A DNA stretch of 64,000 bases. It comes from Burkholderiaceae bacterium (GTDB lineage: Bacteria > Pseudomonadota > Gammaproteobacteria > Burkholderiales > Burkholderiaceae_B). Location: assembly GCA_030158305.1 (NCBI GenBank), contig JAOATE010000079.1, positions 1 to 64,000 on the forward strand. The letters are read 5' to 3'. The notes below the pieces were generated by a model. The model had not been told where the DNA came from. It ran no database searches and saw nothing but the letters and a program-made list of their open reading frames with translations. Position numbers and translations under genes: made by a program. Below are positions 1 to 64,000 of the stretch, one piece after another. Within the stretch, counting starts at the first letter, position 1, and each line of letters begins with the position of its first letter.

Positions 1-12
1 AGGAGACTGTTC

Positions 13-1383
13 ATGCATCTGCATATTTTGGGAATTTGCGGCACATTTATGGGTGGCTTGGCGCTGATTGCGCGTGCCGCAGGACATCGCGTCACAGGTT
101 GTGATGCTGGTGTCTATCCCCCCATGAGTACGCAGCTTAAAGAACAAGGCATTGATCTGATTGAGGGGTTTGGGCCTGAGCAACTCTCCCTCAAGCCGGA
201 TCTCTTTGTCATCGGCAATGTGGTCTCGCGCGGCAATCCACTCATGGAAGCCATTCTTGATGTGGGCTTGCCCTACACCTCTGGGCCTCAGTGGCTTGGA
301 GAGTTTATCTTGCAAGGCCAACATGTTTTGGCCGTAGCAGGTACACACGGCAAAACCACCACGAGCTCCATGCTTGCCTGGATTTTGCAATACGCAGGCA
401 AAAAACCAAACTTCCTGATCGGCGGCGTTGCGCCCGGGCTCGAAGTCTCGGCACGATTTGATGCCACACAGCCTCTTTTTGTCATTGAGGCGGACGAATA
501 CGATACGGCTTTTTTCGACAAGCGCTCAAAATTTGTCCACTACCGCCCCCGCACGGCCATTCTGAATAACCTCGAATATGACCATGCGGACATCTTTCCA
601 GATCTCGCTGCCATCGAAACACAGTTTCATCACTTATTACGCACTGTGCCGCGTACCGGACTCGTCATCACGCCCTCGCAAGACGACGCACTCTCTCGCG
701 TGATTGCTCGCGGGTGCTGGGCCGAACATACCGCCATCAACACGACAGCAGGTTGGCACACACGCACGCGTGACGCGATGTCTTTTGATGTGTTGAACGG
801 ATCGCTCACGCTTGGCACCGTAGCATGGTCGCACACGGGCGCGCACAACCAACATAACGCGCTCGCCGCTATCGTAGCGGCACAACATGTCGGCGTCTCC
901 GCAGCCACTAGCATCGAGGCGCTTTGTGCGTTTAGTGGTGTCAAAAGACGGATGGAGGTTCGCGGTACGGTCCGAAACATCACGGTCTATGATGACTTTG
1001 CGCATCACCCAACCGCCATCGCCACCACCTTGGCAGGTTTGCGCGCGCAAATAGGAACGCAGCGTATATTGGCTGTGCTCGAGCCCCGCTCGAACACCAT
1101 GAAACTTGGCACAATGGCTGCACGGCTCCCTGCAGCGCTCGTAGACGCAGATTTAGTGTTTTGCTATGGACAGCGCGAAGGCAAGCAGGCGCTGGGCTGG
1201 GATCCGTCCGAAGTACTGGGCTCACTCGGCTCGCGTATGCAGTCGCATCAAGCAATTGAAACACTCGTCCAAGCCATTCAGCGTGCCGCACAACCCGGCG
1301 ATCACATCGTCGTCATGAGCAATGGCGGCTTCGCTGGCGTGCATGACCGACTTCTTGAGGCGCTTGCCGCATCATCCGCCTAA
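13..1383 (+). CDS. mpl: UDP-N-acetylmuramate:L-alanyl-gamma-D-glutamyl-meso-diaminopimelate ligase
   Basis: Murein peptide ligase that reattaches the recovered tripeptide L-Ala-gamma-D-Glu-mesoDAP to UDP-MurNAc in cytoplasmic peptidoglycan recycling. The 456-residue length is normal for the family. The N-terminal Rossmann start (HILGICGTFMGG) is followed by the Mur-ligase P-loop GTHGKTTT at residues 110-117 and the central segment EADEYDTAFF. The ATG follows AGGAGA in the first bases of the window, so the start is well supported. It heads a same-strand run with the exoribonuclease, tonB-like, aroE, lptG and apaH genes. An AmpG-like muropeptide importer near 59 kb would supply the same recycling route. 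The family assignment is firm. Confidence 0.96.
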   Translation: MHLHILGICGTFMGGLALIARAAGHRVTGCDAGVYPPMSTQLKEQGIDLIEGFGPEQLSLKPDLFVIGNVVSRGNPLMEAILDVGLPYTSGPQWLGEFILQGQHVLAVAGTHGKTTTSSMLAWILQYAGKKPNFLIGGVAPGLEVSARFDATQPLFVIEADEYDTAFFDKRSKFVHYRPRTAILNNLEYDHADIFPDLAAIETQFHHLLRTVPRTGLVITPSQDDALSRVIARGCWAEHTAINTTAGWHTRTRDAMSFDVLNGSLTLGTVAWSHTGAHNQHNALAAIVAAQHVGVSAATSIEALCAFSGVKRRMEVRGTVRNITVYDDFAHHPTAIATTLAGLRAQIGTQRILAVLEPRSNTMKLGTMAARLPAALVDADLVFCYGQREGKQALGWDPSEVLGSLGSRMQSHQAIETLVQAIQRAAQPGDHIVVMSNGGFAGVHDRLLEALAASSA

Positions 1384-1419
1384 AGGGCGCTCGTCAGATT
1401 CACTGGAACACCAATATTC

Positions 1420-3336
1420 ATGTACGTTTTATACGAAGAAGATGGCGCCTTTAAAACAGGTCACATCATGGCTGAAGCCGATGCAACCCTTCAGGTTGAG
1501 TCCGAATCCGGCAAACGCAGCAAGGTCAAACGCGCCAATTGCATCTTTACGTTTGCCAGCCCAACACCTGATCTGTTGATGCCTCAGGCGGATAGTCTCG
1601 CCAATGAAATCGACCTACCCTTTCTTTGGGAGTGTGCACCCGCCGATGAATTCGATATCGAAACAATGGGCGCTGAATATTTTGGGCACCCACCTGATAC
1701 GCTAGAGAAAACCACATTACTACTCAGGCTGCACAGCGCCCCAATTTACTTCCATCGGCGTGGCCGAGGTCGTTATCGCGCAGCGCCTCCCGAGATTTTG
1801 AGCGCAGCGCTGGCTGCCCAAGAAAAGAAACAACGGGCGGCGGCCCAAACCGAGGAGTGGGCACAAGCAATCGCCGCCGGCCAGCTTCCGGATGAGGTGG
1901 CGCAGGCCGCCATGACCTTGATTACAAAACCAGACAAAAACTCACAAGCATGGAAAGCTCTGGACGCTGCGTGTACGCAACGACAGACATCGCCTGAGCG
2001 CCTCTTGCTGGACTCGGGCGCGTGGCCTCATGCACTCGCTCTGCACAAAGGACGCTTTCTGGCGAACCATTTTCCGCGTGGCACTGGTTTTGCGCCGTGC
2101 GACGTGCCGGACATCGCACGTGAACTCCCTCTCGCAGAAGTTGAGGCTTACTCTGTAGACGACATCAGCACGACAGAGATCGATGACGCACTTTCTGTGA
2201 CTCGGCTATCTGACGGTAATCTGTGCGTAGGCATCCATATTGCCGCCCCTGGACTGGCTGTCACTAAAGACAGTGCGCTCGACAAGCTTGCACGCGCCAG
2301 AATGTCCACGGTCTACATGCCTGGTGACAAAATTCCAATGCAACCAGATGAGGTCATTGCCGCTTTTTCGCTGGACGAAGGCCGACCTGTTCCTGTGTTG
2401 TCACTGTACGTCACGGCCAATCCCGAAACGGGAGAAATCATTTCCCACGAAAGTCGTCTCGAACGCTTGGCTGTGCGCGCAAACTTGCGTCACAACGCAC
2501 TCGATGCCTTCATCACCGAGGAGTCACTTGCTGATCCGAGCATCGAACTTCCCCATAACGACTGGATTCGTCCGCTCTGGCAACTTGCGCTCGCACTTTG
2601 TAAACAGCGTGAAATCGTACGTGGAAAACCTGAAAACAATAATCGGGTCGAATACAGTTTTTATGTCGATGGCGACCCGGATGATCCGAGCTCGACCGTA
2701 CGCCTTGTGCCGCGTTTGCGTAACGCGCCCTTAGACAGATTGGTCGCCGAGTACATGATTCTGGCGAACAGCACCTGGGGTGGTTTGCTGGCGACCCATG
2801 GCCTACCCGGCATTTATCGCTCACAACAAACCGGACGCGTGCGCATGAGCACGCACGCACTTCCTCACGAAGCGATCGGCGTTCCGCAATACGCTTGGTG
2901 CACCTCACCTTTGCGGCGCTATGTTGACCTCGTCAATCAATGGCAGCTGATTGCTGCCATCGAAAATGGTGTGTCAGCCCCACTCGTCGCGCCCTTCAAA
3001 CCGCGTGATGCAGATTTGTTCGCCATTATCGGGGGGTTTGAGTCACAATATGTTGCATGGCATGACTTTCAAAACAGCATGGAGCGCTTCTGGTGCTTGC
3101 GTTGGCTTCAACAACAGCAAGTCTCCGAATGCGAAGCGACCGTTCTCAAAGAGGATTTGGTGCGCCTGAGCCATGCGCCGATGGTCGTTCGTTTAGCAGG
3201 CCTGCCAGCGCTCGACAGAGGACAGCGCATCACGCTGCAAATTACAGGCTTCGATGAGCTAGCTCTTGAAATGGACTGCCGATTTGTATCGAGTATTGAA
3301 AGCGAACAAACCGAGGAACTCAACCCAGCAACGTGA
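1420..3336 (+). CDS. RNB-domain exoribonuclease (RNase II family)
   Basis: A 3'-5' exoribonuclease of the RNase II/R superfamily acting on single-stranded RNA in the cytoplasm. It has 638 residues, in the range of RNase II rather than the longer RNase R. The RNB catalytic cluster is at about residues 247-256 (DDISTTEIDD), where the third acidic position is Glu instead of the usual Asp, a conservative change. The conserved TSPLRRYVDL segment carrying the catalytic arginine lies near residue 490. The N-terminal 240 residues are divergent and I see no clear cold-shock motif. It begins 36 bases after mpl, and its TGA overlaps the GTG of the next gene. Whether it is a true RNase II orthologue is uncertain. 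Confidence 0.88.
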   Translation: MYVLYEEDGAFKTGHIMAEADATLQVESESGKRSKVKRANCIFTFASPTPDLLMPQADSLANEIDLPFLWECAPADEFDIETMGAEYFGHPPDTLEKTTLLLRLHSAPIYFHRRGRGRYRAAPPEILSAALAAQEKKQRAAAQTEEWAQAIAAGQLPDEVAQAAMTLITKPDKNSQAWKALDAACTQRQTSPERLLLDSGAWPHALALHKGRFLANHFPRGTGFAPCDVPDIARELPLAEVEAYSVDDISTTEIDDALSVTRLSDGNLCVGIHIAAPGLAVTKDSALDKLARARMSTVYMPGDKIPMQPDEVIAAFSLDEGRPVPVLSLYVTANPETGEIISHESRLERLAVRANLRHNALDAFITEESLADPSIELPHNDWIRPLWQLALALCKQREIVRGKPENNNRVEYSFYVDGDPDDPSSTVRLVPRLRNAPLDRLVAEYMILANSTWGGLLATHGLPGIYRSQQTGRVRMSTHALPHEAIGVPQYAWCTSPLRRYVDLVNQWQLIAAIENGVSAPLVAPFKPRDADLFAIIGGFESQYVAWHDFQNSMERFWCLRWLQQQQVSECEATVLKEDLVRLSHAPMVVRLAGLPALDRGQRITLQITGFDELALEMDCRFVSSIESEQTEELNPAT

Positions 3337-4235
3337 ACACGAGTCGTTTCAACTCCACCCAGGCGCCAATATCAGCTGGTGCAAACTGGCTGAACGCGCA
3401 GCAGCGTTTTTTACGCTGGGGGCTGTTGTTGTCTGTCGCCTGTCATCTGGCTTTACTTGCCTGGCAAAGAGCCACACCGCTTCCCTTCGAGCCCAAGCCC
3501 TCCGAGCTTGAAATCGTCATGATCAATGCCGCCACCGAAAGTGAGCCCAGCCAAGCCAAACTGCTCGCACAAAGCAATGTGGATGGAGGCGGTCAGGCCG
3601 AAAAAGGCTATATGACCACCACTATCCCGCACACCGGTGATGCTGCCGAGCCCATCATGCTGGACGCACTCATTCGTCAGCGGCAACAGCTCGAAATACA
3701 GCAACAGCAACTTCTGACCCAGCTCCGCGCGCGCGAGCAAACATCACCCGGACAACCCGCGCCTTCGCCAACCGACTCCACTGAGCAAGCCGGCGAGGAC
3801 GAGACGGATCAAGACAGTATTGTTTTAAACAAACAGCTTGCAGTACTGGCGCAGCGCATCGAACGCGAAAACGCGCGCCCTCGCAAGCATTTTGATGCAG
3901 CATCTGCTCGCAAAACGACTTACGCCCCTTATATTGATCAATGGCGTCAGCGTATTGAACAAGTGGGAACCGAACACTACCCAAAAGGTGTAGAGGGAAA
4001 ATCCTACGGTAGCGTTCAGGCAACGTTAACCATACGCGCAGATGGCTCAATTGCGGACATCACGATCAATCGTCCTTCGAACAGTCCCCTGCTCAATCAA
4101 GCGGTCCGACGCATCGCCCAACTGTCTGCCCCGTTCGCACCTTTTCCCGCCGACATGGCGAGGCAGATTGATCAGCTTGTTCTTACCCGAACCTGGCATT
4201 TCGTCAACGGCGCTTTGGAGGCCAGACAACCATGA
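3333..4235 (+). CDS. TonB-family energy transducer protein
   Basis: Cytoplasmic-membrane protein with a periplasmic TonB C-terminal domain. Residues about 26-47 form one hydrophobic anchor after a short cytoplasmic tail. A Gln-rich probable coiled coil follows at about 110-130. The last 90 residues match the TonB fold, with YPKGVEGKSYGSVQATLTI and a closing RTWHF segment. The proline-rich spacer typical of classical TonB is missing, and no exbB or exbD lies nearby, so it may energise a receptor through distant ExbBD or act as a structural TonB/TolA-like protein. It starts with GTG overlapping the preceding stop (GTGA), and its own stop overlaps the aroE start (ATGA), which indicates translational coupling. 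Confidence 0.82.
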   Translation: MNTSRFNSTQAPISAGANWLNAQQRFLRWGLLLSVACHLALLAWQRATPLPFEPKPSELEIVMINAATESEPSQAKLLAQSNVDGGGQAEKGYMTTTIPHTGDAAEPIMLDALIRQRQQLEIQQQQLLTQLRAREQTSPGQPAPSPTDSTEQAGEDETDQDSIVLNKQLAVLAQRIERENARPRKHFDAASARKTTYAPYIDQWRQRIEQVGTEHYPKGVEGKSYGSVQATLTIRADGSIADITINRPSNSPLLNQAVRRIAQLSAPFAPFPADMARQIDQLVLTRTWHFVNGALEARQP

Positions 4236-5125
4236 CATTGATCGTCAAAACTAGATCTTCCGCCCCCGCCACACAAGCGGCAGGACAACGGTTCGCAGTG
4301 ATTGGTCACCCGGTCAAGCACAGCCGCTCTCCATCGATTCATCAACAGTTTGCAGCACAGACACACATCGCACTCACCTATGAGCGAATCGAAGCACCCT
4401 TGGATGCCTTTAAACACACGGTCAACCAATTTTTTTCAGCAGGCGGTCGCGGTTTAAATGTGACCGTCCCCTTCAAACTTGAGGCTTGGGAGTTGGCGCG
4501 TGAGCATCTCAGCACACGGGCACGGCAAGCACAAGCGGTCAATACACTTTGGATGCGTGATGGTGCTTTGCACGGTTGCAACACGGACGGAGTAGGTTTA
4601 GTGTCAGATTTAAAGCGTCTGGGTGTTCGATGCGAGGGTGCACGGATTCTGATGGTTGGCGCGGGCGGGGCAGCGCGCGGAGTGTTGGGACCGTTACTTG
4701 AAACTGGATGCAAGCAACTTCACGTCGTCAATCGGACCGTTGCACGCGCGCAAGCATTGGTGGCAGAGTGGCACGCGTCAGACCCCTCCATGCAAAAAGT
4801 CCTCTCCGCAGGCAGCCTCGCAGACACCTCCATCCCAGAAGGATGGGATATTGTGGTGAATGCGAGTGCAAGCAGCCTGGGGGGTGAAGCACCCGCTTTG
4901 CCCGCAGGGCTTTATGCACCGGGCGCGTGGGCCTACGACATGATGTATTCGGCAAGGCCTACCGCGTTTATGCTGCAAGCCAACGCTGATGGTGCGGCCC
5001 ATCTCAGCGATGGCTTAGGCATGCTGGTCGGGCAAGCGGCTGAAAGCTTCTACCTTTGGCATGGCTTGCGTCCAGATATCACTCCAGTACTGGCTTCCTT
5101 ACGGGCAGAACTCAATCAACCATGA
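4232..5125 (+). CDS. aroE: shikimate dehydrogenase (NADP+)
   Basis: Reduces 3-dehydroshikimate to shikimate in the chorismate pathway. The substrate-binding segment HSRSPSIHQQF is at residues 30-40, the catalytic lysine is in NVTVPFK (Lys82), Asp119 is in NTDGVG, and the nucleotide-binding glycine loop GAGGAARG is at residues 143-150. The length of 297 residues includes about 20 extra N-terminal residues compared with E. coli AroE. The ATG overlaps the stop of the tonB-like gene, so the two are coupled. Downstream, lptG begins about 21 bases after the stop. The assignment is firm. Confidence 0.96.
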   Translation: MTLIVKTRSSAPATQAAGQRFAVIGHPVKHSRSPSIHQQFAAQTHIALTYERIEAPLDAFKHTVNQFFSAGGRGLNVTVPFKLEAWELAREHLSTRARQAQAVNTLWMRDGALHGCNTDGVGLVSDLKRLGVRCEGARILMVGAGGAARGVLGPLLETGCKQLHVVNRTVARAQALVAEWHASDPSMQKVLSAGSLADTSIPEGWDIVVNASASSLGGEAPALPAGLYAPGAWAYDMMYSARPTAFMLQANADGAAHLSDGLGMLVGQAAESFYLWHGLRPDITPVLASLRAELNQP

Positions 5126-5146
5126 TTGGGGATTACACTTGAAACT

Positions 5147-6325
5147 ATGAGAACTGCCCGCCGTTACCTTGCCCGAGAAATCTATCGCTCCACTTCAGTG
5201 GTGCTGATTGCTTTACTCGGACTATTTACGTTTTTCACCCTGGTCGATGAGCTTGACACGGTTGGAGACAAGTTCCCGCTTGCTGCCTTGTTTTATCTGC
5301 AGGTGCTCTCGATTCCGACACGGCTTTACGACCTGCTGCCCATCGGAGTGTTGATTGGTGCGATTCTGGCGCTCTCTAGCTTGGCCCAGCGCAACGAACT
5401 CGTCATTCTGAGGGTGTCGGGCGTTAGCGGCTTTGGGCTGCTCAGAATGCTGTGGACTGTTTCTATCCCCATCATCCTGGGCGCACTGATCCTTTCCGAA
5501 TTCCTCACGCCCATGGCGGAGATCAAAAGTAGCGAAACCAACTTGCTGATGCGCGGAAGGGTAGAGGGTGGACGCCTCGCCAGTGGCTACTGGTTCAAAG
5601 AACCCACGCCGAACGGCGGCACACGGATTATCAACGTTGGCAACTTGCTCGCCTCGGGTAATGTGTCCAATTTGCGTGTCTATGAGTTTCCGGATGGTCT
5701 GACACTTTCTCTCGTGGCTCAATCCGAAGCCGGCCGTTTCGTCGATGGCAAGCTCGTGATGCAAAAAGTCACAGAAAATCATATTGCACCATCCATCGAA
5801 AAAACCCTTTCTGACGCCAAAGTCTCAACCACGCCTTCCGTGACGGTCACACAATCTGCCGAGCGCAGTTTTGACACCTCTCTTTCAGCAGAACGCTTGG
5901 TCGCAAGAATTCTGACGCCGGAGCGCATGTCACTACTCGCTCTGCATGACTACATCGACTATCTCAATCGCAATCAACTCCAGGCCGACCGCCAAGTCGT
6001 GGCGATCTGGCGCAAACTTGCCTACCCCTTTACGCTGTTAGTCATGCTGACGATTGCAGCCCCGATCAGCTTTATGCAGACGCGGCGTGGCGGCGTCGGC
6101 GCCAAGGTTTTTCTAGGCATTTTGCTTGGCACGGGCTTCTTTATGTTAAATCAACTCGCCTTAAATGTGAGCCTGCTTTACAACTGGTCGCCCGTCGTGA
6201 CGGCATTACTCCCCAATATCGGCGCCATGATAATTGCGCTCTCCGCAGTCTTTACGATGGAAAATCGTAATGCGATTGCCAACCGACGGCGCGGTCGCTC
6301 CTTTTGGAAAAAATCACCGATATGA
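5147..6325 (+). CDS. lptG: LPS export ABC transporter permease LptG
   Basis: Inner-membrane permease of the LptB2FG complex, which extracts lipopolysaccharide and passes it to the periplasmic LptC-LptA bridge. The YjgP/YjgQ layout is visible: N-terminal hydrophobic helices ([17 protein letters not shown] and the segment around [24 protein letters not shown]), a periplasmic jellyroll domain over about residues 120-260, and three C-terminal helices. I chose the ATG at 5147 ([12 protein letters not shown]) over an in-frame TTG at 5126, because it matches the usual LptG start. No lptF lies next to it, although lptF and lptG are usually paired. Its stop overlaps the apaH start (ATGA). Confidence 0.92.
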
Positions 6326-7158
6326 GTATGCCTAGCATTTGGATGGTTGGTGATATTCAAGGCTGCTGCGGCTCTCTTGAGACCTTGTTGTCTCAGCCCG
6401 ACATCCAAGACGATCCAGAGGCACACTTTTGGTTTGCAGGTGATCTGGTCAACCGAGGGCCTCAGTCTCTCGCGACACTCCGTCGCATCATGTCGCTTGG
6501 CGAGCGTGCCACGGTTGTCTTGGGTAATCACGACCTTCACCTCCTAGCGATGGCGGCGGGTGTTCGTAAGACCGGCAAAAAAGACACGCTCGACGAGGTA
6601 CTCGCCGCCGACGATGCGCAAGACATCATCGACTGGCTGCGTTTTCAACCCCTGGCACATTTCGAATATGGACATTTACTCGTCCATGCGGGCGTTCTCC
6701 CGCAATGGGATGCCGAAGAAACGGTCGAACTCGCAGGTGAAGTCGAGTCCGCCTTACAAAGCGCGGACTGGAAAAAACACTTGCAACTGATGTACGGCAA
6801 CACGCCTGATCAGTGGGATGATCGCCTCAAAGGGCCTGACCGTTTGCGCGTCATCATCAATGCGCTGACGCGTGTGCGTTTTTGTGACAAACAAGGACGT
6901 ATGCTTCTAAATATCAAAACGGAACCCGCGCCTGAAGACAAGTCCCTCGTACCTTGGTTTAACTTACCCAAGCGTGCCACGCGTGACGTGACGGTGGTTT
7001 TTGGACACTGGTCTACGCTAGGGCTCAAGCTCGACAGCGATGTGATTTGCCTGGATAGTGGTTGCCTGTGGGGCGGCCACCTCACCGCCGTGCGCCTGCA
7101 AGACCATGCTGTGGTTCAAGTCCCTTGCGCGCAGACACTCGATCCGCACGATGACTAG
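6322..7158 (+). CDS. apaH: symmetrical bis(5'-nucleosyl)-tetraphosphatase
   Basis: Hydrolyses Ap4A and related dinucleoside polyphosphates, and RNA Np4 caps, in the cytoplasm. The metallophosphatase motifs are near the N-terminus in order: [20 protein letters not shown] and GNHDLHLL. The C-terminal half contains FGHWSTLGL and LDSGCLWGG. At 278 residues it matches the family. I chose the ATG at 6322 because it forms an ATGA overlap with the lptG stop; a TTG at 6304 is possible but less likely. It ends the operon and faces the alpha/beta hydrolase gene across 13 bases, with no terminator visible between them. Confidence 0.96.
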
Positions 7159-7171
7159 GCACCCATACTGA

Positions 7172-8026
7172 CTACGCTGCAGTCTGACCCTCCAGGAACC
7201 AGGCCTTCAGCAGCGCATTGACTGGCTCAGCTGCCTCGTAATTCACCCAATGCCCGACCTCCGGCAAAATCACACCCTGGCGCCTCGCCTGCCCGTCGAT
7301 CATATGCGTCATCAAATATTCTGGCGTACACGTGATGTCATGCTCACCCCAGATGATGAGCGTCTCTCCACTGTAATCATCCAGTGCGGGACCCAATAAG
7401 CCACGACCAGAAATACCCCTGCTACGAAAGCGAGTATTGATGCAAGAGTAAGTGTGAATCCCCATCGCGAAGGGATCGATTTGTTCATCGGCATAAATCA
7501 TGTGTGCCCACAAATTAAAGCGCATCGCCTCAAGCAATGCTTCGTCCGTCTCAGCACGCTTCCAGTTAATCAGCTTGCCGCGCTCTCGACGCGGCCCCCC
7601 ATGGCCTCCCGGCCCAAGCAGGGCCAGACGGCGCACGGGAAGCCCTTTGGCCGCCACATTGGCAGACACCAAGCCTCCAAAAGAAAATCCCGCCAGATCA
7701 AAGGGCGTGTCTGGCCCGAACAGCTGAGTTAAACAGTCCGCGGTGACATCCACCATCGTTGCAAAATCATCAAACCTGGGATCGCTAGAGTCACCGTAGC
7801 CTGCCAAGTTTGGGATCCACAGAGAGAAATCCTGAGAGAGCGCCTCAATATTGCGTGCCCAATGCAGCCAGCTTCCATGCCCCCCATGAATCAGAACGAG
7901 GGGAGGGCCTTCTCCGAACTGTCGCCAGCTGACTTGGTGCTCCCCGGCGGTGACAACATGGCGCGTGGCTCGGGTCTCAAACTCGGCGATCCAGTCAAGA
8001 GTTTGCTGATTAACGGGGCTGGACAT
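7172..8026 (-). CDS. alpha/beta-fold hydrolase (MhpC/BphD-like)
   Basis: Serine hydrolase of the alpha/beta superfamily, 284 residues. The oxyanion segment LVLIHGGHGSW is near residue 43. The nucleophile elbow GFSFGG carries Ser115, and the likely acid and base are Asp230 (WGEHD) and His259 (GHW). This resembles meta-cleavage product hydrolases, but the substrate cannot be read from the sequence. I chose the ATG at 8026, preceded by GAGGAACAG, over an upstream in-frame start at 8083. It is divergent from the LigJ-type hydratase gene, so the pair may share regulation and a catabolic pathway. That link is inference only. Confidence 0.85.
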   Translation of the reverse strand: MSSPVNQQTLDWIAEFETRATRHVVTAGEHQVSWRQFGEGPPLVLIHGGHGSWLHWARNIEALSQDFSLWIPNLAGYGDSSDPRFDDFATMVDVTADCLTQLFGPDTPFDLAGFSFGGLVSANVAAKGLPVRRLALLGPGGHGGPRRERGKLINWKRAETDEALLEAMRFNLWAHMIYADEQIDPFAMGIHTYSCINTRFRSRGISGRGLLGPALDDYSGETLIIWGEHDITCTPEYLMTHMIDGQARRQGVILPEVGHWVNYEAAEPVNALLKAWFLEGQTAA

Positions 8027-8071
8027 GGCAACTGTTCCTCTGTGGCAAAAAACAAACATTAAGCTCGCAAG

Positions 8072-8099
8072 ATAGTATCCCAATGGACAAGTCCGTCAA
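8072..8099 (-). promoter_or_regulatory. sigma-70-type promoter for the alpha/beta hydrolase gene
   Basis: Read on the minus strand there is TTGACG, a 16-base spacer, then TACTAT, about 45 bases before the hydrolase ATG. The -35 has five of six consensus bases and the -10 four of six. It lies within the divergent spacer shared with the hydratase gene. Confidence 0.55.
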
Positions 8100-8106
8100 A
8101 CTCAGC

Positions 8107-8129
8107 AAAATTGTGTAAAGTGCAATTTT
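8107..8129. promoter_or_regulatory. inverted repeat, possible operator
   Basis: AAAATTG (8107-8113) and CAATTTT (8123-8129) form perfect 7-base arms with centres 16 bases apart. The core TTGTGTAAAGTGCAA also fits the loose T-N11-A pattern of LysR-family sites. It lies between the hydrolase promoter and the hydratase start, where a shared regulator could act. No regulator gene is adjacent. Confidence 0.35.
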
Positions 8130-8151
8130 TGATTGTTGACTGAGCTCAAAC

Positions 8152-9186
8152 ATGATTATCGATTGCCACGGCCACTTCACCACGACCCCACCTCAGGTCG
8201 CCAAATTTCGTGCGGACCAAATCGCAGAATTTCAGCGGACCGGTCAGGCACCGACGGCGCCACCGCCTGCAGTGTCCGACGAGGAAATCCGTCATGGCAT
8301 CGATAACAATCAGCTGCGCATCATGAAAGAGCGCGGTATCGACATGACGATTTTCTCGCCCAAAGCAGTGGCGATGGACCACCACATGGGCAACGAAGAC
8401 ACCAATGTGGTCTGGGCGCGCTACAACAATGAACTGATCAACCGTGTGTGCAAACTCTACCCTGAGCACTTCATCGGGGTATGTCAGCTGCCGCAAGCCG
8501 CTGGCGTCGCACCAGGCAAGCGTGTCATCGAGGAACTCGAGCGTTGCGTCAATGAATTTGGTTTTATTGGTGCCAACATCAATCCTGACCCGACGGGCGG
8601 ACATTGGAGCGACCCACCACTCTGGGACAAAAAATGGTGGTACCCCCTGTATGAAAAAATGGTCGAGCTTGATGTCCCCGCCATGATCCATGTCAGCGGT
8701 TCATGCAATCCGCATTTCAACGCAGTGGCCACCCATTACATCAATGGCGATACGACAGCCTTTGTCCAATTCATGACCTCGGATATCTTTAAAGACTTTC
8801 CGACACTTAAATTCATCATCCCGCATGGCGGCGGTGCAGCGCCCTACCACTGGGGTCGATATCGTGGCATGGCCCTCGATATGGGCATCTCTTCACTAGA
8901 AGAAAAAGTCCTGAATAACGTGTTTTTTGATACCTGCGTCTATCACCAGCCAGGCATCGACTTGCTGTTGCGCGTGGTTCCCAATAAAAACATCCTGTTT
9001 GCGTCAGAAACCGTCGGGGCGGTTCAGGGCATTGATCCATTGACGAATTTTTACTTTGACGACACGCGTCGCTATATCGAAGCATCGCCTTCGGCAGATG
9101 CCTCGCAGAAAAAGCAAATTTTTGCCAACAATGCCTTGGGCGTCTACTCACGTCTGCGCGCGCATCCACGTTGCCAGAGTTGCTAA
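8152..9186 (+). CDS. ligJ: 4-oxalomesaconate hydratase (amidohydrolase fold)
   Basis: Amidohydrolase-fold enzyme of the protocatechuate 4,5-cleavage/gallate pathway, hydrating 4-oxalomesaconate to 4-carboxy-4-hydroxy-2-oxoadipate. The likely zinc ligands are His6 and His8 (DCHGH), His180 (MIHVSGSCN) and Glu286 (FASE). The family segments NPDPTGGHW, FIIPHGGGA and FFDTCVYHQPGIDLL are all present, and the length of 344 residues is normal. The match to LigJ is strong along the whole chain. No ring-cleavage dioxygenase, lactonase or aldolase gene of the pathway is in the window, so it is an orphan here. The neighbouring divergent hydrolase is the only candidate partner. Confidence 0.88.
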   Translation: MIIDCHGHFTTTPPQVAKFRADQIAEFQRTGQAPTAPPPAVSDEEIRHGIDNNQLRIMKERGIDMTIFSPKAVAMDHHMGNEDTNVVWARYNNELINRVCKLYPEHFIGVCQLPQAAGVAPGKRVIEELERCVNEFGFIGANINPDPTGGHWSDPPLWDKKWWYPLYEKMVELDVPAMIHVSGSCNPHFNAVATHYINGDTTAFVQFMTSDIFKDFPTLKFIIPHGGGAAPYHWGRYRGMALDMGISSLEEKVLNNVFFDTCVYHQPGIDLLLRVVPNKNILFASETVGAVQGIDPLTNFYFDDTRRYIEASPSADASQKKQIFANNALGVYSRLRAHPRCQSC

Positions 9187-9190
9187 AGCC

Positions 9191-9937
9191 CTAGCGTCTC
9201 AGCACGACCTCTCTGAGCACTTGGTGTGCCCGTGCCCCGAGCTCTGCTCGGGCAGGTGCCGGCAATCCGTCCGGCACCCAGATAGGCGCTAAAAATTCCA
9301 CCTCTATACGAATACCTTTTCCGCCAAGCACTTTCCAAAGATTTTGCATCAGATTTTCATCACCGACAAAGGCAGCGAAATCACTGCGTTTGTCATGATG
9401 AAAAAATAACAGGGCAACGGGTTGTATTGGCACGTTTGCACGCCGGGCAGGCTCGAACAGGTTGGCATAAAAAGGCAACAAATCGTAACCTTGAGATGTC
9501 GTTCCCTCGGGAAATAGTCCGACCACCTGACCTAACTCAAATTTTTCCTGCATGGCACGACTGACTTGTTGCACAGCATGTCGGGAAGCGCGCTCAATAA
9601 AAATAGTATCCGCGCCGGCCACTAACCAGCCCAACAAAGGCCAGCGACGAATTTCACTCTTTGCAATAAAGACAGCAGCGCGCACCTGATTGATCGCAAA
9701 AATATCGAGCCAAGATACATGATTGACGATCCAGAGCACCGGTCCTTCACGTAATGGTGCGCCTAAGTACGACACCCGCACGCCACAGCACCTCAACAAC
9801 GCACCAGACCAAGACCGTTTGATCTCTAATCGACTTTTATGTCCAGCCAACGGAAAAATCAACACCAGGGTCGAGAGTCCAACCAAGACCCATAACAATG
9901 CAAGGGTGGCTCTAAAGGCGAAGCGAAAAAAGTTCAT
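9191..9937 (-). CDS. plsC: 1-acyl-sn-glycerol-3-phosphate acyltransferase (PlsC family)
   Basis: Transfers an acyl chain to lysophosphatidic acid at the cytoplasmic membrane in phospholipid synthesis. The catalytic H(X)4D motif is NHVSWLD (His73, Asp78) and the acceptor motif FPEGT is at residues 142-146. One hydrophobic segment spans about residues 8-30. Length is 248 residues. I chose the ATG at 9937, which overlaps the stop of the preceding pyrC-like gene (ATGA), over an upstream start at 9952. It is the last gene of the rubredoxin-to-plsC operon. It could also prefer other lysophospholipids, as PlsC paralogues do. Confidence 0.9.
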   Translation of the reverse strand: MNFFRFAFRATLALLWVLVGLSTLVLIFPLAGHKSRLEIKRSWSGALLRCCGVRVSYLGAPLREGPVLWIVNHVSWLDIFAINQVRAAVFIAKSEIRRWPLLGWLVAGADTIFIERASRHAVQQVSRAMQEKFELGQVVGLFPEGTTSQGYDLLPFYANLFEPARRANVPIQPVALLFFHHDKRSDFAAFVGDENLMQNLWKVLGGKGIRIEVEFLAPIWVPDGLPAPARAELGARAHQVLREVVLRR

Positions 9938-11172
9938 CGAGAGCGATTCCAAACAAGCTCACCGCCCAACACAGTTGCTTGCACGCGACCCGGCAACTCT
10001 CTGCCTAAAAAGGGCGTGCCTCGACTTTGGCTGATGAGGTTTTCGCGAGTCACCAACCAATACTCTTCAGGATCTACGATGCACAGATCCGCAACAGCAC
10101 CCAAAGAGAGAGAGCCTGGTTGGGGGATAGACCCACTGTCAGCCAGCACTCGACCCGGACCACAAGTGACCAGTTTGAAAGCCTCACTCAAAGGCACCCG
10201 CGCATCTTGCGACCACTTGAGCATCAGTGAGAGCAACAACTCCAAGCCCATCGATCCCGGTACAGCACTGGCAAACGGTTGTTGTTTATCCTCATCCGTC
10301 AGTGAGGTGTGATCCGAACATACTGCATCAATCGTGCCATCCAATAATCCGAGTCGAATCGCATCGCGATCACGCTGACCACGCAAGGGCGGCTCGAGCC
10401 GGAAATGGCTGTCATAAAAGCCAATATCGATATCAGTGAGGTGCAAATGGTTTGCGCTCACGTCACAGGTGATCGGTCGCCCTTGTTTTTTAGCGGTGCG
10501 CACCATGTCAACGGCCTCGGCACTCGACAAGCGACAAAGATGCAGGCGCACACCAGTCGCGCGCTGTAACGAAAGCAACGTTTGACACGCAATCGTCTCA
10601 GCTTCTACCGGAATCCCCGCCAAACCTAGACGCGACGTATAGGCACCGCTCGCGGCCACCCCATCGCGCGCGAGCCATGGATCTTGCGGTCGACACCACA
10701 CGCCGTACTCAAATGTTTTGGCATATTGCATCGCGCGCAACAGGACTGCGGTATCTTGCACAGGCGTATCGCCTTGTGAAAATCCCACACAACCTGCTGC
10801 GGTCAGTCTTATCATTTCAGACAAAGCTTGCCCCTGCAAACCCTCCGTCAACGCACCCAAATGATAAACATTGACCTGAGGGCTGAGTAACGGCGCAGAG
10901 ACAGTCGTCACCTCTGGTGGCTGCACCACGCTTGTGACACCGCCGGCCAAAGCCGCATCCAAGGCATCGCCAGACGCACCCACGCGAGCGGACAAATCGA
11001 CCAAGCCGGGCAATACGATCATGCCAGAGGCATCAAACACTTTATCCGCGACAAAACCCTCTGGAGCCGTCCCCACAGCAACAATCCTGCCCTGCGCAAC
11101 ATAGACATCCGCCAGCGCATCGAGATGATTCGCAGGGTCGATCACACGCCCCTGTTGAATATGCAGTTTCAT
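9934..11172 (-). CDS. dihydroorotase-like protein lacking zinc ligands (PyrC'/PyrX type)
   Basis: Amidohydrolase-fold homologue of class I dihydroorotase, 412 residues. In active enzymes PGLVDxHxH binds zinc. Here residues 55-63 read PGLVDLSAR, so both histidines are missing. The following REPG block is reduced to GASG, and roughly a dozen residues normally present before the next helix are absent. CDVSANHLHL (236-245) and SDHTS (286-290) remain. Proteobacterial PyrC' proteins of this kind are non-catalytic partners of aspartate carbamoyltransferase. It overlaps the pyrB-like gene upstream and plsC downstream by four bases each. The unusual feature is that the PyrB partner here is also degenerate. 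Catalytic activity is unlikely. Confidence 0.85.
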   Translation of the reverse strand: MKLHIQQGRVIDPANHLDALADVYVAQGRIVAVGTAPEGFVADKVFDASGMIVLPGLVDLSARVGASGDALDAALAGGVTSVVQPPEVTTVSAPLLSPQVNVYHLGALTEGLQGQALSEMIRLTAAGCVGFSQGDTPVQDTAVLLRAMQYAKTFEYGVWCRPQDPWLARDGVAASGAYTSRLGLAGIPVEAETIACQTLLSLQRATGVRLHLCRLSSAEAVDMVRTAKKQGRPITCDVSANHLHLTDIDIGFYDSHFRLEPPLRGQRDRDAIRLGLLDGTIDAVCSDHTSLTDEDKQQPFASAVPGSMGLELLLSLMLKWSQDARVPLSEAFKLVTCGPGRVLADSGSIPQPGSLSLGAVADLCIVDPEEYWLVTRENLISQSRGTPFLGRELPGRVQATVLGGELVWNRSR

Positions 11173-12056
11173 ACCAACGCACCCGCAACAAGACTCAGCG
11201 CCGCCATGCGCACTGCGATACTCGCAACTCCGCTCGCCTTCCTTGAACCCTCAGTTCCGAGCACTAAGCAATCAGGTTTCGCGCATGCCAGTTTTTCTTC
11301 TGTGAGGCCATAACATTCAACATATTCGCGCGCCGAAGGTATATAGGTTGAATCTATTCCAGTCCGCTCTTGATCCAGCATGATGACGACGTCAGCGTCT
11401 CGCAAGCCGTCGGCCAGATGCGTGTAAGCGCGCACACCGAATTGCGCAAGACCCTCAGGCAATAAAGTCAAAGGCGCGACGACACGCACTTCGGCGACAC
11501 ACAGCGTGGTGAGTGCATGAATACAGGAGCGCGCATGACGCGAGTGCAACACATCGCCCACCAACACGACAGTGAGATTGGAAAAATCATTTTTTGCGCA
11601 ACGAATGGTGTACATATCCAGTAAGGCAGACGTTGGATCTGCATGACAGCCATCCCCCGCATTCACAACATGCGTGTGAGCACCGATCTGCTGTACGATA
11701 AAAAATGGCACACCGCTCGCCTCGGTCCGTAATAGGACGATATCGATATGACGCTCACTGAACGAAGAGATTGTGGAGAGATCCAACTTTTGGATTCCCA
11801 ACCATTCAGCGGACAAACTCTGAGCCGCGGATTCAAATACCCCAACATCGGTTGACGCCTTATCAACAAAGATGTCGTCAATAAGGCTCAGTATCTTTTT
11901 GTCTTGCAGAAGCGGTGTTTTTTTGAGTACACCCTCTGCCGGCGCAAGAAACAATGCAGTCGTGTCGAGGATGCGCGTCAAAATCGCGCGCGACAGTCCT
12001 TCGGTCGTGAGCAGATGTGTCAGCTCGCCGCGTTGGTTTAGTTGAGGATTGCGCAT
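11169..12056 (-). CDS. degenerate aspartate carbamoyltransferase homologue (probable pseudoenzyme)
   Basis: The chain is clearly PyrB-like: MRNPQLNQRGELTHLL at the start, VVNAGDG, FSNLTVVLVGD, HSRHARS (171-177) and IAVRMAAL at the end. The catalytic motifs are lost. The carbamoyl-phosphate loop FENSTRTR is replaced by IDDIFVDKA (59-67). The mobile KGES loop is deleted near 95-100. HPTQ has become DPTS (140-143). The RLQxER segment is cut to DQER, and HPGPxNRG is replaced by GTEGSRK. The length of 295 is about 25 short. The frame is open throughout, and no other frame restores the lost loop. It sits in the normal pyrB position, but with only 22 bases to ruvX, so no pyrR lies between them. It is either a scaffold or a remnant. 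Confidence 0.85.
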   Translation of the reverse strand: MRNPQLNQRGELTHLLTTEGLSRAILTRILDTTALFLAPAEGVLKKTPLLQDKKILSLIDDIFVDKASTDVGVFESAAQSLSAEWLGIQKLDLSTISSFSERHIDIVLLRTEASGVPFFIVQQIGAHTHVVNAGDGCHADPTSALLDMYTIRCAKNDFSNLTVVLVGDVLHSRHARSCIHALTTLCVAEVRVVAPLTLLPEGLAQFGVRAYTHLADGLRDADVVIMLDQERTGIDSTYIPSAREYVECYGLTEEKLACAKPDCLVLGTEGSRKASGVASIAVRMAALSLVAGALV

Positions 12057-12078
12057 GCGTTCATATGCCCGGATTCAT

Positions 12079-12471
12079 TTAAGTCAGCGCATCAAAATAG
12101 CGCTGCAAAATGATAGCCGCAGCCACCGCATCATCGGGCTCATTTCCCGTGATTTTTTGGGCCTGGACGCTCGACCCCCGCTCATCGACCAACACGACGG
12201 GTAAACCAAACCTCCCCTCGAGCTGACGTGCAAAACGTCGGCAGTGCTGACTCGCGTATTGTTCGCTGCCATCCGTCGCGAGCGCCAACCCGACCACGAG
12301 TCTTTCAGGCTGCCAACGTTTGAGCAGGGCCTCGACTCGCGCAAAACGACCGTCGCGAGTAGGCTCCAAAATAATGTCCAGCGGTTGCGCCTGTTTGAGC
12401 AAGGTATTGCCTAAGGCAACACCGAGCTTTTTAGCACCGTAATCAAATGCCAGAAGCGTTTCTTCAGGCAT
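12079..12471 (-). CDS. ruvX: putative pre-16S rRNA nuclease / Holliday junction resolvase-like YqgF
   Basis: RNase H-fold protein of the YqgF/RuvX family, implicated in 5' maturation of 16S rRNA. The first acidic motif LLAFDYGAKKLGVALGN is at residues 5-21, with RLVVGLALATDG and LVDERGSSVQA further on, and the C-terminal DDAVAAAIILQRYF supplies the last acidic residues. It is 130 residues, typical of the family. I chose the ATG at 12471; an in-frame GTG at 12483 is possible. It overlaps the end of yqgE by 8 bases and is cotranscribed with it. Confidence 0.92.
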   Translation of the reverse strand: MPEETLLAFDYGAKKLGVALGNTLLKQAQPLDIILEPTRDGRFARVEALLKRWQPERLVVGLALATDGSEQYASQHCRRFARQLEGRFGLPVVLVDERGSSVQAQKITGNEPDDAVAAAIILQRYFDALT

Positions 12472-13069
12472 GGCCCGCCACACCGGTCAGCATCACTGGG
12501 TCGATTCCCAACAGTTTGAGCGCGGCGGGATAACGATCTTGTGGCGGCGTATCAAAAATAATATTTTCTTGCGCTGCGACGGTTAGCCAAGCATTTTGCG
12601 CGAGCTCATTTTCGAGTTGGCCTGCTCCCCAACCCGCATAACCCAGCGTCACAAACAACTGCTCGGGACCGTTTCCGTGGGCTACGGCCTCCAATACGTC
12701 TCGAGAGGTGGTCAACGCTAAGCGCCCCAGCTTGATACTTGAGCTGTAATCACCCGCGGGAAAATGCAAGACAAACCCACGATCAGTCTGGACTGGGCCG
12801 CCAAAAAAGACTGCAGGGCTGTGCGCGACTGGTTGCTCCGCACTCTGCCCGGGCGCAATCTCAAGCTTAAGGTCGATTTTTTCAAGCAAACCGGCCACAC
12901 TGAGGTCCGTCGGCCGGTTAATCACCAAACCTAACGCGCCTTTTGAGCTGTGCTCGCACAAGTAAATGACGGTTCCAGCGAGATCCCCAGACACCATACC
13001 CGGCATGGCCATCAGAAACTGATTGGACAGGTCGGTCACGGTCTCGGGTGTGCGTTGGGATTGCTCCAT
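12464..13069 (-). CDS. YqgE/AlgH family protein (DUF179)
   Basis: Conserved cytoplasmic protein of the UPF0301 family, 201 residues. The family start LSNQFLMAMPGMVSGDLAGTV is near residue 15, with GALGLVINRP and FFGGPVQTDRGFVLH following. The biochemical role is not established; AlgH was linked genetically to alginate expression in Pseudomonas. The gene lies 9 bases after the rubredoxin gene and overlaps ruvX, and the yqgE-yqgF pairing is common in proteobacteria. Confidence 0.93.
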   Translation of the reverse strand: MEQSQRTPETVTDLSNQFLMAMPGMVSGDLAGTVIYLCEHSSKGALGLVINRPTDLSVAGLLEKIDLKLEIAPGQSAEQPVAHSPAVFFGGPVQTDRGFVLHFPAGDYSSSIKLGRLALTTSRDVLEAVAHGNGPEQLFVTLGYAGWGAGQLENELAQNAWLTVAAQENIIFDTPPQDRYPAALKLLGIDPVMLTGVAGHA

Positions 13070-13078
13070 ACGAGGACT

Positions 13079-13243
13079 TTAGATCTCCATCAACTCAAAA
13101 TCTTCTTTACGTGCGCCGCACTCTGGGCAAACCCAGTTTGGAGGCACATCTTCCCAGCGCGTACCGGCAGGAATTCCTTCTTCGGGCACGCCAGTCTCTT
13201 CGTCGTAAATCCAACCACAAATCAAACACATCCAAGTACGCAT
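13079..13243 (-). CDS. rubredoxin
   Basis: Small iron protein of 54 residues (55 if the ATG at 13246 is used). Two C-x2-C pairs bind a single iron: CLIC at residues 6-9 and CPEC at 39-42, with the family residues GWIYDEETG and WEDVPPNWVCP between and around them. It carries electrons in the cytoplasm; the partner is unknown. It is the first gene of the minus-strand operon with yqgE, ruvX, pyrB-like, pyrC-like and plsC. An AGAGAGA stretch precedes the two tandem ATG codons. Confidence 0.93.
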   Translation of the reverse strand: MRTWMCLICGWIYDEETGVPEEGIPAGTRWEDVPPNWVCPECGARKEDFELMEI

Positions 13244-13262
13244 CATTCTCTCTTTTGGTGGA

Positions 13263-13301
13263 ACCCGTCTGTCCTCAAGGAAAAGGACAAGTAAAACGGG
13301 T
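13263..13301. promoter_or_regulatory. two-step inverted repeat between rubredoxin and thiD-like genes
   Basis: Nested arms are visible: ACCCGT (13263-13268) pairs with ACGGGT (13296-13301), and TGTCCT (13270-13275) pairs with AGGACA (13284-13289). It lies about 17 bases before the rubredoxin start, in the divergent 126-base spacer, so it could be a leader hairpin of the rubredoxin operon or an operator. No TPP-riboswitch consensus is seen in this spacer. Confidence 0.35.
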
Positions 13302-13372
13302 CATCTCTTACAATGGGGTCAATCTTACCGAAACCAACACATACGTGCCTACACATCGCTTGTCGTTTTGAC

Positions 13373-14191
13373 ATGAATCAAACTATTTCAACACCTGTCA
13401 CTCTCATTTTTGGCCCTTTTGACCCGACAGGATCAGACGGGTTGCCTGCGGACGCGATTACCTGCGCGGCCTTGGGAGGACATGCGATCTCTTCGTTGAC
13501 CGCTGTCACCATTCAGGACAGCGCAAAAAGCGAGTCTGTACTGCCTTGCTCGGCCGAGCAAATTGATGACCAGGCCCGCTGCCTGCTAGAGGATATTCCC
13601 GTCCAGGCCATCAAAGTCGGCGCGCTCTCTTCGGTTGCAGCGGTGAGCGCCGTCGCCCAGATCGCAGCGGATTACAGTCAAATCCCGCTTGTTTTACATC
13701 TCGGCGCCCAAGAAATCGATACTGAAACGCCAACCGAAGAAGAGGACGAGGTCGACGACTTGATTGGGGCCGTGATCGAACTGCTCGTTCCCCAAGCTCA
13801 CATTGTGGTGATTGAGGCCCGACGACTCAACCAATGGATCACTGAAGAGGTCATGGAAGCCTCTGGCCATGCAGGCGGCGCTCAAGCCCTGCAAGCGATC
13901 GGTGCCCAATGGGTGCTCATCACCGGCGTTAAACAACGTCCGGGACTCAATGCGAATGTCTTAACGGGTCCCGAGAGCGAGACCATCGCTTGGCCGTGCG
14001 CCAATGCCCCCGAACGTACGCGAGACTCAGGTGGCTTGATCGCGACCGCTCTGGCTTGCCTGCTGGCCCGCGGACTCAGCGTACCCAAAGCCGCCGAACA
14101 AGCCTGTGCACACGGCAGCCAAGCCCTGCTACAGTCCTTCCAGCCTGGTATGGGGAACATGATCGCCCGTCGCATTCCAATTGCACCTTAA
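13373..14191 (+). CDS. ThiD-like hydroxymethylpyrimidine (phosphate) kinase family protein
   Basis: A ribokinase-fold protein of 272 residues resembling ThiD, which phosphorylates HMP-P for thiamine synthesis. The N-terminal region (LIFGPFDPTGSDGLPADAIT, then LTAVTIQDS) and the middle IKVGAL align with ThiD. The C-terminal anion-hole motif, normally GTGC or GAGD followed by TLSAA, reads RDSGGLIATAL (217-227), so the expected catalytic residue is missing. An acidic insertion TPTEEEDEVDD lies at 119-129. The ATG at 13373 is preferred over an in-frame upstream start at 13313. Position before thiE supports a thiamine role, but the catalytic state is uncertain. Confidence 0.78.
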   Translation: MNQTISTPVTLIFGPFDPTGSDGLPADAITCAALGGHAISSLTAVTIQDSAKSESVLPCSAEQIDDQARCLLEDIPVQAIKVGALSSVAAVSAVAQIAADYSQIPLVLHLGAQEIDTETPTEEEDEVDDLIGAVIELLVPQAHIVVIEARRLNQWITEEVMEASGHAGGAQALQAIGAQWVLITGVKQRPGLNANVLTGPESETIAWPCANAPERTRDSGGLIATALACLLARGLSVPKAAEQACAHGSQALLQSFQPGMGNMIARRIPIAP

Positions 14192-14206
14192 CGACCCAAT
14201 TTGCTG

Positions 14207-14899
14207 ATGCCCTCTACACTTAAGTTTCCTAAAGGTTTATATGGCGTGACCCCTGACTGGGATGATGCCAAACGCCTCGAGCAAGCGGTTCGTGACGCGG
14301 CCCGTGGCGGCATGAAGGCCTTGCAACTGCGCCACAAAACGGCTACGCCTGAACTGCGTCGCCATTTAGCCCAAACACTGCTACCCGTCTGCCAAGAGCT
14401 CGACATCATTTTTTTAATCAACGATGACTGGCGACTCGCCCTCGAACTAGGCGCACACGGTGTGCACGTCGGTCAGCACGATGAGGATCCGGCCCGAGTC
14501 CGCCAGGAAATCGGACCTGACATGCTGCTTGGGGTGTCTTGCTATGCCGACCCCCATCGTGCGCAAAGCATGCTCAAACATCAAGTGGCCTATATTGCCT
14601 TTGGTGCCATGTATGCATCCTCAACCAAGCCGCTCGCCCCCACTGCGCCACTTGAAGTGCTTGGCGCAGGGCAGACGCTCACTCAGGCGTTTGAGGCACC
14701 TCGGCCGGCGGTGGTGGCCATCGGCGGCATCGGCATCTCCCAGGCACCGGTCTTGGCGGCTGCAGGTGCGGACAGCATCGCAGTCGTCGGCAGCCTATTT
14801 TTAGCTCAAAATATCGAAGCTGCGGCACGCGCGCTTTCTGCACCTTTTGCCCAAGCGCTGCTTACCCCCCCTATTTCCACATCCACTTCTCCCGTCTAA
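14207..14899 (+). CDS. thiE: thiamine phosphate synthase
   Basis: Joins HMP-PP and thiazole phosphate into thiamine phosphate. The TIM-barrel motifs are present: ALQLRHKT near residue 40, [20 protein letters not shown] with the DxxxA and GxHxGQ elements, GVSCYAD near 105, the [10 protein letters not shown] loop and AIGGIG with a final [11 protein letters not shown]. Length is 230 residues. The ATG at 14207 is preferred to a TTG two codons earlier. It lies 15 bases after the thiD-like gene and 14 before hemL. A second ThiE-like domain is fused to a Nudix domain near 23 kb. Confidence 0.92.
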
Positions 14900-14913
14900 A
14901 CGGAGTATTTTTT

Positions 14914-16200
14914 ATGTCACGCAACGTAGAACTTTTCGATCGCGCCTGTATCAGCATTCCTGGTGGCGTGAACTCACCCGTTCGGGCCTTCCGCTCCGTG
15001 GGTGGCACACCACGCTTCGTCGCACGCGCTCAAGGCCCCTACTTTTGGGATGCCGATGGAAAACGCTACATCGACTATATCGGCTCCTGGGGCCCTGCTA
15101 TTTTGGGTCACGCGCATCCCGAGGTCGTCAAGGCCGTCCAAGACGCAGCAGTCCATGGCTTGTCCTATGGCGCGCCCACAGAGACTGAAATCGTCATCGC
15201 AGAAATGCTGATTGAACGCATGCCGTCTATCGAACAGGTCCGCTTAGTAAGCTCAGGCACCGAAGCCACCATGACCGCCATCAGACTGGCTCGCGGCGCA
15301 ACCGGTCGCAACAAAATCATCAAATTCGAAGGCTGTTATCACGGTCATGCAGACAGCTTGCTGGTCAAAGCGGGTTCAGGACTCTTAACGTTTGGCAACC
15401 CAACCTCAGCTGGCGTACCGCCTGAGTTTGTCGCCCACACCATCGTGCTCGACTACAACGACATTGAGGGCGTCAAGGCAGCGTTCGCTCAACACGGCAA
15501 AGAAATCGCCTGTGTCATCGTCGAGCCCATTGCAGGCAACATGAATATGATTAAGCCGATCGCGGGCTTTCTCGAAGCACTGCGCAGCGAATGTACTGCG
15601 CATGGCGCATTGCTGATTTTTGATGAAGTCATGACAGGTTTCCGTGTCGGTCCTCAAGGCGTTCAAGGTCTGACCGGCATCAAGCCTGACATCACGACTC
15701 TGGCTAAAGTCATCGGCGGTGGGATGCCGATCGGTGCCTTTGGTGGCAGCGCCGAGGTCATGAAAAATATCGCACCTTTAGGTGGCGTTTATCAGGCCGG
15801 CACACTGTCAGGCAATCCCGTCGCGGTCGCAGCGGGTATCACCACGCTTAAATTATTGTCCAAGCCAGGCTTTTATGAAGCGCTGGACAAGCAGACACGC
15901 GCACTCACCAAGGGGTTAACCGAACGCGCGCACGCGCATGGCATCCCTTTTAGCGCAGATAGCGAAGGCGGTATGTTTGGCCTGTACTTCTCCAACGACA
16001 TCCCCACCTCTCTCGCTGCAGTGTCGGCCAGCAACATTGAGATGTTCAAGGTATTTTTCCATGCCATGCTGGATGAAGGTGTCTATTTTGCACCCTCAGC
16101 CTACGAGGCGGGCTTTGTCTCCGCCACGCATGATGACAGCGTGATTGCCGCAACAGTCGCCGCAGCAGACAAGGTGTTTGCCAAGCTCGCCAAGGGCTAA
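14914..16200 (+). CDS. hemL: glutamate-1-semialdehyde 2,1-aminomutase
   Basis: PLP enzyme making 5-aminolevulinate in the C5 tetrapyrrole pathway. The class III aminotransferase features are clear: [16 protein letters not shown] around residues 112-127, [10 protein letters not shown] around 235-244, and the Schiff-base lysine Lys265 in TLAKVIGGG. The 428-residue length is normal. The ATG at 14914 follows ACGGAGTATTTTTT, which contains a ribosome binding site. It is followed by a strong inverted repeat and the convergent livF gene. Confidence 0.97.
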
Positions 16201-16219
16201 GCCCTCTGACGTATCTTCG

Positions 16220-16258
16220 TTCAGGTGTTTAGGTGCGTACAGTGCCTGAACACCTGAA
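16220..16258. terminator. hairpin between convergent hemL and livF genes
   Basis: The arm TTCAGGTGTTTAGG (16220-16233) pairs with CCTGAACACCTGAA (16245-16258), 13 Watson-Crick pairs and one G-T wobble, with an 11-base loop. No T-run follows on either strand, so it may be a bidirectional stop that needs Rho or simply a 3'-end stabiliser. Confidence 0.5.
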
Positions 16259-16282
16259 TGAACACCTCACTGAACACCACAC
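16247..16282. repeat. three 12-base tandem repeats
   Basis: TGAACACC occurs at 16247, 16259 and 16271, each followed by four variable bases, giving an exact 12-base period. The first copy is also the right arm of the hemL/livF hairpin. The array ends at the livF stop codon. Confidence 0.6.
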
Positions 16283-16989
16283 TAAACGCCCAAATAGCGC
16301 GTCCAGAGACTGCGATCCGCATCCAGTTCAGCAGAGCTGCCCTGCCACACGACAGCGCCACGCTCCAAAATCACATGCCGGTCAGCAAGTTTTAATAGTC
16401 GCTCGACGTATTTGTCGATCACGAGAATGGTCTGCCCGCTCTCACGCAAGCGTGCGATGCACTGCCAGATTTCTTCACGCACCAGAGGGGCAAGCCCCTC
16501 AGTGGCCTCGTCCAACACGAGCAGCTTGGGATTGGTCACGAGCGCTCGCCCGATGGCCAGCATTTGCTGCTCACCGCCGGACAACTGATTACCCATATTG
16601 CGTGCTCGTTCACGCAAACGCGGAAACATTTCAAACACTTTCTCAACGTCCCAGGGCTCGCGAATCTCGGGATTGCGGTGCGCGACAAAAGCCGTCAGGT
16701 GCTCCCTCACAGTCAGATTAGGAAAGCACTGGCGGCCTTCGGGCACAATTGCCAAACCCAGCCGCGCAATACGATCAGAGGGCCAGCCCGCAATATTTTG
16801 CCCCTCAAAAGTCAGAGTGCCTGCAGACAAGGGGATTTGACCAAACAGTGTCTTGATGAGCGTACTTTTGCCCATTCCGTTACGGCCCAATAAAGCCACG
16901 ACTTCGCCACGCTGAATATCGAGCGAGACCTCAAACAGCACCTGACTCAGTCCATAACCACTCTGTAACTGATGGGCATGCAACATCAA
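16282..16989 (-). CDS. livF: branched-chain amino acid type ABC transporter ATP-binding protein (LivF)
   Basis: One of two ATPases driving a HAAT-family importer. Walker A GRNGMGKST is near residue 35, the signature LSGGEQQMLAIGRAL near 137 and Walker B LLVLDEATEGL near 155. The 235-residue length is typical of LivF. It overlaps livG by four bases and is the last gene of livK-H-M-G-F. The transported substrate is set by the binding protein and is not known; branched-chain amino acids, amides and aromatic acids are all handled by this family. Confidence 0.92.
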   Translation of the reverse strand: MMLHAHQLQSGYGLSQVLFEVSLDIQRGEVVALLGRNGMGKSTLIKTLFGQIPLSAGTLTFEGQNIAGWPSDRIARLGLAIVPEGRQCFPNLTVREHLTAFVAHRNPEIREPWDVEKVFEMFPRLRERARNMGNQLSGGEQQMLAIGRALVTNPKLLVLDEATEGLAPLVREEIWQCIARLRESGQTILVIDKYVERLLKLADRHVILERGAVVWQGSSAELDADRSLWTRYLGV

Positions 16990-17753
16990 GCGTGCTCCTC
17001 ACCCAAATAAGCTTCTCGCACACCAGCATGATTGCGGATTTCTTCGGGCGTACCGGTTGCGATGATGCGACCGTACACTAAAACGGAGAGTCGATCCGCG
17101 AGCCGAAAGACCGCCTGCATGTCGTGCTCGACCAACAACATCGTCGTACGCCCACGCATGGAGGCGATCAGCTCCGTCAGCTTAAGTGTTTCATCTGGCC
17201 CCATCCCTGCCATGGGTTCGTCAAGCAGCAAGACGGACGGCTTGGAGGCCAAAGCCAACGCAAACTCAAGCTTACGCTGCTCACCGTGAGGCAAAGTCCC
17301 CGCCGCCGCGCGCCAACTTTCTGGGCTGATGGCACAGTCCTGCGCCAATCGCTCCGCAGCCTCGGACAAGGCTTTATCCTGTGAACGCGGGTGCCAAAAA
17401 CTAAAGCTACTGCCAGAGCTGGCTTGCACCGCTAACAGTAAATTTTCAAAGACAGTCAGTTGCTTGAAAATATTGGTGATTTGATAGGATCGTGACAAAC
17501 CCGCCGCCACCCGCTGATGCAAACCCGAGCGGGTGACATCATGCCCCTTGAGCGACAGTCGCCCACTATCTGCAGCAACAGAACCAGACAGCAAATGAAT
17601 CAGTGTCGATTTGCCCGCACCATTGGGGCCAATGAGGGCGTGAATCTCGCCTGACCGCAGCGAGAGCGATACCTGATCGCAGGCGACCAACGCGCCATAG
17701 CGCTTGGTGAGCTGCTTTGCCTCTAACACTATGTCAGGGACGGTCGCATTCAT
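16986..17753 (-). CDS. livG: branched-chain amino acid type ABC transporter ATP-binding protein (LivG)
   Basis: Second ATPase of the Liv-type importer, 255 residues. Walker A GPNGAGKST is near residue 42, the variant signature LPHGEQRKLEFALAL lies near 160 and Walker B LLLDEPMAGM near 180. The C-terminal extension typical of LivG (IATGTPEEIRNHAGVREAYLG) is present and separates it from LivF. Its start overlaps the end of livM by four bases, so the proteins are translationally coupled. Confidence 0.92.
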   Translation of the reverse strand: MNATVPDIVLEAKQLTKRYGALVACDQVSLSLRSGEIHALIGPNGAGKSTLIHLLSGSVAADSGRLSLKGHDVTRSGLHQRVAAGLSRSYQITNIFKQLTVFENLLLAVQASSGSSFSFWHPRSQDKALSEAAERLAQDCAISPESWRAAAGTLPHGEQRKLEFALALASKPSVLLLDEPMAGMGPDETLKLTELIASMRGRTTMLLVEHDMQAVFRLADRLSVLVYGRIIATGTPEEIRNHAGVREAYLGEEHA

Positions 17754-18694
17754 CGCGCACCGCCCGGTTTAAACATCCCTGCGAGGCCACGAGGCGCAAA
17801 CAACACAATCGCCAGCAACAGCACGCCCAAAGGCAAGTGCCAATAGTCCGTATACAAGCGCAGGACTTCTTCCAGCCACAACATCACCGCAGCCCCCACG
17901 AGCCCACCATAGCGCAAGCCAATGCCTCCAACAATCACCATAATGATCAGGTTGGCCGACGCAGTCCAGTGCATCAGGCTCGGCGAGACAAATTGGTTGT
18001 GGCTCGCCAACAGCGCGCCCGCAAGTCCCGCCATCACGCCTGCAATGACAAATGCGAGCAACTTTATGCGGAAAACCGGATATCCCAACGCCTCCATGCG
18101 TGACTCGTTTTCGCGAATCCCTTGCAAGGCTTGGCCAAAGCGAGCCTGAATGAGACGATTGAGCCACCACAAGCAAACCAACACCACGCACAACACCACG
18201 TAATAAAACGTTCGGTCATCCGCAAGATTGAGACCGGGTAGCAAGGAGGGTCCTGCCAAATTGATGCCATCCTCTCCCCCATACTGTCGCAAAGAGATGA
18301 ACAGATAAAACACCATCTGGGCAAAGGCCAGCGTAATCATGATGAAGTAGACGCCTCGCGTGCGCAAGGAAATCAAACCAATGACAAAGGCGAGCATACC
18401 CGCCGCGAGCATGGCCGCAGGCCAAGCAATCAGCGCCTGCAAAACCCCTTGAGCGGAGAGGATTGCCACAACATAAGCACCCGCTCCAAAAAATGCAGCA
18501 TGTCCCAACGCGACCATGCCACCATAGCCCAAAATAAAATTCAGACTGGTCGCAGCTAAAGCGAAAATCAAAACACGCCGAACAAATGAAACATAAAAAT
18601 CAAGATTGAGTGCAGGTGCTACCAATGGAAACACCAACAGCAGTACGAGACCCAGCGCTGACAAACTCTTCGCAGTCAATAATGTGCGCATCAT
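17750..18694 (-). CDS. livM: branched-chain amino acid type ABC transporter permease (LivM)
   Basis: Polytopic inner-membrane permease, 314 residues, with about nine hydrophobic segments. The family block YGGMVALGHAAFFGAGAY is near residue 60 and the EAA-like loop QGIRENESRMEALGYPVFRIKLLAF lies near 200. I chose the ATG at 18694, which shares one base with the livH stop (TGATG); a TTG one codon upstream is possible. It pairs with LivH to form the membrane pore. Confidence 0.92.
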   Translation of the reverse strand: MMRTLLTAKSLSALGLVLLLVFPLVAPALNLDFYVSFVRRVLIFALAATSLNFILGYGGMVALGHAAFFGAGAYVVAILSAQGVLQALIAWPAAMLAAGMLAFVIGLISLRTRGVYFIMITLAFAQMVFYLFISLRQYGGEDGINLAGPSLLPGLNLADDRTFYYVVLCVVLVCLWWLNRLIQARFGQALQGIRENESRMEALGYPVFRIKLLAFVIAGVMAGLAGALLASHNQFVSPSLMHWTASANLIIMVIVGGIGLRYGGLVGAAVMLWLEEVLRLYTDYWHLPLGVLLLAIVLFAPRGLAGMFKPGGAR

Positions 18695-19614
18695 CAACCA
18701 CGCGCCGGAAAAAGACCCGAGGGTCTAAACACCAACACCACTGCCATCAAAATATAAATAGACAGCGCAGCCAATGTCGGCCCCACACTGGAAGCCACAG
18801 CTGGAGAGAAAAATATTTTGAGTAAAGACGGTAAAAATGCTCGGCCCGCAGTATCCACAAAGCCGACTAACAGTGCACCGACGAACGCGCCGCGCATCGA
18901 GCCAATTCCGCCGATCACGATGCATACCAGCACCAAAATCAATATCTGCTCACCCATACCCGTCTGAATCGCCGTCACCGGACCGAGCAAAGCGCCAGCA
19001 AGCGCCGCCAACATTGCTCCGAGCACGAACACTCCGAGAAACAGCAGCGGCACACGCACGCCCATCAGTGTGGCCATCTGCCGGTTTGATGCGCCCGCGC
19101 GCACCAAGACGCCCGCTCTCGTGCGCGTGACAAACAAATAAAGACCTAAAGCAGCCGCTAAACCCACCGCGATGATCAACAGGCGATAGGCCGGGTACAA
19201 GAGATCAGGCAAGAGCTGCACCGGCCCCGACAATGCAGGCGGCATACTCATCATCATTGGCGCAGGTCCCCAGATCATCTTGACCACATCATTGGCGATC
19301 AAAATCACTGCAAAGGTCCCCAGCACTTGCGCCAAGTGATCTCGGATGACAAGTTTTCTGATCAGAACGAGCTCAAGCACCAGTCCGACCAGCCCCGTCA
19401 CGACAGCCGCCACCACCACGGCAGCGACAAAGGACTGAGTCACTTGCATGGTTTGAGCGGCAACGTAGGCGCCCGCCATATACAGCGAGCCGTGCGCCAC
19501 GTTCAGGATATCGAGAATCCCGAACACGAGCGTGAGGCCCGCTGCAATCAAAAACAACATCAGGCCAAACTGCAGTCCATTGAGCAACTGCTCGGCGATC
19601 AGCGTCGAACTCAT
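18694..19614 (-). CDS. livH: branched-chain amino acid type ABC transporter permease (LivH)
   Basis: Polytopic inner-membrane permease of 306 residues. The LivH hallmark GLTLVFGILDILNVAHGSLYM is at about residues 26-46, followed by the cytoplasmic loop with GVLVRAGASNRQMATLMGV. Eight or so hydrophobic helices can be counted. It begins 28 bases after the binding-protein gene, and its stop overlaps livM. Confidence 0.92.
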   Translation of the reverse strand: MSSTLIAEQLLNGLQFGLMLFLIAAGLTLVFGILDILNVAHGSLYMAGAYVAAQTMQVTQSFVAAVVVAAVVTGLVGLVLELVLIRKLVIRDHLAQVLGTFAVILIANDVVKMIWGPAPMMMSMPPALSGPVQLLPDLLYPAYRLLIIAVGLAAALGLYLFVTRTRAGVLVRAGASNRQMATLMGVRVPLLFLGVFVLGAMLAALAGALLGPVTAIQTGMGEQILILVLVCIVIGGIGSMRGAFVGALLVGFVDTAGRAFLPSLLKIFFSPAVASSVGPTLAALSIYILMAVVLVFRPSGLFPARG

Positions 19615-19642
19615 ACGTTCAGAACAGGCTCTTTAGTCGATG

Positions 19643-20809
19643 TTATTTTTTGCATTGACCCACATATACGTCCTGATAGGAATCAAACACCTTACCCACC
19701 AGCTTGTTGGTAATCTGGCCCGCTGCGTTCTTTTCAATCACGCGGACGTAGTAGGGCTGAATAGGGAAGTTGTTGATGCCATAGGTGAAGGGTCCACGCA
19801 CAGAAGCAAAGTCCGCTTTTTTGAGCGCAGCCAAAACAGCCGCACGATCCGCCACCTTTCCGTTGGTGGCTTTGACCGCAGCATCAATCGCCATGATCAC
19901 GTCATACGCTTGGGCCGCATAGACTGAAGGCATACGGTCCTTGTACTCCTTGCGGAACGCCTCAACAAATTTTTTGTTGGCGGCGTTATCCAGATCATGG
20001 GCCCACTGCGCTGTATTAAACATACCGAGCATGGGCTCACCCACCGCACGAATCACGTCTTCATCCGCTGAAAATCCTGGGCCGACCAGCTTGATGCTTT
20101 TGTTCAAGCCTGCAGAAACGAACTGCTTAATGAAGTTGATCCCCATTCCGCCTGGCAGAAAAATGTAGACCGCTTCAGGCTTGGCATCGCGAAGCTGCGC
20201 TAACTCAGCGGCATAGTCGATCTGTCCCAACTTGGTGTAAACCTCTTGGCCCACCGCTGCTTTGTAACCACGTTTAAAACCATTGAGTGCGTCTTTGCCA
20301 GCCGGATAATCGGGGGCCATGATCACCATGTTTTTAAAGCCACGATCAGCGGCAACCTTGCCTGCTGCCTCGTGGAAGGCATCGTTCTGATAAGACACGC
20401 CAAACCAGTAGTCATTACACTGGGCCCCTGCAAATTGGCTGGGACCAGGATTATTGGAGAGATAGGGAATCTTGGCGGCGAACAGCGCAGGACCGACCGC
20501 TAAAGCCACGTTCGAACCAATCGGACCTGTAAAAAAATCGATCTTGTCGCGCTGGATGTAACGATTGACGAGTTGACGTGCCTGGTCAGGATTGCCACCC
20601 ATATCGGTTTGCAAAAATTCGGCGGGTTTGCCGCCTAGTTTTCCACCTAGTTGTTTAATCGCCAGATTGAAGCCATCACGCGCCTCTGCGCCTAGCGCAG
20701 CAAAAGGGCCGGACAAATCATTCGCAATGCCGACTTTGATCGGTGCCTGCGCGAACGCCAAACCGGGCACGAGAGCGGCCATGGCGAGAAGTTGCTTAAA
20801 TAAACGCAT
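19643..20809 (-). CDS. ABC transporter substrate-binding protein, Liv type
   Basis: Periplasmic type I binding protein of 388 residues. The signal peptide MRLFKQLLAMAALVPGLAFA has a likely cleavage after AFA at residue 20. IKVGIANDLSGPFAALG, DFFTGPIGSNVALAVGP and KNMVIMAPDYPAGKDA follow the LivJ/LivK fold. It is the first gene of the liv operon and so sets substrate specificity, which I cannot read; some close relatives bind aromatic acids rather than branched-chain amino acids. A CAGGAG ribosome binding site precedes the ATG. Confidence 0.88.
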   Translation of the reverse strand: MRLFKQLLAMAALVPGLAFAQAPIKVGIANDLSGPFAALGAEARDGFNLAIKQLGGKLGGKPAEFLQTDMGGNPDQARQLVNRYIQRDKIDFFTGPIGSNVALAVGPALFAAKIPYLSNNPGPSQFAGAQCNDYWFGVSYQNDAFHEAAGKVAADRGFKNMVIMAPDYPAGKDALNGFKRGYKAAVGQEVYTKLGQIDYAAELAQLRDAKPEAVYIFLPGGMGINFIKQFVSAGLNKSIKLVGPGFSADEDVIRAVGEPMLGMFNTAQWAHDLDNAANKKFVEAFRKEYKDRMPSVYAAQAYDVIMAIDAAVKATNGKVADRAAVLAALKKADFASVRGPFTYGINNFPIQPYYVRVIEKNAAGQITNKLVGKVFDSYQDVYVGQCKK

Positions 20810-20871
20810 AAAAAGTCTCCTGAGCGATCAGTCGCCCAAAACGGGGCAAAAGGGGTGCTGCTGCAGCGCAA

Positions 20872-20880
20872 ATAGTAGCA
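20872..20880 (-). promoter_or_regulatory. extended -10 promoter element of the liv operon
   Basis: On the minus strand TGCTACTAT fits the extended -10 consensus TGnTATAAT, about 63 bases before the binding-protein ATG. No good -35 is seen at the matching distance, which suggests activator dependence. A GCCC/GGGC hairpin lies in the presumed leader. Confidence 0.45.
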
Positions 20881-20901
20881 GGTGAGCCACGCTCTGCCGC
20901 T

Positions 20902-20921
20902 ATTCAGACCCCATTCAGACC
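20902..20921. repeat. 11-base-period direct repeat upstream of the liv promoter
   Basis: ATTCAGACC occurs at 20902-20910 and again at 20913-20921, exactly 11 bases apart, one helical turn. The pair lies just upstream of where the -35 of the liv promoter would be, a typical position for an activator site. It could equally influence argJ on the other strand. Confidence 0.5.
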
Positions 20922-20987
20922 TCCTCAAGCAGACACAAAACAGGTGATAATGTTGAATTGCTCAACTCTTCTCTTAGCAGACCGAAC

Positions 20988-22214
20988 ATGGCCGTTAATT
21001 TGCACATTCCCTCCGACGATGCAGTCTTCCCCGTTGCCGGCGTAGAAATCGGCGTGACCGAAGCGGGTATCCGCAAGGCAAACCGTCGCGACTTGACCGT
21101 CTTTCGCCTGAGCCCGGGCTCAACGGTTGCTGGTGTATTTACCCGCAACCGTTTTTGCGCAGCCCCCGTTTTGGTCTGTCAGGAGCATTTGGCCAGCGCA
21201 AGTCCAATCCGCGCCCTCGTCATCAATACAGGAAATGCCAATGCAGGCACCGGCGAGCCCGGCATGCAAGCCGCCAACGAAACCTGTCAGGCACTTGCTG
21301 CACTCATGCAGCTCGATAGCAAGCAAATATTGCCGTTTTCCACGGGGGTCATTCTTGAGCCACTGCCAGTGGACCGAATCAAGGCAGGTCTGCCCGGCGC
21401 ACTGAAAAATCTGAGTGAAAACAACTGGGTGTCCGCCGCGCACGGCATCATGACAACCGATACCCAACCCAAAATTCACTCACAACGTATCAGTTTGGGT
21501 GGACACCCCATCACGATTACCGGCATTAGCAAAGGTGCCGGCATGATCCGCCCCAACATGGCGACGATGCTGAGCTACCTGGCGACTGATGCGGGCATTG
21601 CCCAGCCACTGCTCAATCAGCTCGCCAAAGAACTCGCCGACGTATCGTTTAACCGCATCACCATTGACGGAGACACTTCGACCAACGATTCCTTTATCGT
21701 GATTGCCACAGGCAAGAGTGGCCTGACCATCGATAGCGCCTCACACCCTCAATACGCCGCACTCAAAGCTGTACTAGCTGCAGCCGCAACCGATCTGGCA
21801 CAAAAGATTGTGCGTGATGGTGAAGGCGCGACTAAGTTCATGACCATTCAGGTCCAAGAAGCAAAAACCACCGAAGAGGCATTACAAGTCGCCTATGCGG
21901 TCGCGCACTCACCGCTTGTCAAAACCGCTTTTTTTGCAAGCGATCCGAACCTCGGCCGTATTTTGGCTGCGATCGGCTACGCCGGCATCACCGATCTTGA
22001 TGTAAGCGGCGTCAAGCTCTGGCTGGGCGATGTGCTAGTTGCCACCAATGGCGGACGTAACCCCGACTATCAAGAGGCAGACGGCCAGCGCATCATGAAA
22101 GAACCCGAAATCCTCGTACGTATCGCACTGGGCCGCGGCCAAGTGTCCGACACCGTTTACACCTGTGACTTTTCGCACGAATACGTCAGCATCAACGCAG
22201 ATTACAGATCCTAA
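20988..22214 (+). CDS. argJ: bifunctional glutamate N-acetyltransferase / N-acetylglutamate synthase
   Basis: Transfers acetyl from N-acetylornithine to glutamate in the cyclic arginine pathway and can also use acetyl-CoA. ArgJ precursors cleave themselves before a threonine to form the two subunits. That site is visible as [14 protein letters not shown], with Thr193. NTGNANAGTG near residue 80 is also typical. From the ATG at 20988 the protein has 408 residues; an in-frame TTG at 20958 would add ten weak residues. Its TAA shares a base with the ATG of the DUF815 gene. Confidence 0.96.
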
Positions 22215-23101
22215 TGACAAACTCTACACCTCCCAGTGGCCAAGAAATGGTCGAACTCTTGGCGCGTGCCACACGCGTTCTCGCTCAACTCGAAGCCTGG
22301 CTTCCGCCAGCCCCGCCTGCCACCAACTGGGACGCACATGCCTTTCGCTGGCGTAAGCGCGGCACCTCGCATGGCTGGCTTGATGCGATTGCGAACGTTT
22401 CACTGATTCATACCGAAGACCTTCAGCATATCGAACGTCAAAAAGACATCATTGATCGCAATACACACCACTTTATTCAAGGTAAACCCGCGAATAACGT
22501 GCTGATGACCGGCGCACGAGGGACCGGCAAGAGTTCGCTGGTCAAAGCGATGCTGGCCGCCTACGGTGATCGTGGGTTACGACTCATCGAAGTCGACAAG
22601 TCCGACCTCGGTGACCTCGCGGATATCGTCGATATGGTCGCCAAGCGTCCAGAAAAATTTATCGTTTTTTGTGACGATCTTTCTTTTGAAGAAGGCGAAT
22701 CTGGCTACAAAGCACTCAAGTCTGTTTTGGACGGCTCGGCTGCTTCAACGGGTAATAACGTGCTGATTTACGCGACCTCCAACCGTCGTCACCTGATGCC
22801 CGAATACATGAGCGAAAACCTTCAGGCCAAACACGGCTCGGATGGTGAGGTACACCCCGGCGAGACCGTCGAGGAAAAAATCTCTCTGTCGGAGCGTTTT
22901 GGCTTGTGGCTGTCCTTTTACCCCTTCCGCCAAGATGATTACCTAGACATTGTCTATCACTGGCTGCGCACGCTTGGTTGCTCCGAAACGAACATCATGG
23001 AGTCCCGCACCGAAGCCTTGCAGTGGGCGCTGGAACGCGGCTCACGCTCAGGTCGTGTTGCCTGGCACTTTGCGCGCGACTGGGCCGCTCGCAATGCCTG
23101 A
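22214..23101 (+). CDS. DUF815 family AAA-type ATPase
   Basis: Predicted cytoplasmic P-loop ATPase of 295 residues. Walker A GARGTGKSS is at residues 100-108 and Walker B FIVFCDDLSF at about 149-158; a sensor-like segment LIYATSNRRHLMPEYM follows. The N-terminal 90 residues carry DLQHIERQKDIIDRNT, common to DUF815. The function of the family is not known; it resembles DnaC/IstB-like loaders in general layout. It is coupled to argJ upstream and overlaps the Nudix-ThiE gene by 8 bases downstream. Confidence 0.88.
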   Translation: MTNSTPPSGQEMVELLARATRVLAQLEAWLPPAPPATNWDAHAFRWRKRGTSHGWLDAIANVSLIHTEDLQHIERQKDIIDRNTHHFIQGKPANNVLMTGARGTGKSSLVKAMLAAYGDRGLRLIEVDKSDLGDLADIVDMVAKRPEKFIVFCDDLSFEEGESGYKALKSVLDGSAASTGNNVLIYATSNRRHLMPEYMSENLQAKHGSDGEVHPGETVEEKISLSERFGLWLSFYPFRQDDYLDIVYHWLRTLGCSETNIMESRTEALQWALERGSRSGRVAWHFARDWAARNA

Positions 23102-24059
23102 CAAAATCATTGACGTCGCAGTGGGCGTGCTACTGCGACCCGATGGCACGGTGTTGTTAGGCAACCGGCCGGCCGACAAACCCTGGCCTGGCTGGTGGGA
23201 GCTCCCCGGTGGCAAGCTTGAGCCTGGCGAGTCCGTCTTGCAGGCACTCACGCGCGAACTACAAGAAGAAATCGGCATTACGGTCACTGAGGCTACGCCT
23301 TGGGTGACCTACGTACACAAGTATCCCACCACTACTGTTCGCCTCGCCTTTTGCCGCGTGACGGGCTGGACAGGAGAGCCGCAAAGCCTTGAAGGACAGT
23401 TGCTACGGTGGGTCCCCATCGACACAGCTCAAGATGTCCCGCAGCTTCTTCCGGCAACCTATCCTCCTCTTCGCTGGTTACAGTTACCGACAGTCTATGC
23501 CCTCTCCTCTGCCGGCACGCCTGAGCAATTCCCACTATTTTTAAACAAGCTCGACGAAGGCCTGAAGGCAGGCATCAAATTATTTCAGTGGCGTGAGCCC
23601 GGCTGGCCGGGTGGTCCTGATCAGCCAAATCTGCATCAAGCTCTCAAGACCGTGCTCACACGCTGCCATGCGTTTGGTGCCAAAGTCTTGGTCAACAGCA
23701 TTCACCCCGAGGCTTGGTGGCACGAAGCAGATGGCGTTCACCTGCGTTCGCATGACGCAGCAGGCCTCACCAGCCGGCCAACGTTGGCCAGCGACAAGCG
23801 GGTTGGCGTCTCTACACACAATCTCGCCGAACTCGAGCATGCACGTGCCCTAGAAGCGGATTTTGCCGTGCTCGGACCTGTCCTGCCCACCGCCTCACAC
23901 CCTGGACACCCAGGCATCGGCTGGGAAATGTTCGCACAACTCAATGCACAAGCGGGCTTGCCAGTTTTTGCGCTAGGCGGTCAGTCCGCCGCCACGCTTG
24001 CGCACGCGCAATCAGTTGGTGGGCACGGTTTTGCTGGGATTCGCGGTTGGATTACCTGA
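23094..24059 (+). CDS. Nudix hydrolase fused to a ThiE-like domain (MutT type)
   Basis: Two-domain protein of 321 residues. Residues 1-130 are a MutT-like Nudix domain with a complete box from Gly40 to Ile62 (G-x5-E-x7-REL-x-EE-x-GI), expected to cleanse oxidised nucleotides such as 8-oxo-dGTP. Residues about 150-320 form a thiamine-phosphate-synthase-like barrel (KLFQWREPGW, DGVHLR, GVSTHNLAELEHA, AVLGPVLPT, FALGGQ). This fusion is known in proteobacteria, where the second domain's role is unclear. The ATG lies within the end of the DUF815 gene. The 3' end overlaps the convergent outer-membrane factor gene by 48 bases. Confidence 0.9.
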   Translation: MPDKIIDVAVGVLLRPDGTVLLGNRPADKPWPGWWELPGGKLEPGESVLQALTRELQEEIGITVTEATPWVTYVHKYPTTTVRLAFCRVTGWTGEPQSLEGQLLRWVPIDTAQDVPQLLPATYPPLRWLQLPTVYALSSAGTPEQFPLFLNKLDEGLKAGIKLFQWREPGWPGGPDQPNLHQALKTVLTRCHAFGAKVLVNSIHPEAWWHEADGVHLRSHDAAGLTSRPTLASDKRVGVSTHNLAELEHARALEADFAVLGPVLPTASHPGHPGIGWEMFAQLNAQAGLPVFALGGQSAATLAHAQSVGGHGFAGIRGWIT

Positions 24060-25511
24060 GTCATCTAGACTCTTGAGATCCTCCGCCGACCAACCGCCAC
24101 CCAAAGCCGCTACGAGCCGCACACTGGCCGCAAAACGATTGCCGACTAGCGTGATGTAGGTGCGCTCATTATTGAGCGCAGTCGTTTCAAGCACCGCAAC
24201 ACTCAGATAATCAATCAAACCCTGATCGTACTGATTGCGCGCAAACCGCAAGGACTGTTGTGCAGACAACACTGCCTGTTTTTGCACCACCTCTTCTTGT
24301 TCGAAGACGCGCATCTGAACCATCGCGTTTTCTACCTCTTGCAAGGCCGTCAAAACAGTCTGGCGATACGCGGCCGCTTGCACATCGAACTGGGCACGCG
24401 CCTGATTGATCTGAGCCTGCCGCGCGCCGCCATCAAAAATCAATGCGGCTAATTGCGGACCTAGGGCCCAGATTTGTCCGGGCGCACTAAACCACTGGGT
24501 AAAGTCGTTGCTGCGATAGCCGGCACTTGCGTTGAGCGTTAAATTTGGAAACCAGGCCGCTGTCGCCACACCAATCAACGCATTCGCCGAAGCGGTACGT
24601 CGTTCTGCCGCGGCAATGTCTGGTCGACGCTCCAAGAGCTCAGAGGGCAGACCAACAGGTACGGCAGGAGGGACAAGTGGCACTTGTGCAGGTGCAATCG
24701 AAAACGTCGAAGGAGGCCGTCCGATCAAGACTGCGGCAGCATTTTCAAACACCGCGCGTTGCTGTTCCAGATCAATCAGTTGCGCGCGAGTACTCGCAAG
24801 CTGTGTGCTCGCCACCGCTACATCACCCTGGCCAGAAATGCCTGCGTTGTAACGATTTTGCGTGAGCTTGAGCGCGCGCTCATAGGCGCTGACTGTTGCC
24901 GTCAACAACCGCCTCTGTTCATCCAGCACGCGCACCTGCAAGTACGCCAAGGTCAAGGCGGTCTGAGCAGTCAGTCTGGCACCTGAGACATCCGCTGCCA
25001 ATGCCAGCTCAGTCGCATCGGTTGACTCAATATTGCGCCGAATGCTTCCCCAAATATCCAACTGCCAGCTCGCCTGAGCATTCAGGCCGTAACCGGTGAC
25101 GGGAGCACTACTCGAGGCGGACACTCCACCACCGCTACGTGTGGTGTTTGCCGTTGCAGAGACAGAGGGTAGAAGCGGCGCGCGCGCGCCCTGCGTCACA
25201 GCGACCGCTTGCCTAAATCGAGCCTCCGCTTGGGCCACGTTTTGGTTGGACACATTGAGCTCTGTGATCAGCGCGCTCAACACAGGATCTGCGTACATCG
25301 TCCACCAGGGGCCGCGGGGATCATTGGCAGCAGGTCGCGCCACCTTCCAGCCTGGTGTTTCTTTAAATTGAGTCCCAACATCAATCACTGGACGCACGTA
25401 ATCAGGACCGACCATACAGCCGACCAGCATGAAGCAACAAACAAGCGCACAGGAGAAAGGGCGTAGCCGCCTCTCGGTACCACTCATTTTTTTGAACTGA
25501 TCAAGCATCAT
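24012..25511 (-). CDS. RND efflux outer-membrane factor lipoprotein (NodT family)
   Basis: TolC-like trimeric channel of the NodT family completing the efflux system encoded just upstream. The lipobox LVGC places the lipidated Cys at residue 32, after a hydrophobic segment SCALVCCFML. The CMVGPDYVRP start is typical of this family. Two repeated coiled-coil halves can be followed (ARFRQAVAVTQGARAPLLPSV, then RQTVLTALQEVENAMVQ). The ATG at 25511 overlaps the stop of the second RND permease. The 3' end runs 48 bases into the convergent Nudix-ThiE gene. Confidence 0.92.
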   Translation of the reverse strand: MMLDQFKKMSGTERRLRPFSCALVCCFMLVGCMVGPDYVRPVIDVGTQFKETPGWKVARPAANDPRGPWWTMYADPVLSALITELNVSNQNVAQAEARFRQAVAVTQGARAPLLPSVSATANTTRSGGGVSASSSAPVTGYGLNAQASWQLDIWGSIRRNIESTDATELALAADVSGARLTAQTALTLAYLQVRVLDEQRRLLTATVSAYERALKLTQNRYNAGISGQGDVAVASTQLASTRAQLIDLEQQRAVFENAAAVLIGRPPSTFSIAPAQVPLVPPAVPVGLPSELLERRPDIAAAERRTASANALIGVATAAWFPNLTLNASAGYRSNDFTQWFSAPGQIWALGPQLAALIFDGGARQAQINQARAQFDVQAAAYRQTVLTALQEVENAMVQMRVFEQEEVVQKQAVLSAQQSLRFARNQYDQGLIDYLSVAVLETTALNNERTYITLVGNRFAASVRLVAALGGGWSAEDLKSLDDSGNPTANPSKTVPTN

Positions 25512-28500
25512 CGCTTTGCACACCACAAACGGAAACGATCCAGATATAAATACACCACAGGCGTAGTGTAGAGCGTCAAGAGCTGACTGACTAACAATCC
25601 ACCAAGAATCGTAATGCCCAGCGGCTGACGCAGCTCAACGCCCGCCCCCGTCGCAAACACCAATGGCATCGCGCCGAAGATGGCGGCGCAAGTCGTCATC
25701 AAAATAGGCCTGAAGCGCGTCAAACACGCCTGATGAATGGCATCACGCGGCGAGATCCCCAGCCGGCGTTGCGCATCCAGCGCAAAATCCACCATCATGA
25801 TGGCGTTTTTCTTGACGATACCAATCAGCAAAAACACGCCAATCAACGCGATCAAACTGAACTCCGTCTTGAGCAATAATAAGGCCAGCAAGGCGCCCAC
25901 ACCTGCCGAAGGCAGGGTCGACAAAATGGTGAGCGGATGAATCGTACTTTCGTACAACATCCCCAACACAAGATACATCGTAATCAATGCAGCCAAAATC
26001 AACCAAGGCTGATTAGACAGCGCACTTTGTAACGCTGCGGCGGTTCCTTGAAAACCTGCTTGAATGCGATCACTGGGCAAGTTGATCATTGCAACGGCCT
26101 GTTCAATGGCCGCATTCGCTTGCCCGAGGGACACACCGGGTGCCAAATCAAAGGAAATCGTATCGGCCGCTAGTAAGCCCTGATGGCGCACACTCAAAGG
26201 AGCATTCGTGGTTTCAAATTTCGCAAACGCAGAAAGCGGGACACGCTGACCCGCCTTACTGAGCACATAGACATCGCTCAAAGACTCCATGCCTTGCGCA
26301 TGACGCGGTGCGACCCCCATCACGACGCGATACTGGTTTCTAGCCCCGTACATCACAGAGATTTGCCGCTGGCTAAAAGAATTATTTAACACAGCAGAAA
26401 TACTATCCATTGACACGCCAAGCCGTTGCGCGGCATCGCGATCAATCGCAATCGATACTTGCCTGCCTCGATCCTCAACATCAGTATCCACGTCGACCAA
26501 CTCGGGGAGTGCGGCGATTGCTTGCTGAACTTTTGGCAGCCATTCTTTTAAGTCCGCCAACTCATTCGCCATCAACGTGTATTGGAATTGAGAACTTGAT
26601 TGTCTACCGCCAATCCTGATGTCCTGTTGCGGGATCAAAAACAACCTCGCGCCAGGAATGCTAGCCAGTTGCGGACGTAAGCGCGTGATGACCTGTCGGA
26701 CCGGCACCTTACGCTCACTCAATGGTTTGAGCTGTACCGCCAGAAAACTTGAGTTGCTTCCCCCCCGCCCACTCGCATAGGCGGTCACCGTATTAATCGC
26801 AGGATCCTTCATCAGCACTTGTCGAAACTGATCAAGCTTAGGCTTCATCGACTCAAACGAAGTACCGTCATCTGTCGAAAAAAATCCGATCATCATTCCG
26901 GTATCTTGTTGTGGGAAAAACCCCTTTGGCACCACACCATAAAGATAAAAATTGAAACCTACTGTCGCCACTAACAGCAACATCATGAAGCGACTGTGCG
27001 CAAGTGCCCAATTGAGTGAGCGAGAATACGCATTGACCGTCGCATCCATGCTCCGAACGATGATGCGCTCAAACAAGCCCGGACGGACTTTTTCTTGTGA
27101 GGCAGGCGGATGTCGTTTGAGCAAACGCGCCGCCATCATGGGGGTCAGCGTGAGCGACACAAACATTGAAATCAGAATCGCCGCAGACAAGGTGACGGCA
27201 AACTCCCGAAACAATCGCCCCGGCAAACCACCCATCAATAAAATTGGGATAAACACGGCGATGAGGGAAATGCTCATAGACAGCACCGTAAAACCGACCT
27301 CGCGGGTGCCTCGCAAGGTTGCGCGCTTAACCGATTCACCCCGCTCAAGATGTCGCATGATGTTTTCCATCACCACGATCGCATCATCCACCACAAAACC
27401 CGTCGCAACAATCAATGCCATGAGCGACATCGTATTGAGCGAATAACCGAGCAAGTGCATCACACCGAAGGTCCCGATCAAGGAAACGGGCACAGCAACC
27501 GTTGGAATCAGTGCGGCGCGCCAATTGCGCAAAAATAGCAACACCACCAGCATCACTAAACCAATCGCAATGATCAGGGTGTGCTCCGCCTCTTTGACAG
27601 AGGCACGAATACTGGGCGTGCGATCCTGCGCCACGCTTAAATTGACGTCAGCAGGCAGCATGGCCCTCAACGTGGGCAAATCTGCGCGTATCTCATCGAC
27701 TGTTCGAATAATGTTGGCTTTAGCTTCACTTCGGACCAATACCAAAATTGCTTGTTCGTTATTAAAGTAACCAATATTGTTGGTGTCTTCGACAGAGTCT
27801 TCGACTTTTGCCACATCCGACAAACGAACAGGTGCGTCGTTACGCCATGCCACAATCAAAGGTCGATATTCCTCGGCTTTCCAGAGCTGATCATTCGCGG
27901 TAATCAGCCAACGATTGACATCATTTTCCAGCAATCCTTTCGGTTTAGTGGAATTGGCGGTCGCAATCGCCGCACGTACCGCATCGAGCGAAACGCCATA
28001 TTGCGTCAAGGCATCTGGATTGAGCTCAATCCGCACCGCAGGCAAGGAACTGCCACCAATCTGAACTTCGCCCACACCCTGCACTTGAGAAAGCTTTTGC
28101 TGAACTGTCGTAGAAGCAATGTCATAGAGCTGGCCCTGTGACAATGTCGCCGACGTGAGCGCGAGCGTCATGATGGGTGCCGCAGAGGGGTTCGCCTTGC
28201 GATAGGAAGGATTGCCTTGCAGACCGCTGGGCATCATTGCCCGCGCAGCATTGATCGCGCCCTGCACATCCGTCGCGGCACTATTAATATCGCGACTCAA
28301 ATCAAACTGCAAAGTAATGCGTGTCTGACCGGTTGTACTGCGCGAGGTCATCTCCGTCACACCGGCAATCGTCCCCAGCGAACGTTCAAGAGGCGTCGCC
28401 ACTGTTGCCGCCATCACCTCCGGACTCGCCCCCGGCATACTGGCTCGCACTGAAATAACCGGCAATTCAATTTGCGGCAGCGGCGCGATGGGCAACAAGC

Positions 28501-28588
28501 CGTGCGCCAACCAGCCAGCCAACACCACTCCCAGCCAGATCAGCGTCGTCGCGACCGGACGGACGATGAAAGGGCCGGAAATATTCAT
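25508..28588 (-). CDS. RND multidrug efflux permease, MdtC-like
   Basis: Inner-membrane proton-driven pump subunit of 1026 residues with the usual two-fold repeat: a transmembrane helix, a large periplasmic loop and six helices in each half. [14 protein letters not shown] in helix 4 carries the paired aspartates of the proton relay. [16 protein letters not shown] is the matching motif in the second half. It is the second of two RND genes in tandem, the arrangement of E. coli mdtB-mdtC, whose products form one heterotrimeric pump. Its start overlaps the stop of the first permease by four bases. Substrates are unknown. Confidence 0.93.
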
Positions 28589-31500
28589 GGCGTCACACTG
28601 TCGATCGGAGTGCGCTTAGGGTGCGCACGCAAACGATCAAAAAACAAATAAATGACCGGAGTCGTGAACAAGGTCAGCACTTGACTGACCAACAGCCCTC
28701 CCACCATGACCAGACCGAGCGGCTGGCGTAACTCGGCACCTGTACCCGTCGACAACATCAAGGGGATGGCACCAAATAAGGCTGCCAAGGTCGTCATCAA
28801 AATCGGTCTGAAGCGCAACAGAGCCGCCTGCTCGATTGCCTCACGCGCAGACAAACCGAGTTTGCGCTCAGCGTCCAGCGCAAAATCGATCATCATGATC
28901 GCGTTTTTCTTGACAATGCCGATGAGCAAGATGATCCCGATCACGCCGATCATGTCTAAATCCCGCCCTGTCAGTAACAATGCGAGCAAGGCGCCAATCG
29001 CAGCCGACGGCAAGGTCGACAGAATGGTCACCGGGTGGATAAAACTCTCATACAACACGCCCAGCACGATGTACATCGTAATAATGGCGGCCAAAATCAA
29101 TAGCAAGGTGCTCGAAAGAGAAGCTTCAAAGGCACGAGCAGCTCCCTGAAAGCGCGTCTGGATCGCCACTGGCAACGCAATCTCACGCGTCGCGCGTGTC
29201 ACGGCTTCCACTGCGCTGGATAAAGAGGTTCGAGGCGTCAAGTTAAAAGAGATCGTGACAGAAGGGAACTGGTCGAGACGATTAATCACTAAAGGTGTTC
29301 TTCCCTCGGTGACCTTGACAACCGCACTCAAAGGAATGGGCTTGCCCGTATTGCTCTTGACATAGACCGAGTTCAACGCAGAAGGGTCTTGACGAAACTG
29401 CGGAGGCACTTCTATCACCACACGATATTGATTAGATTGCGTGAAAATGGTTGAGATTTGCCTTTGGCCAAAAGCGTCGTACAGCGCGTCGTCGATCGAA
29501 GCGGCAGATACGCCAAGACGCGCAGCCGCATCACGGTCGATATTAATAAACGTGTTCAAGCCATCTTCTTGCAAATCATCCACGACCCCAGAAAGCTCAG
29601 GTTGTAAGCGTAGCTGCTCCACCAGCTTGGGCACCCACTCTGCCAGCAAACTCGCGTCCGCACTCTCAAGCGTCAGCTGATACTGCGTCCGACTCACACG
29701 ATCTTCGACAGTAAGATCCTGAACGGGTTGAAAGTAAAACTGCAAACCCGCCACATCATTCAATTCAGTTTGTAAGCGCTGGATCACTTGTGTCACACCA
29801 TCGCGGCGCTGATTCTGCGCATGCAAAGCAATCTGGATACGGCCCGTATTCACTGTTTCATTCACGCCATCAATGCCGATAAAAGACGCCACACTTGCGA
29901 CACTCTGATCTTTCAAGATGAGCGCTACTGCATCCTGTTGACGCGAAGACATGGCATTGAAGGATAAATTTTGCGGGGCCTGCGTCACCACCTGAATCAG
30001 TCCTGTATCCTGAGCTGGAAAAAATCCTTTCGGAATGGCAAGATAGAGTAAGGCGGTCAAGACAAAAGTCCCTACAGCGACCAACAAGGTGATGGTCTGG
30101 TGACGCAGCACGAACTTCAATCCTCTCGCATACTGACCAATCAAAGATTCAATCCATTGGTGCGTTTTACGCGCTACCCACCCGTACTTTTGCTCATCAC
30201 CCGCGCGTAATAGCCGCGCGCACATCATGGGAGTCAAGGTCAGTGAAATGATGAGCGATAGAAAAATCGCAACCGCCAGCGTGACCGCAAACTCTCTAAA
30301 CAAACGCCCAACCACCTCTGTCATAAACAGCAGGGGAATCAGCACCGCGATCAGCGATAACGTGAGCGAGACAAGCGTAAAACCAATTTGCGAAGCACCC
30401 TTTAATGCGGCCTGCAAGGGCTTTTCGCCACGTTCGAGATAGCGTGCGATATTTTCAATCATCACAATCGCATCATCCACCACAAAACCCGTGGCAATGG
30501 TCAGCGCCATCAGCGTGAGGTTGTTGATACTGAACCCCACCAAATACATGATGCCAAACGTGCCAATCAGAGAGAGCGGCACCACAACACTTGGGATCAA
30601 GGTCGCCGTCAAGGTGCGCAAAAAAACAAACGTCACCAGCACCACCAAGCCAATCGCAATCAGCATTTCAATCTGTACATCCTTGACGGAGGCCCGAATC
30701 GTTTGCGTGCGGTCGGACATCACGGTCACGTCAAGATTGCCTGGTAACGCTGCCCGTAACTGAGGCAAAATCTTTTGTATGCGGTCGACCACCTCGATCA
30801 CATTAGCGCCAGGCTGTCGCTGGACGTTCAGCAAGATCGCAGGCTGTTGATTCGCCCAGGCAGCCAAACGAGAGTCCTCCGCATCCATCACGACGCTGGC
30901 GATGTCAGCCAGTCGCAAAGGCGCCTCATTGCGATAGGCCACAATCAGACCCCGATAGTCCGATGGATTTCTGAGCTGATCATTTGCATCAATCGTCGTC
31001 GAGCGCACAGGACCATCAAGTGTGCCCTTGGGTTGATTGACGTTGGCCGATACGACTGCTGTTCGCAAGTCCGCGAGCGTCAAACCATAGGCTGCCAGCG
31101 CTTGCGGATTAGCCTGAATGCGCATTGCAGGCCTCTGTCCACCCGCAATGGTGACCAAACCAACGCCCGTGACTTGTGATATTTTTTGTGCCATCCGGGT
31201 ATCGACTAAATCACGCACCTGGGGCAACGGCACAGTCGGTGAAGTAATGGCAAGGGTCATGACTGCAGAGTCGGCGGGATTGACCTTGTTGTATATCGGT
31301 GGCGCAGGCAAATCTCTGGGCAACAAGTTAGAGGCGGCATTAATGGCTGCCTGCACTTGCTGTTCGGCAACATCGAGAGGCAAACTCAAGGCGAACTGCA
31401 AAGTAATCGATGAGGCACCCGAGGTGCTACTCGATGTCATCTGTCGTAGACCTGGCATTTGACCAAATTGACGCTCTAGCGGCGATGTCACCAATGCCGC

Positions 31501-31677
31501 CATGACTTCAGGGCTCGCCCCAGGATAAAACGTCGTGGTCTGAATCGTTGGGTAATCCACCTCTGGCAACGACGAAACAGGTAGCCACCGATACGCGATC
31601 AAGCCGCACAGCAGCATGGCGATCATCGCGAGGGTTGTCGCAACAGGTCGCAGAATAAAGGGGCGCGAGATATCCAT
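28585..31677 (-). CDS. RND multidrug efflux permease, MdtB-like
   Basis: First of two tandem RND pump subunits, 1030 residues. The N-terminus [21 protein letters not shown] matches MdtB-type proteins. The proton-relay motif [14 protein letters not shown] and the C-half motif [16 protein letters not shown] are both complete, so both RND subunits look capable of proton transfer. It starts 12 bases after the membrane-fusion gene and overlaps the next RND gene (ATGA). Expected to work with the adjacent membrane-fusion protein and outer-membrane factor as a MdtABC-type tripartite exporter. Confidence 0.93.
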
Positions 31678-31689
31678 TGACGCGACGAC

Positions 31690-32916
31690 CTAAGGTCTTG
31701 CTGCGCCTGGCGCACCGGGGGGACGAGCGCCATTGCGTGGGGCACCACCTGCAGGGGCTGCCCCAGGCTCGATGACACGCACCTTAGCACCATCGCGCAA
31801 GCGATCTGTGCCCTCTAACACCACGCGATCTCCTGCCTGAATACCATCGAGGATCACCAAGGATTCTGCCGTGCGGTCGCCCACTTTAACGACACGGACC
31901 GTTGCCGTCCCTTCTGGCGATACAACGTACACAAATGCTCCACGATTGCCTTGCTGAATGGCGCCTGCAGGAATCGTCAACACGTCTTTTAGGGTACGAA
32001 CCTTCATCCGGATGTTGACAAATTGATTAGGAAACAAGGCATCGTCTTCATTTTTAAACTCGGCCTTTAACTTCACCGTACCTGTTGTGATGTCAATCTG
32101 ATTGTCGATGGAAATCAACGCGCCGCGCGCCAGTCGCTTGATATCCGCGCGATCATACGCATCCACTTCGAGCTTTTCTCTAGCCAACATGGGTTGACGT
32201 ACCGCTGGCAGATCATTTTCCGGAAGAGTAAAAACCACAGAGATCGGCTGCGTCTCTGTAATCACCACGAGGCCCAAGGGATCATTCGCATTAATCAAAT
32301 TGCCCGCATCCACACGCCTCAGACCCAGCTTTCCAGAAATGGGGGCCGTAATTCGCGTATAGCTAAGTTGCAAGCGTGCATTGTCGACTGACGCCTGATC
32401 ACTCTTGATTTGACCTTCAAACTTTCTGACTAGCGCGGCTTGCGTGTCAAGCAACTGTGGAGCGATAGAGTCCTGCTTCCGCAGTGTTTGATAGCGCTGT
32501 AAGTCACGCTTTGCATTTTCATACTGCGCTTCGTTTTGCTGTTGCGTCCCAATCGCCTGATTGAGCGCAACCTCATAAGGGCGAGGATCAATCAGCGCCA
32601 GCAAGGTGCCTTCTTGAACGCGCTCGCCTTCTTTAAACTTGACCTCTAACAGCTCACCCTGCACGCGACTGCGAACCGTCACTGTGTTCAGCGCAGTCAC
32701 GGTACCCAGCCCGCGTAAATAAATATCCAGATCTTGCAGGCGAGCCGCTTCGACTTTTACAGGTGTACTTGGCGTCATACCTGCAGGAGGCCCCTTTGGC
32801 GCGACCTTTTGGGTGCTGCCAAACAACCACCAGCCGAGACCAGCCAGTGCCAAGACAATAACAAACCACATCAAGGGCGAGCGAAACGCCGACCTTGCCA
32901 ACTTGCTTTCAGACAT
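31690..32916 (-). CDS. RND efflux membrane fusion protein, MdtA-like
   Basis: Periplasmic adaptor of the RND system, 408 residues, with a single N-terminal hydrophobic anchor (PLMWFVIVLALAGLGWWLF) rather than a lipobox. The lipoyl-like halves flank a coiled-coil hairpin (GTQQQNEAQYENAKRDLQRY), and ISGKLGLRRVDAGNLI and the barrel segment follow as in MdtA. The C-terminal tail is rich in Pro, Gly and Ala. The ATG at 32916 was chosen over an upstream TTG that would overlap zapD. The gene begins 17 bases after the zapD stop, so it may be read from the zapD operon. Confidence 0.92.
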   Translation of the reverse strand: MSESKLARSAFRSPLMWFVIVLALAGLGWWLFGSTQKVAPKGPPAGMTPSTPVKVEAARLQDLDIYLRGLGTVTALNTVTVRSRVQGELLEVKFKEGERVQEGTLLALIDPRPYEVALNQAIGTQQQNEAQYENAKRDLQRYQTLRKQDSIAPQLLDTQAALVRKFEGQIKSDQASVDNARLQLSYTRITAPISGKLGLRRVDAGNLINANDPLGLVVITETQPISVVFTLPENDLPAVRQPMLAREKLEVDAYDRADIKRLARGALISIDNQIDITTGTVKLKAEFKNEDDALFPNQFVNIRMKVRTLKDVLTIPAGAIQQGNRGAFVYVVSPEGTATVRVVKVGDRTAESLVILDGIQAGDRVVLEGTDRLRDGAKVRVIEPGAAPAGGAPRNGARPPGAPGAARP

Positions 32917-32933
32917 ATGTATTCCAGCTGGCC

Positions 32934-33686
32934 CTACAGGGCACAAAGGGTCATTTTGAAGGCGACGTCGTGATTGACTGCCTGTGGTCGTTGCTCGCCA
33001 TCCTGTGAAGAATAGCGAATCCAGACCATATATTTGTTGGCGCTGATTTCAGGAAAGACGTCCGCAGACTCATCTACCCAGACGCGTAAAAGCTGATAGG
33101 TTTTACCTGCCAGCATTTGTTGATACGCGCCCTGCGGAGCGACCGCATCCGTGGCTTGTCCGGTCTCGCGCAAAAGACGCATCACCATGCTGATACCTGC
33201 CTGCAAGGGCATGAGCGATGACATCCATTTTTGTAAGTCTGCGCAGCGCTGTGCTTCAGTGCGATATTGCCAAGCGTGAAAAGATGGCATGTCGACCTGG
33301 GTACCACCTCCGGGGACTGCCAAGCGCCCTCTCAGGCTGCTGAGCCATTCATTTGCGCGAAGTTCTTGGCCGGTTTTACCTGCTGCGTTTAAATTGACGA
33401 TCACACCTTCAATTTCAACGAGCATGGCAGCTAGGGTCTTGGGATCCACACCTGGATGTTCGCGCAAAGACTGAAGGACGCCGCGCTGACGCTCCAAGTC
33501 TTGCAGCACGCTACCCTTCATGTCCGTACGCTCAGTCGCGTCCAATAGATCAAACAATGCGGCAAGGGCCACCTGATGATGTCTCGCATCACCGGGTTTG
33601 GCAAAGAACATCATTCGATCGAGCAAGGACTCCAGGCGCATCAGCGCACGGACTCGCTCATTAAATGGGTATTCAAAAAGAATCAC
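32934..33686 (-). CDS. zapD: cell division protein ZapD
   Basis: Stabilises FtsZ rings by cross-linking FtsZ filaments at midcell. The family start ILFEYPFNERVRALMRLE is at residues 2-19 and the region SLREHPGVDP follows near residue 74. Length is 250 residues, as in the family (YacF, DUF1342). It is preceded by coaE and a prepilin peptidase gene, the usual proteobacterial pilD-coaE-zapD order. The small yacG gene that often follows is not seen; the efflux adaptor gene is there instead. Confidence 0.93.
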   Translation of the reverse strand: MILFEYPFNERVRALMRLESLLDRMMFFAKPGDARHHQVALAALFDLLDATERTDMKGSVLQDLERQRGVLQSLREHPGVDPKTLAAMLVEIEGVIVNLNAAGKTGQELRANEWLSSLRGRLAVPGGGTQVDMPSFHAWQYRTEAQRCADLQKWMSSLMPLQAGISMVMRLLRETGQATDAVAPQGAYQQMLAGKTYQLLRVWVDESADVFPEISANKYMVWIRYSSQDGEQRPQAVNHDVAFKMTLCAL

Positions 33687-33745
33687 TGGTTCTCATCATC
33701 CAAGCCGACTTGGCGTTTACGCTGCATTCAGCGCTTTTCGCCATA

Positions 33746-34345
33746 CTACGCTAGGTTACACCACGCTTTATGCAAGACCAATACTTGTTTTTCAAGATCG
33801 GCGAGAGACGTACTCTCCATATTGGAAACTATATCATCTGCAGCCGCTAATCTCTCAGCCCGTGTTGCCTGAGCCGCCATAATTCGCCTGATCGTTTCGA
33901 CTGGGATCCCGCTCCGTGCCTGCACACGTGCAATCTGCGTTTCGGGCTCGCAATCCACCACGCACAAACGATCAATCCGGTCACGCCAGCGTCCAGACTC
34001 CACCAGCAATGGCACGACAAATACCGCATAAATCCCTGTCGCGCCCTGAGCCTGACGGACCACCTCCTCTCCAATGAGAGGATGCAAAATTCCCTCTAGC
34101 TCGGCACGCCGCTGCGGGTCCGCAAATACCAACTCTCGCATCTGACCACGGTCCAGGGCGCCATGCGTATCAATGACGCCTTGGCCAAAACATTCACGAA
34201 TAGCCTGGATCGCAGCGCCTCCGGGCGCCGTGAGTTGATGGGCGATTAGATCCGTATCGACGACGGTCGCCCCCCAGCTAGCCAACAGGTTGGCGACATG
34301 CGTTTTTCCAGAGCCAATCCCGCCAGTCAGACCGAGCTTGAACAT
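33746..34345 (-). CDS. coaE: dephospho-CoA kinase
   Basis: Last step of coenzyme A synthesis, phosphorylating the ribose 3'-OH of dephospho-CoA. The P-loop GGIGSGKT is at residues 8-15, followed by VVDTDLIAHQLT with the conserved DxD, and by VVPLLVESGRW. The protein has 199 residues. The ATG at 34345 is preceded by a purine-rich AGGGGAAAAGGG stretch and is preferred over an upstream start at 34381. It complements panC near 36 kb in the same pathway. Confidence 0.95.
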   Translation of the reverse strand: MFKLGLTGGIGSGKTHVANLLASWGATVVDTDLIAHQLTAPGGAAIQAIRECFGQGVIDTHGALDRGQMRELVFADPQRRAELEGILHPLIGEEVVRQAQGATGIYAVFVVPLLVESGRWRDRIDRLCVVDCEPETQIARVQARSGIPVETIRRIMAAQATRAERLAAADDIVSNMESTSLADLEKQVLVLHKAWCNLA

Positions 34346-34373
34346 CCCTTTTCCCCTAAATATTCGACCAAAG

Positions 34374-35084
34374 TCAGTCAAAAAACAGCATCAGAATACC
34401 TCCAAGCGCCAAACCGGGTCCAAAAGGCATGGGGTCGCGCAGGCGACGACCACCCAAGCGATGAGCAATCAAGGCGATCAATACGCTTGTGCAAGAGGCG
34501 ATTAACCACACAAAGGGTAAGGCTAGGCAACCCAGCCAGGCACCTATTGCTGCCGAGAGCTTAAAGTCCCCATACCCCATCACTTCCTTGCCCCAAATCC
34601 CTCTTAACAACACACATGGTCCCCATAAAATAATATAGCCCGCTGCTGCCCCCCAAACTGACTGGACTAGGGATAGATCGCCCCGGTCCGCAGCATGCCA
34701 AAGCAACCCCGCCCAAAGCAATGAAAGCGTCAATATATCGGGCAGTAAGTATGTGCGCGCATCAATTCTGGCCAGCAACAACAAGACCGCGCAATAGTAA
34801 AAAGTCACTAAACCCTCCAAATCGACGCCTTTGGTGGCCGCCACTCCAACAGCGCTCGCACATAAAAGCACCACAAACAAAGCATCTTGCCAAGAAAATG
34901 CACGAATCGCAGGGTCAGATCTAGCCAGGCAAACCGTCACACACTCCTGAGCAAAGATTTGCTGAGGAATTCTCCAAGACAACCAGATTAGGGGTACAGC
35001 TGAGGTCAACCCCACCGCGATCCCGACCAACATTGCCATCCCAAGATCGCTCACGTTAATATTTCCTTGATAAGTAACAAGCAT
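34374..35084 (-). CDS. prepilin peptidase (type IV leader peptidase), short form
   Basis: Aspartic membrane protease that cleaves type IV pilin-like leader peptides. The two catalytic aspartates are visible in ARIDARTYLLPDILT and in GYGDFKL (the GxGD motif), with about six or seven hydrophobic segments. The cytoplasmic N-terminal domain with CxxC pairs, used for zinc and N-methylation in PilD, is missing: no CxxC motif occurs. It may therefore cleave but not methylate. The start is uncertain: ATG at 35084, or GTG at 35054 with AAGGA ten bases before it. No pilB or pilC is adjacent. Confidence 0.85.
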   Translation of the reverse strand: MLVTYQGNINVSDLGMAMLVGIAVGLTSAVPLIWLSWRIPQQIFAQECVTVCLARSDPAIRAFSWQDALFVVLLCASAVGVAATKGVDLEGLVTFYYCAVLLLLARIDARTYLLPDILTLSLLWAGLLWHAADRGDLSLVQSVWGAAAGYIILWGPCVLLRGIWGKEVMGYGDFKLSAAIGAWLGCLALPFVWLIASCTSVLIALIAHRLGGRRLRDPMPFGPGLALGGILMLFFD

Positions 35085-35154
35085 GACCGATGCCAAGTGC
35101 GTAAAATGCGATCATTCGTTTTCCGCTCCATTCGTTTTTAATTGGGATGCACTC

Positions 35155-35895
35155 ATGTCAGGACAAACCGCAGGGCAATTTTCACTTCGCGCCAGGATCA
35201 GTCGCGCTCTCGCCATGGGTCTGCCAGTATTGCTGGCAGGTTGCGCCCAAATGCAACAGCAAATGCAGCAGCCTGGCTACTACAGTCCGGCCCCAGCAAG
35301 CTCCACGACTGACGCGATTGAAAACGCAGAAGGCCCTTACGGCACACAAACCATGCGTGCACCTAGTCAGATTCAGATCGGGCTCAATAACAGAGGCGCT
35401 GACGCAGCACCCACACCCGGTACCGCCAAGCCTGCGGCTCAGTCAGCAGCTGGTTCAGCGCAAAATAGTGCGGCAGCAGCGGCCGCAGCAGCCGACTCAC
35501 TTCAGGCTTCGTTATTTCCCGAACCCTTGACCTTTGCCGGCACGCTGCCGTGCTTTCATCCTGAAATGAAATGCTCAGCACAGCGCATCACTATCACTCT
35601 TGCGCCAAACGGACGCTGGCGCGCACGCGCCTCATATTTAGAGCAGGCCGCCACAAGTGGTAAACCGCTGGCAGACCAAGGTTGCTGGCGCGTGATCCCT
35701 CAAGCAGTTCCGCGTATTATTTTGTTGAATCCGTCGGGTAACGTGCGCGCGGAGTTAGCGCTGAGCTCAACGAATGTGCTGCGTCTGGTCTCGATCAACG
35801 GTGACTCTGTCAACCTCACATATACCTTGACCCGTCAGCCAGATCTAGATCCCATCAGCGAGCTCGACAAGACCACTGCGCCTACTTGTCCGTAA
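35155..35895 (+). CDS. lipoprotein with NlpE-like domain
   Basis: Predicted lipoprotein of 246 residues. The lipobox LLAGC puts the lipidated Cys at residue 30. A linker rich in Gln, Pro and Ala covers about residues 31-118, including an eight-alanine run. The C-terminal part (FAGTLPCFHPEMKC, then ITITLAPNGRWRARASYLE and QGCWRVI) resembles the small beta-barrel of NlpE, which senses envelope and copper stress, but the CxxC of NlpE is here C133-x6-C140. The match is by eye and the role is not known. The ATG at 35155 was chosen over an in-frame upstream start at 35083. Confidence 0.7.
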   Translation: MSGQTAGQFSLRARISRALAMGLPVLLAGCAQMQQQMQQPGYYSPAPASSTTDAIENAEGPYGTQTMRAPSQIQIGLNNRGADAAPTPGTAKPAAQSAAGSAQNSAAAAAAAADSLQASLFPEPLTFAGTLPCFHPEMKCSAQRITITLAPNGRWRARASYLEQAATSGKPLADQGCWRVIPQAVPRIILLNPSGNVRAELALSSTNVLRLVSINGDSVNLTYTLTRQPDLDPISELDKTTAPTCP

Positions 35896-35912
35896 GCGTT
35901 TGCACCACTCCA

Positions 35913-36143
35913 CTAAGTCTCAGGATTGGTGCAAACCTCACGCGCCAGTTGAACAGCATTCCGGACGCCCATTTTGTAAAAAATGCGTGCGCGGTGTGCT
36001 TCAACTGTGCGCATAGAAATGCCCAGCTCGATTGCGATATATTTGTTTGATTTGCCTTCTGCGACTGGGTGAATCACATCACGTTCACGGGCAGTCAATG
36101 CACGCCAGCCAGCGCCTCGTGCTTCGTCAAAGTCTTTCATCAT
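35913..36143 (-). CDS. small LuxR/NarL-type DNA-binding protein
   Basis: A 76-residue protein that is almost only a LuxR-type helix-turn-helix domain: LTARERDVIHPVAEGKSNKYIA, then ELGISMRTVEAHRARIFYKMGVRNAVQLARE. No receiver or ligand-binding domain precedes it. It could be a stand-alone regulator or a GerE-like protein. The start may be the ATG at 36143 or the next codon at 36140, which lies better relative to GGAGG. That ribosome binding site is part of an inverted repeat. Targets are unknown. Confidence 0.82.
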   Translation of the reverse strand: MMKDFDEARGAGWRALTARERDVIHPVAEGKSNKYIAIELGISMRTVEAHRARIFYKMGVRNAVQLAREVCTNPET

Positions 36144-36145
36144 GC

Positions 36146-36163
36146 CTCCGTATCATCACGGAG
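36146..36163 (-). promoter_or_regulatory. hairpin covering the ribosome binding site of the small LuxR-type gene
   Basis: CTCCGT and ACGGAG form perfect 6-base arms with a 6-base loop. On the minus-strand transcript the second arm includes most of the GGAGG that lies just before the ATG codons, so folding would hide the ribosome binding site. Confidence 0.4.
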
Positions 36164-36196
36164 AGAAGTCTGGCAGACCGAGGACTCACAGGAAAG

Positions 36197-36212
36197 CTGT
36201 CAAATCTGACAG
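36197..36212. promoter_or_regulatory. perfect inverted repeat CTGTCA-N4-TGACAG
   Basis: Six-base perfect arms with a 4-base centre, about 55 bases before the small LuxR-type gene. It also contains a TTGACA on the minus strand that could be a -35 element, so a bound protein would affect that promoter. It may be an operator, possibly for the LuxR-type protein itself. Confidence 0.4.
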
Positions 36213-36273
36213 GCGGATTAACCCTAGGTACGTATTGACAGCGCAGCAGATACCAACACCGAAGTGCCCGGAA

Positions 36274-37143
<870 letters not shown>

Positions 37144-37146
37144 TCA

Positions 37147-38025
37147 TCAGACCGCAGCGCTGGTATAAGCCAGCCGCACATAAATCGGGGCATAAGGCTC
37201 AGCCTGTGTGATTTCAAGCAAGGACTCTTTTGAAAGCTCAAGCAAGGCCAGGAAATGCACCACCACTACCGCAACTGCTGCACCCTCAGCGATACGTTCC
37301 ATAAATAGCTCACCGAACTCGATAAAACGCACATCGGATAAACGACGCAAAATATGTGTCATATGGTCGCGGACTGAAAGCTGTTCACGTGTGATGTGGT
37401 GATGTGCGTTGAGCTTGGCACGTTTAAGGATATCAATCCAAGCCTGTCGCAAATCCTCTACGTTGACTTCGGGCAATGCGCGCTCAACACGCAGATCGGC
37501 AAAAGCTTGCGCACGCTGAAAATCACGTCCCAGCTGAGGCAACGCATCTAAACGCTGAGCGGCAAGCTTCATCTGCTCGTATTCGAGCAATCGCCTAACC
37601 AGTTCAGCGCGTGGATCTTCTGGCTCTTCGCCAGAATCTGATTTCTTAACCGGCAACAACATGCGCGCCTTGATCTCTATCAGCATCGCGGCCATCAAAA
37701 GATACTCAGCGGCAAGTTCAAGGTTGTGCATCCGAATCTGGTCAACATATGACAAGTATTGCCTCGTCACCTCGGCCATCGGAATATCCAGAACATTGAA
37801 GTTCTGCTTGCGAATTAAGTACAACAATAAGTCGAGTGGCCCCTGGAAGGTTTCCAGAAACACCTCGAGCGCATCGGGAGGAATGTACAAATCATTGGGC
37901 AGGGCGAACAAAGGCTCGCCATACAGCCGAGCGAGGGCCACCGCATCGATGACATCTGGTGTCGTATCAATCGACGGCTCTACCAATGCGCTCAGACTAT
38001 CGCCCGATACTTGCTTCGCAACCAT
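37147..38025 (-). CDS. scpA: segregation and condensation protein A
   Basis: Kleisin subunit that, with ScpB, bridges the SMC/MksB-type condensin and helps chromosome segregation. The family signature EVFLETFQGPLDLLLYLIRKQ is at about residues 49-69, with AAEYLLMAAMLIEIKARMLLP near 120. The last 80 residues show a winged-helix-like C-terminus. Length is 292 residues. The gene follows the DUF3460 gene by six bases. No scpB is present here. Confidence 0.93.
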   Translation of the reverse strand: MVAKQVSGDSLSALVEPSIDTTPDVIDAVALARLYGEPLFALPNDLYIPPDALEVFLETFQGPLDLLLYLIRKQNFNVLDIPMAEVTRQYLSYVDQIRMHNLELAAEYLLMAAMLIEIKARMLLPVKKSDSGEEPEDPRAELVRRLLEYEQMKLAAQRLDALPQLGRDFQRAQAFADLRVERALPEVNVEDLRQAWIDILKRAKLNAHHHITREQLSVRDHMTHILRRLSDVRFIEFGELFMERIAEGAAVAVVVVHFLALLELSKESLLEITQAEPYAPIYVRLAYTSAAV

Positions 38026-38031
38026 TGGGCT

Positions 38032-38220
38032 TTAGTTGTTTTGGTAAACGTAAGGGGTTTGACGTACACGCGCCTGTTTAAACCCCTCGACTTGCTCCTG
38101 ATCTTGAGGGCGATCCCAGAGTCGCGCACGGCCATCACGCTGGCGTTGCTCAACGTCAGGATGCTCCGACTTAAATTTCTGGAGGAACTGTGTGATTTCG
38201 GAGGTGTATTGGTCTGCCAT
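38032..38220 (-). CDS. DUF3460 family protein
   Basis: A 62-residue basic protein, likely cytoplasmic, with the pattern seen in the Burkholderiales family DUF3460: YTSEITQFLQKFKSEHPDVEQRQRDGRARLWD near the start and a tail ending YVYQNN. Function is unknown. Its position just before scpA and panC fits the gene order I recall for this group. It supports the betaproteobacterial origin of the window. Confidence 0.85.
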   Translation of the reverse strand: MADQYTSEITQFLQKFKSEHPDVEQRQRDGRARLWDRPQDQEQVEGFKQARVRQTPYVYQNN

Positions 38221-38272
38221 AACTCGTCAACAAAAAGGTTAGACTGCTCGCTAGTGTACTGTAGAGCTGCCC

Positions 38273-39682
38273 ATGACTAGCCCACTTCTCGAACCACCCA
38301 CACCTGCCCAGCGCATTCTGCCCTTTATTGTCGGCTGTGCACTGCTAATGCAAATGCTGGACTCGACGGTTGTCACCACGGCACTTCCCGCGATGGCACG
38401 AGATTTGGGCTCAGATCCCATCAGCATGAACATCACCATCACATCCTATTTGATCGCGGTGGCCATGTTTGTCCCCGTCAGTGGATGGGCGGCAGACCGC
38501 TACGGAGCTCGAAAAGTATTTATTGCAGCCATTGTGCTGTTTACGCTCAGCTCGCTGACCTGCGCCCTGTCAAACTCACTGACACAATTAGTGATTTCAC
38601 GCGTGGTGCAAGGGTTGGGTGGCGCCATGATGGTCCCGGTGGGACGCATTATTTTGCTGCGCACCATACCTAAGCATAACTTATTAAAAGCAATGGCTTT
38701 TTTATCGATGCCTGCGCTGATTGGTCCTATGGCAGGCCCGCCGCTAGGTGGACTACTGGTGACTTATGCTTCTTGGCACTGGATTTTTCTAATCAACATT
38801 CCAATCGGTATGCTTGGCGTTTGGTTGATCTTGCGCTATGTGAAAGAGCTTCCAGCCGAGGCTCAAATACCCCGCCTGGATATTGTTGGATTTTTACTCA
38901 GTGCGGTATGCATGGCAGCACTCGTCAGCGGTTTTGAGTCGCTCGGCCACGGCGGTCCAGCAGCTTGGATCTCAATCGCGATCATTGGAACAGGTCTCCT
39001 CACGGGCTACCTGTACGTTCTACATGCACGCCGGCATCCCAACCCAATTATCGACTTGACGCTATTACGTATCCCAACATTCCGCGCCGCCGTTCTTGCT
39101 GGAAACTTGTGTCGTTTCGCTGTAGGTGCGACCCCCTATTTACTCGCGCTCCTCCTGCAAATCGGCTTTGGGATGAGTGCGCTCTCTGCTGGCTTGATTA
39201 CCTTTGTCGGCGCAATCGGCTCACTACTCATGAAAATGGCCGCCCCACGCATTCTCAACCGTTGGGGCTACCGAAACGTGTTGACGTTCAACGCGCTCTT
39301 GACTGGCGCGAGCCTAGCCGCTTGTGCAGGCTTTACCCCAGAGATGCCAGCGGTGCTGATGCTCGGGATTTTGTTGATTGGTGGATTTTTCCGTTCACTG
39401 CAATTCACAGCAGTCAATACACTTGCCTATGCGGATATCGCCCATGCAGGCATGAGTCGTGCGAGCAGTTTTGCAGCAATGGCACAGCAACTTGGCATCA
39501 GCTTAGGCGTCGGAGTTGCCGCTGAGGCGCTTAACTTAAGCATGGCCTGGAGACAAAGCGACACCCTCATCGCAGCGGATGTGATGGTCGGTTTTATTGT
39601 GATCGGAGTATTGTGTGCACTCGCCAGTCTGGCGTTTTGGAGACTGTCACCCAATGCGGGCGAAACGCTGCGTCAGCGTTAA
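38273..39682 (+). CDS. MFS exporter of the DHA2 family, MdtD/HsrA-like
   Basis: Proton-driven exporter of 469 residues with about 14 hydrophobic segments. The DHA2 motif C region LDSTVVTTALPAMARDLG is near residue 25, motif A reads GWAADRYGARKVF, and GGAMMVPVGR and the segment YASWHWIFLINIPIGMLG match MdtD of E. coli closely. The substrate is unknown. It is divergent from DUF3460 with a 52-base spacer and converges with the Bug gene. A hairpin covers its last codons. Confidence 0.88.
   Translation: MTSPLLEPPTPAQRILPFIVGCALLMQMLDSTVVTTALPAMARDLGSDPISMNITITSYLIAVAMFVPVSGWAADRYGARKVFIAAIVLFTLSSLTCALSNSLTQLVISRVVQGLGGAMMVPVGRIILLRTIPKHNLLKAMAFLSMPALIGPMAGPPLGGLLVTYASWHWIFLINIPIGMLGVWLILRYVKELPAEAQIPRLDIVGFLLSAVCMAALVSGFESLGHGGPAAWISIAIIGTGLLTGYLYVLHARRHPNPIIDLTLLRIPTFRAAVLAGNLCRFAVGATPYLLALLLQIGFGMSALSAGLITFVGAIGSLLMKMAAPRILNRWGYRNVLTFNALLTGASLAACAGFTPEMPAVLMLGILLIGGFFRSLQFTAVNTLAYADIAHAGMSRASSFAAMAQQLGISLGVGVAAEALNLSMAWRQSDTLIAADVMVGFIVIGVLCALASLAFWRLSPNAGETLRQR
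39664..39680. terminator. hairpin at the end of the MFS gene
   Basis: AACGCTG and CAGCGTT are perfect 7-base arms with a CGT loop, overlapping the MFS stop codon and placed between two convergent genes. No T-run follows on either strand, so it is at best a weak or Rho-assisted terminator. Confidence 0.35.
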
Positions 39683-39687
39683 ACCCT

Positions 39688-40698
39688 TTAATCGACCTTT
39701 GCACCCGAGAGCTTGACCAGTTCTTGGTATTTTTGACGCTCCTGCCCCACCATCTCGGCAAACTGAACCGGCGTCAACGCTGGAGCATTTGATCCCATCT
39801 GTTTGAGACGTGTCTGAATAGCTGGATCAGCCAATGCAGCACTGTAGGCTTGGTGAAGCTTGGCGATCACTGCAGGTGGCGTACCGGCAGTCGTAAACAC
39901 ACCAAACCAAGTGCCCAGATCAAACGGCTTGACTCCAGCCTCTTGAACAGTCGGCACCTCAGGCAAAATATCTGAGCGCTTGTCGGTCGTCACTGCCAAG
40001 GCCACAACCTTGCCTTCTTTAATCAAACTCGCTGCAGAAGCAAGATTGTCAAACATAAAATCAGACTGACCCGATAACAAAGCCAGCTTTGCAGGCGCCG
40101 CACCTTGATAAGGAATATGAACAGTTTTGATCTGCGTGCGTGCAGACAACAACTCGCCCGCAAGGTGTCCTGCGCTACCCGAACCACCCGACCCGACATT
40201 CAACTTGCCGGGGTGCGCAAGGGCATACTTCACCAAGTCTTGCACTGTGCGGATATTATTTTTATCAGCAAATTCTTTATTGACGATCAACACATTGGGC
40301 ACAGAGGCGACTAGGGCAACCGGTGCAAAATCACGCACAGCATCGTATGGAATCTTGGAATAGAGCGCGGGATTGATCGCATGTGTTGCCACCGCACCCA
40401 TTACCAACGAGTAGCCATCAGGCTGAGCCTTCGCAATGAGATCTGCGCCAATATTGCCGCCTGCACCAGGACGATTTTCCACCACCACGGGTTGACCGAG
40501 AGTGTTTTTTACCTGCTCAGCAAGCACGCGAGCCGTCGTATCGAGCGGGCCGCCTGGTGGGTAAGGCACCACGAAACGAATGGACTTGGTCGGCCAATCC
40601 GTGGAAGATTGCGCTTGCGCAGTCATCCCAAACGACACACTGCCCAGACCCAGCGCTAACAATAGGATTCTGCGAAGTCTACGGTGGGTCATATTCAT
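39688..40698 (-). CDS. Bug family (TctC-type) tripartite tricarboxylate transporter binding protein
   Basis: Periplasmic binding protein of 336 residues. A long signal peptide (MNMTHRRLRRILLLALGLGS through AQA) is followed by WPTKSIRFVVPYPPGGPLDTTARVL, the Bug family signature for carboxylate ligands. VVVENRPGAGGNIGADLIAKA and FDNLASAASLIKEGKV are also typical. The ATG at 40698 is the choice; an upstream in-frame start would run into aapP. No TctA or TctB membrane genes are adjacent, which is usual for the many orphan Bug genes of Alcaligenaceae. The ligand is unknown. Confidence 0.9.
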   Translation of the reverse strand: MNMTHRRLRRILLLALGLGSVSFGMTAQAQSSTDWPTKSIRFVVPYPPGGPLDTTARVLAEQVKNTLGQPVVVENRPGAGGNIGADLIAKAQPDGYSLVMGAVATHAINPALYSKIPYDAVRDFAPVALVASVPNVLIVNKEFADKNNIRTVQDLVKYALAHPGKLNVGSGGSGSAGHLAGELLSARTQIKTVHIPYQGAAPAKLALLSGQSDFMFDNLASAASLIKEGKVVALAVTTDKRSDILPEVPTVQEAGVKPFDLGTWFGVFTTAGTPPAVIAKLHQAYSAALADPAIQTRLKQMGSNAPALTPVQFAEMVGQERQKYQELVKLSGAKVD

Positions 40699-40708
40699 GA
40701 TGGTTCGC

Positions 40709-41449
40709 TTAATGGAGAATTTGACTGAGAAAGAGCTTGGTACGTTCATTCTGGGGGTGGTCAAAGAATGCATCTGGCGTATTTTGCTCGATGATCTCAC
40801 CCTGATCCATAAAAATCACACGATCCGCAACTTTACGAGCAAACCCCATCTCATGCGTCACGCACAACATGGTCATCCCTGACTCTTCGGCGAGTCCAAC
40901 CATGACATCCAAGACCTCTTTGACCATCTCGGGATCCAAGGCTGAAGTCGGCTCATCAAACAACATGATTTTGGGATCCATGCAAAGTGAGCGAGCGATG
41001 GCGACACGTTGCTGCTGTCCACCTGACAATTGGCCAGGGAACTTCAGTGCTTGCTCGCTGATCCGCACACGCTCCAGATATTTCATGGCACGGGCTTCGG
41101 CTTCCGCCTTGGGGGTTTTCAACACCCAAATTGGACCAATCGTCAAATTTTCCAGCACAGTCAGATGTGGAAACAGGTTGAAGTGCTGAAACACCATACC
41201 CACTTCACGCCGAATAGCTTCGACATCTCGCAAATCATTGGTGATTTCGGTGCCGTCAACGATGATCTGACCTTTCTGATGCTCCTCGAGCCGATTGATA
41301 CAGCGAATCAGCGTTGATTTTCCAGAGCCAGAGGGGCCGCACACAACGATGCGCTCACCTTGAGCGACATCCAGATTGATATTGCGCAACACGTGGAACT
41401 TACCGTACCACTTGTTGACGTCTTTCATGCGAATGATGGCGTCAGCCAT
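40709..41449 (-). CDS. aapP: general/polar amino acid ABC transporter ATP-binding protein
   Basis: ATPase of a polar amino acid importer, 246 residues. Walker [10 protein letters not shown] is near residue 38, the Q-loop region [19 protein letters not shown] lies near 85, the signature [15 protein letters not shown] near 141 and Walker [16 protein letters not shown] near 161. It is the last of four aapJQMP-type genes. The permeases at 41497-43786 and the binding protein at 43833-44849 complete the complex. Confidence 0.92.
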
Positions 41450-41496
41450 ACATATTCTCCAGAGATCGGGCGCGCCCAGAGATTGGCGCGCAGCCC

Positions 41497-42594
41497 CTAA
41501 CGTTCATGACCAGTTGCGAGTCGCTTTTCAAGTGACTGGCTGTACTTGGACATTGAGTAGCAAAATACGAAATAAATCGCGGAAATAAAAATGTAGACCT
41601 CGACACTGAAGCCGCGCCACGCTTGATCGGTCAAGGCGACCTTGGCAGCCTGGGTCAAGTCAAAAATACCAATGATGACCACCAGCGAAGTGTCTTTGAA
41701 CAATGCGATAAACAATCCCACCAATGGCGGAATCACAATCTTGAGCGCTTGGGGCAACACAATCAGGCGCATTTGCTGCCAATAGCTGAGACCTAACGAG
41801 TCCGCTCCCTCAAACTGTCCCTTGGGAATCGCCTGAAGTCCACCACGAATCGTCTCGGCCATATAGGCCGCTGCAAACAAAATAATGGCGATCTGCGCAC
41901 GCAACAGCTTGTCGATATTCATGCCCTCGGGCAAGAACAATGGCAGCATGACCGCCGACATAAACAGCAAACTAATCAGTGGAACTCCGCGAATAAGCTC
42001 GATGTACACCACACAAATAGACTTGATGGCCGGCATGTTTGAGCGTCGTCCCAAGGCCAACACAATGCCCAATGGAAATGCGAGCGCAATACCAAAAGTC
42101 GACAAAATCAAGGTCAAAGGCAAGCCGCCCCACTGGCTATTCTCTACGTAAGTCAGGCCAAACACGCCGCCCCACATCAAAATAGCTACCGCGACGAGTG
42201 CAATCGTCCACATCACTAGCAAAGAGAGATTCCACAGCTTTCTCCAACCGCTCAGGATGATGGCACTCACCAAAATACCTGTCGCAATCAGCGGCCGCCA
42301 TTGCTCATCATAAGGATATAAACCAAAGAGGATGATGCGGTGCTTTTCAACGATCATGGCCCAACAAGCACCTGTTGACTCACGGCACTGATCGGCGGTT
42401 GTGGCACTGACGTTCGCGTTGATGACAAACCAGTCCACCATTGCCGGAACGGTTGCCAGCAGCAACCAGACTGACAAAATGGTCAGCAGGCTATTGATGG
42501 GTGAGGAAAACAGCTGCGCGCGCATCCAAGCCAGCACACCAATGCCGGATGCTGGAGCCTGCTCTGTAGAGACCTTCGTCGTTGGTGTGCTCAT
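41497..42594 (-). CDS. aapM: general L-amino acid ABC transporter permease (AapM-like)
   Basis: Inner-membrane permease of 365 residues. An N-terminal extension with two or more extra helices, typical of AapM, is followed by the permease domain carrying the EAA-type loop [51 protein letters not shown] starts the core domain. I chose the ATG at 42594, two bases before the end of aapQ. It forms the membrane pore with AapQ. Confidence 0.92.
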
Positions 42595-42595
42595 A

Positions 42596-43786
42596 TTAAC
42601 GCTCCACCAACGCAATGCGTTTGTTATACCAATTCATAAAGACAGAAATCGACAAACTCACCGTCAAGTAAGCTGCCATGATCATCATAATGCCCTCAAT
42701 CGCCTGTCCGGTTTGATTCAGGGTCGTGTTAATCACCGAAACAATGTCCGGATAGCCGATAGCGACTGCAAGCGAGCTGTTTTTTGTAATGTTGAGATAC
42801 TGACTCGTCATGGGCGGAATAATGACGCGTAGCGCCTGAGGCAATACGATCAAACGCAACACCTGCCCGCGCTTGAGCCCAAGAGCTTCAGCCGCTTCCC
42901 ACTGACCGCGGTTGACCGCCTGTATACCTGAGCGCACCACCTCTGCGATGAAGGCCGCCGTGTAGATCACCAAGCCAATCAACAACGCGGCGAACTCTGG
43001 AGACAAGGTCATCCCGCCAGCAAAGTTAAAGCCCTTGAGCTCAGGCACATCGAGTGTCATCGAAGTACCGCTAAAAAACCACAGCACCGCCGGGACAACA
43101 ATCAACAGCACTAAGGACCAACGGAATAAAGGAAAAATCTGACCTGTTTTTTCCTGGTTCTTACGCGCCCATTTGGCCATCACGATCATCAGCAACACAG
43201 AAACCAGCACGCCGATCACGAGCCAGAGCAATCCATCACCGTGGACGGTGGGCATTTGGACGCCACGGTTCGATACAAATATTCCTGGCAAGGGATGCAA
43301 GGCCTGACGCGGCCCGGGCAGCGTTTCCGAAATAATGGCGTACCAGAAAAAAAGCTGTAGAAGCAGTGGGACATTACGCATGACTTCAACGTAAATACTC
43401 GAAATCTTGCGGATCAACCAGTTGCTAGAGAGCCTTGCGATACCGATCAACGTACCCAGAATCGTGGCCAGCACAATTCCAATCAGGGCAACACGCAGTG
43501 TATTGAGCAAACCCACCGTGATCGCTCGACCATAGGTGCTCGCAGGACTGTATGCAATGGGGGTCTCGCCAATAGCAAAACCTGCTTCTCTGTCGAGGAA
43601 AGCAAAACCAGTGGAGATATTACGCGCTGACAAATTACTCAGCGTGTTGTGAATCAAAAACCATGCCGCGCCGCCAACAGCAAGCAAGGCAAGGATTTGG
43701 TAAATAATCGAGCGCGTGCCTGGATCATTCCAAGACAAACGTCTTCGAGCGGGAGGGACAACAAGAGAATCTTTAGGCTTCGTCAT
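42596..43786 (-). CDS. aapQ: general L-amino acid ABC transporter permease (AapQ-like)
   Basis: Inner-membrane permease of 396 residues, of the long AapQ form. A first helix near residues 30-45 (IYQILALLAVGGAAWFLI) precedes GLLNTLRVALIGIVLATILGTLIGI, and the EAA-type loop [27 protein letters not shown] is near the C-terminus. It starts 46 bases after aapJ, and the gap holds a strong hairpin that could lower expression of the permease genes relative to the binding protein. Confidence 0.92.
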   Translation of the reverse strand: MTKPKDSLVVPPARRRLSWNDPGTRSIIYQILALLAVGGAAWFLIHNTLSNLSARNISTGFAFLDREAGFAIGETPIAYSPASTYGRAITVGLLNTLRVALIGIVLATILGTLIGIARLSSNWLIRKISSIYVEVMRNVPLLLQLFFWYAIISETLPGPRQALHPLPGIFVSNRGVQMPTVHGDGLLWLVIGVLVSVLLMIVMAKWARKNQEKTGQIFPLFRWSLVLLIVVPAVLWFFSGTSMTLDVPELKGFNFAGGMTLSPEFAALLIGLVIYTAAFIAEVVRSGIQAVNRGQWEAAEALGLKRGQVLRLIVLPQALRVIIPPMTSQYLNITKNSSLAVAIGYPDIVSVINTTLNQTGQAIEGIMMIMAAYLTVSLSISVFMNWYNKRIALVER

Positions 43787-43792
43787 AACGTA

Positions 43793-43815
43793 GGGCGACC
43801 GCAGAGCGGTCGCCC
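43793..43815 (-). terminator. hairpin between aapJ and aapQ
   Basis: GGGCGACCGC (43793-43802) and GCGGTCGCCC (43806-43815) are perfect 10-base arms with a 3-base loop. No T-run follows, so it more likely acts as a processing barrier or partial stop that gives more aapJ than aapQMP mRNA, as often seen after binding-protein genes. Confidence 0.55.
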
Positions 43816-43832
43816 CTATGTGTCAATTAAAT

Positions 43833-44849
43833 TTAGCGGATAGGCCAAGCGTACATCAAACCGCCATTGGTCCACTGTGCATTCAGACCACGCTCAAGCT
43901 TGAGAGGAGTCTTGGGTCCAATGTTGCGATCAAAGCTTTCGCCGTAGTTACCGACTTGCTTGATGATGTCGTAAGCCCACTTTTCTGAGACGCCCAAGTT
44001 TTTACCCATTCCTGGTGTCACGCCCAAAATACGCTGAATGTTTGGATTGGTGCTCTTTAGCATTTCATCGACATTCTTTTGGGTGATGCCATACTCTTCA
44101 GCTTCGAGCATTGCGTAGAGCGTCCAACGGACAACGTTCAACCACTGCTCGTCACCTTGACGAACCTGTGGGCCCAAAGGCTCTTTTGAAAGGTTCTCAG
44201 GCAAGATAATGTTGTTTGCAGGATTCTTGAGTGTCGTACGTGAAGAAGCAAGTCCTGACTTATCTGTCGTGTAAGCATCGCAACGACCGGAGTCATAGGC
44301 ACGAACCACTTCGTCAACCTTCTCGATCACCACTGGCTTGAAAGTCAGCTTGTTGGCGCGGAACCAATCAGCCAAGTTCAGCTCTGTCGTGGTGCCAGGC
44401 TGGACGCAAATGGTTGCGCCGTTGAGTTCTTTGGCACTCTTGATGTTCAAGTCTTTACGAACCATCAAACCCTGGCTGTCATAAAAGTTGACGCCAGCAC
44501 CCAGCAAGCCGAGTGAAGTGTCGCGTGTCATGGTCTGGGTAGTGTTGCGTGTCAACACGTCGATTTCGCCAGACTGCAATGCTGTGAAGCGTTGCTGAGC
44601 GGTCAAGGGAGTGAACTTAACCTTGGAAGCATCGCCAAACATGACGGCAGCCACACCACGGCACAGGTCGATATCCAGACCAGACCAGACGCCCTTGCTG
44701 TCAGGGGCTGAAAAACCGGCCAAACCTGTGTTTGTTCCGCACTGGACAAAGCCTTTCTTTTTGACGTTATCAAACGTGGGGCCCGCCTGCGCGACTGTGT
44801 TGGCCGCAAGCATGGCTGCGCCGACGACTGCTAGTTTCAAGAATTTCAT
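43833..44849 (-). CDS. aapJ: general L-amino acid ABC transporter binding protein (AapJ-like)
   Basis: Periplasmic type II binding protein, 338 residues. The signal peptide MKFLKLAVVGAAMLAANTVAQA likely ends at residue 22. FVQCGTNTGLAGFSAPDSKGVWSGLDIDLCRGVA and the segment EIDVLTRNTTQTMTRD match AapJ/YhdW. It recognises a broad range of L-amino acids in relatives. GGAG lies 9 bases before the ATG. A sigma-54-like promoter about 30-45 bases upstream fits nitrogen control of this importer. Confidence 0.92.
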   Translation of the reverse strand: MKFLKLAVVGAAMLAANTVAQAGPTFDNVKKKGFVQCGTNTGLAGFSAPDSKGVWSGLDIDLCRGVAAVMFGDASKVKFTPLTAQQRFTALQSGEIDVLTRNTTQTMTRDTSLGLLGAGVNFYDSQGLMVRKDLNIKSAKELNGATICVQPGTTTELNLADWFRANKLTFKPVVIEKVDEVVRAYDSGRCDAYTTDKSGLASSRTTLKNPANNIILPENLSKEPLGPQVRQGDEQWLNVVRWTLYAMLEAEEYGITQKNVDEMLKSTNPNIQRILGVTPGMGKNLGVSEKWAYDIIKQVGNYGESFDRNIGPKTPLKLERGLNAQWTNGGLMYAWPIR

Positions 44850-44879
44850 TAATCGATCTCCGAAATACTAAAGGGTACG

Positions 44880-44895
44880 GCAGCCAAAGGGCCAA
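44880..44895 (-). promoter_or_regulatory. sigma-54 (RpoN) -24/-12 type promoter of aapJQMP
   Basis: On the minus strand TTGGCCC-TTTGG-CTGC matches the consensus TGGCAC-N5-TTGC, with the essential GG and GC separated by exactly ten bases. Transcription would start near 44868, about 20 bases before the aapJ ATG, leaving room for the GGAG ribosome binding site. The E. coli homologue of this transporter is nitrogen-regulated through RpoN and NtrC. I did not find a convincing NtrC site upstream. Confidence 0.55.
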
Positions 44896-44934
44896 CCGCA
44901 GGTCTGATTGTGCAAGGCACCAATGGTAGCCTTA

Positions 44935-44953
44935 CATACAGAAGGACTGTATG
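44935..44953. promoter_or_regulatory. inverted repeat between aapJ and ftsE
   Basis: CATACAG and CTGTATG form perfect 7-base arms around AAGGA. It lies about 40-60 bases upstream of the sigma-54-like promoter of aapJ and about 95 bases before ftsE, so it could be an operator for either side. Confidence 0.35.
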
Positions 44954-45019
44954 GGGGAAATCCCTCGCAGTCAATAATTCCTGCATCATAAGCTCATATA
45001 TTTACGTGCAGGCAAGGTT

Positions 45020-45044
45020 ATCATTAGGGAAAAACCTAAGTGAT
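45020..45044 (+). promoter_or_regulatory. hairpin directly before the ftsE start
   Basis: ATCATTAGG pairs with CCTAA-G-TGAT, nine pairs with one bulged G and a 6-base loop GAAAAA, ending three bases before the ftsE ATG. The ribosome binding region AAGTGA would be inside the stem, so it may limit ftsE translation. Confidence 0.4.
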
Positions 45045-45047
45045 GCC

Positions 45048-45782
45048 ATGATCGAATTCCAGCATGTATTCAAATCCTATGGCCAAGGACGTAATATCTT
45101 GGCCGATATTTCTTTTCGCGTCGCCGCCGGAGAGTTTGTTTACGTGGCGGGTCCATCCGGGGCTGGCAAGTCCACGCTTTTAAAGCTAATTGCCGGCCTG
45201 GAGTCGCCTAGTCGCGGCTCCATCCAAGTCAATGGCCATAAGCTCGAGCAGCTTTCCGCACGCGCCAGGCCTTACCTGAGGCGCTCTGTGGGTGTCATTT
45301 TGCAAGACACGCACCTTCTTTATGACCGAAGTGCAATTGAAAACGTCTTATTACCGCTAACCGTGACGGGTCTCGCTTCTGAAGTGGCCCGTGCCCGCGC
45401 CCGTGCTGCGCTTGAAAAAGTAGGCCTTATTACCAAAGAAAACGTTCCACCCATCGAGCTTTCTGGCGGAGAGCAACAACGACTGGCGATTGCGCGTGCG
45501 ATTGTGAACCGACCCGCTATTTTGATTGCTGATGAACCTACCGCCAGCCTCGACAAAGACACCGCACGTCGCATCATGTCTGTTTTCAAAGACTTCAACC
45601 GCGTAGGCGTGACCACTGTGATTGCTTCGCATGACGATGAACTGATGGCCGAATACGCCACCCGAGCTTTCAAAGTTGAGCCCGGCAAGTTTGCCGACTC
45701 AGCGGCCAGACGCTCAACCTCCGCACCTGTTCACGCATCGGGGTCCGGACACATCGAACCTAGCATCGGTGGAGCCATTTAA
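45048..45782 (+). CDS. ftsE: cell division ATP-binding protein FtsE
   Basis: ATPase that with FtsX regulates peptidoglycan hydrolases at the septum. Walker A GPSGAGKST is near residue 36, the signature LSGGEQQRLAIARAI near 138 and Walker B ILIADEPTASLD near 159. At 244 residues it is about 20 longer than E. coli FtsE, from a Ser/Ala-rich C-terminal tail after VEPGKF. The ATG at 45048 was chosen because the family start MIEFQHV lies there; an in-frame ATG at 44910 is far upstream. Its TAA overlaps the ftsX ATG (TAATG). Confidence 0.93.
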   Translation: MIEFQHVFKSYGQGRNILADISFRVAAGEFVYVAGPSGAGKSTLLKLIAGLESPSRGSIQVNGHKLEQLSARARPYLRRSVGVILQDTHLLYDRSAIENVLLPLTVTGLASEVARARARAALEKVGLITKENVPPIELSGGEQQRLAIARAIVNRPAILIADEPTASLDKDTARRIMSVFKDFNRVGVTTVIASHDDELMAEYATRAFKVEPGKFADSAARRSTSAPVHASGSGHIEPSIGGAI

Positions 45783-46690
45783 TGAAAAGCTTGCTCAGAC
45801 AGCACCGCTACGCAATCACCGTGACCCTGAGACGATTGCTGGCTCAGCCAATCTCCTCTTTAACGAATTTATTAGTGATCGCTCTCGCGTTGGCACTACC
45901 ATTACTAGGAGCCTCTTTTCTGATCTCGATTGAACCGGTCGCCAAACAAGTCTCAGTGACACCTGAGCTCACGGTGTTTCTAAAAACCGATGCCGCACCC
46001 ACTGCCGCTGAACAGCTGGCGCGCAGGATTCGTGATGAGCATGCCGAGCAAATCGTCAAAGTACGCGTCATTTCTAAACAACGCGCACTCGAGGATCTAC
46101 GCGCGAATCCAGCTTGGGAGCAAGCGTTAAAAGTACTGCCGGTCAATCCACTTCCTGATGCCATCGTTGTGGAGCTCGCGCCAGGAGATGACCTCGCCAA
46201 GCGCGCAGATCAATTGGCAAACGTTTTACGTAAATGGCAGGGTGTCGACATCGTCCAGCTTGACAGCGCCTGGGTGCAACGTCTTGAGGCACTATTACGC
46301 TTTGGGCGAATCGGCCTCTTACTACTCGCACTGAGTGTCATGCTGGTGGTGCTCGCCACGGTATTCAATACAGTCCGTATGCAGGCGCTTTCTCAACGAG
46401 AGGAAATTGGAGTCGCACGCTTAGTCGGGGCAACGGAATCTTTTGTCCGGCGGCCTTTTTTATACTTAGGTGCGTTGACCTGTAGCTTAGCGGCACTTAT
46501 TAGTTTGGGTATTGCTCGCCTGACACTCGCCCCACTCAATGATGCGCTTGCTTCGCTTGCGCGCACCTATGATGCGGAGTTTGCGCTCACACTCCCAGCA
46601 CCGCTCGTCCTGACTGCCTGCGTTCTGATTGTGGCCGCCCTTGGCGCGCTTTCGGCCAGATGGTCCGTGCAACGCAACACTCGCTTCTAG
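45782..46690 (+). CDS. ftsX: cell division protein FtsX
   Basis: Four-helix membrane partner of FtsE, 302 residues. The first hydrophobic segment LTNLLVIALALALPLLGASFLI follows a basic cytoplasmic tail. A periplasmic domain covers about residues 60-160. The FtsX-type block RIGLLLLALSVMLVVLATVFNTVRMQALSQREEIGVARLVGA begins near 175. The last two helices follow. It overlaps ftsE and is followed by mutY after 20 bases. Confidence 0.93.
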   Translation: MKSLLRQHRYAITVTLRRLLAQPISSLTNLLVIALALALPLLGASFLISIEPVAKQVSVTPELTVFLKTDAAPTAAEQLARRIRDEHAEQIVKVRVISKQRALEDLRANPAWEQALKVLPVNPLPDAIVVELAPGDDLAKRADQLANVLRKWQGVDIVQLDSAWVQRLEALLRFGRIGLLLLALSVMLVVLATVFNTVRMQALSQREEIGVARLVGATESFVRRPFLYLGALTCSLAALISLGIARLTLAPLNDALASLARTYDAEFALTLPAPLVLTACVLIVAALGALSARWSVQRNTRF

Positions 46691-46710
46691 TCACCTCAAC
46701 GCATCACAAT

Positions 46711-47799
46711 ATGAGACTCGCCAACCGAGTAATTGCATGGCAACGCACCCATGGTCGCCATGACTTACCGTGGCAAAACACGCGTGATCCATACCGCGTG
46801 TGGCTCTCCGAAATCATGTTGCAGCAAACTCAAGTCAGTGCGGTGATCGAATACTACCAACGCTTTTTAAAGCACTTTCCAGACGTTGAAAAACTCGCCC
46901 TCGCAACACCCGAGGCCGTAATGGCCCAATGGGCAGGTCTCGGTTATTACGCACGCGCGCGCAATCTTCATGCCTGCGCAAAGCGCGTGATGACAGAATG
47001 GAATGGATCTTTTCCTGGTGACGCAGCCGGGCTCGCCACGCTACCCGGCATTGGGCCCTCCACCGCAGCCGCCATTGCTTCTTTTTGTTTTGGAGAGCGC
47101 GCAGCGATTCTGGATGGCAACGTCAAGCGCGTCTTTGCCAGATACTTTGCGGTCGAAGGCGATCCGACACAGCGCGCCACAGAAATACAACTTTGGCAGC
47201 TCGCCCGTGAGCAGCTTCCCTCCGTCAAAACATGCACGACCGACCCAGAGGCAATGGCGCGCTATACGCAAGGTCAAATGGATCTTGGCGCCACACTTTG
47301 CACGCGCAGTCGTCCGCGATGCGCTGAATGTCCGATTGAAAAAGGCTGTCTCGCCCGTAGCACGGGTCGAACAGAGGAGCTACCTTGGCCACGCCAACGC
47401 AAGGTTTTACCTGAACGCACAACGGGGATGATGGTGGCCTATGGCGACAACCACGTGCTACTGGAGCAACGACCCGACACCGGAATCTGGGGTGGGTTAT
47501 GGAGTCTGCCTGAGTTCAAAACGTCTGACACGCCAGAGCAAGCCTGCCACTCACTCGGCCTCCAATCTCAAACATTACAAACATTGACGCCCTTTCTACA
47601 TGTCTTTACCCACTATCGCTTGACGATTTCGCCATTGCTCGCGCAGGTACCCCCTAATAGCGATCAATTGAGCACCACATCCAATCAGCGTCGATGGGTA
47701 CATGTCGAACAACTCGATACACTTGGCCTGCCCGCCCCCGTTCGCAAACTACTGGAGGGCCTTCGGGCAGATCAACTGTTGCAATCACGGAGAGAGTGA
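46711..47799 (+). CDS. mutY: A/G-specific adenine DNA glycosylase
   Basis: Removes adenine mispaired with 8-oxoguanine. The catalytic Glu34 is in WLSEIMLQQT and Asp135 in ILDGNVKR. The helix-hairpin-helix LPGIGPSTAAAIA is at 111-123. The four cysteines for the iron-sulfur cluster, C197, C204, C207 and C213, show the expected 6-2-5 spacing. The C-terminal third is a Nudix-like 8-oxoG recognition domain. The ATG at 46711 gives 362 residues; an in-frame upstream start at 46660 would overlap ftsX. It complements the Nudix-ThiE protein near 23 kb in the oxidised-guanine system. Confidence 0.95.
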   Translation: MRLANRVIAWQRTHGRHDLPWQNTRDPYRVWLSEIMLQQTQVSAVIEYYQRFLKHFPDVEKLALATPEAVMAQWAGLGYYARARNLHACAKRVMTEWNGSFPGDAAGLATLPGIGPSTAAAIASFCFGERAAILDGNVKRVFARYFAVEGDPTQRATEIQLWQLAREQLPSVKTCTTDPEAMARYTQGQMDLGATLCTRSRPRCAECPIEKGCLARSTGRTEELPWPRQRKVLPERTTGMMVAYGDNHVLLEQRPDTGIWGGLWSLPEFKTSDTPEQACHSLGLQSQTLQTLTPFLHVFTHYRLTISPLLAQVPPNSDQLSTTSNQRRWVHVEQLDTLGLPAPVRKLLEGLRADQLLQSRRE

Positions 47800-47836
47800 G
47801 GTGGGCACGGCTGTCCGCCTGAAGTGATTCAGATCA

Positions 47837-47856
47837 AGACTTGCACGGTCAAGTCT
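47837..47856. terminator. hairpin between mutY and rodA
   Basis: AGACTTG and CAAGTCT are perfect 7-base arms around a 6-base loop, located between the convergent mutY and rodA genes and overlapping the rodA stop codon. No T-run follows in either direction. Confidence 0.35.
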
Positions 47857-48988
47857 CACTATTAGGCAGGTAATGGCTAATGCTCATGAGCATGCCGCAC
47901 GCAATACCAATCGTCACTAACGCTGTGCCACCATAACTGAGTAACGGCAAGGGCACGCCGACAACTGGCAACAAGCCCGTGACCATTCCGATATTGACGA
48001 ACACATAGACAAATAAAACCATTGTGAGTGCGCCTGCTAACAAGCGACTGCCGTGGGTCGGCGCGCGAATGGCGATTGCGAGTCCTCGAAAGACAAGTAA
48101 CAAATACAAGATTAATAACGTTACGCCACCATACAAGCCAAACTCTTCTGCAAACACCGCAAAAATAAAGTCTGTTGTACGCTCAGGAATGAAGTCCAGA
48201 TGAGTCTGGGTGCCACTCATATAACCCTTGCCATACACGCCACCCGAACCCACAGCGATCGTGGACTGAATCGTGTGAAATCCCTTGCCTAAGGGATCGT
48301 TATTCGGATCCAGCAACGTGCATACGCGATGCTTTTGGTAGTCATGCAACACCACCCAGTCTGTACCTTCTTGGCACAGATCCTTTTGATACACAATGAT
48401 GCCGCCAATACCCACCACGGCGGCAATCGTGATGGGGATGAGCAACTTGAATGACAAGCCTGCAAAATAAATCACGCAAAACCCTGCACCGAAGACTAGT
48501 AAAGCGGTCCCGAGATCGGGTTGTTTCACAATCAATACAAACGGGACGAGCAATAATGCGCCGGCCGCAAAAAAATCATAAAACCGCAAAGAGCTTTCCC
48601 GCTTGTGAAAATACCAAGCTAGCATTAAAGGCACTGCAATTTTGAGCATTTCAGAGGGCTGAATCCGAATAAAACCTAGATTGAGCCAACGCGTGGCGCC
48701 TTTGCTAGTGTGACCAAAAAGCTCAACGCCTAAAAGTAGCACCACACCCACAACATAAAACGGCACAGCAAATTTCAAGATGTATTGGAAAGGCACCATC
48801 GCCACAATCCACATGACCCCCAGCCCAATCAGCAAGTTACGCAAATGATCGGCATAACGCCAGTCGGTACCACCCACAGCAGAATGCATCACCAGCAACC
48901 CCGTTGCACCCAAGAGCAGCAGCACAATCATGAGCGGCCAATCAAAGGCTGTAATGCCTCGCAGGAGAAATTTAAAAATCAATTTCAT
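47849..48988 (-). CDS. rodA: peptidoglycan glycosyltransferase RodA
   Basis: SEDS-family polymerase of the elongasome, working with PBP2. From the ATG at 48988 it has 379 residues and about ten hydrophobic segments. The SEDS segments are present: GATRWLNLGFIRIQPSEMLKIAVPL, the KQPDLGTALLVFGAG region with the catalytic aspartate, and PLLSYGGTALVTIG at the end. The ATG overlaps the mrdA stop (ATGA); an in-frame GTG/ATG upstream would lie inside mrdA. It is the last gene of mreBCD-mrdA-rodA. Confidence 0.96.
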   Translation of the reverse strand: MKLIFKFLLRGITAFDWPLMIVLLLLGATGLLVMHSAVGGTDWRYADHLRNLLIGLGVMWIVAMVPFQYILKFAVPFYVVGVVLLLGVELFGHTSKGATRWLNLGFIRIQPSEMLKIAVPLMLAWYFHKRESSLRFYDFFAAGALLLVPFVLIVKQPDLGTALLVFGAGFCVIYFAGLSFKLLIPITIAAVVGIGGIIVYQKDLCQEGTDWVVLHDYQKHRVCTLLDPNNDPLGKGFHTIQSTIAVGSGGVYGKGYMSGTQTHLDFIPERTTDFIFAVFAEEFGLYGGVTLLILYLLLVFRGLAIAIRAPTHGSRLLAGALTMVLFVYVFVNIGMVTGLLPVVGVPLPLLSYGGTALVTIGIACGMLMSISHYLPNSET

Positions 48989-50853
48989 CTTGGCGCCACG
49001 CCTCCCTTGGGATTGCGCAACAACCATTGGTCAAAGACTTTGCGCGCAATAGGGGCGGCCACACTCCCCCCCCAACCTGCATTTTCAACCAATACAGCGA
49101 TGGCAATTTTGGGATCTTTGACTGGAGCAAAAGCCATGAATAAAGCATGATCACGCAGACGCTCATCAATAGCACTACTTTGATACTTACCCCCGCGCAA
49201 ACTGTACACCTGTGCAGTTCCTGTTTTACCAGCGGTTTGATAAGGCGCCCCCACAAAGGCTTGGCGAGCGGTGCCACTGACCGTGACATCCGCAAGGGCT
49301 CTCTTGACTGCCTGAACATTTTCGGGCTTCAAGGGAATGCGGTGTGAGGCTTCGGCCACAGTCAGTCGCTCTTCACCTGACGTTGGGTTTTTAATTGCCC
49401 GCACCAAATGCGGTTGCATATAAGTCCCGTCATTTGCCAACACTGCGGTTGCCTGCGCGAGCTGCATCAAAGTGAAAGAGTTGTAACCTTGCCCCACCGC
49501 AACAGAAATCGTTTCCCCTGCAAACCAGCGTTGCTGTTCACGCTTTTTATAGGCATTCCTTTTCCACTCTGTCGAGGGCAGCACGCCCTTGCGCTCACCT
49601 TCGATATCAATGCCAGTGATCTGACCAAACCCAAAAGGCTTCATAAAATCATGGAGTGCATTTACCCCAATTTCAGGTGCGAGCGAGTAAAAATAAGTAT
49701 CAGATGAAACCACCAAGGCTTGGTGCATATCAATTGAGCCAAAATACGCTGAGCCCGCATTGCGGAAACGCTGACCACCAAACTCAAAATACCCTGGATC
49801 ATTAATCCTGTCTGAAGCCCGTCTTTTATTGAGCTCCAATGCTGCGAGGGCCACAAAAGGCTTGTAGGTAGAACCAATAGGATAAGTCCCGTACACAGGA
49901 CGATTAATCAAAGGGTGATCCGGCGATTCGTTCAGGCGACGCCAACTTTCCACATCAATGCCGTCGATAAATAAGTTGGGATCATAGGAGGGCTGCGACA
50001 CAAAGGCCAGGACATCCCCTGTGGCCGGTTCAATCGCTACCAAGGCTCCTCGCTGATCTTTGAAGGCCTCTTCGGCGATTCGCTGAAGTTCCATATCAAG
50101 CGACAACACAAGGTTTGAGCCGGGGGTAGGATCCACCTTGCGAAGACGACGCACAGGCTTTCCACGCGCGGTGACCTCCACTTCCTCAAAACCAGTTTTG
50201 CCATGTAAAACCGACTCGTAGGTTTTTTCAATCCCTTTTTTTCCGATGATATCGGTACCGCGGTAATTACCAAGCTCGCCTTTGTCTTCGAGCATTGTCA
50301 CATCGGATTCGGATATTCGGCCTACGTAGCCCACCACGTGTCCAGCAGCCTTGCCCTGGGGGTACTCACGCACCCAGCGGGCTCGCAACTCCACACCTGG
50401 AAAACGCAAAGAGTGCGCAGAAAACCAGGCAGCTTCCGTTTCGTTCAGATTGTTTCGCAGCACAATATTGGCATACCGCCCTGACTCGCTGACTCGGCGC
50501 TTAAAACGTCGCTGATCCGCGCTGCTGACATAAACGACTGGCGTCAAACGGCTCAGCATTTCGTCAAGATTACCTGCGCGACCGGGGACCACCTCGAGAG
50601 TAAAACTCAAATAATTGCGCGCCAGCACTTCGCCGTTGCGATCCACTATATCGCCTCTTCGGGGTGGAATGGGCAGAACCGCGATACGGTTGTTTTCAGC
50701 GCGCGCAGCAAGGCTTTCGTGTCGCTCAACCTGAAGCACCCAAAACCGCCAGCCTAGCAAACCAAAGCAAGCAATCGCAAGAATGCCTGCAACGACGGCT
50801 CTCAACAAAAAACGCCGCTTTTGATGTTGGTCTGTTTGCTTGAAATCAAACAT
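48985..50853 (-). CDS. mrdA: penicillin-binding protein 2 (D,D-transpeptidase)
   Basis: Class B PBP of the elongasome, 622 residues, with one N-terminal hydrophobic anchor (about 17-38). The acyl-enzyme Ser328 is in STYKP, the second motif is SSD (VVSSDTYFYSLA), and the third GKTGTAQVYS lies near residue 550. The pedestal domain includes PPRRGDIVDRNGEVLA. It begins 12 bases after mreD and is coupled to rodA, so it forms the RodA-PBP2 pair. Confidence 0.97.
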   Translation of the reverse strand: MFDFKQTDQHQKRRFLLRAVVAGILAIACFGLLGWRFWVLQVERHESLAARAENNRIAVLPIPPRRGDIVDRNGEVLARNYLSFTLEVVPGRAGNLDEMLSRLTPVVYVSSADQRRFKRRVSESGRYANIVLRNNLNETEAAWFSAHSLRFPGVELRARWVREYPQGKAAGHVVGYVGRISESDVTMLEDKGELGNYRGTDIIGKKGIEKTYESVLHGKTGFEEVEVTARGKPVRRLRKVDPTPGSNLVLSLDMELQRIAEEAFKDQRGALVAIEPATGDVLAFVSQPSYDPNLFIDGIDVESWRRLNESPDHPLINRPVYGTYPIGSTYKPFVALAALELNKRRASDRINDPGYFEFGGQRFRNAGSAYFGSIDMHQALVVSSDTYFYSLAPEIGVNALHDFMKPFGFGQITGIDIEGERKGVLPSTEWKRNAYKKREQQRWFAGETISVAVGQGYNSFTLMQLAQATAVLANDGTYMQPHLVRAIKNPTSGEERLTVAEASHRIPLKPENVQAVKRALADVTVSGTARQAFVGAPYQTAGKTGTAQVYSLRGGKYQSSAIDERLRDHALFMAFAPVKDPKIAIAVLVENAGWGGSVAAPIARKVFDQWLLRNPKGGVAPR

Positions 50854-50865
50854 AATGTGTCAAGC

Positions 50866-51390
50866 TCAAGCAGAGCCGCCTTCAGCATCATCCAAACGAT
50901 GCTGAGGCAGTAAAAGCAACCAGCTCACAAGCGGCCAACAGGCCGCGGTCAACAGCGCACTCAACAACCAAGACCAACCCGGCCAAGCACTCACCAAAAA
51001 CGCGCCGATCAATACTGCGACTAACTTTGTTCCTACAAAAACAGGTAACAAGTGAATAGCCTGCTGAAATAAATCAAAACGCAACACTCGACGTTGCATC
51101 GCCTGCGCACCATAAACAGTCAGCGTAAACATGAGCGCCTGCAAGCCAAGCGGCCCAACATCGTGCACATCGAGCGTCAGACCAAATAAAAAGGCCACCA
51201 CCAACCCCACGCGCCTAGAGTCGCGAAGAGACCAAAAAGTAATCACCACCAACAGTAACTCCGGAGCCGCATGCCAGACTCTCCATGGCAGCAAGGACAC
51301 AATCCAGACCAACAGCATGGTGGCCCAGACATAGCCTGCTCCCATCGTTGCCTCGAGAGACTCGGGACCCACAGCATGGGCCATTGGCAT
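50866..51390 (-). CDS. mreD: rod shape-determining protein MreD
   Basis: Small membrane protein of the elongasome, 174 residues with about five or six hydrophobic segments (MLLVWIVSLLPW, the LLLVVITFWSLRDSRRVGLVVAFLFGLTLD region, and so on). FLFGLTLDVHDVGPLGLQALMF is the family block. The start is set by the stop of mreC: the ATG at 51390 lies ten bases after it, while longer in-frame starts would run deep into mreC. No good ribosome binding site precedes it, so coupling to mreC is likely. Confidence 0.88.
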   Translation of the reverse strand: MPMAHAVGPESLEATMGAGYVWATMLLVWIVSLLPWRVWHAAPELLLVVITFWSLRDSRRVGLVVAFLFGLTLDVHDVGPLGLQALMFTLTVYGAQAMQRRVLRFDLFQQAIHLLPVFVGTKLVAVLIGAFLVSAWPGWSWLLSALLTAACWPLVSWLLLLPQHRLDDAEGGSA

Positions 51391-51400
51391 AGGAGGTCGT

Positions 51401-52318
51401 TTACTTGGTCTTGTCTGTCGCACCTGCAAGCTCCGTCGATGATGTGGCAGCCGCTGAAGGTAATGACGTGAGGCCATCACCAACCGGAACTTGTAAGACC
51501 AAGAAATGTCGATAACGTTCCGGATGTGATGCAGGTTGTGCTTCGGCTCGCGCAAAACCAGAAGCAGGATTGCGCTCAACGTGATCAATGCGGCCAACGG
51601 CAAGCCCTGCGGGAAACACGCCACCCACACCGCTAGTTACAAGTTGATCACCTTCACGAATATCTGCATCCGAAGAAAAATAGCGGACCTCAACCTTTCC
51701 GGGGGAGCTTGAGCCGAAGGCAATCAATCTCAAGCCATTGCGCAGCACCTGCACGGGAATAGACACAATCTCATCCGTCAGCATGGCTGCCTCAGAGGTC
51801 ATGGGTGTGACGCGCGTAATTTGCCCCACTACACCACTCTCATCAATCACTGGCATGCCTTGCGCAATACCCGCACGACTCCCTTTATTGAACACAATAC
51901 GCCGAGTAAAGGCGTTAACCGGCTCATATAAGACCTCAACCACAACCGTTGGCCGGTCTACTGCCGTTTCAAGCACACCTAACAGGCGTCTGAGTTGAGT
52001 ATTTTCAGCAGAAAGCAAGGCTGCATTGGCTGAAACTTGCGCCAAAGCAATGCGTTGGCGTTGCAAGGCTTCATTTTCCGACTTGATGAGCGCTGCCGCA
52101 TTGACCCATTCATTGAACATCGTGAGCATGTCACGTGGAAACAAGACCGCTCGCTGAAAAGGGTAGAGCGAGGTCGCAATCACCTGTCGAACAGGATTGG
52201 TCTTATTCCATGTCGCGTCTGTAAACAACAGGACAATAGAGATGAGAACCAAAAAGGTTAAGGTGACTTCGGCGGCAGGGCCGCGCCGAAAAAGCCGAAG
52301 GGTGACGTGTCGTTGCAT
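51401..52318 (-). CDS. mreC: rod shape-determining protein MreC
   Basis: Periplasmic elongasome scaffold of 305 residues. One hydrophobic anchor (EVTLTFLVLISIVLLFTD) is at about residues 17-34, a coiled coil with repeating Asn/Gln/Leu at about 70-110, and then the beta-domains (VVEVLYEPVNAFTRRIVFNKGSRAGI; GVVGQITRVTPMTSEAAMLTDE). It starts 43 bases after mreB on the same strand. The C-terminal tail is Ser/Ala-rich. Confidence 0.94.
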   Translation of the reverse strand: MQRHVTLRLFRRGPAAEVTLTFLVLISIVLLFTDATWNKTNPVRQVIATSLYPFQRAVLFPRDMLTMFNEWVNAAALIKSENEALQRQRIALAQVSANAALLSAENTQLRRLLGVLETAVDRPTVVVEVLYEPVNAFTRRIVFNKGSRAGIAQGMPVIDESGVVGQITRVTPMTSEAAMLTDEIVSIPVQVLRNGLRLIAFGSSSPGKVEVRYFSSDADIREGDQLVTSGVGGVFPAGLAVGRIDHVERNPASGFARAEAQPASHPERYRHFLVLQVPVGDGLTSLPSAAATSSTELAGATDKTK

Positions 52319-52361
52319 CAGAGCTCAGTACAAAGCCACCCGAACCAAACAGCCAGGTTGA

Positions 52362-53450
<1,089 letters not shown>

Positions 53451-53460
53451 TTAGCCCTCC

Positions 53461-53491
53461 ATCATAACTTATAATTCCCTGACAACGGCAA
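53461..53491 (-). promoter_or_regulatory. possible mreB operon promoter
   Basis: On the minus strand TTGCCG (53486-53491) and TATGAT (53461-53466) are separated by 19 bases, about 56 bases before mreB. The spacing is longer than the optimum, so this is a weak call. A TATAAG lies within the spacer and may be an alternative -10. Confidence 0.3.
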
Positions 53492-53554
53492 GATTTGCTC
53501 TCGTCAAGCCCGGAAAGTCACGGGCCGACTCCCTGAATGGATTAAACCTGTCTT

Positions 53555-53863
53555 ATGGCCCTCACCGACCAAGAAGTCGCCCGTATCGCCCGCCTGGCAA
53601 GGCTTCATTTAAGCCCGGATCAACAGGCGCAGGCTCAGACCGACCTGAATAAAATTCTCGGCATCATCGAAACACTCCAGTCTGTCGACACCACGGGCGT
53701 AGAGCCTTTGGCGCACCCGCTTGCCTCGATCTCAGATGTTCACCTGCGTCTACGCGAGGATGTGGTCACTGAAATTTCCTCCACTGAACGACGTGCAGCA
53801 CTGATGGCGAATGCCCCGGGCGCCTCTGAAGGCTTGTTCTTGGTTCCAAAGGTAATTGAATAA
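53555..53863 (+). CDS. gatC: aspartyl/glutamyl-tRNA amidotransferase subunit C
   Basis: Small subunit of GatCAB, wrapping around GatA in the complex that converts Asp-tRNA(Asn) or Glu-tRNA(Gln) to the amide form. It has 102 residues with the family features [18 protein letters not shown] at the start, [16 protein letters not shown] in the middle and REDVVTE near residue 68. It leads gatCAB, the order seen in many betaproteobacteria, and gatA begins two bases after its end. Confidence 0.94.
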
Positions 53864-53864
53864 G

Positions 53865-55397
53865 ATGTCCAACGCCCTCCAGCTCTACCCCAGCATTTCA
53901 GCCTTGAGCCAGGCACTGGCCAAGCACCAGCTCAGTGCGACCGAGCTCGCCCAAGACTGCCTCAATCACATTGAGGCGCAAACTGCGCTAAACGCCTTTG
54001 TTCACGTCGATGCAGAGCTCACACTCGCCCAGGCGCGCCAAGCCGACGCAATACTCGCCGCTGGCACTGGCAACATCTTGACCGGGCTACCCATCGCCCA
54101 CAAAGACGTCTTTGTGACCCAAGGTTGGCGCAGCACTGCGGGCAGCAACATGCTCAAGCTTTACACCAGCCCATTTGATGCCACAGTGGTTCATCAGCTA
54201 CGCGCAGCAGGCTGTGTCACGCTTGGAAAACTTAATTGCGACGAATTCGCCATGGGCTCAGGCAACAAGCACTCGGCTTTTGGACCTACACACAACCCTT
54301 GGGATACCTCTGCTGTACCAGGTGGCTCCTCCGGCGCCTCAGCGGCTGCCGTAGCAGCCAAACTCGTCATTGCCGCCACAGGTACAGACACAGGTGGCTC
54401 TGTTCGCCAGCCTGCGGCCCTCTGCGGGGTCAGCGGGATCAAACCCACCTATGGCGCGGTCTCTCGCTATGGCATGATCGCCTACGGCTCAAGCCTGGAT
54501 CAAGCCGGCCCATTGGCCAGCAGTGCCCTTGACCTCGTTGATCTGCTTGATGTCATGAGTGGCTTTGACAGCAAAGACTCCACCAGTGCAGAACACTGCA
54601 AAGGCGTTCCCAACGCACCCGGTCGTATTCGGGCTGAGTTCAACCGCGCCGATGCCGACTTTAGCAGCAGCGCCTCTCAGCCTCTCAAAGGCCTAAGGAT
54701 TGGCGTACCAAAGGAATTCTTTGGGGACGGGCTCTCGAACGACGTCGCCCAAGCGATCGAAGCCGCGTTGCAGCAGTTTGAAAAACTGGGTGCTCAGCGT
54801 GTCGATATTTCCTTGCCACGCACAGAGCTTTCCATTCCCGCCTATTACGTTATCGCGCCTGCAGAAGCATCCAGCAACCTCTCCCGCTATGATGGTGTGC
54901 GCTACGGACATCGCAGCGAGTCCTACTCGGATCTCGCTGACATGACGGCTCGCTCGCGCGCCGAAGGTTTTGGCTCAGAGGTCAAGCGCCGTATTCTGAT
55001 TGGAACGTACGTCCTGTCACATGGTTACTATGATGCCTACTACCTGCAGGCGCAACGTTTGCGCCGCATGATTGTGGATGATTTCCAAGCTGCACTGACA
55101 CAACAGTGTGATGTGATCATGGGTCCTGTCACACCTACGGTCGCTCCACCCATCGAGCAAAATCAAAATGATCCGACTGCCGACTGGCTAGCCGATATCT
55201 ACACTTTGGGCCTCAATCTCGCAGGCTTGCCAGGCATGTCGATTCCCTGCGGTTTTGGTCCGGGCGCCTCCGGCAAACCCTTGCCAATCGGTTTACAAAT
55301 TATTGGTAACTATTTCGACGAAGGGCGACTGTTGGCCGTCGCCCATCAGTTTCAGCAAGTCACGGACTGGCATCAACGCGTTGCGGGGCAAGCATAA
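53865..55397 (+). CDS. gatA: aspartyl/glutamyl-tRNA amidotransferase subunit A
   Basis: Glutaminase/amidase subunit that delivers ammonia to the tRNA-bound acid in GatB. The amidase Ser-cisSer-Lys triad is visible: the lysine in IAHKDVF near residue 80, the Gly/Ser-rich stretch [14 protein letters not shown] and the nucleophile region [16 protein letters not shown]. Length is 510 residues from the ATG at 53865; a TTG at 53856 would overlap gatC. An AAAGGT stretch precedes the ATG. Its TAA overlaps the gatB ATG. Confidence 0.95.
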
Positions 55398-56854
55398 TGG
55401 CATGGGAAATCGTGATCGGACTGGAAACGCATACCCAGCTTTCGACTCAAACCAAAATTTTTTCAGGTAGCTCCACGCGATACGGCGCTTTACCCAATAC
55501 ACAGGCCAACGAAGTCGACTTAGCGTTGCCTGGCTCGCTGCCCGTCATGAACCGCGCGGCCGTCGATCGAGCGATTCGTCTGGGTTTGGCTGTAGGTGCG
55601 ACCATTGCACCTCGGTCCATTTTTGCGCGCAAAAACTACTTTTATCCCGACTCTCCAAAAAACTACCAAATTAGCCAGTTTGAGATCCCTGTTGTCCAAG
55701 GCGGCTCCATTAGTTTTTTTGTGGGTGATCAGGAAAAAACAGTCAATCTGACTCGCGCCCACCTCGAAGAAGATGCCGGCAAATCCATGCATGATGACTT
55801 TGTGGGTCCGCATGGTGAATCCTCCTCAGGCATTGACCTCAACCGCGCGGGCACGCCTCTGCTTGAGATCGTGTCGGAGCCGGAAATGCGCTCTGCTGCC
55901 GAAGCCGTTGCCTACGCCAAAGCCTTGCATAGCCTGGTCATGTGGCTAGGGATTTGTGATGGCAACATGCAAGAGGGCTCATTCCGCATTGATGCAAACG
56001 TCTCTGTTCGCCCTGTTGGCCAACAAGAATTCGGCACACGCTGCGAGATCAAAAACGTCAACTCCTTCAAGTTTCTCGAGCGCGCCATTCAATATGAAGT
56101 CCGACGCCAAATTGAGCTGATTGAAGATGGGGGTCGCGTGGTTCAAGAGACACGCTTATATGACTCTGAGCGTGACGAAACACGCAGTATGCGTAGTAAA
56201 GAAGACGCGCATGACTATCGCTATTTCCCCGACCCTGACCTCCCACCGCTGGTGATTGCCCAGGATTGGATTGAGTCCGTGCGCCAAACGATGCCAGAAC
56301 TACCGGCAGCCTTGCGTGCTCGATTTATCTCTGAGTTTGGCCTGACACCCGTGGATGCCGCTCAGCTGTCGATCAGCCGTGATCTCGCCGCGTATTTTGA
56401 AAGCGTCAACGCAGCGCTGCCCGCCGGCCAAGCCAAGCTTGTCGCGAACTGGATCATGGGTGAGGTCTCTGCGACGCTCAATCGAGAAGAAAAAGACATC
56501 ACCGAATCACCGGTTTCAGCCGTAGCGCTTGCAGCGCTTCTAAGCCGCATCATTGATGGCACCGTCTCAAACAAAATTGCCCGCGATGTGTTTGCTGCAA
56601 TGTGGGCAGGCGAACTGGATGGCAATCCCGATGCCATTATTCAAGCCAAAGGTCTGACACAAATCAGTGATTCGGGCGCCATTGCTGCCATGGTGGATGC
56701 GGTACTCAATGACAACCCTGCAATTGTGGCGGAATACCGGGCCGGCAAACAAAAGGCCTTTAACTCGCTTGTTGGCCAGATTATGAAAGCGGCCAAAGGC
56801 AAAGCCAACCCCCAGCAGGTCAACGACCTCCTGAAGGCTAAGCTAGACAGTTAA
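55397..56854 (+). CDS. gatB: aspartyl/glutamyl-tRNA amidotransferase subunit B
   Basis: Kinase/amidotransferase subunit that phosphorylates the misacylated tRNA acid and amidates it. The GatB start [13 protein letters not shown] is at residues 3-15, with [16 protein letters not shown] near 80, the DANVSVRP motif near 200 and a YqeY-like C-terminal tail domain (about 335-485). Length is 485 residues. It shares the TTAA of its stop with the convergent pyrE gene. GatCAB implies indirect Asn- or Gln-tRNA formation in this organism. Confidence 0.96.
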
Positions 56855-57522
56855 ATACCGTAACGCTCTCGATACGCCAACACCGCCTCGCGGTGTTCGG
56901 CGAATTCGGCGTTTTTTTCAAGCAGCGCCAGGATATCAGTGAGAGAAGCAATGCTGACCACTGGCAAGCCATAGCGCTGCTGAACCTCTTGGACGGCCGA
57001 ATGGGGTGAAAGGGCGCCATCTGGCCCCGCGCGCTCCATCCGATCCATCGCGATCAGCACTGCGCAAGGCTCTGCACCAGCCGCACGAATGATTTCAACA
57101 GACTCGCGCACCGACGTACCCGCTGTAATCACATCATCAATGATCACGACTTTTCCCTTGAGTGGAGCACCCACCAGCACACCGCCCTCACCGTGATCTT
57201 TGGCTTCTTTGCGGTTGTAGGCGAAGGGCACATCGCGCCCCTGTAGTCCTGCGTGCGATGCCAGGGCAACCGAAGTGGCCGTTGCCAAGGGAATGCCCTT
57301 GTAAGCGGGCCCAAACAACATATCAAAAGGCAACTTGGAGTCAACCAGTGCCTGAGCATAAAATTGCGCAAGCTTGCCGACAGAGGCTCCAGTGTTGAAA
57401 AGCCCAGCATTAAAAAAGTAGGGGCTTGTGCGGCCAGACTTAGTCACAAAACTACCAAAGCGCAGCACGCCCTCTTTTAAGGCAAACTGCACAAACTCTC
57501 GACGATCAGCACCTAGCGACAT
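56851..57522 (-). CDS. pyrE: orotate phosphoribosyltransferase
   Basis: Transfers phosphoribose from PRPP to orotate in UMP synthesis. The PRPP-binding motif [13 protein letters not shown] is at about residues 123-135, with the catalytic loop [11 protein letters not shown] near 103 and [11 protein letters not shown] near 70. Length is 223 residues. It converges with gatB, and both genes share four bases. It shows that de novo pyrimidine synthesis is expected here, so an active aspartate carbamoyltransferase must be encoded elsewhere if the pyrB-like gene is dead. Confidence 0.96.
56879..56918 (+). terminator. possible gatB terminator inside the 3' end of pyrE
   Basis: AACACCGC-CTC-GCGGTGTT (56879-56897) is a perfect 8-base hairpin, followed after 14 bases by seven T residues at 56912-56918 on the plus strand. 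The T-run is farther from the stem than in classical terminators. The hairpin lies inside the convergent pyrE coding sequence. Confidence 0.4.
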
Positions 57523-57588
57523 AGCATTCCTTTCTGTTTCGACTCGACTTTAAACCCGTACATTATCTCACCGACTAGGAGTTCTGCC

Positions 57589-58389
57589 TTGCTGCGCATC
57601 ACCTCACTGAACCTCAATGGCATTCGCTCCGCCTATAACAAAGGCCTGCTTGAATGGCTGAAATCACATCAGGCGGATATTCTTTGTCTTCAGGAGCTCA
57701 AAGCGCATCTGGCGGACATTCAGCAGGACTACCAACATCCTCTGGACTACACAGGTCATTTTTGCGCGGCTGAAAAGAAAGGCTACAGCGGGGTCGGTCT
57801 CTATTTAAAACAGCAGCCAGAGCGTGTGCTCTCCGGAATCGACTGCCCAGAATTTGATCAAGAAGGTCGCGTCATTCGTGCAGACTGGTCCAACCTGACC
57901 GTTGTCAGCGCTTACCTTCCCTCGGGCTCAAGCGGGCCAGAAAGACAGGAAGCCAAGTTTCGCTTCCTCGCTAAATTTGGTCCTTGGCTACAAGCCATGA
58001 TGGACGATCATAAAAAGACTAAGCGTGAGTACGTAATCTGTGCTGATTGGAATATCGCACACAAAGAAATCGACCTCAAAAACTGGAAATCCAATCAGAA
58101 AAACTCTGGCTTCACTCCTGAGGAGCGTGCCTGGGTGACGCATACCCTAGAGGAAATCGGCTTTGTAGATGTCTTTAGAACCCTCGACCCAAGCCCGGAG
58201 CAATACACGTGGTGGAGCAACCGTGGACAGGCCTGGGCCAAGAACGTGGGCTGGCGTCTGGACTATCAACTCGCCACGCCGGGGATTGCTTCACTGGCGC
58301 GCTCAACCAGCATTTACAAAGACGAACGTTTTTCTGATCATGCACCGTTCACCATCGATTATGACTTTACACTCGGGGCGATAGATTAA
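57589..58389 (+). CDS. xth: exodeoxyribonuclease III (AP endonuclease, Xth family)
   Basis: Cleaves at abasic sites and removes 3' blocks in base-excision repair. The family motifs are in order: ITSLNLNGIRSA at the start, LCLQELKA near 33, the WNIAHKEIDLKN segment near 160, and the terminal FSDHAPFTIDY. Length is 266 residues. The start codon is TTG at 57589, with AGGAG eight bases before it and no ATG in frame that would keep the first strand. It is divergent from pyrE and converges on the AmpG-like gene. Confidence 0.93.
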   Translation: MLRITSLNLNGIRSAYNKGLLEWLKSHQADILCLQELKAHLADIQQDYQHPLDYTGHFCAAEKKGYSGVGLYLKQQPERVLSGIDCPEFDQEGRVIRADWSNLTVVSAYLPSGSSGPERQEAKFRFLAKFGPWLQAMMDDHKKTKREYVICADWNIAHKEIDLKNWKSNQKNSGFTPEERAWVTHTLEEIGFVDVFRTLDPSPEQYTWWSNRGQAWAKNVGWRLDYQLATPGIASLARSTSIYKDERFSDHAPFTIDYDFTLGAID

Positions 58390-58415
58390 AGCCGTCCGGA
58401 CTTAAACGCAGCGCG

Positions 58416-59711
58416 TCACACTCCCGCGGCATCAATCCGCTCAATGTCGCGGCGACGCCACCACAACAGCAACAAACCTGGCAGCGCAATCCCGACCGTC
58501 ATCAAGAAAAAAGTCGGCCATCCTGCGAACAGCACCAAAGGCGGAGTCAGCGGTCCTGCCAGGTAAGTACGACCCACCGCAGACAGCGCCGACAACAAGG
58601 CAAACTGCGTGGCAGAAAACTCTCGGTTACACAGTCCCATCAACAAGGCGACAAACGCAGCCGTACCCATGCCCCCACACAAGTTCTCAAGTCCCACACC
58701 TGCAGCCATCAAGAAGACGCTATGCGGCCCCACAGAAATGACCCAGAAGCCAAGATTGGAGAGTGCCTGCAGCAAACCAAACAGCATTAACGATCGGTAG
58801 AGTCCTAATTTCGCCATCAGCGCACCGCCCGTCAGCGCACCCACGATCGTCGCCGTCAAACCCAACAACTTATTCACCGTTCCAACCTCGGTCGCCGTAT
58901 ACCCCGCGGCACGCAACAGAAACGTCGTGGAGAGTGCGCCCGCGAATGCATCACCGAGCTTGTAGAGGACAATTAATAGCAAGACTGTAAGGGCTTCGGG
59001 ACGACCGAAAAACTCCTTGAAGGGTTCAAATACCGCCCTCGAAAGCGAGCGTGGCGTCTGCGCGGGAACCTCCGGCTCCGGGGCCCAGAGCGTGGCGAGC
59101 GCCACCACCAACATCAACGCCCCCATCAGCATATAGGTATAGCCCCAGCCCAACCACTGATCCGCCAAAATCAATGCCAGCCCGCCGGAGGTCAGCATTG
59201 CAAGCCGATAGCCGAGGACAGATAAAGCCGCACCGGCCCCTCTTTCTTCTTTGCGCAGCACATCGCTACGGTAAGCATCAAAAGCAATATCCTGGGTTGC
59301 GGAACAAAACGCTACGGCGACTGCAAGTAAGGCAAGTGGCAAAAGACTCTGACCTGGAGACATCAAACCCATTGCCATGATGCCGAGCGCGAGCAACACC
59401 TGCATCACTAACATCCATCCTCGCCTACGGCCCAAAAATGGTGGCGCATAACGATCAATCAGCGGGGCCCAGAGAAACTTGAGTGTGTACGCCGTTCCCA
59501 CCAAGGTCAAAAATCCAATTTCTTGAAGGGAGACTTGCTCAAGCGTTGCCCACGCTTGCAACGTTCCACCCGTTAAAGCCAGAGGCAAGCCACTCGCAAA
59601 GCCAAGCGCCAACAAAGGTGCAACGCGTTTACTGGTATAGAGTTTTGAAGCAGGAATTGTCTGAGTTTCAGCCTCTGGTTGCGGCGGGCGCTGAGCGTTC
59701 ATGCGGCTCAC
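58416..59711 (-). CDS. AmpG-like muropeptide MFS transporter
   Basis: Inner-membrane major-facilitator permease of 431 residues with about 12 hydrophobic segments. FASGLPLALTGGTLQAW and FLWAPLIDRYAPPFLGRRRGWMLV are the AmpG signatures, and the segment SATQDIAFDAYRSDVL follows near 137. AmpG imports anhydro-muropeptides for recycling, in line with mpl at the start of the window. The start may be the GTG at 59711, which overlaps the metW stop, or the ATG at 59702. Confidence 0.88.
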   Translation of the reverse strand: MSRMNAQRPPQPEAETQTIPASKLYTSKRVAPLLALGFASGLPLALTGGTLQAWATLEQVSLQEIGFLTLVGTAYTLKFLWAPLIDRYAPPFLGRRRGWMLVMQVLLALGIMAMGLMSPGQSLLPLALLAVAVAFCSATQDIAFDAYRSDVLRKEERGAGAALSVLGYRLAMLTSGGLALILADQWLGWGYTYMLMGALMLVVALATLWAPEPEVPAQTPRSLSRAVFEPFKEFFGRPEALTVLLLIVLYKLGDAFAGALSTTFLLRAAGYTATEVGTVNKLLGLTATIVGALTGGALMAKLGLYRSLMLFGLLQALSNLGFWVISVGPHSVFLMAAGVGLENLCGGMGTAAFVALLMGLCNREFSATQFALLSALSAVGRTYLAGPLTPPLVLFAGWPTFFLMTVGIALPGLLLLWWRRRDIERIDAAGV

Positions 59712-60331
59712 CTTGCCGTAAATCGATACGCAGCAAGCGTGCTGCGCCAGCCCGCGAACATCTTCACCTCGTGCTGATCATTAAAGGTGGCACGTTCAAG
59801 GATGGTGAACTCAAGGGTATTGGCCAAGCGCTCAAAATCCTTGAGCGTACAAAGGTGGATATTGGGGGTGTTGTACCAGTCATACGGCATCTGCCCCGTG
59901 ACAGGCATACGACCACGCAAAATCGACCAGCCGTGAGGCCAATAACCAAAATTGGGAAAAGAAACGATTCCCTCGCGGGCCACACGCGCCATCTCGCGCA
60001 AAATGTGCTCCGTATTATGCATAGACTGTAGCGTCTGAGACAATACGACCGTATCAAACTGCTGATCGTCAAACATCGCCAAACCGTCTTCGAGGTTTTG
60101 CTGAATCACATGCACACCGCGTTGCACACAGCTCAAGACGCGGTCATCGCTGATTTCAACGCCCACACCCTGCACGTTTTTAGATTGCTGCAAATGTGCA
60201 AGCAATACACCATCACCGCAACCCAAATCCAACACTCGACTATTGGGCTGCACCCACTGCGCGATCCGCGCCAAATCCCCGCGCAGATCACCTTCCATTG
60301 TTTGACCACTCAGCATTTGTTGCTCATTCAT
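59708..60331 (-). CDS. metW: methionine biosynthesis protein MetW
   Basis: Methyltransferase-fold protein of 207 residues, with the SAM-binding motif [15 protein letters not shown] at about residues 34-48 and [17 protein letters not shown] near 118. MetW is coupled to MetX in many proteobacteria and is needed for, or increases, MetX activity; its own enzymatic role is unresolved. It overlaps metX by four bases (ATGA). Confidence 0.94.
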
Positions 60332-61569
60332 GCGCGGACCCCGCTTTCCTTTAGCACCGGAGCGCTCACCTGGACGACAGTCGCCGCAATCCTGAGAAAA
60401 TAAGCCCGCATCAGGTTGTGATAGCGCGAGTCATCCAGCAAAAACGCATCATGCCCGTGTGGCGCATTAATCTCCGCATACGTGGCAGGCTGACCGTTTT
60501 TAAGCAAAGCCTGCACAATTTCTCGGGAACGCTCAGGCGGAAACCGCCAGTCCGTCGTAAAAGACACAAGCAGAAAATCGGCCAGGGCAGGTGCAATCGC
60601 ACGCGCGAAATCGCCCCCGCTTTGCTTGGCCGGATCAAAATAGTCTAGGGCGCGCGTGATCAACAAATAGGTATTGGCATCAAAATATTTAGAGAACTTT
60701 TCGCCCTGATAGCGCAGATAAGACTCAACCTCGAACTCCACCCCATAACCATAATGGTAGGCGCCATCGGCTGCGGGTTCGCGCTGGGTCCTGCCAAACT
60801 TTTCCGCCATATCGTCGTCAGACAGATAGGTGATATGACCAATCATTCTTGCTACGGATAATCCATGACGCGGCACAGTATTGTGCGCATAGTAATCACC
60901 CCCGTGGAACTCGGGGTCTGTGATGATGGCTCGCCGAGCGACTTCGTTAAAACCAATATTTTGCGCAGACAATCTTGGCGTACTCGCCACCACCACGCAA
61001 TGCGCCACACGCTCAGGCAAAGTGATCGCCCAGCTGAGCGCCTGCATTCCTCCGAGCGACCCACCCATTACAGCAGCGAACCTTTGGATGCCAAGGCGAT
61101 CCGCTACGCGCGCCTGCGCCGACACCCAGTCCTCAACGGTCAACACAGGGAAAGCCGCACCCCAAGGCTTGCCCGTTTCAGGGCGAATACTGGCGGGACC
61201 TGTGGAGCCAAAGCACGAACCCAAATTATTGATACCAATGACAAAAAATACATTGGTATCGACCGGCTTACCTGGGCCGACCATGTTGTCCCACCAACCA
61301 ATATCCTCAGGGTTTTCTGCCGAAATACCAGCCACATGGTGTGAAGCATTCAGCGCGTGGCAGATCAGCACAGCATTGCTGGCGTCCGCGTTTAAGGTCC
61401 CGTAAGTCTCAATCGCCAAATCATAGGAAGACAAGGTGTGGCCGCTGACTAAAGGCAGGGGCTCATCAAAGTGCAAGAACTGTGTATGGACGACACCAAC
61501 GGAACCCATTGGCGGGACAAAGGGATTTTGTGAGGGGGACTCGCCCTTGATACTGGACGGAATTGTCAT
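60328..61569 (-). CDS. metX: homoserine O-acyltransferase (MetX family)
   Basis: Alpha/beta-fold enzyme that activates homoserine for methionine synthesis. The nucleophile is in [10 protein letters not shown] (about residue 145), the acid in [10 protein letters not shown] and the base in [10 protein letters not shown]. Length is 413 residues. Proteobacterial MetX proteins with a MetW partner use succinyl-CoA in several studied cases, so acetyl versus succinyl specificity cannot be read here. A SAM-II riboswitch overlaps its ribosome binding site, so expression should fall when S-adenosylmethionine is high. Confidence 0.94.
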
Positions 61570-61574
61570 ACAGA

Positions 61575-61629
61575 CCTTCTTTAGCGGGATTTATGAGGCG
61601 CCCGCAAGCGGATCGAGCAAATCGGCGCC
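61575..61629 (-). ncRNA. SAM-II riboswitch in the metX leader
   Basis: On the minus strand the leader shows a GGCGCC stem with GATTTG at its base, a loop with CTTGCGG, the second GGCGCC, then ATAAATCCCGC and TAAAGAAGG. This matches the SAM-II (metA motif) pattern GATTT, a stem, ATAAA, then GCTAAA-AAGG. CCGC before TAAAGAAGG can pair with GCGG in the loop to give the pseudoknot. The GAAGG is also the metX ribosome binding site, five bases before ATG. This is the classical position for the element in alpha- and betaproteobacteria. Confidence 0.93.
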
Positions 61630-61844
61630 AACTATTTGAAAGTTTAACATCGACACGACAACAAAACAGCGAAGTGAACTGCGCGCGCGCAACGCTCTTA
61701 AACACCCTGTTACAACTTTTCCAGCACCCCAAACACTTTCTTACAAATGAACCTCACACCACAGGGGTTCTGCGCATTCTAATGAGAGCAATAAACACTC
61801 ACACTAACAAATTCTCAATTGCGTCCCTTAGAGGCTTTTTTCTC

Positions 61845-62135
61845 ATGACAAATCCACGTCTTTCCGGACGCGAGTTGCAATGCCTGGAGTGGGTATTTGC
61901 TGGCAAAACCAGCTGGGAAATCGGCTTGATCATTGGGCTCTCCGAACGGACAGTCAACTTTCACTTGTTCAATGCCTGCCGCAAACTCAAGGTATACGGT
62001 CGACAAGCAGGGGTTGCTCAGGCATTGCGACTCGGCCTCTTAACGGGCAATCCTCACTTCAACCGAAGCGAACGAACAAACTCCAGCGCATTCTCATTTG
62101 AAAGAGATTGTTTCGGCCCAGAGACCACGACTTGA
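61845..62135 (+). CDS. small LuxR-type DNA-binding protein
   Basis: A 96-residue protein with a LuxR/GerE helix-turn-helix: LSGRELQCLEWVFAGKTSWEIG, then LIIGLSERTVNFHLFNACRKLKVYGRQAGVAQALRLGLL. No sensory domain is present. The preferred start is the ATG at 61845, with GAGG eleven bases before it; an in-frame ATG at 61782 would add 21 residues. The last 82 bases overlap the convergent lipoprotein gene. The long upstream gap shared with metX holds the SAM-II element. Targets are unknown. Confidence 0.78.
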   Translation: MTNPRLSGRELQCLEWVFAGKTSWEIGLIIGLSERTVNFHLFNACRKLKVYGRQAGVAQALRLGLLTGNPHFNRSERTNSSAFSFERDCFGPETTT

Positions 62136-62560
62136 ATCAACATGCCACGATGCACAACCACGCGAGCCATCATCAGGGAGGGCTTGTTTGCCACAACAGT
62201 TTCCAAGGTAAAAACCTCTCCTTTCAGTGCACTTTCGGGCGCTTGCTTTCCGGCACGCACTGCAAGTGCTGAGACCACTGTCTTGACCAAGGCCTGGCTT
62301 TTCTCTTGGCCGAGGGTCTCCGGCAACGGGATAAAGCCTACAGAGAACACAGACGGCCCGACGGCCGACGAGGTCAGGGAAAACGTAGTGGAAATCCCTT
62401 CAACGTCGATTTGTCGCTGTTCGGTCTGAATGCGCGAAGGAAACATAATGACGCCACGATCCTCGGCCACCGTGAACTCCCGCCAATTGTATTCAGGCGT
62501 ACACCCTCCTAACGCTGCGACCGAAAACCACAACAACAATAGGGAAATAAATTTACGCAC
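62054..62560 (-). CDS. predicted lipoprotein of unknown function
   Basis: A 168-residue protein with a type II signal: VRKFISLLLLWFSVAALGGC, whose lipobox LGGC gives the lipidated Cys at residue 20. The rest (YNWREFTVAEDRGVIMFPSRIQ and LIQVVVSGPKQSLSNENALEFVRSLRL) appears as an alpha/beta domain that I do not recognise. The GTG at 62560 is preferred: it has GAGG before it and places the signal peptide correctly, while an upstream in-frame start at 62641 would not. It overlaps the convergent LuxR-type gene by 82 bases. Confidence 0.72.
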   Translation of the reverse strand: MRKFISLLLLWFSVAALGGCTPEYNWREFTVAEDRGVIMFPSRIQTEQRQIDVEGISTTFSLTSSAVGPSVFSVGFIPLPETLGQEKSQALVKTVVSALAVRAGKQAPESALKGEVFTLETVVANKPSLMMARVVVHRGMLIQVVVSGPKQSLSNENALEFVRSLRLK

Positions 62561-62702
62561 AAATCGCCTCAAAAATACCGACTTAGGGGTGAAAATGAAT
62601 GACAAACAATACCTAGGTAAATTGTCCTCTATTTTTGCCATACGCGGGTACAGTCACGCATCCCTTAAAATGAATTGATTCGCTTCAGCAATAGGTTTAC
62701 CA

Positions 62703-64000
62703 GTGTCCATATTGACTCAACGTCTTGCCACCCTCCAATTACACCCAGAAGTTCTGGGGAAGTCGCTGCGCGGCATTGAAAAAGAGGGCCTGCGCGTCGA
62801 CGCAACAGGCACGTTATCCAAACGCTCCCACCCCTCAGCGCTGGGCTCAGCCCTGACGCATCCTCGTATTACGACAGACTACTCTGAAGCATTGCTAGAG
62901 CTCATTACCGGTACCCACTCAAACGTTGACAGCCTGATGGCTGAGCTCAACGAGGTGCACCGCGTCGTGGCCTCCACCTTGAGCGATGAGCTCATGTGGA
63001 ACCACTCAATGCCGGCGCACCTCCCCGCAGACAATGAAATTCCGATCGGCTGGTATGGCACATCCAATACTGGAATGATCAAGCACGTCTACCGCAGAGG
63101 CTTGGCAGAGCGCTACGGTCGCACCATGCAGTGCATTGCCGGCCTGCATTACAACTTTTCTTTTGATGAGTCTCTTTGGGAATTGCTTGATCTCCCTCAA
63201 CCTACTGCTCAGGAACGCCGATCTGCTGGTTATATTGCGCTGATCCGTAACTTCACACGCTACAGCTGGCTGCTGATGTACTTATTTGGAGCCTCCCCCG
63301 CAGTCTCAAAAGACTTTTTACGCGGAAAGACTGGTGAGTTACAGGAGTTAGATGCGCAAACCATGTATCTGCCTTATGCCACGAGTCTGCGCATGAGTGA
63401 TCTAGGGTATCAAAACAAGGCGCAATCCGGTCTCAAGCTTTGCTACAACGACCTCAATACATTTCTTGAGCGCCTCTATGACGCAGTGACAACCCCTTGG
63501 CCGGACTACCAAGCTATCGGGACCCATCGTCATGGTGAGTGGATACAGCTCAACACAAATGTTTTGCAAATTGAAAATGAGTTTTACTCAAGCATCCGTC
63601 CCAAGCGCACGACAGGCCCTTGCGAACGCCCAATTACAGCCTTAGCAGAGCGCGGCATTCAGTACATTGAAGTACGCTGCCTCGATATCGATCCGACACA
63701 GCCCACCGGGATTTCAGCGGAAACTGCCCGCTTTGTAGACGCATTTGTTCTTTTTTGCGCCCTACAGGAAAGCCCGCCTTTTACCGACAGTGGCTGGTGC
63801 CCCGAAAGCGCAGCCAACTTTGCACGGGTCGTTAAACAAGGCCGGGAGCCCGGCTTGATGCTCTCAAAACTCGGACAACCAATGCCACTCAAGCAATGGG
63901 CGGACGAACTACTGGACGAAATTGCTCAGTGCGCCGAAACGCTCGATGGCACGTTAAAAGAAAAAGACTACAAAACCGCTGTGCTGTCCCAGCGGGCGAA
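62703..64000 (+). CDS. gshA: glutamate-cysteine ligase (partial, cut by window end)
   Basis: First enzyme of glutathione synthesis, forming gamma-glutamylcysteine. About 432 codons are present and the 3' end lies outside the window. GIEKEGLRV is at about residues 24-32, with ITTDYSEALLELIT, GLHYNFS and the RHGEWIQLNTNVLQIENEFYSSIRP segment further on, typical of the proteobacterial GshA type. The start is the GTG at 62703, with AGG nine bases before it; no upstream in-frame ATG is available. It lies downstream of a 142-base spacer divergent from the lipoprotein gene. Confidence 0.94.
   Translation, partial: MSILTQRLATLQLHPEVLGKSLRGIEKEGLRVDATGTLSKRSHPSALGSALTHPRITTDYSEALLELITGTHSNVDSLMAELNEVHRVVASTLSDELMWNHSMPAHLPADNEIPIGWYGTSNTGMIKHVYRRGLAERYGRTMQCIAGLHYNFSFDESLWELLDLPQPTAQERRSAGYIALIRNFTRYSWLLMYLFGASPAVSKDFLRGKTGELQELDAQTMYLPYATSLRMSDLGYQNKAQSGLKLCYNDLNTFLERLYDAVTTPWPDYQAIGTHRHGEWIQLNTNVLQIENEFYSSIRPKRTTGPCERPITALAERGIQYIEVRCLDIDPTQPTGISAETARFVDAFVLFCALQESPPFTDSGWCPESAANFARVVKQGREPGLMLSKLGQPMPLKQWADELLDEIAQCAETLDGTLKEKDYKTAVLSQRA

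Follow-up and report, generated by a model that had tools for sequence, protein, structure and literature searches.

In the window, a 64,000-nucleotide stretch of a Burkholderiaceae bacterium genome (GCA_030158305.1, contig JAOATE010000079.1, positions 1 to 64,000), the gene for the aspartate carbamoyltransferase (ATCase) chain PyrB has lost its active-site motifs and is maintained under purifying selection together with the gene for its partner PyrC', and the same state recurs in other lineages of the family, in genomes that also carry a motif-complete second ATCase. These marks of selection on an inactive pair in several bacterial groups suggest a non-enzymatic job, and the best explanation, considered moderately probable, is that a class A2 ATCase assembly in which both chains are dead has been retained for a structural or sensing role.

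Loss of catalytic motifs from PyrB

The features of the locus are as follows, with the names ruvX, yqgE and plsC being our presumptive assignments for the neighbouring genes.

9191..9952 (-): plsC-like acyltransferase, overlapping the end of pyrC'
9934..11172 (-): PyrC', pseudo-dihydroorotase of 412 aa, metal-site positions replaced
11169..12056 (-): dead PyrB, transcarbamoylase homologue of 295 aa without active-site motifs, ATG start, no internal stop
11258..11259 (-): junction of PyrB residues 266/267, HPGPMNR deleted, another deletion further downstream
11358..11375 (-): RLQNER slot, now DQERTG, residues 228-233
11484..11531 (-): kept segment RSCIHALTTLCVAEVR, residues 176-191
11628..11639 (-): HPTQ slot, now DPTS, residues 140-143
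11786..11787 (-): junction of residues 90/91, mobile SSAAKGE loop deleted
11847..11858 (-): carbamoyl-phosphate loop slot, STRT to ASTD, residues 67-70
11967..12056 (-): N-terminal segment, residues 1-30, the first 20 being the best-kept block across degenerate groups
12079..12483 (-): ruvX, separated from the dead pyrB by 22 bases
12464..13069 (-): yqgE, upstream in the cluster

The first-pass annotation had described a PyrB homologue with five catalytic motifs replaced or deleted and with its reading frame and operon position kept. The open 295-aa frame and its four-base overlap with pyrC' bear out the second part of this description, and alignment to canonical PyrBs of the same genus, which carry STRTR, SSAAKGE, HPTQ, RLQNER and HPGPMNR, bears out the first for all five motifs, with STRTR, HPTQ and RLQNER replaced and SSAAKGE and HPGPMNR deleted. 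The ancestral residue is present at only 2 of 14 catalytic positions (numbering and roles presumed from the E. coli enzyme), leaving the window protein without the active site of a PyrB. Scoring of 72 PyrB rows in this way gave two classes with none in between, all 32 canonical rows having 14/14 and all 40 degenerate rows 0-6/14. Two other genomes of the genus have degenerate copies, 68% and 67% identical to the window PyrB, lying in the same cluster of genes, and degenerate PyrBs of other clades have lost these motifs as well. A simple sequencing error or frameshift, against which the first-pass annotation had also argued, is thus unlikely and was rejected.

Homology to PyrB is retained, with a match to NF002032 over residues 14-266 (E 1.4e-48) at 165.6 bits, which is below the curated equivalog cut-off of 263. 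The Pfam carbamoyl-phosphate domain OTCace_N was matched at 33.4 bits (cut-off 29.9), and there was no match to the aspartate-binding domain OTCace at E 0.01. The AlphaFold model of the window PyrB is moderate (mean pLDDT 68.6, pTM 0.65; other models 47-57), and a Foldseek search with it returned ATCases as best matches (E 2.1e-15, TM 0.62), although this likeness is weak support because the input alignment consisted mostly of canonical PyrB.

Conservation was compared across six degenerate groups, with G108, G042 and G007 excluded. In canonical-chain numbering, the best-kept 20-residue blocks are residues 1-20 and 181-200. Catalytic positions were not significantly under-represented among those retained in at least five of the six groups (1/14 against 50/188 other positions, p = 0.20), but were over-represented among those retained in no more than one group (12/14 against 80/188, p = 0.002).

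A second aspartate carbamoyltransferase in the genome

Three transcarbamoylase loci were found in the window genome, namely ArgF, the window PyrB and a PRK11891-type (NF008853) ATCase on contig C66 (741.5 bits, cut-off 560), along with a separate type-II dihydroorotase on contig C42. Unlike the window PyrB of the same genome, the PRK11891 ATCase is motif-complete (STRTR, HPSQ, RIQKER, HPLPR), is 420 aa long and has an N-terminal extension, of approximately 76 aa in the copy at L002 1261-2523. The first-pass annotation had advised a search for a second pyrB with STRTR and HPGP, and would have abandoned its reading had the window gene been the only carbamoyltransferase of a uracil prototroph; as the PRK11891-type enzyme is present, with STRTR and with HPLPR, that objection does not apply. 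Its suggestion of a protein decaying after a second pyrB took over is upheld as regards the second ATCase, but decay alone is contradicted by the purifying selection described below. The PRK11891 ATCase of degenerate-PyrB genomes could take over the reaction, on the assumption that its intact motifs reflect activity.

Within the window's genus, PRK11891 exceeded the cut-off in 6 of 32 genomes, the same six that carry a degenerate PyrB, with the other 26 scoring 14/14. Where PyrB is canonical in this genus, pyrR lies between ruvX and pyrB, a slot from which it is absent in the window, and a genome-wide search found pyrR in exactly the 26 genomes with canonical PyrB. There was no pyrR beside any of 40 fetched degenerate loci, the search being genome-wide in the window's genus and at the locus elsewhere. 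Identity between the PRK11891 gene of G003 and those of the window's clade is 82.6-84.6%, and when the neighbourhood of this gene in G000 was compared with the G003 stretch, the PRK11891 gene alone was matched.

Distribution across the family

The family survey comprised 229 genomes, each at least 90% complete, with the counts made by hand. Canonical PyrB was present in 73 (in G076 and G168 as pieces only) and PRK11891 in 159 at E <= 1e-100, 157 of them over the cut-off. The two occurred together in four genomes, so that only 4 of the 73 with canonical PyrB have PRK11891, and a single genome had neither. Degenerate PyrB was present in 56 genomes (window's genus 5, g2 41, g8 8, g39 2), in all of which PRK11891 was found; its status was checked motif by motif in 39, and in the other 17, all g2, was assigned by low identity (41-49%, 161-223 bits, where whole canonical copies score 499 bits or more). 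When the 100 genomes counted as lacking PyrB were searched again at E <= 0.001, the only PyrB-like matches were of the kinds taken as PRK11891 (32-36% identity; short in G238) or ornithine carbamoyltransferase (23-31%).

PyrC' followed PyrB closely. At E <= 1e-55, a threshold at which weaker remnants would be missed, it was detected in 128 of the 229 genomes, comprising 73/73 with canonical PyrB, 55/56 with degenerate PyrB and 0/100 without PyrB; the single exception among the degenerate genomes, G042, is cut by a contig end.

The 40 fetched degenerate loci included G017 of the window's genus (genus 6, g2 24, g8 8, g39 2). Five all-degenerate clades were counted on a tree of hemL, yqgE and ruvX (support values not given), a number that depends on loss being irreversible and on the intact PyrB of G109 (g8) being inherited, and that otherwise falls to three. 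G003 was placed beside G018, G012 and G021 in one tree (0.98, then 0.54 inside), from which G007, G020 and G022 were excluded, and as basal within the genus in the hemL, yqgE and ruvX tree, and was apart from the window's clade in both (1.00 in the first).

A number of individual loci were also recorded. G109 (L144, 3194-5403, reverse strand) is an apparent intermediate: it combines a 14/14 PyrB with PRK11891, its locus yielded no pyrR, and the match to PyrC', with a frame of 391 aa, is interrupted by a stop. G203 (L146, 4671-5690, reverse strand) has an intact PyrB, a PyrC' approximately 11 kb away and PRK11891, again with no pyrR found at the locus. In G007, a 65% complete genome, a canonical 14/14 PyrB (L087, 4330-5223, reverse strand) has a TAG within the match, leaving a 297-aa frame, and in G076 (g3; C1:1069494-1070440) canonical PyrB lies in two overlapping pieces, which suggests that the frame is broken, and PRK11891 was not matched. 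G003 (L083, 9698-10681, forward strand) has a PyrC' with a large internal deletion and an open frame, adjoining the most divergent degenerate PyrB of the window's genus; in G004 and G031 it is the degenerate PyrB that has large deletions, located in its N-terminal domain. Frank decay was seen in a single fetched degenerate pair, that of G108 (L142, 4521-6425, forward strand), where both PyrB and PyrC' are broken.

Purifying selection on degenerate PyrB

Comparison of dN/dS across relatives, as the first-pass annotation had proposed, indicated purifying selection in all three clades tested. Values for degenerate PyrB were 0.15-0.26 in the window's clade (median 0.179, 8/10 pairs usable), with a median of 0.258 and maximum of 0.663 in g2 (22 genomes, 231/231 pairs usable) and a median of 0.283 and maximum of 0.499 in g8 (5 genomes, 10/10 pairs usable); dS was saturated in many pairs, and neither pairs nor genomes are phylogenetically independent. 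These samples were 22 of the 24 fetched g2 genomes, 5 of 8 g8 genomes and, for live PyrB, 24 of 26 genomes, in which the median was 0.019 (155/276 pairs usable), making the constraint on degenerate PyrB approximately tenfold weaker than that on live PyrB. Live PyrB of six sister genomes gave 0.01-0.05, and neighbouring genes in the window's clade gave 0.02-0.05 (yqgE, ruvX, thiD, hemL) or 0.05-0.14 (thiE, plsC).

Neutral simulations were matched in composition and dS and were run both with and without stops allowed. Observed dN/dS in 11 pairs (0.155-0.337) was reached by none of 189-200 simulations in any of the 11, whether stops were allowed or forbidden. An open frame by chance was separately rejected for the window's clade, none of 300 neutral runs (from G000 and G004, GC3 0.53-0.61) being open at 0.40 substitutions per site; in the GC-rich g2 and g8 the same simulation left 77, 15 and 89 of 300 open at 0.33-0.35 and is a much weaker test, so that selection there rests on dN/dS. 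The window PyrB thus shows neither the frame disruption nor the dN/dS near 1 of a pseudogene, and combines lost catalytic residues with persisting selection at the protein level, as in a maintained pseudoenzyme.

Inactive PyrC' as the more conserved partner of dead PyrB

Five of the six metal-site positions of the A. aeolicus dihydroorotase are replaced in the window PyrC' (S61, R63, G134, R161, R214), with D287 kept, and the locus therefore has the adjacent pyrC' without metal ligands that characterises class A2. The first metal-site histidine pair was retained in 0/31 live-PyrB and 0/39 dead-PyrB rows, and arginine occupied three histidine positions in 32, 35 and 36 of the 39 dead-PyrB rows. 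Arginines at these three positions were seen in most fetched loci, whether PyrB was live or dead.

The slower-changing partner is PyrB in live genomes and PyrC' in dead ones, dN of PyrB exceeding that of PyrC' in 216 of 217 dead pairs (210 from g2) against 1 of 231 live pairs, in a comparison confined to clean-start genomes (window's clade 4/5, g2 21/22, g8 2/5, giving a single pair, and live 22/22). Across 38 dead genomes, 90% conservation was reached at 125 of 412 positions in PyrC' and 50 of 295 in PyrB.

Possible explanations for retention

The simplest account of these observations would be that the mutual dependence of PyrB and PyrC' outlasted catalysis by PyrB. The catalytic chain of a class A2 ATCase (PyrB with inactive PyrC') would have lost catalysis where a PRK11891-type enzyme was present. 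Dead PyrB has nonetheless been preserved at the protein level along with PyrC', which lacks its metal site even in live-PyrB genomes. The two most likely still form a complex, in which dead PyrB may now mainly stabilise PyrC', and the assembly may have a structural or ligand-sensing role. The scaffold or regulatory pseudoenzyme proposed in the first pass fits both the selection and the co-retention with PyrC', from which we infer the binding of the two chains and a function for their assembly.

The alternative of a slowly decaying relic, left after replacement by PRK11891 and constrained only by avoidance of harmful misfolding, appears unlikely, although it would accommodate the broken genes of G108, the large deletions in PyrB of G004 and G031 and in PyrC' of G003, and the 100 of 229 genomes with neither gene. 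Against it, the dN/dS values lie far under the neutral simulations, a copy is present in 41/41 g2 genomes (in G042 only up to the contig end), and the frame is open in 38/40 fetched degenerate copies, the exceptions being G108 and G042.

Less likely still is regulation or anchoring of the PRK11891 ATCase by dead PyrB, alone or jointly with PyrC', as could be supposed from the presence of that enzyme in every degenerate-PyrB genome of the survey; 99 genomes have PRK11891 without PyrB or PyrC', which indicates that the enzyme does not need them and that whatever job the pair performs is dispensable in the family.

Retention of the frame merely so that translation runs through pyrB and pyrC' to plsC is very improbable. 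It could be supposed from the gene overlaps in the window and from the position of plsC after pyrC' at almost every fetched locus (it was not found alongside in G013, G024, G042 and G203), but neutral simulations in which stops were forbidden gave a median dN/dS of 0.81-1.22 against the 0.155-0.337 observed, and specific PyrB segments are retained across groups. A new catalytic activity on another substrate is similarly hard to credit: R105 is retained in 5/6 degenerate groups and an acidic residue replaces H134 in many degenerate PyrBs, but the protein no longer has its HPGP segment, its mobile loop or its carbamoyl-phosphate loop, and the residues newly common to degenerate clades (5 PyrB and 7 PyrC' positions) are few and mostly conservative or also present in live genomes, and were set aside as evidence.

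Returning to the retained class A2 assembly, ligand sensing through an arginine-rich pocket of PyrC' is a matter of speculation. A more specific version is considered doubtful: a complex of two dead enzymes, arisen repeatedly, would sense an anionic metabolite through a conserved PyrC' with arginine at three metal-site histidine positions, while dead PyrB would serve as the platform for its assembly. If true, a metabolic enzyme would have turned wholly into a non-catalytic regulator. Such proteins carry homology to PyrB and dihydroorotase and may be mistaken for pyrimidine enzymes, although neither should catalyse. The repeated loss of the active site beside a second ATCase, with both chains under selection, amounts to a natural experiment on the non-catalytic roles of class A2 ATCase. 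A literature search confined to titles and abstract openings, and largely outside subscription journals, turned up no bacterial PyrB described as catalytically dead.

Comparison with known systems

A pair of this kind is found in the class A2 ATCase of Pseudomonas (PMC7053772), which likewise joins an ATCase chain to an inactive homologue of dihydroorotase. In P. aeruginosa, PyrB alone is monomeric and inactive and depends on PyrC' for assembly into its active form, and the complex melts approximately 30 degrees higher than its far less stable parts (PMC7053772); the ATCase chain is active there, whereas both window chains are without active sites. By sequence, the nearest solved structures to both window proteins are those of the class A1 ATCase-DHOase complex of Aquifex aeolicus (3d6n, 4bjh; PMC3880350), a complex whose two chains, unlike those of the window, are both active. 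Fungal CAD-like proteins (PMC4581275) resemble the window pair in retaining an inactive dihydroorotase with an ATCase, but in these the ATCase is active and the two are fused in one polypeptide.
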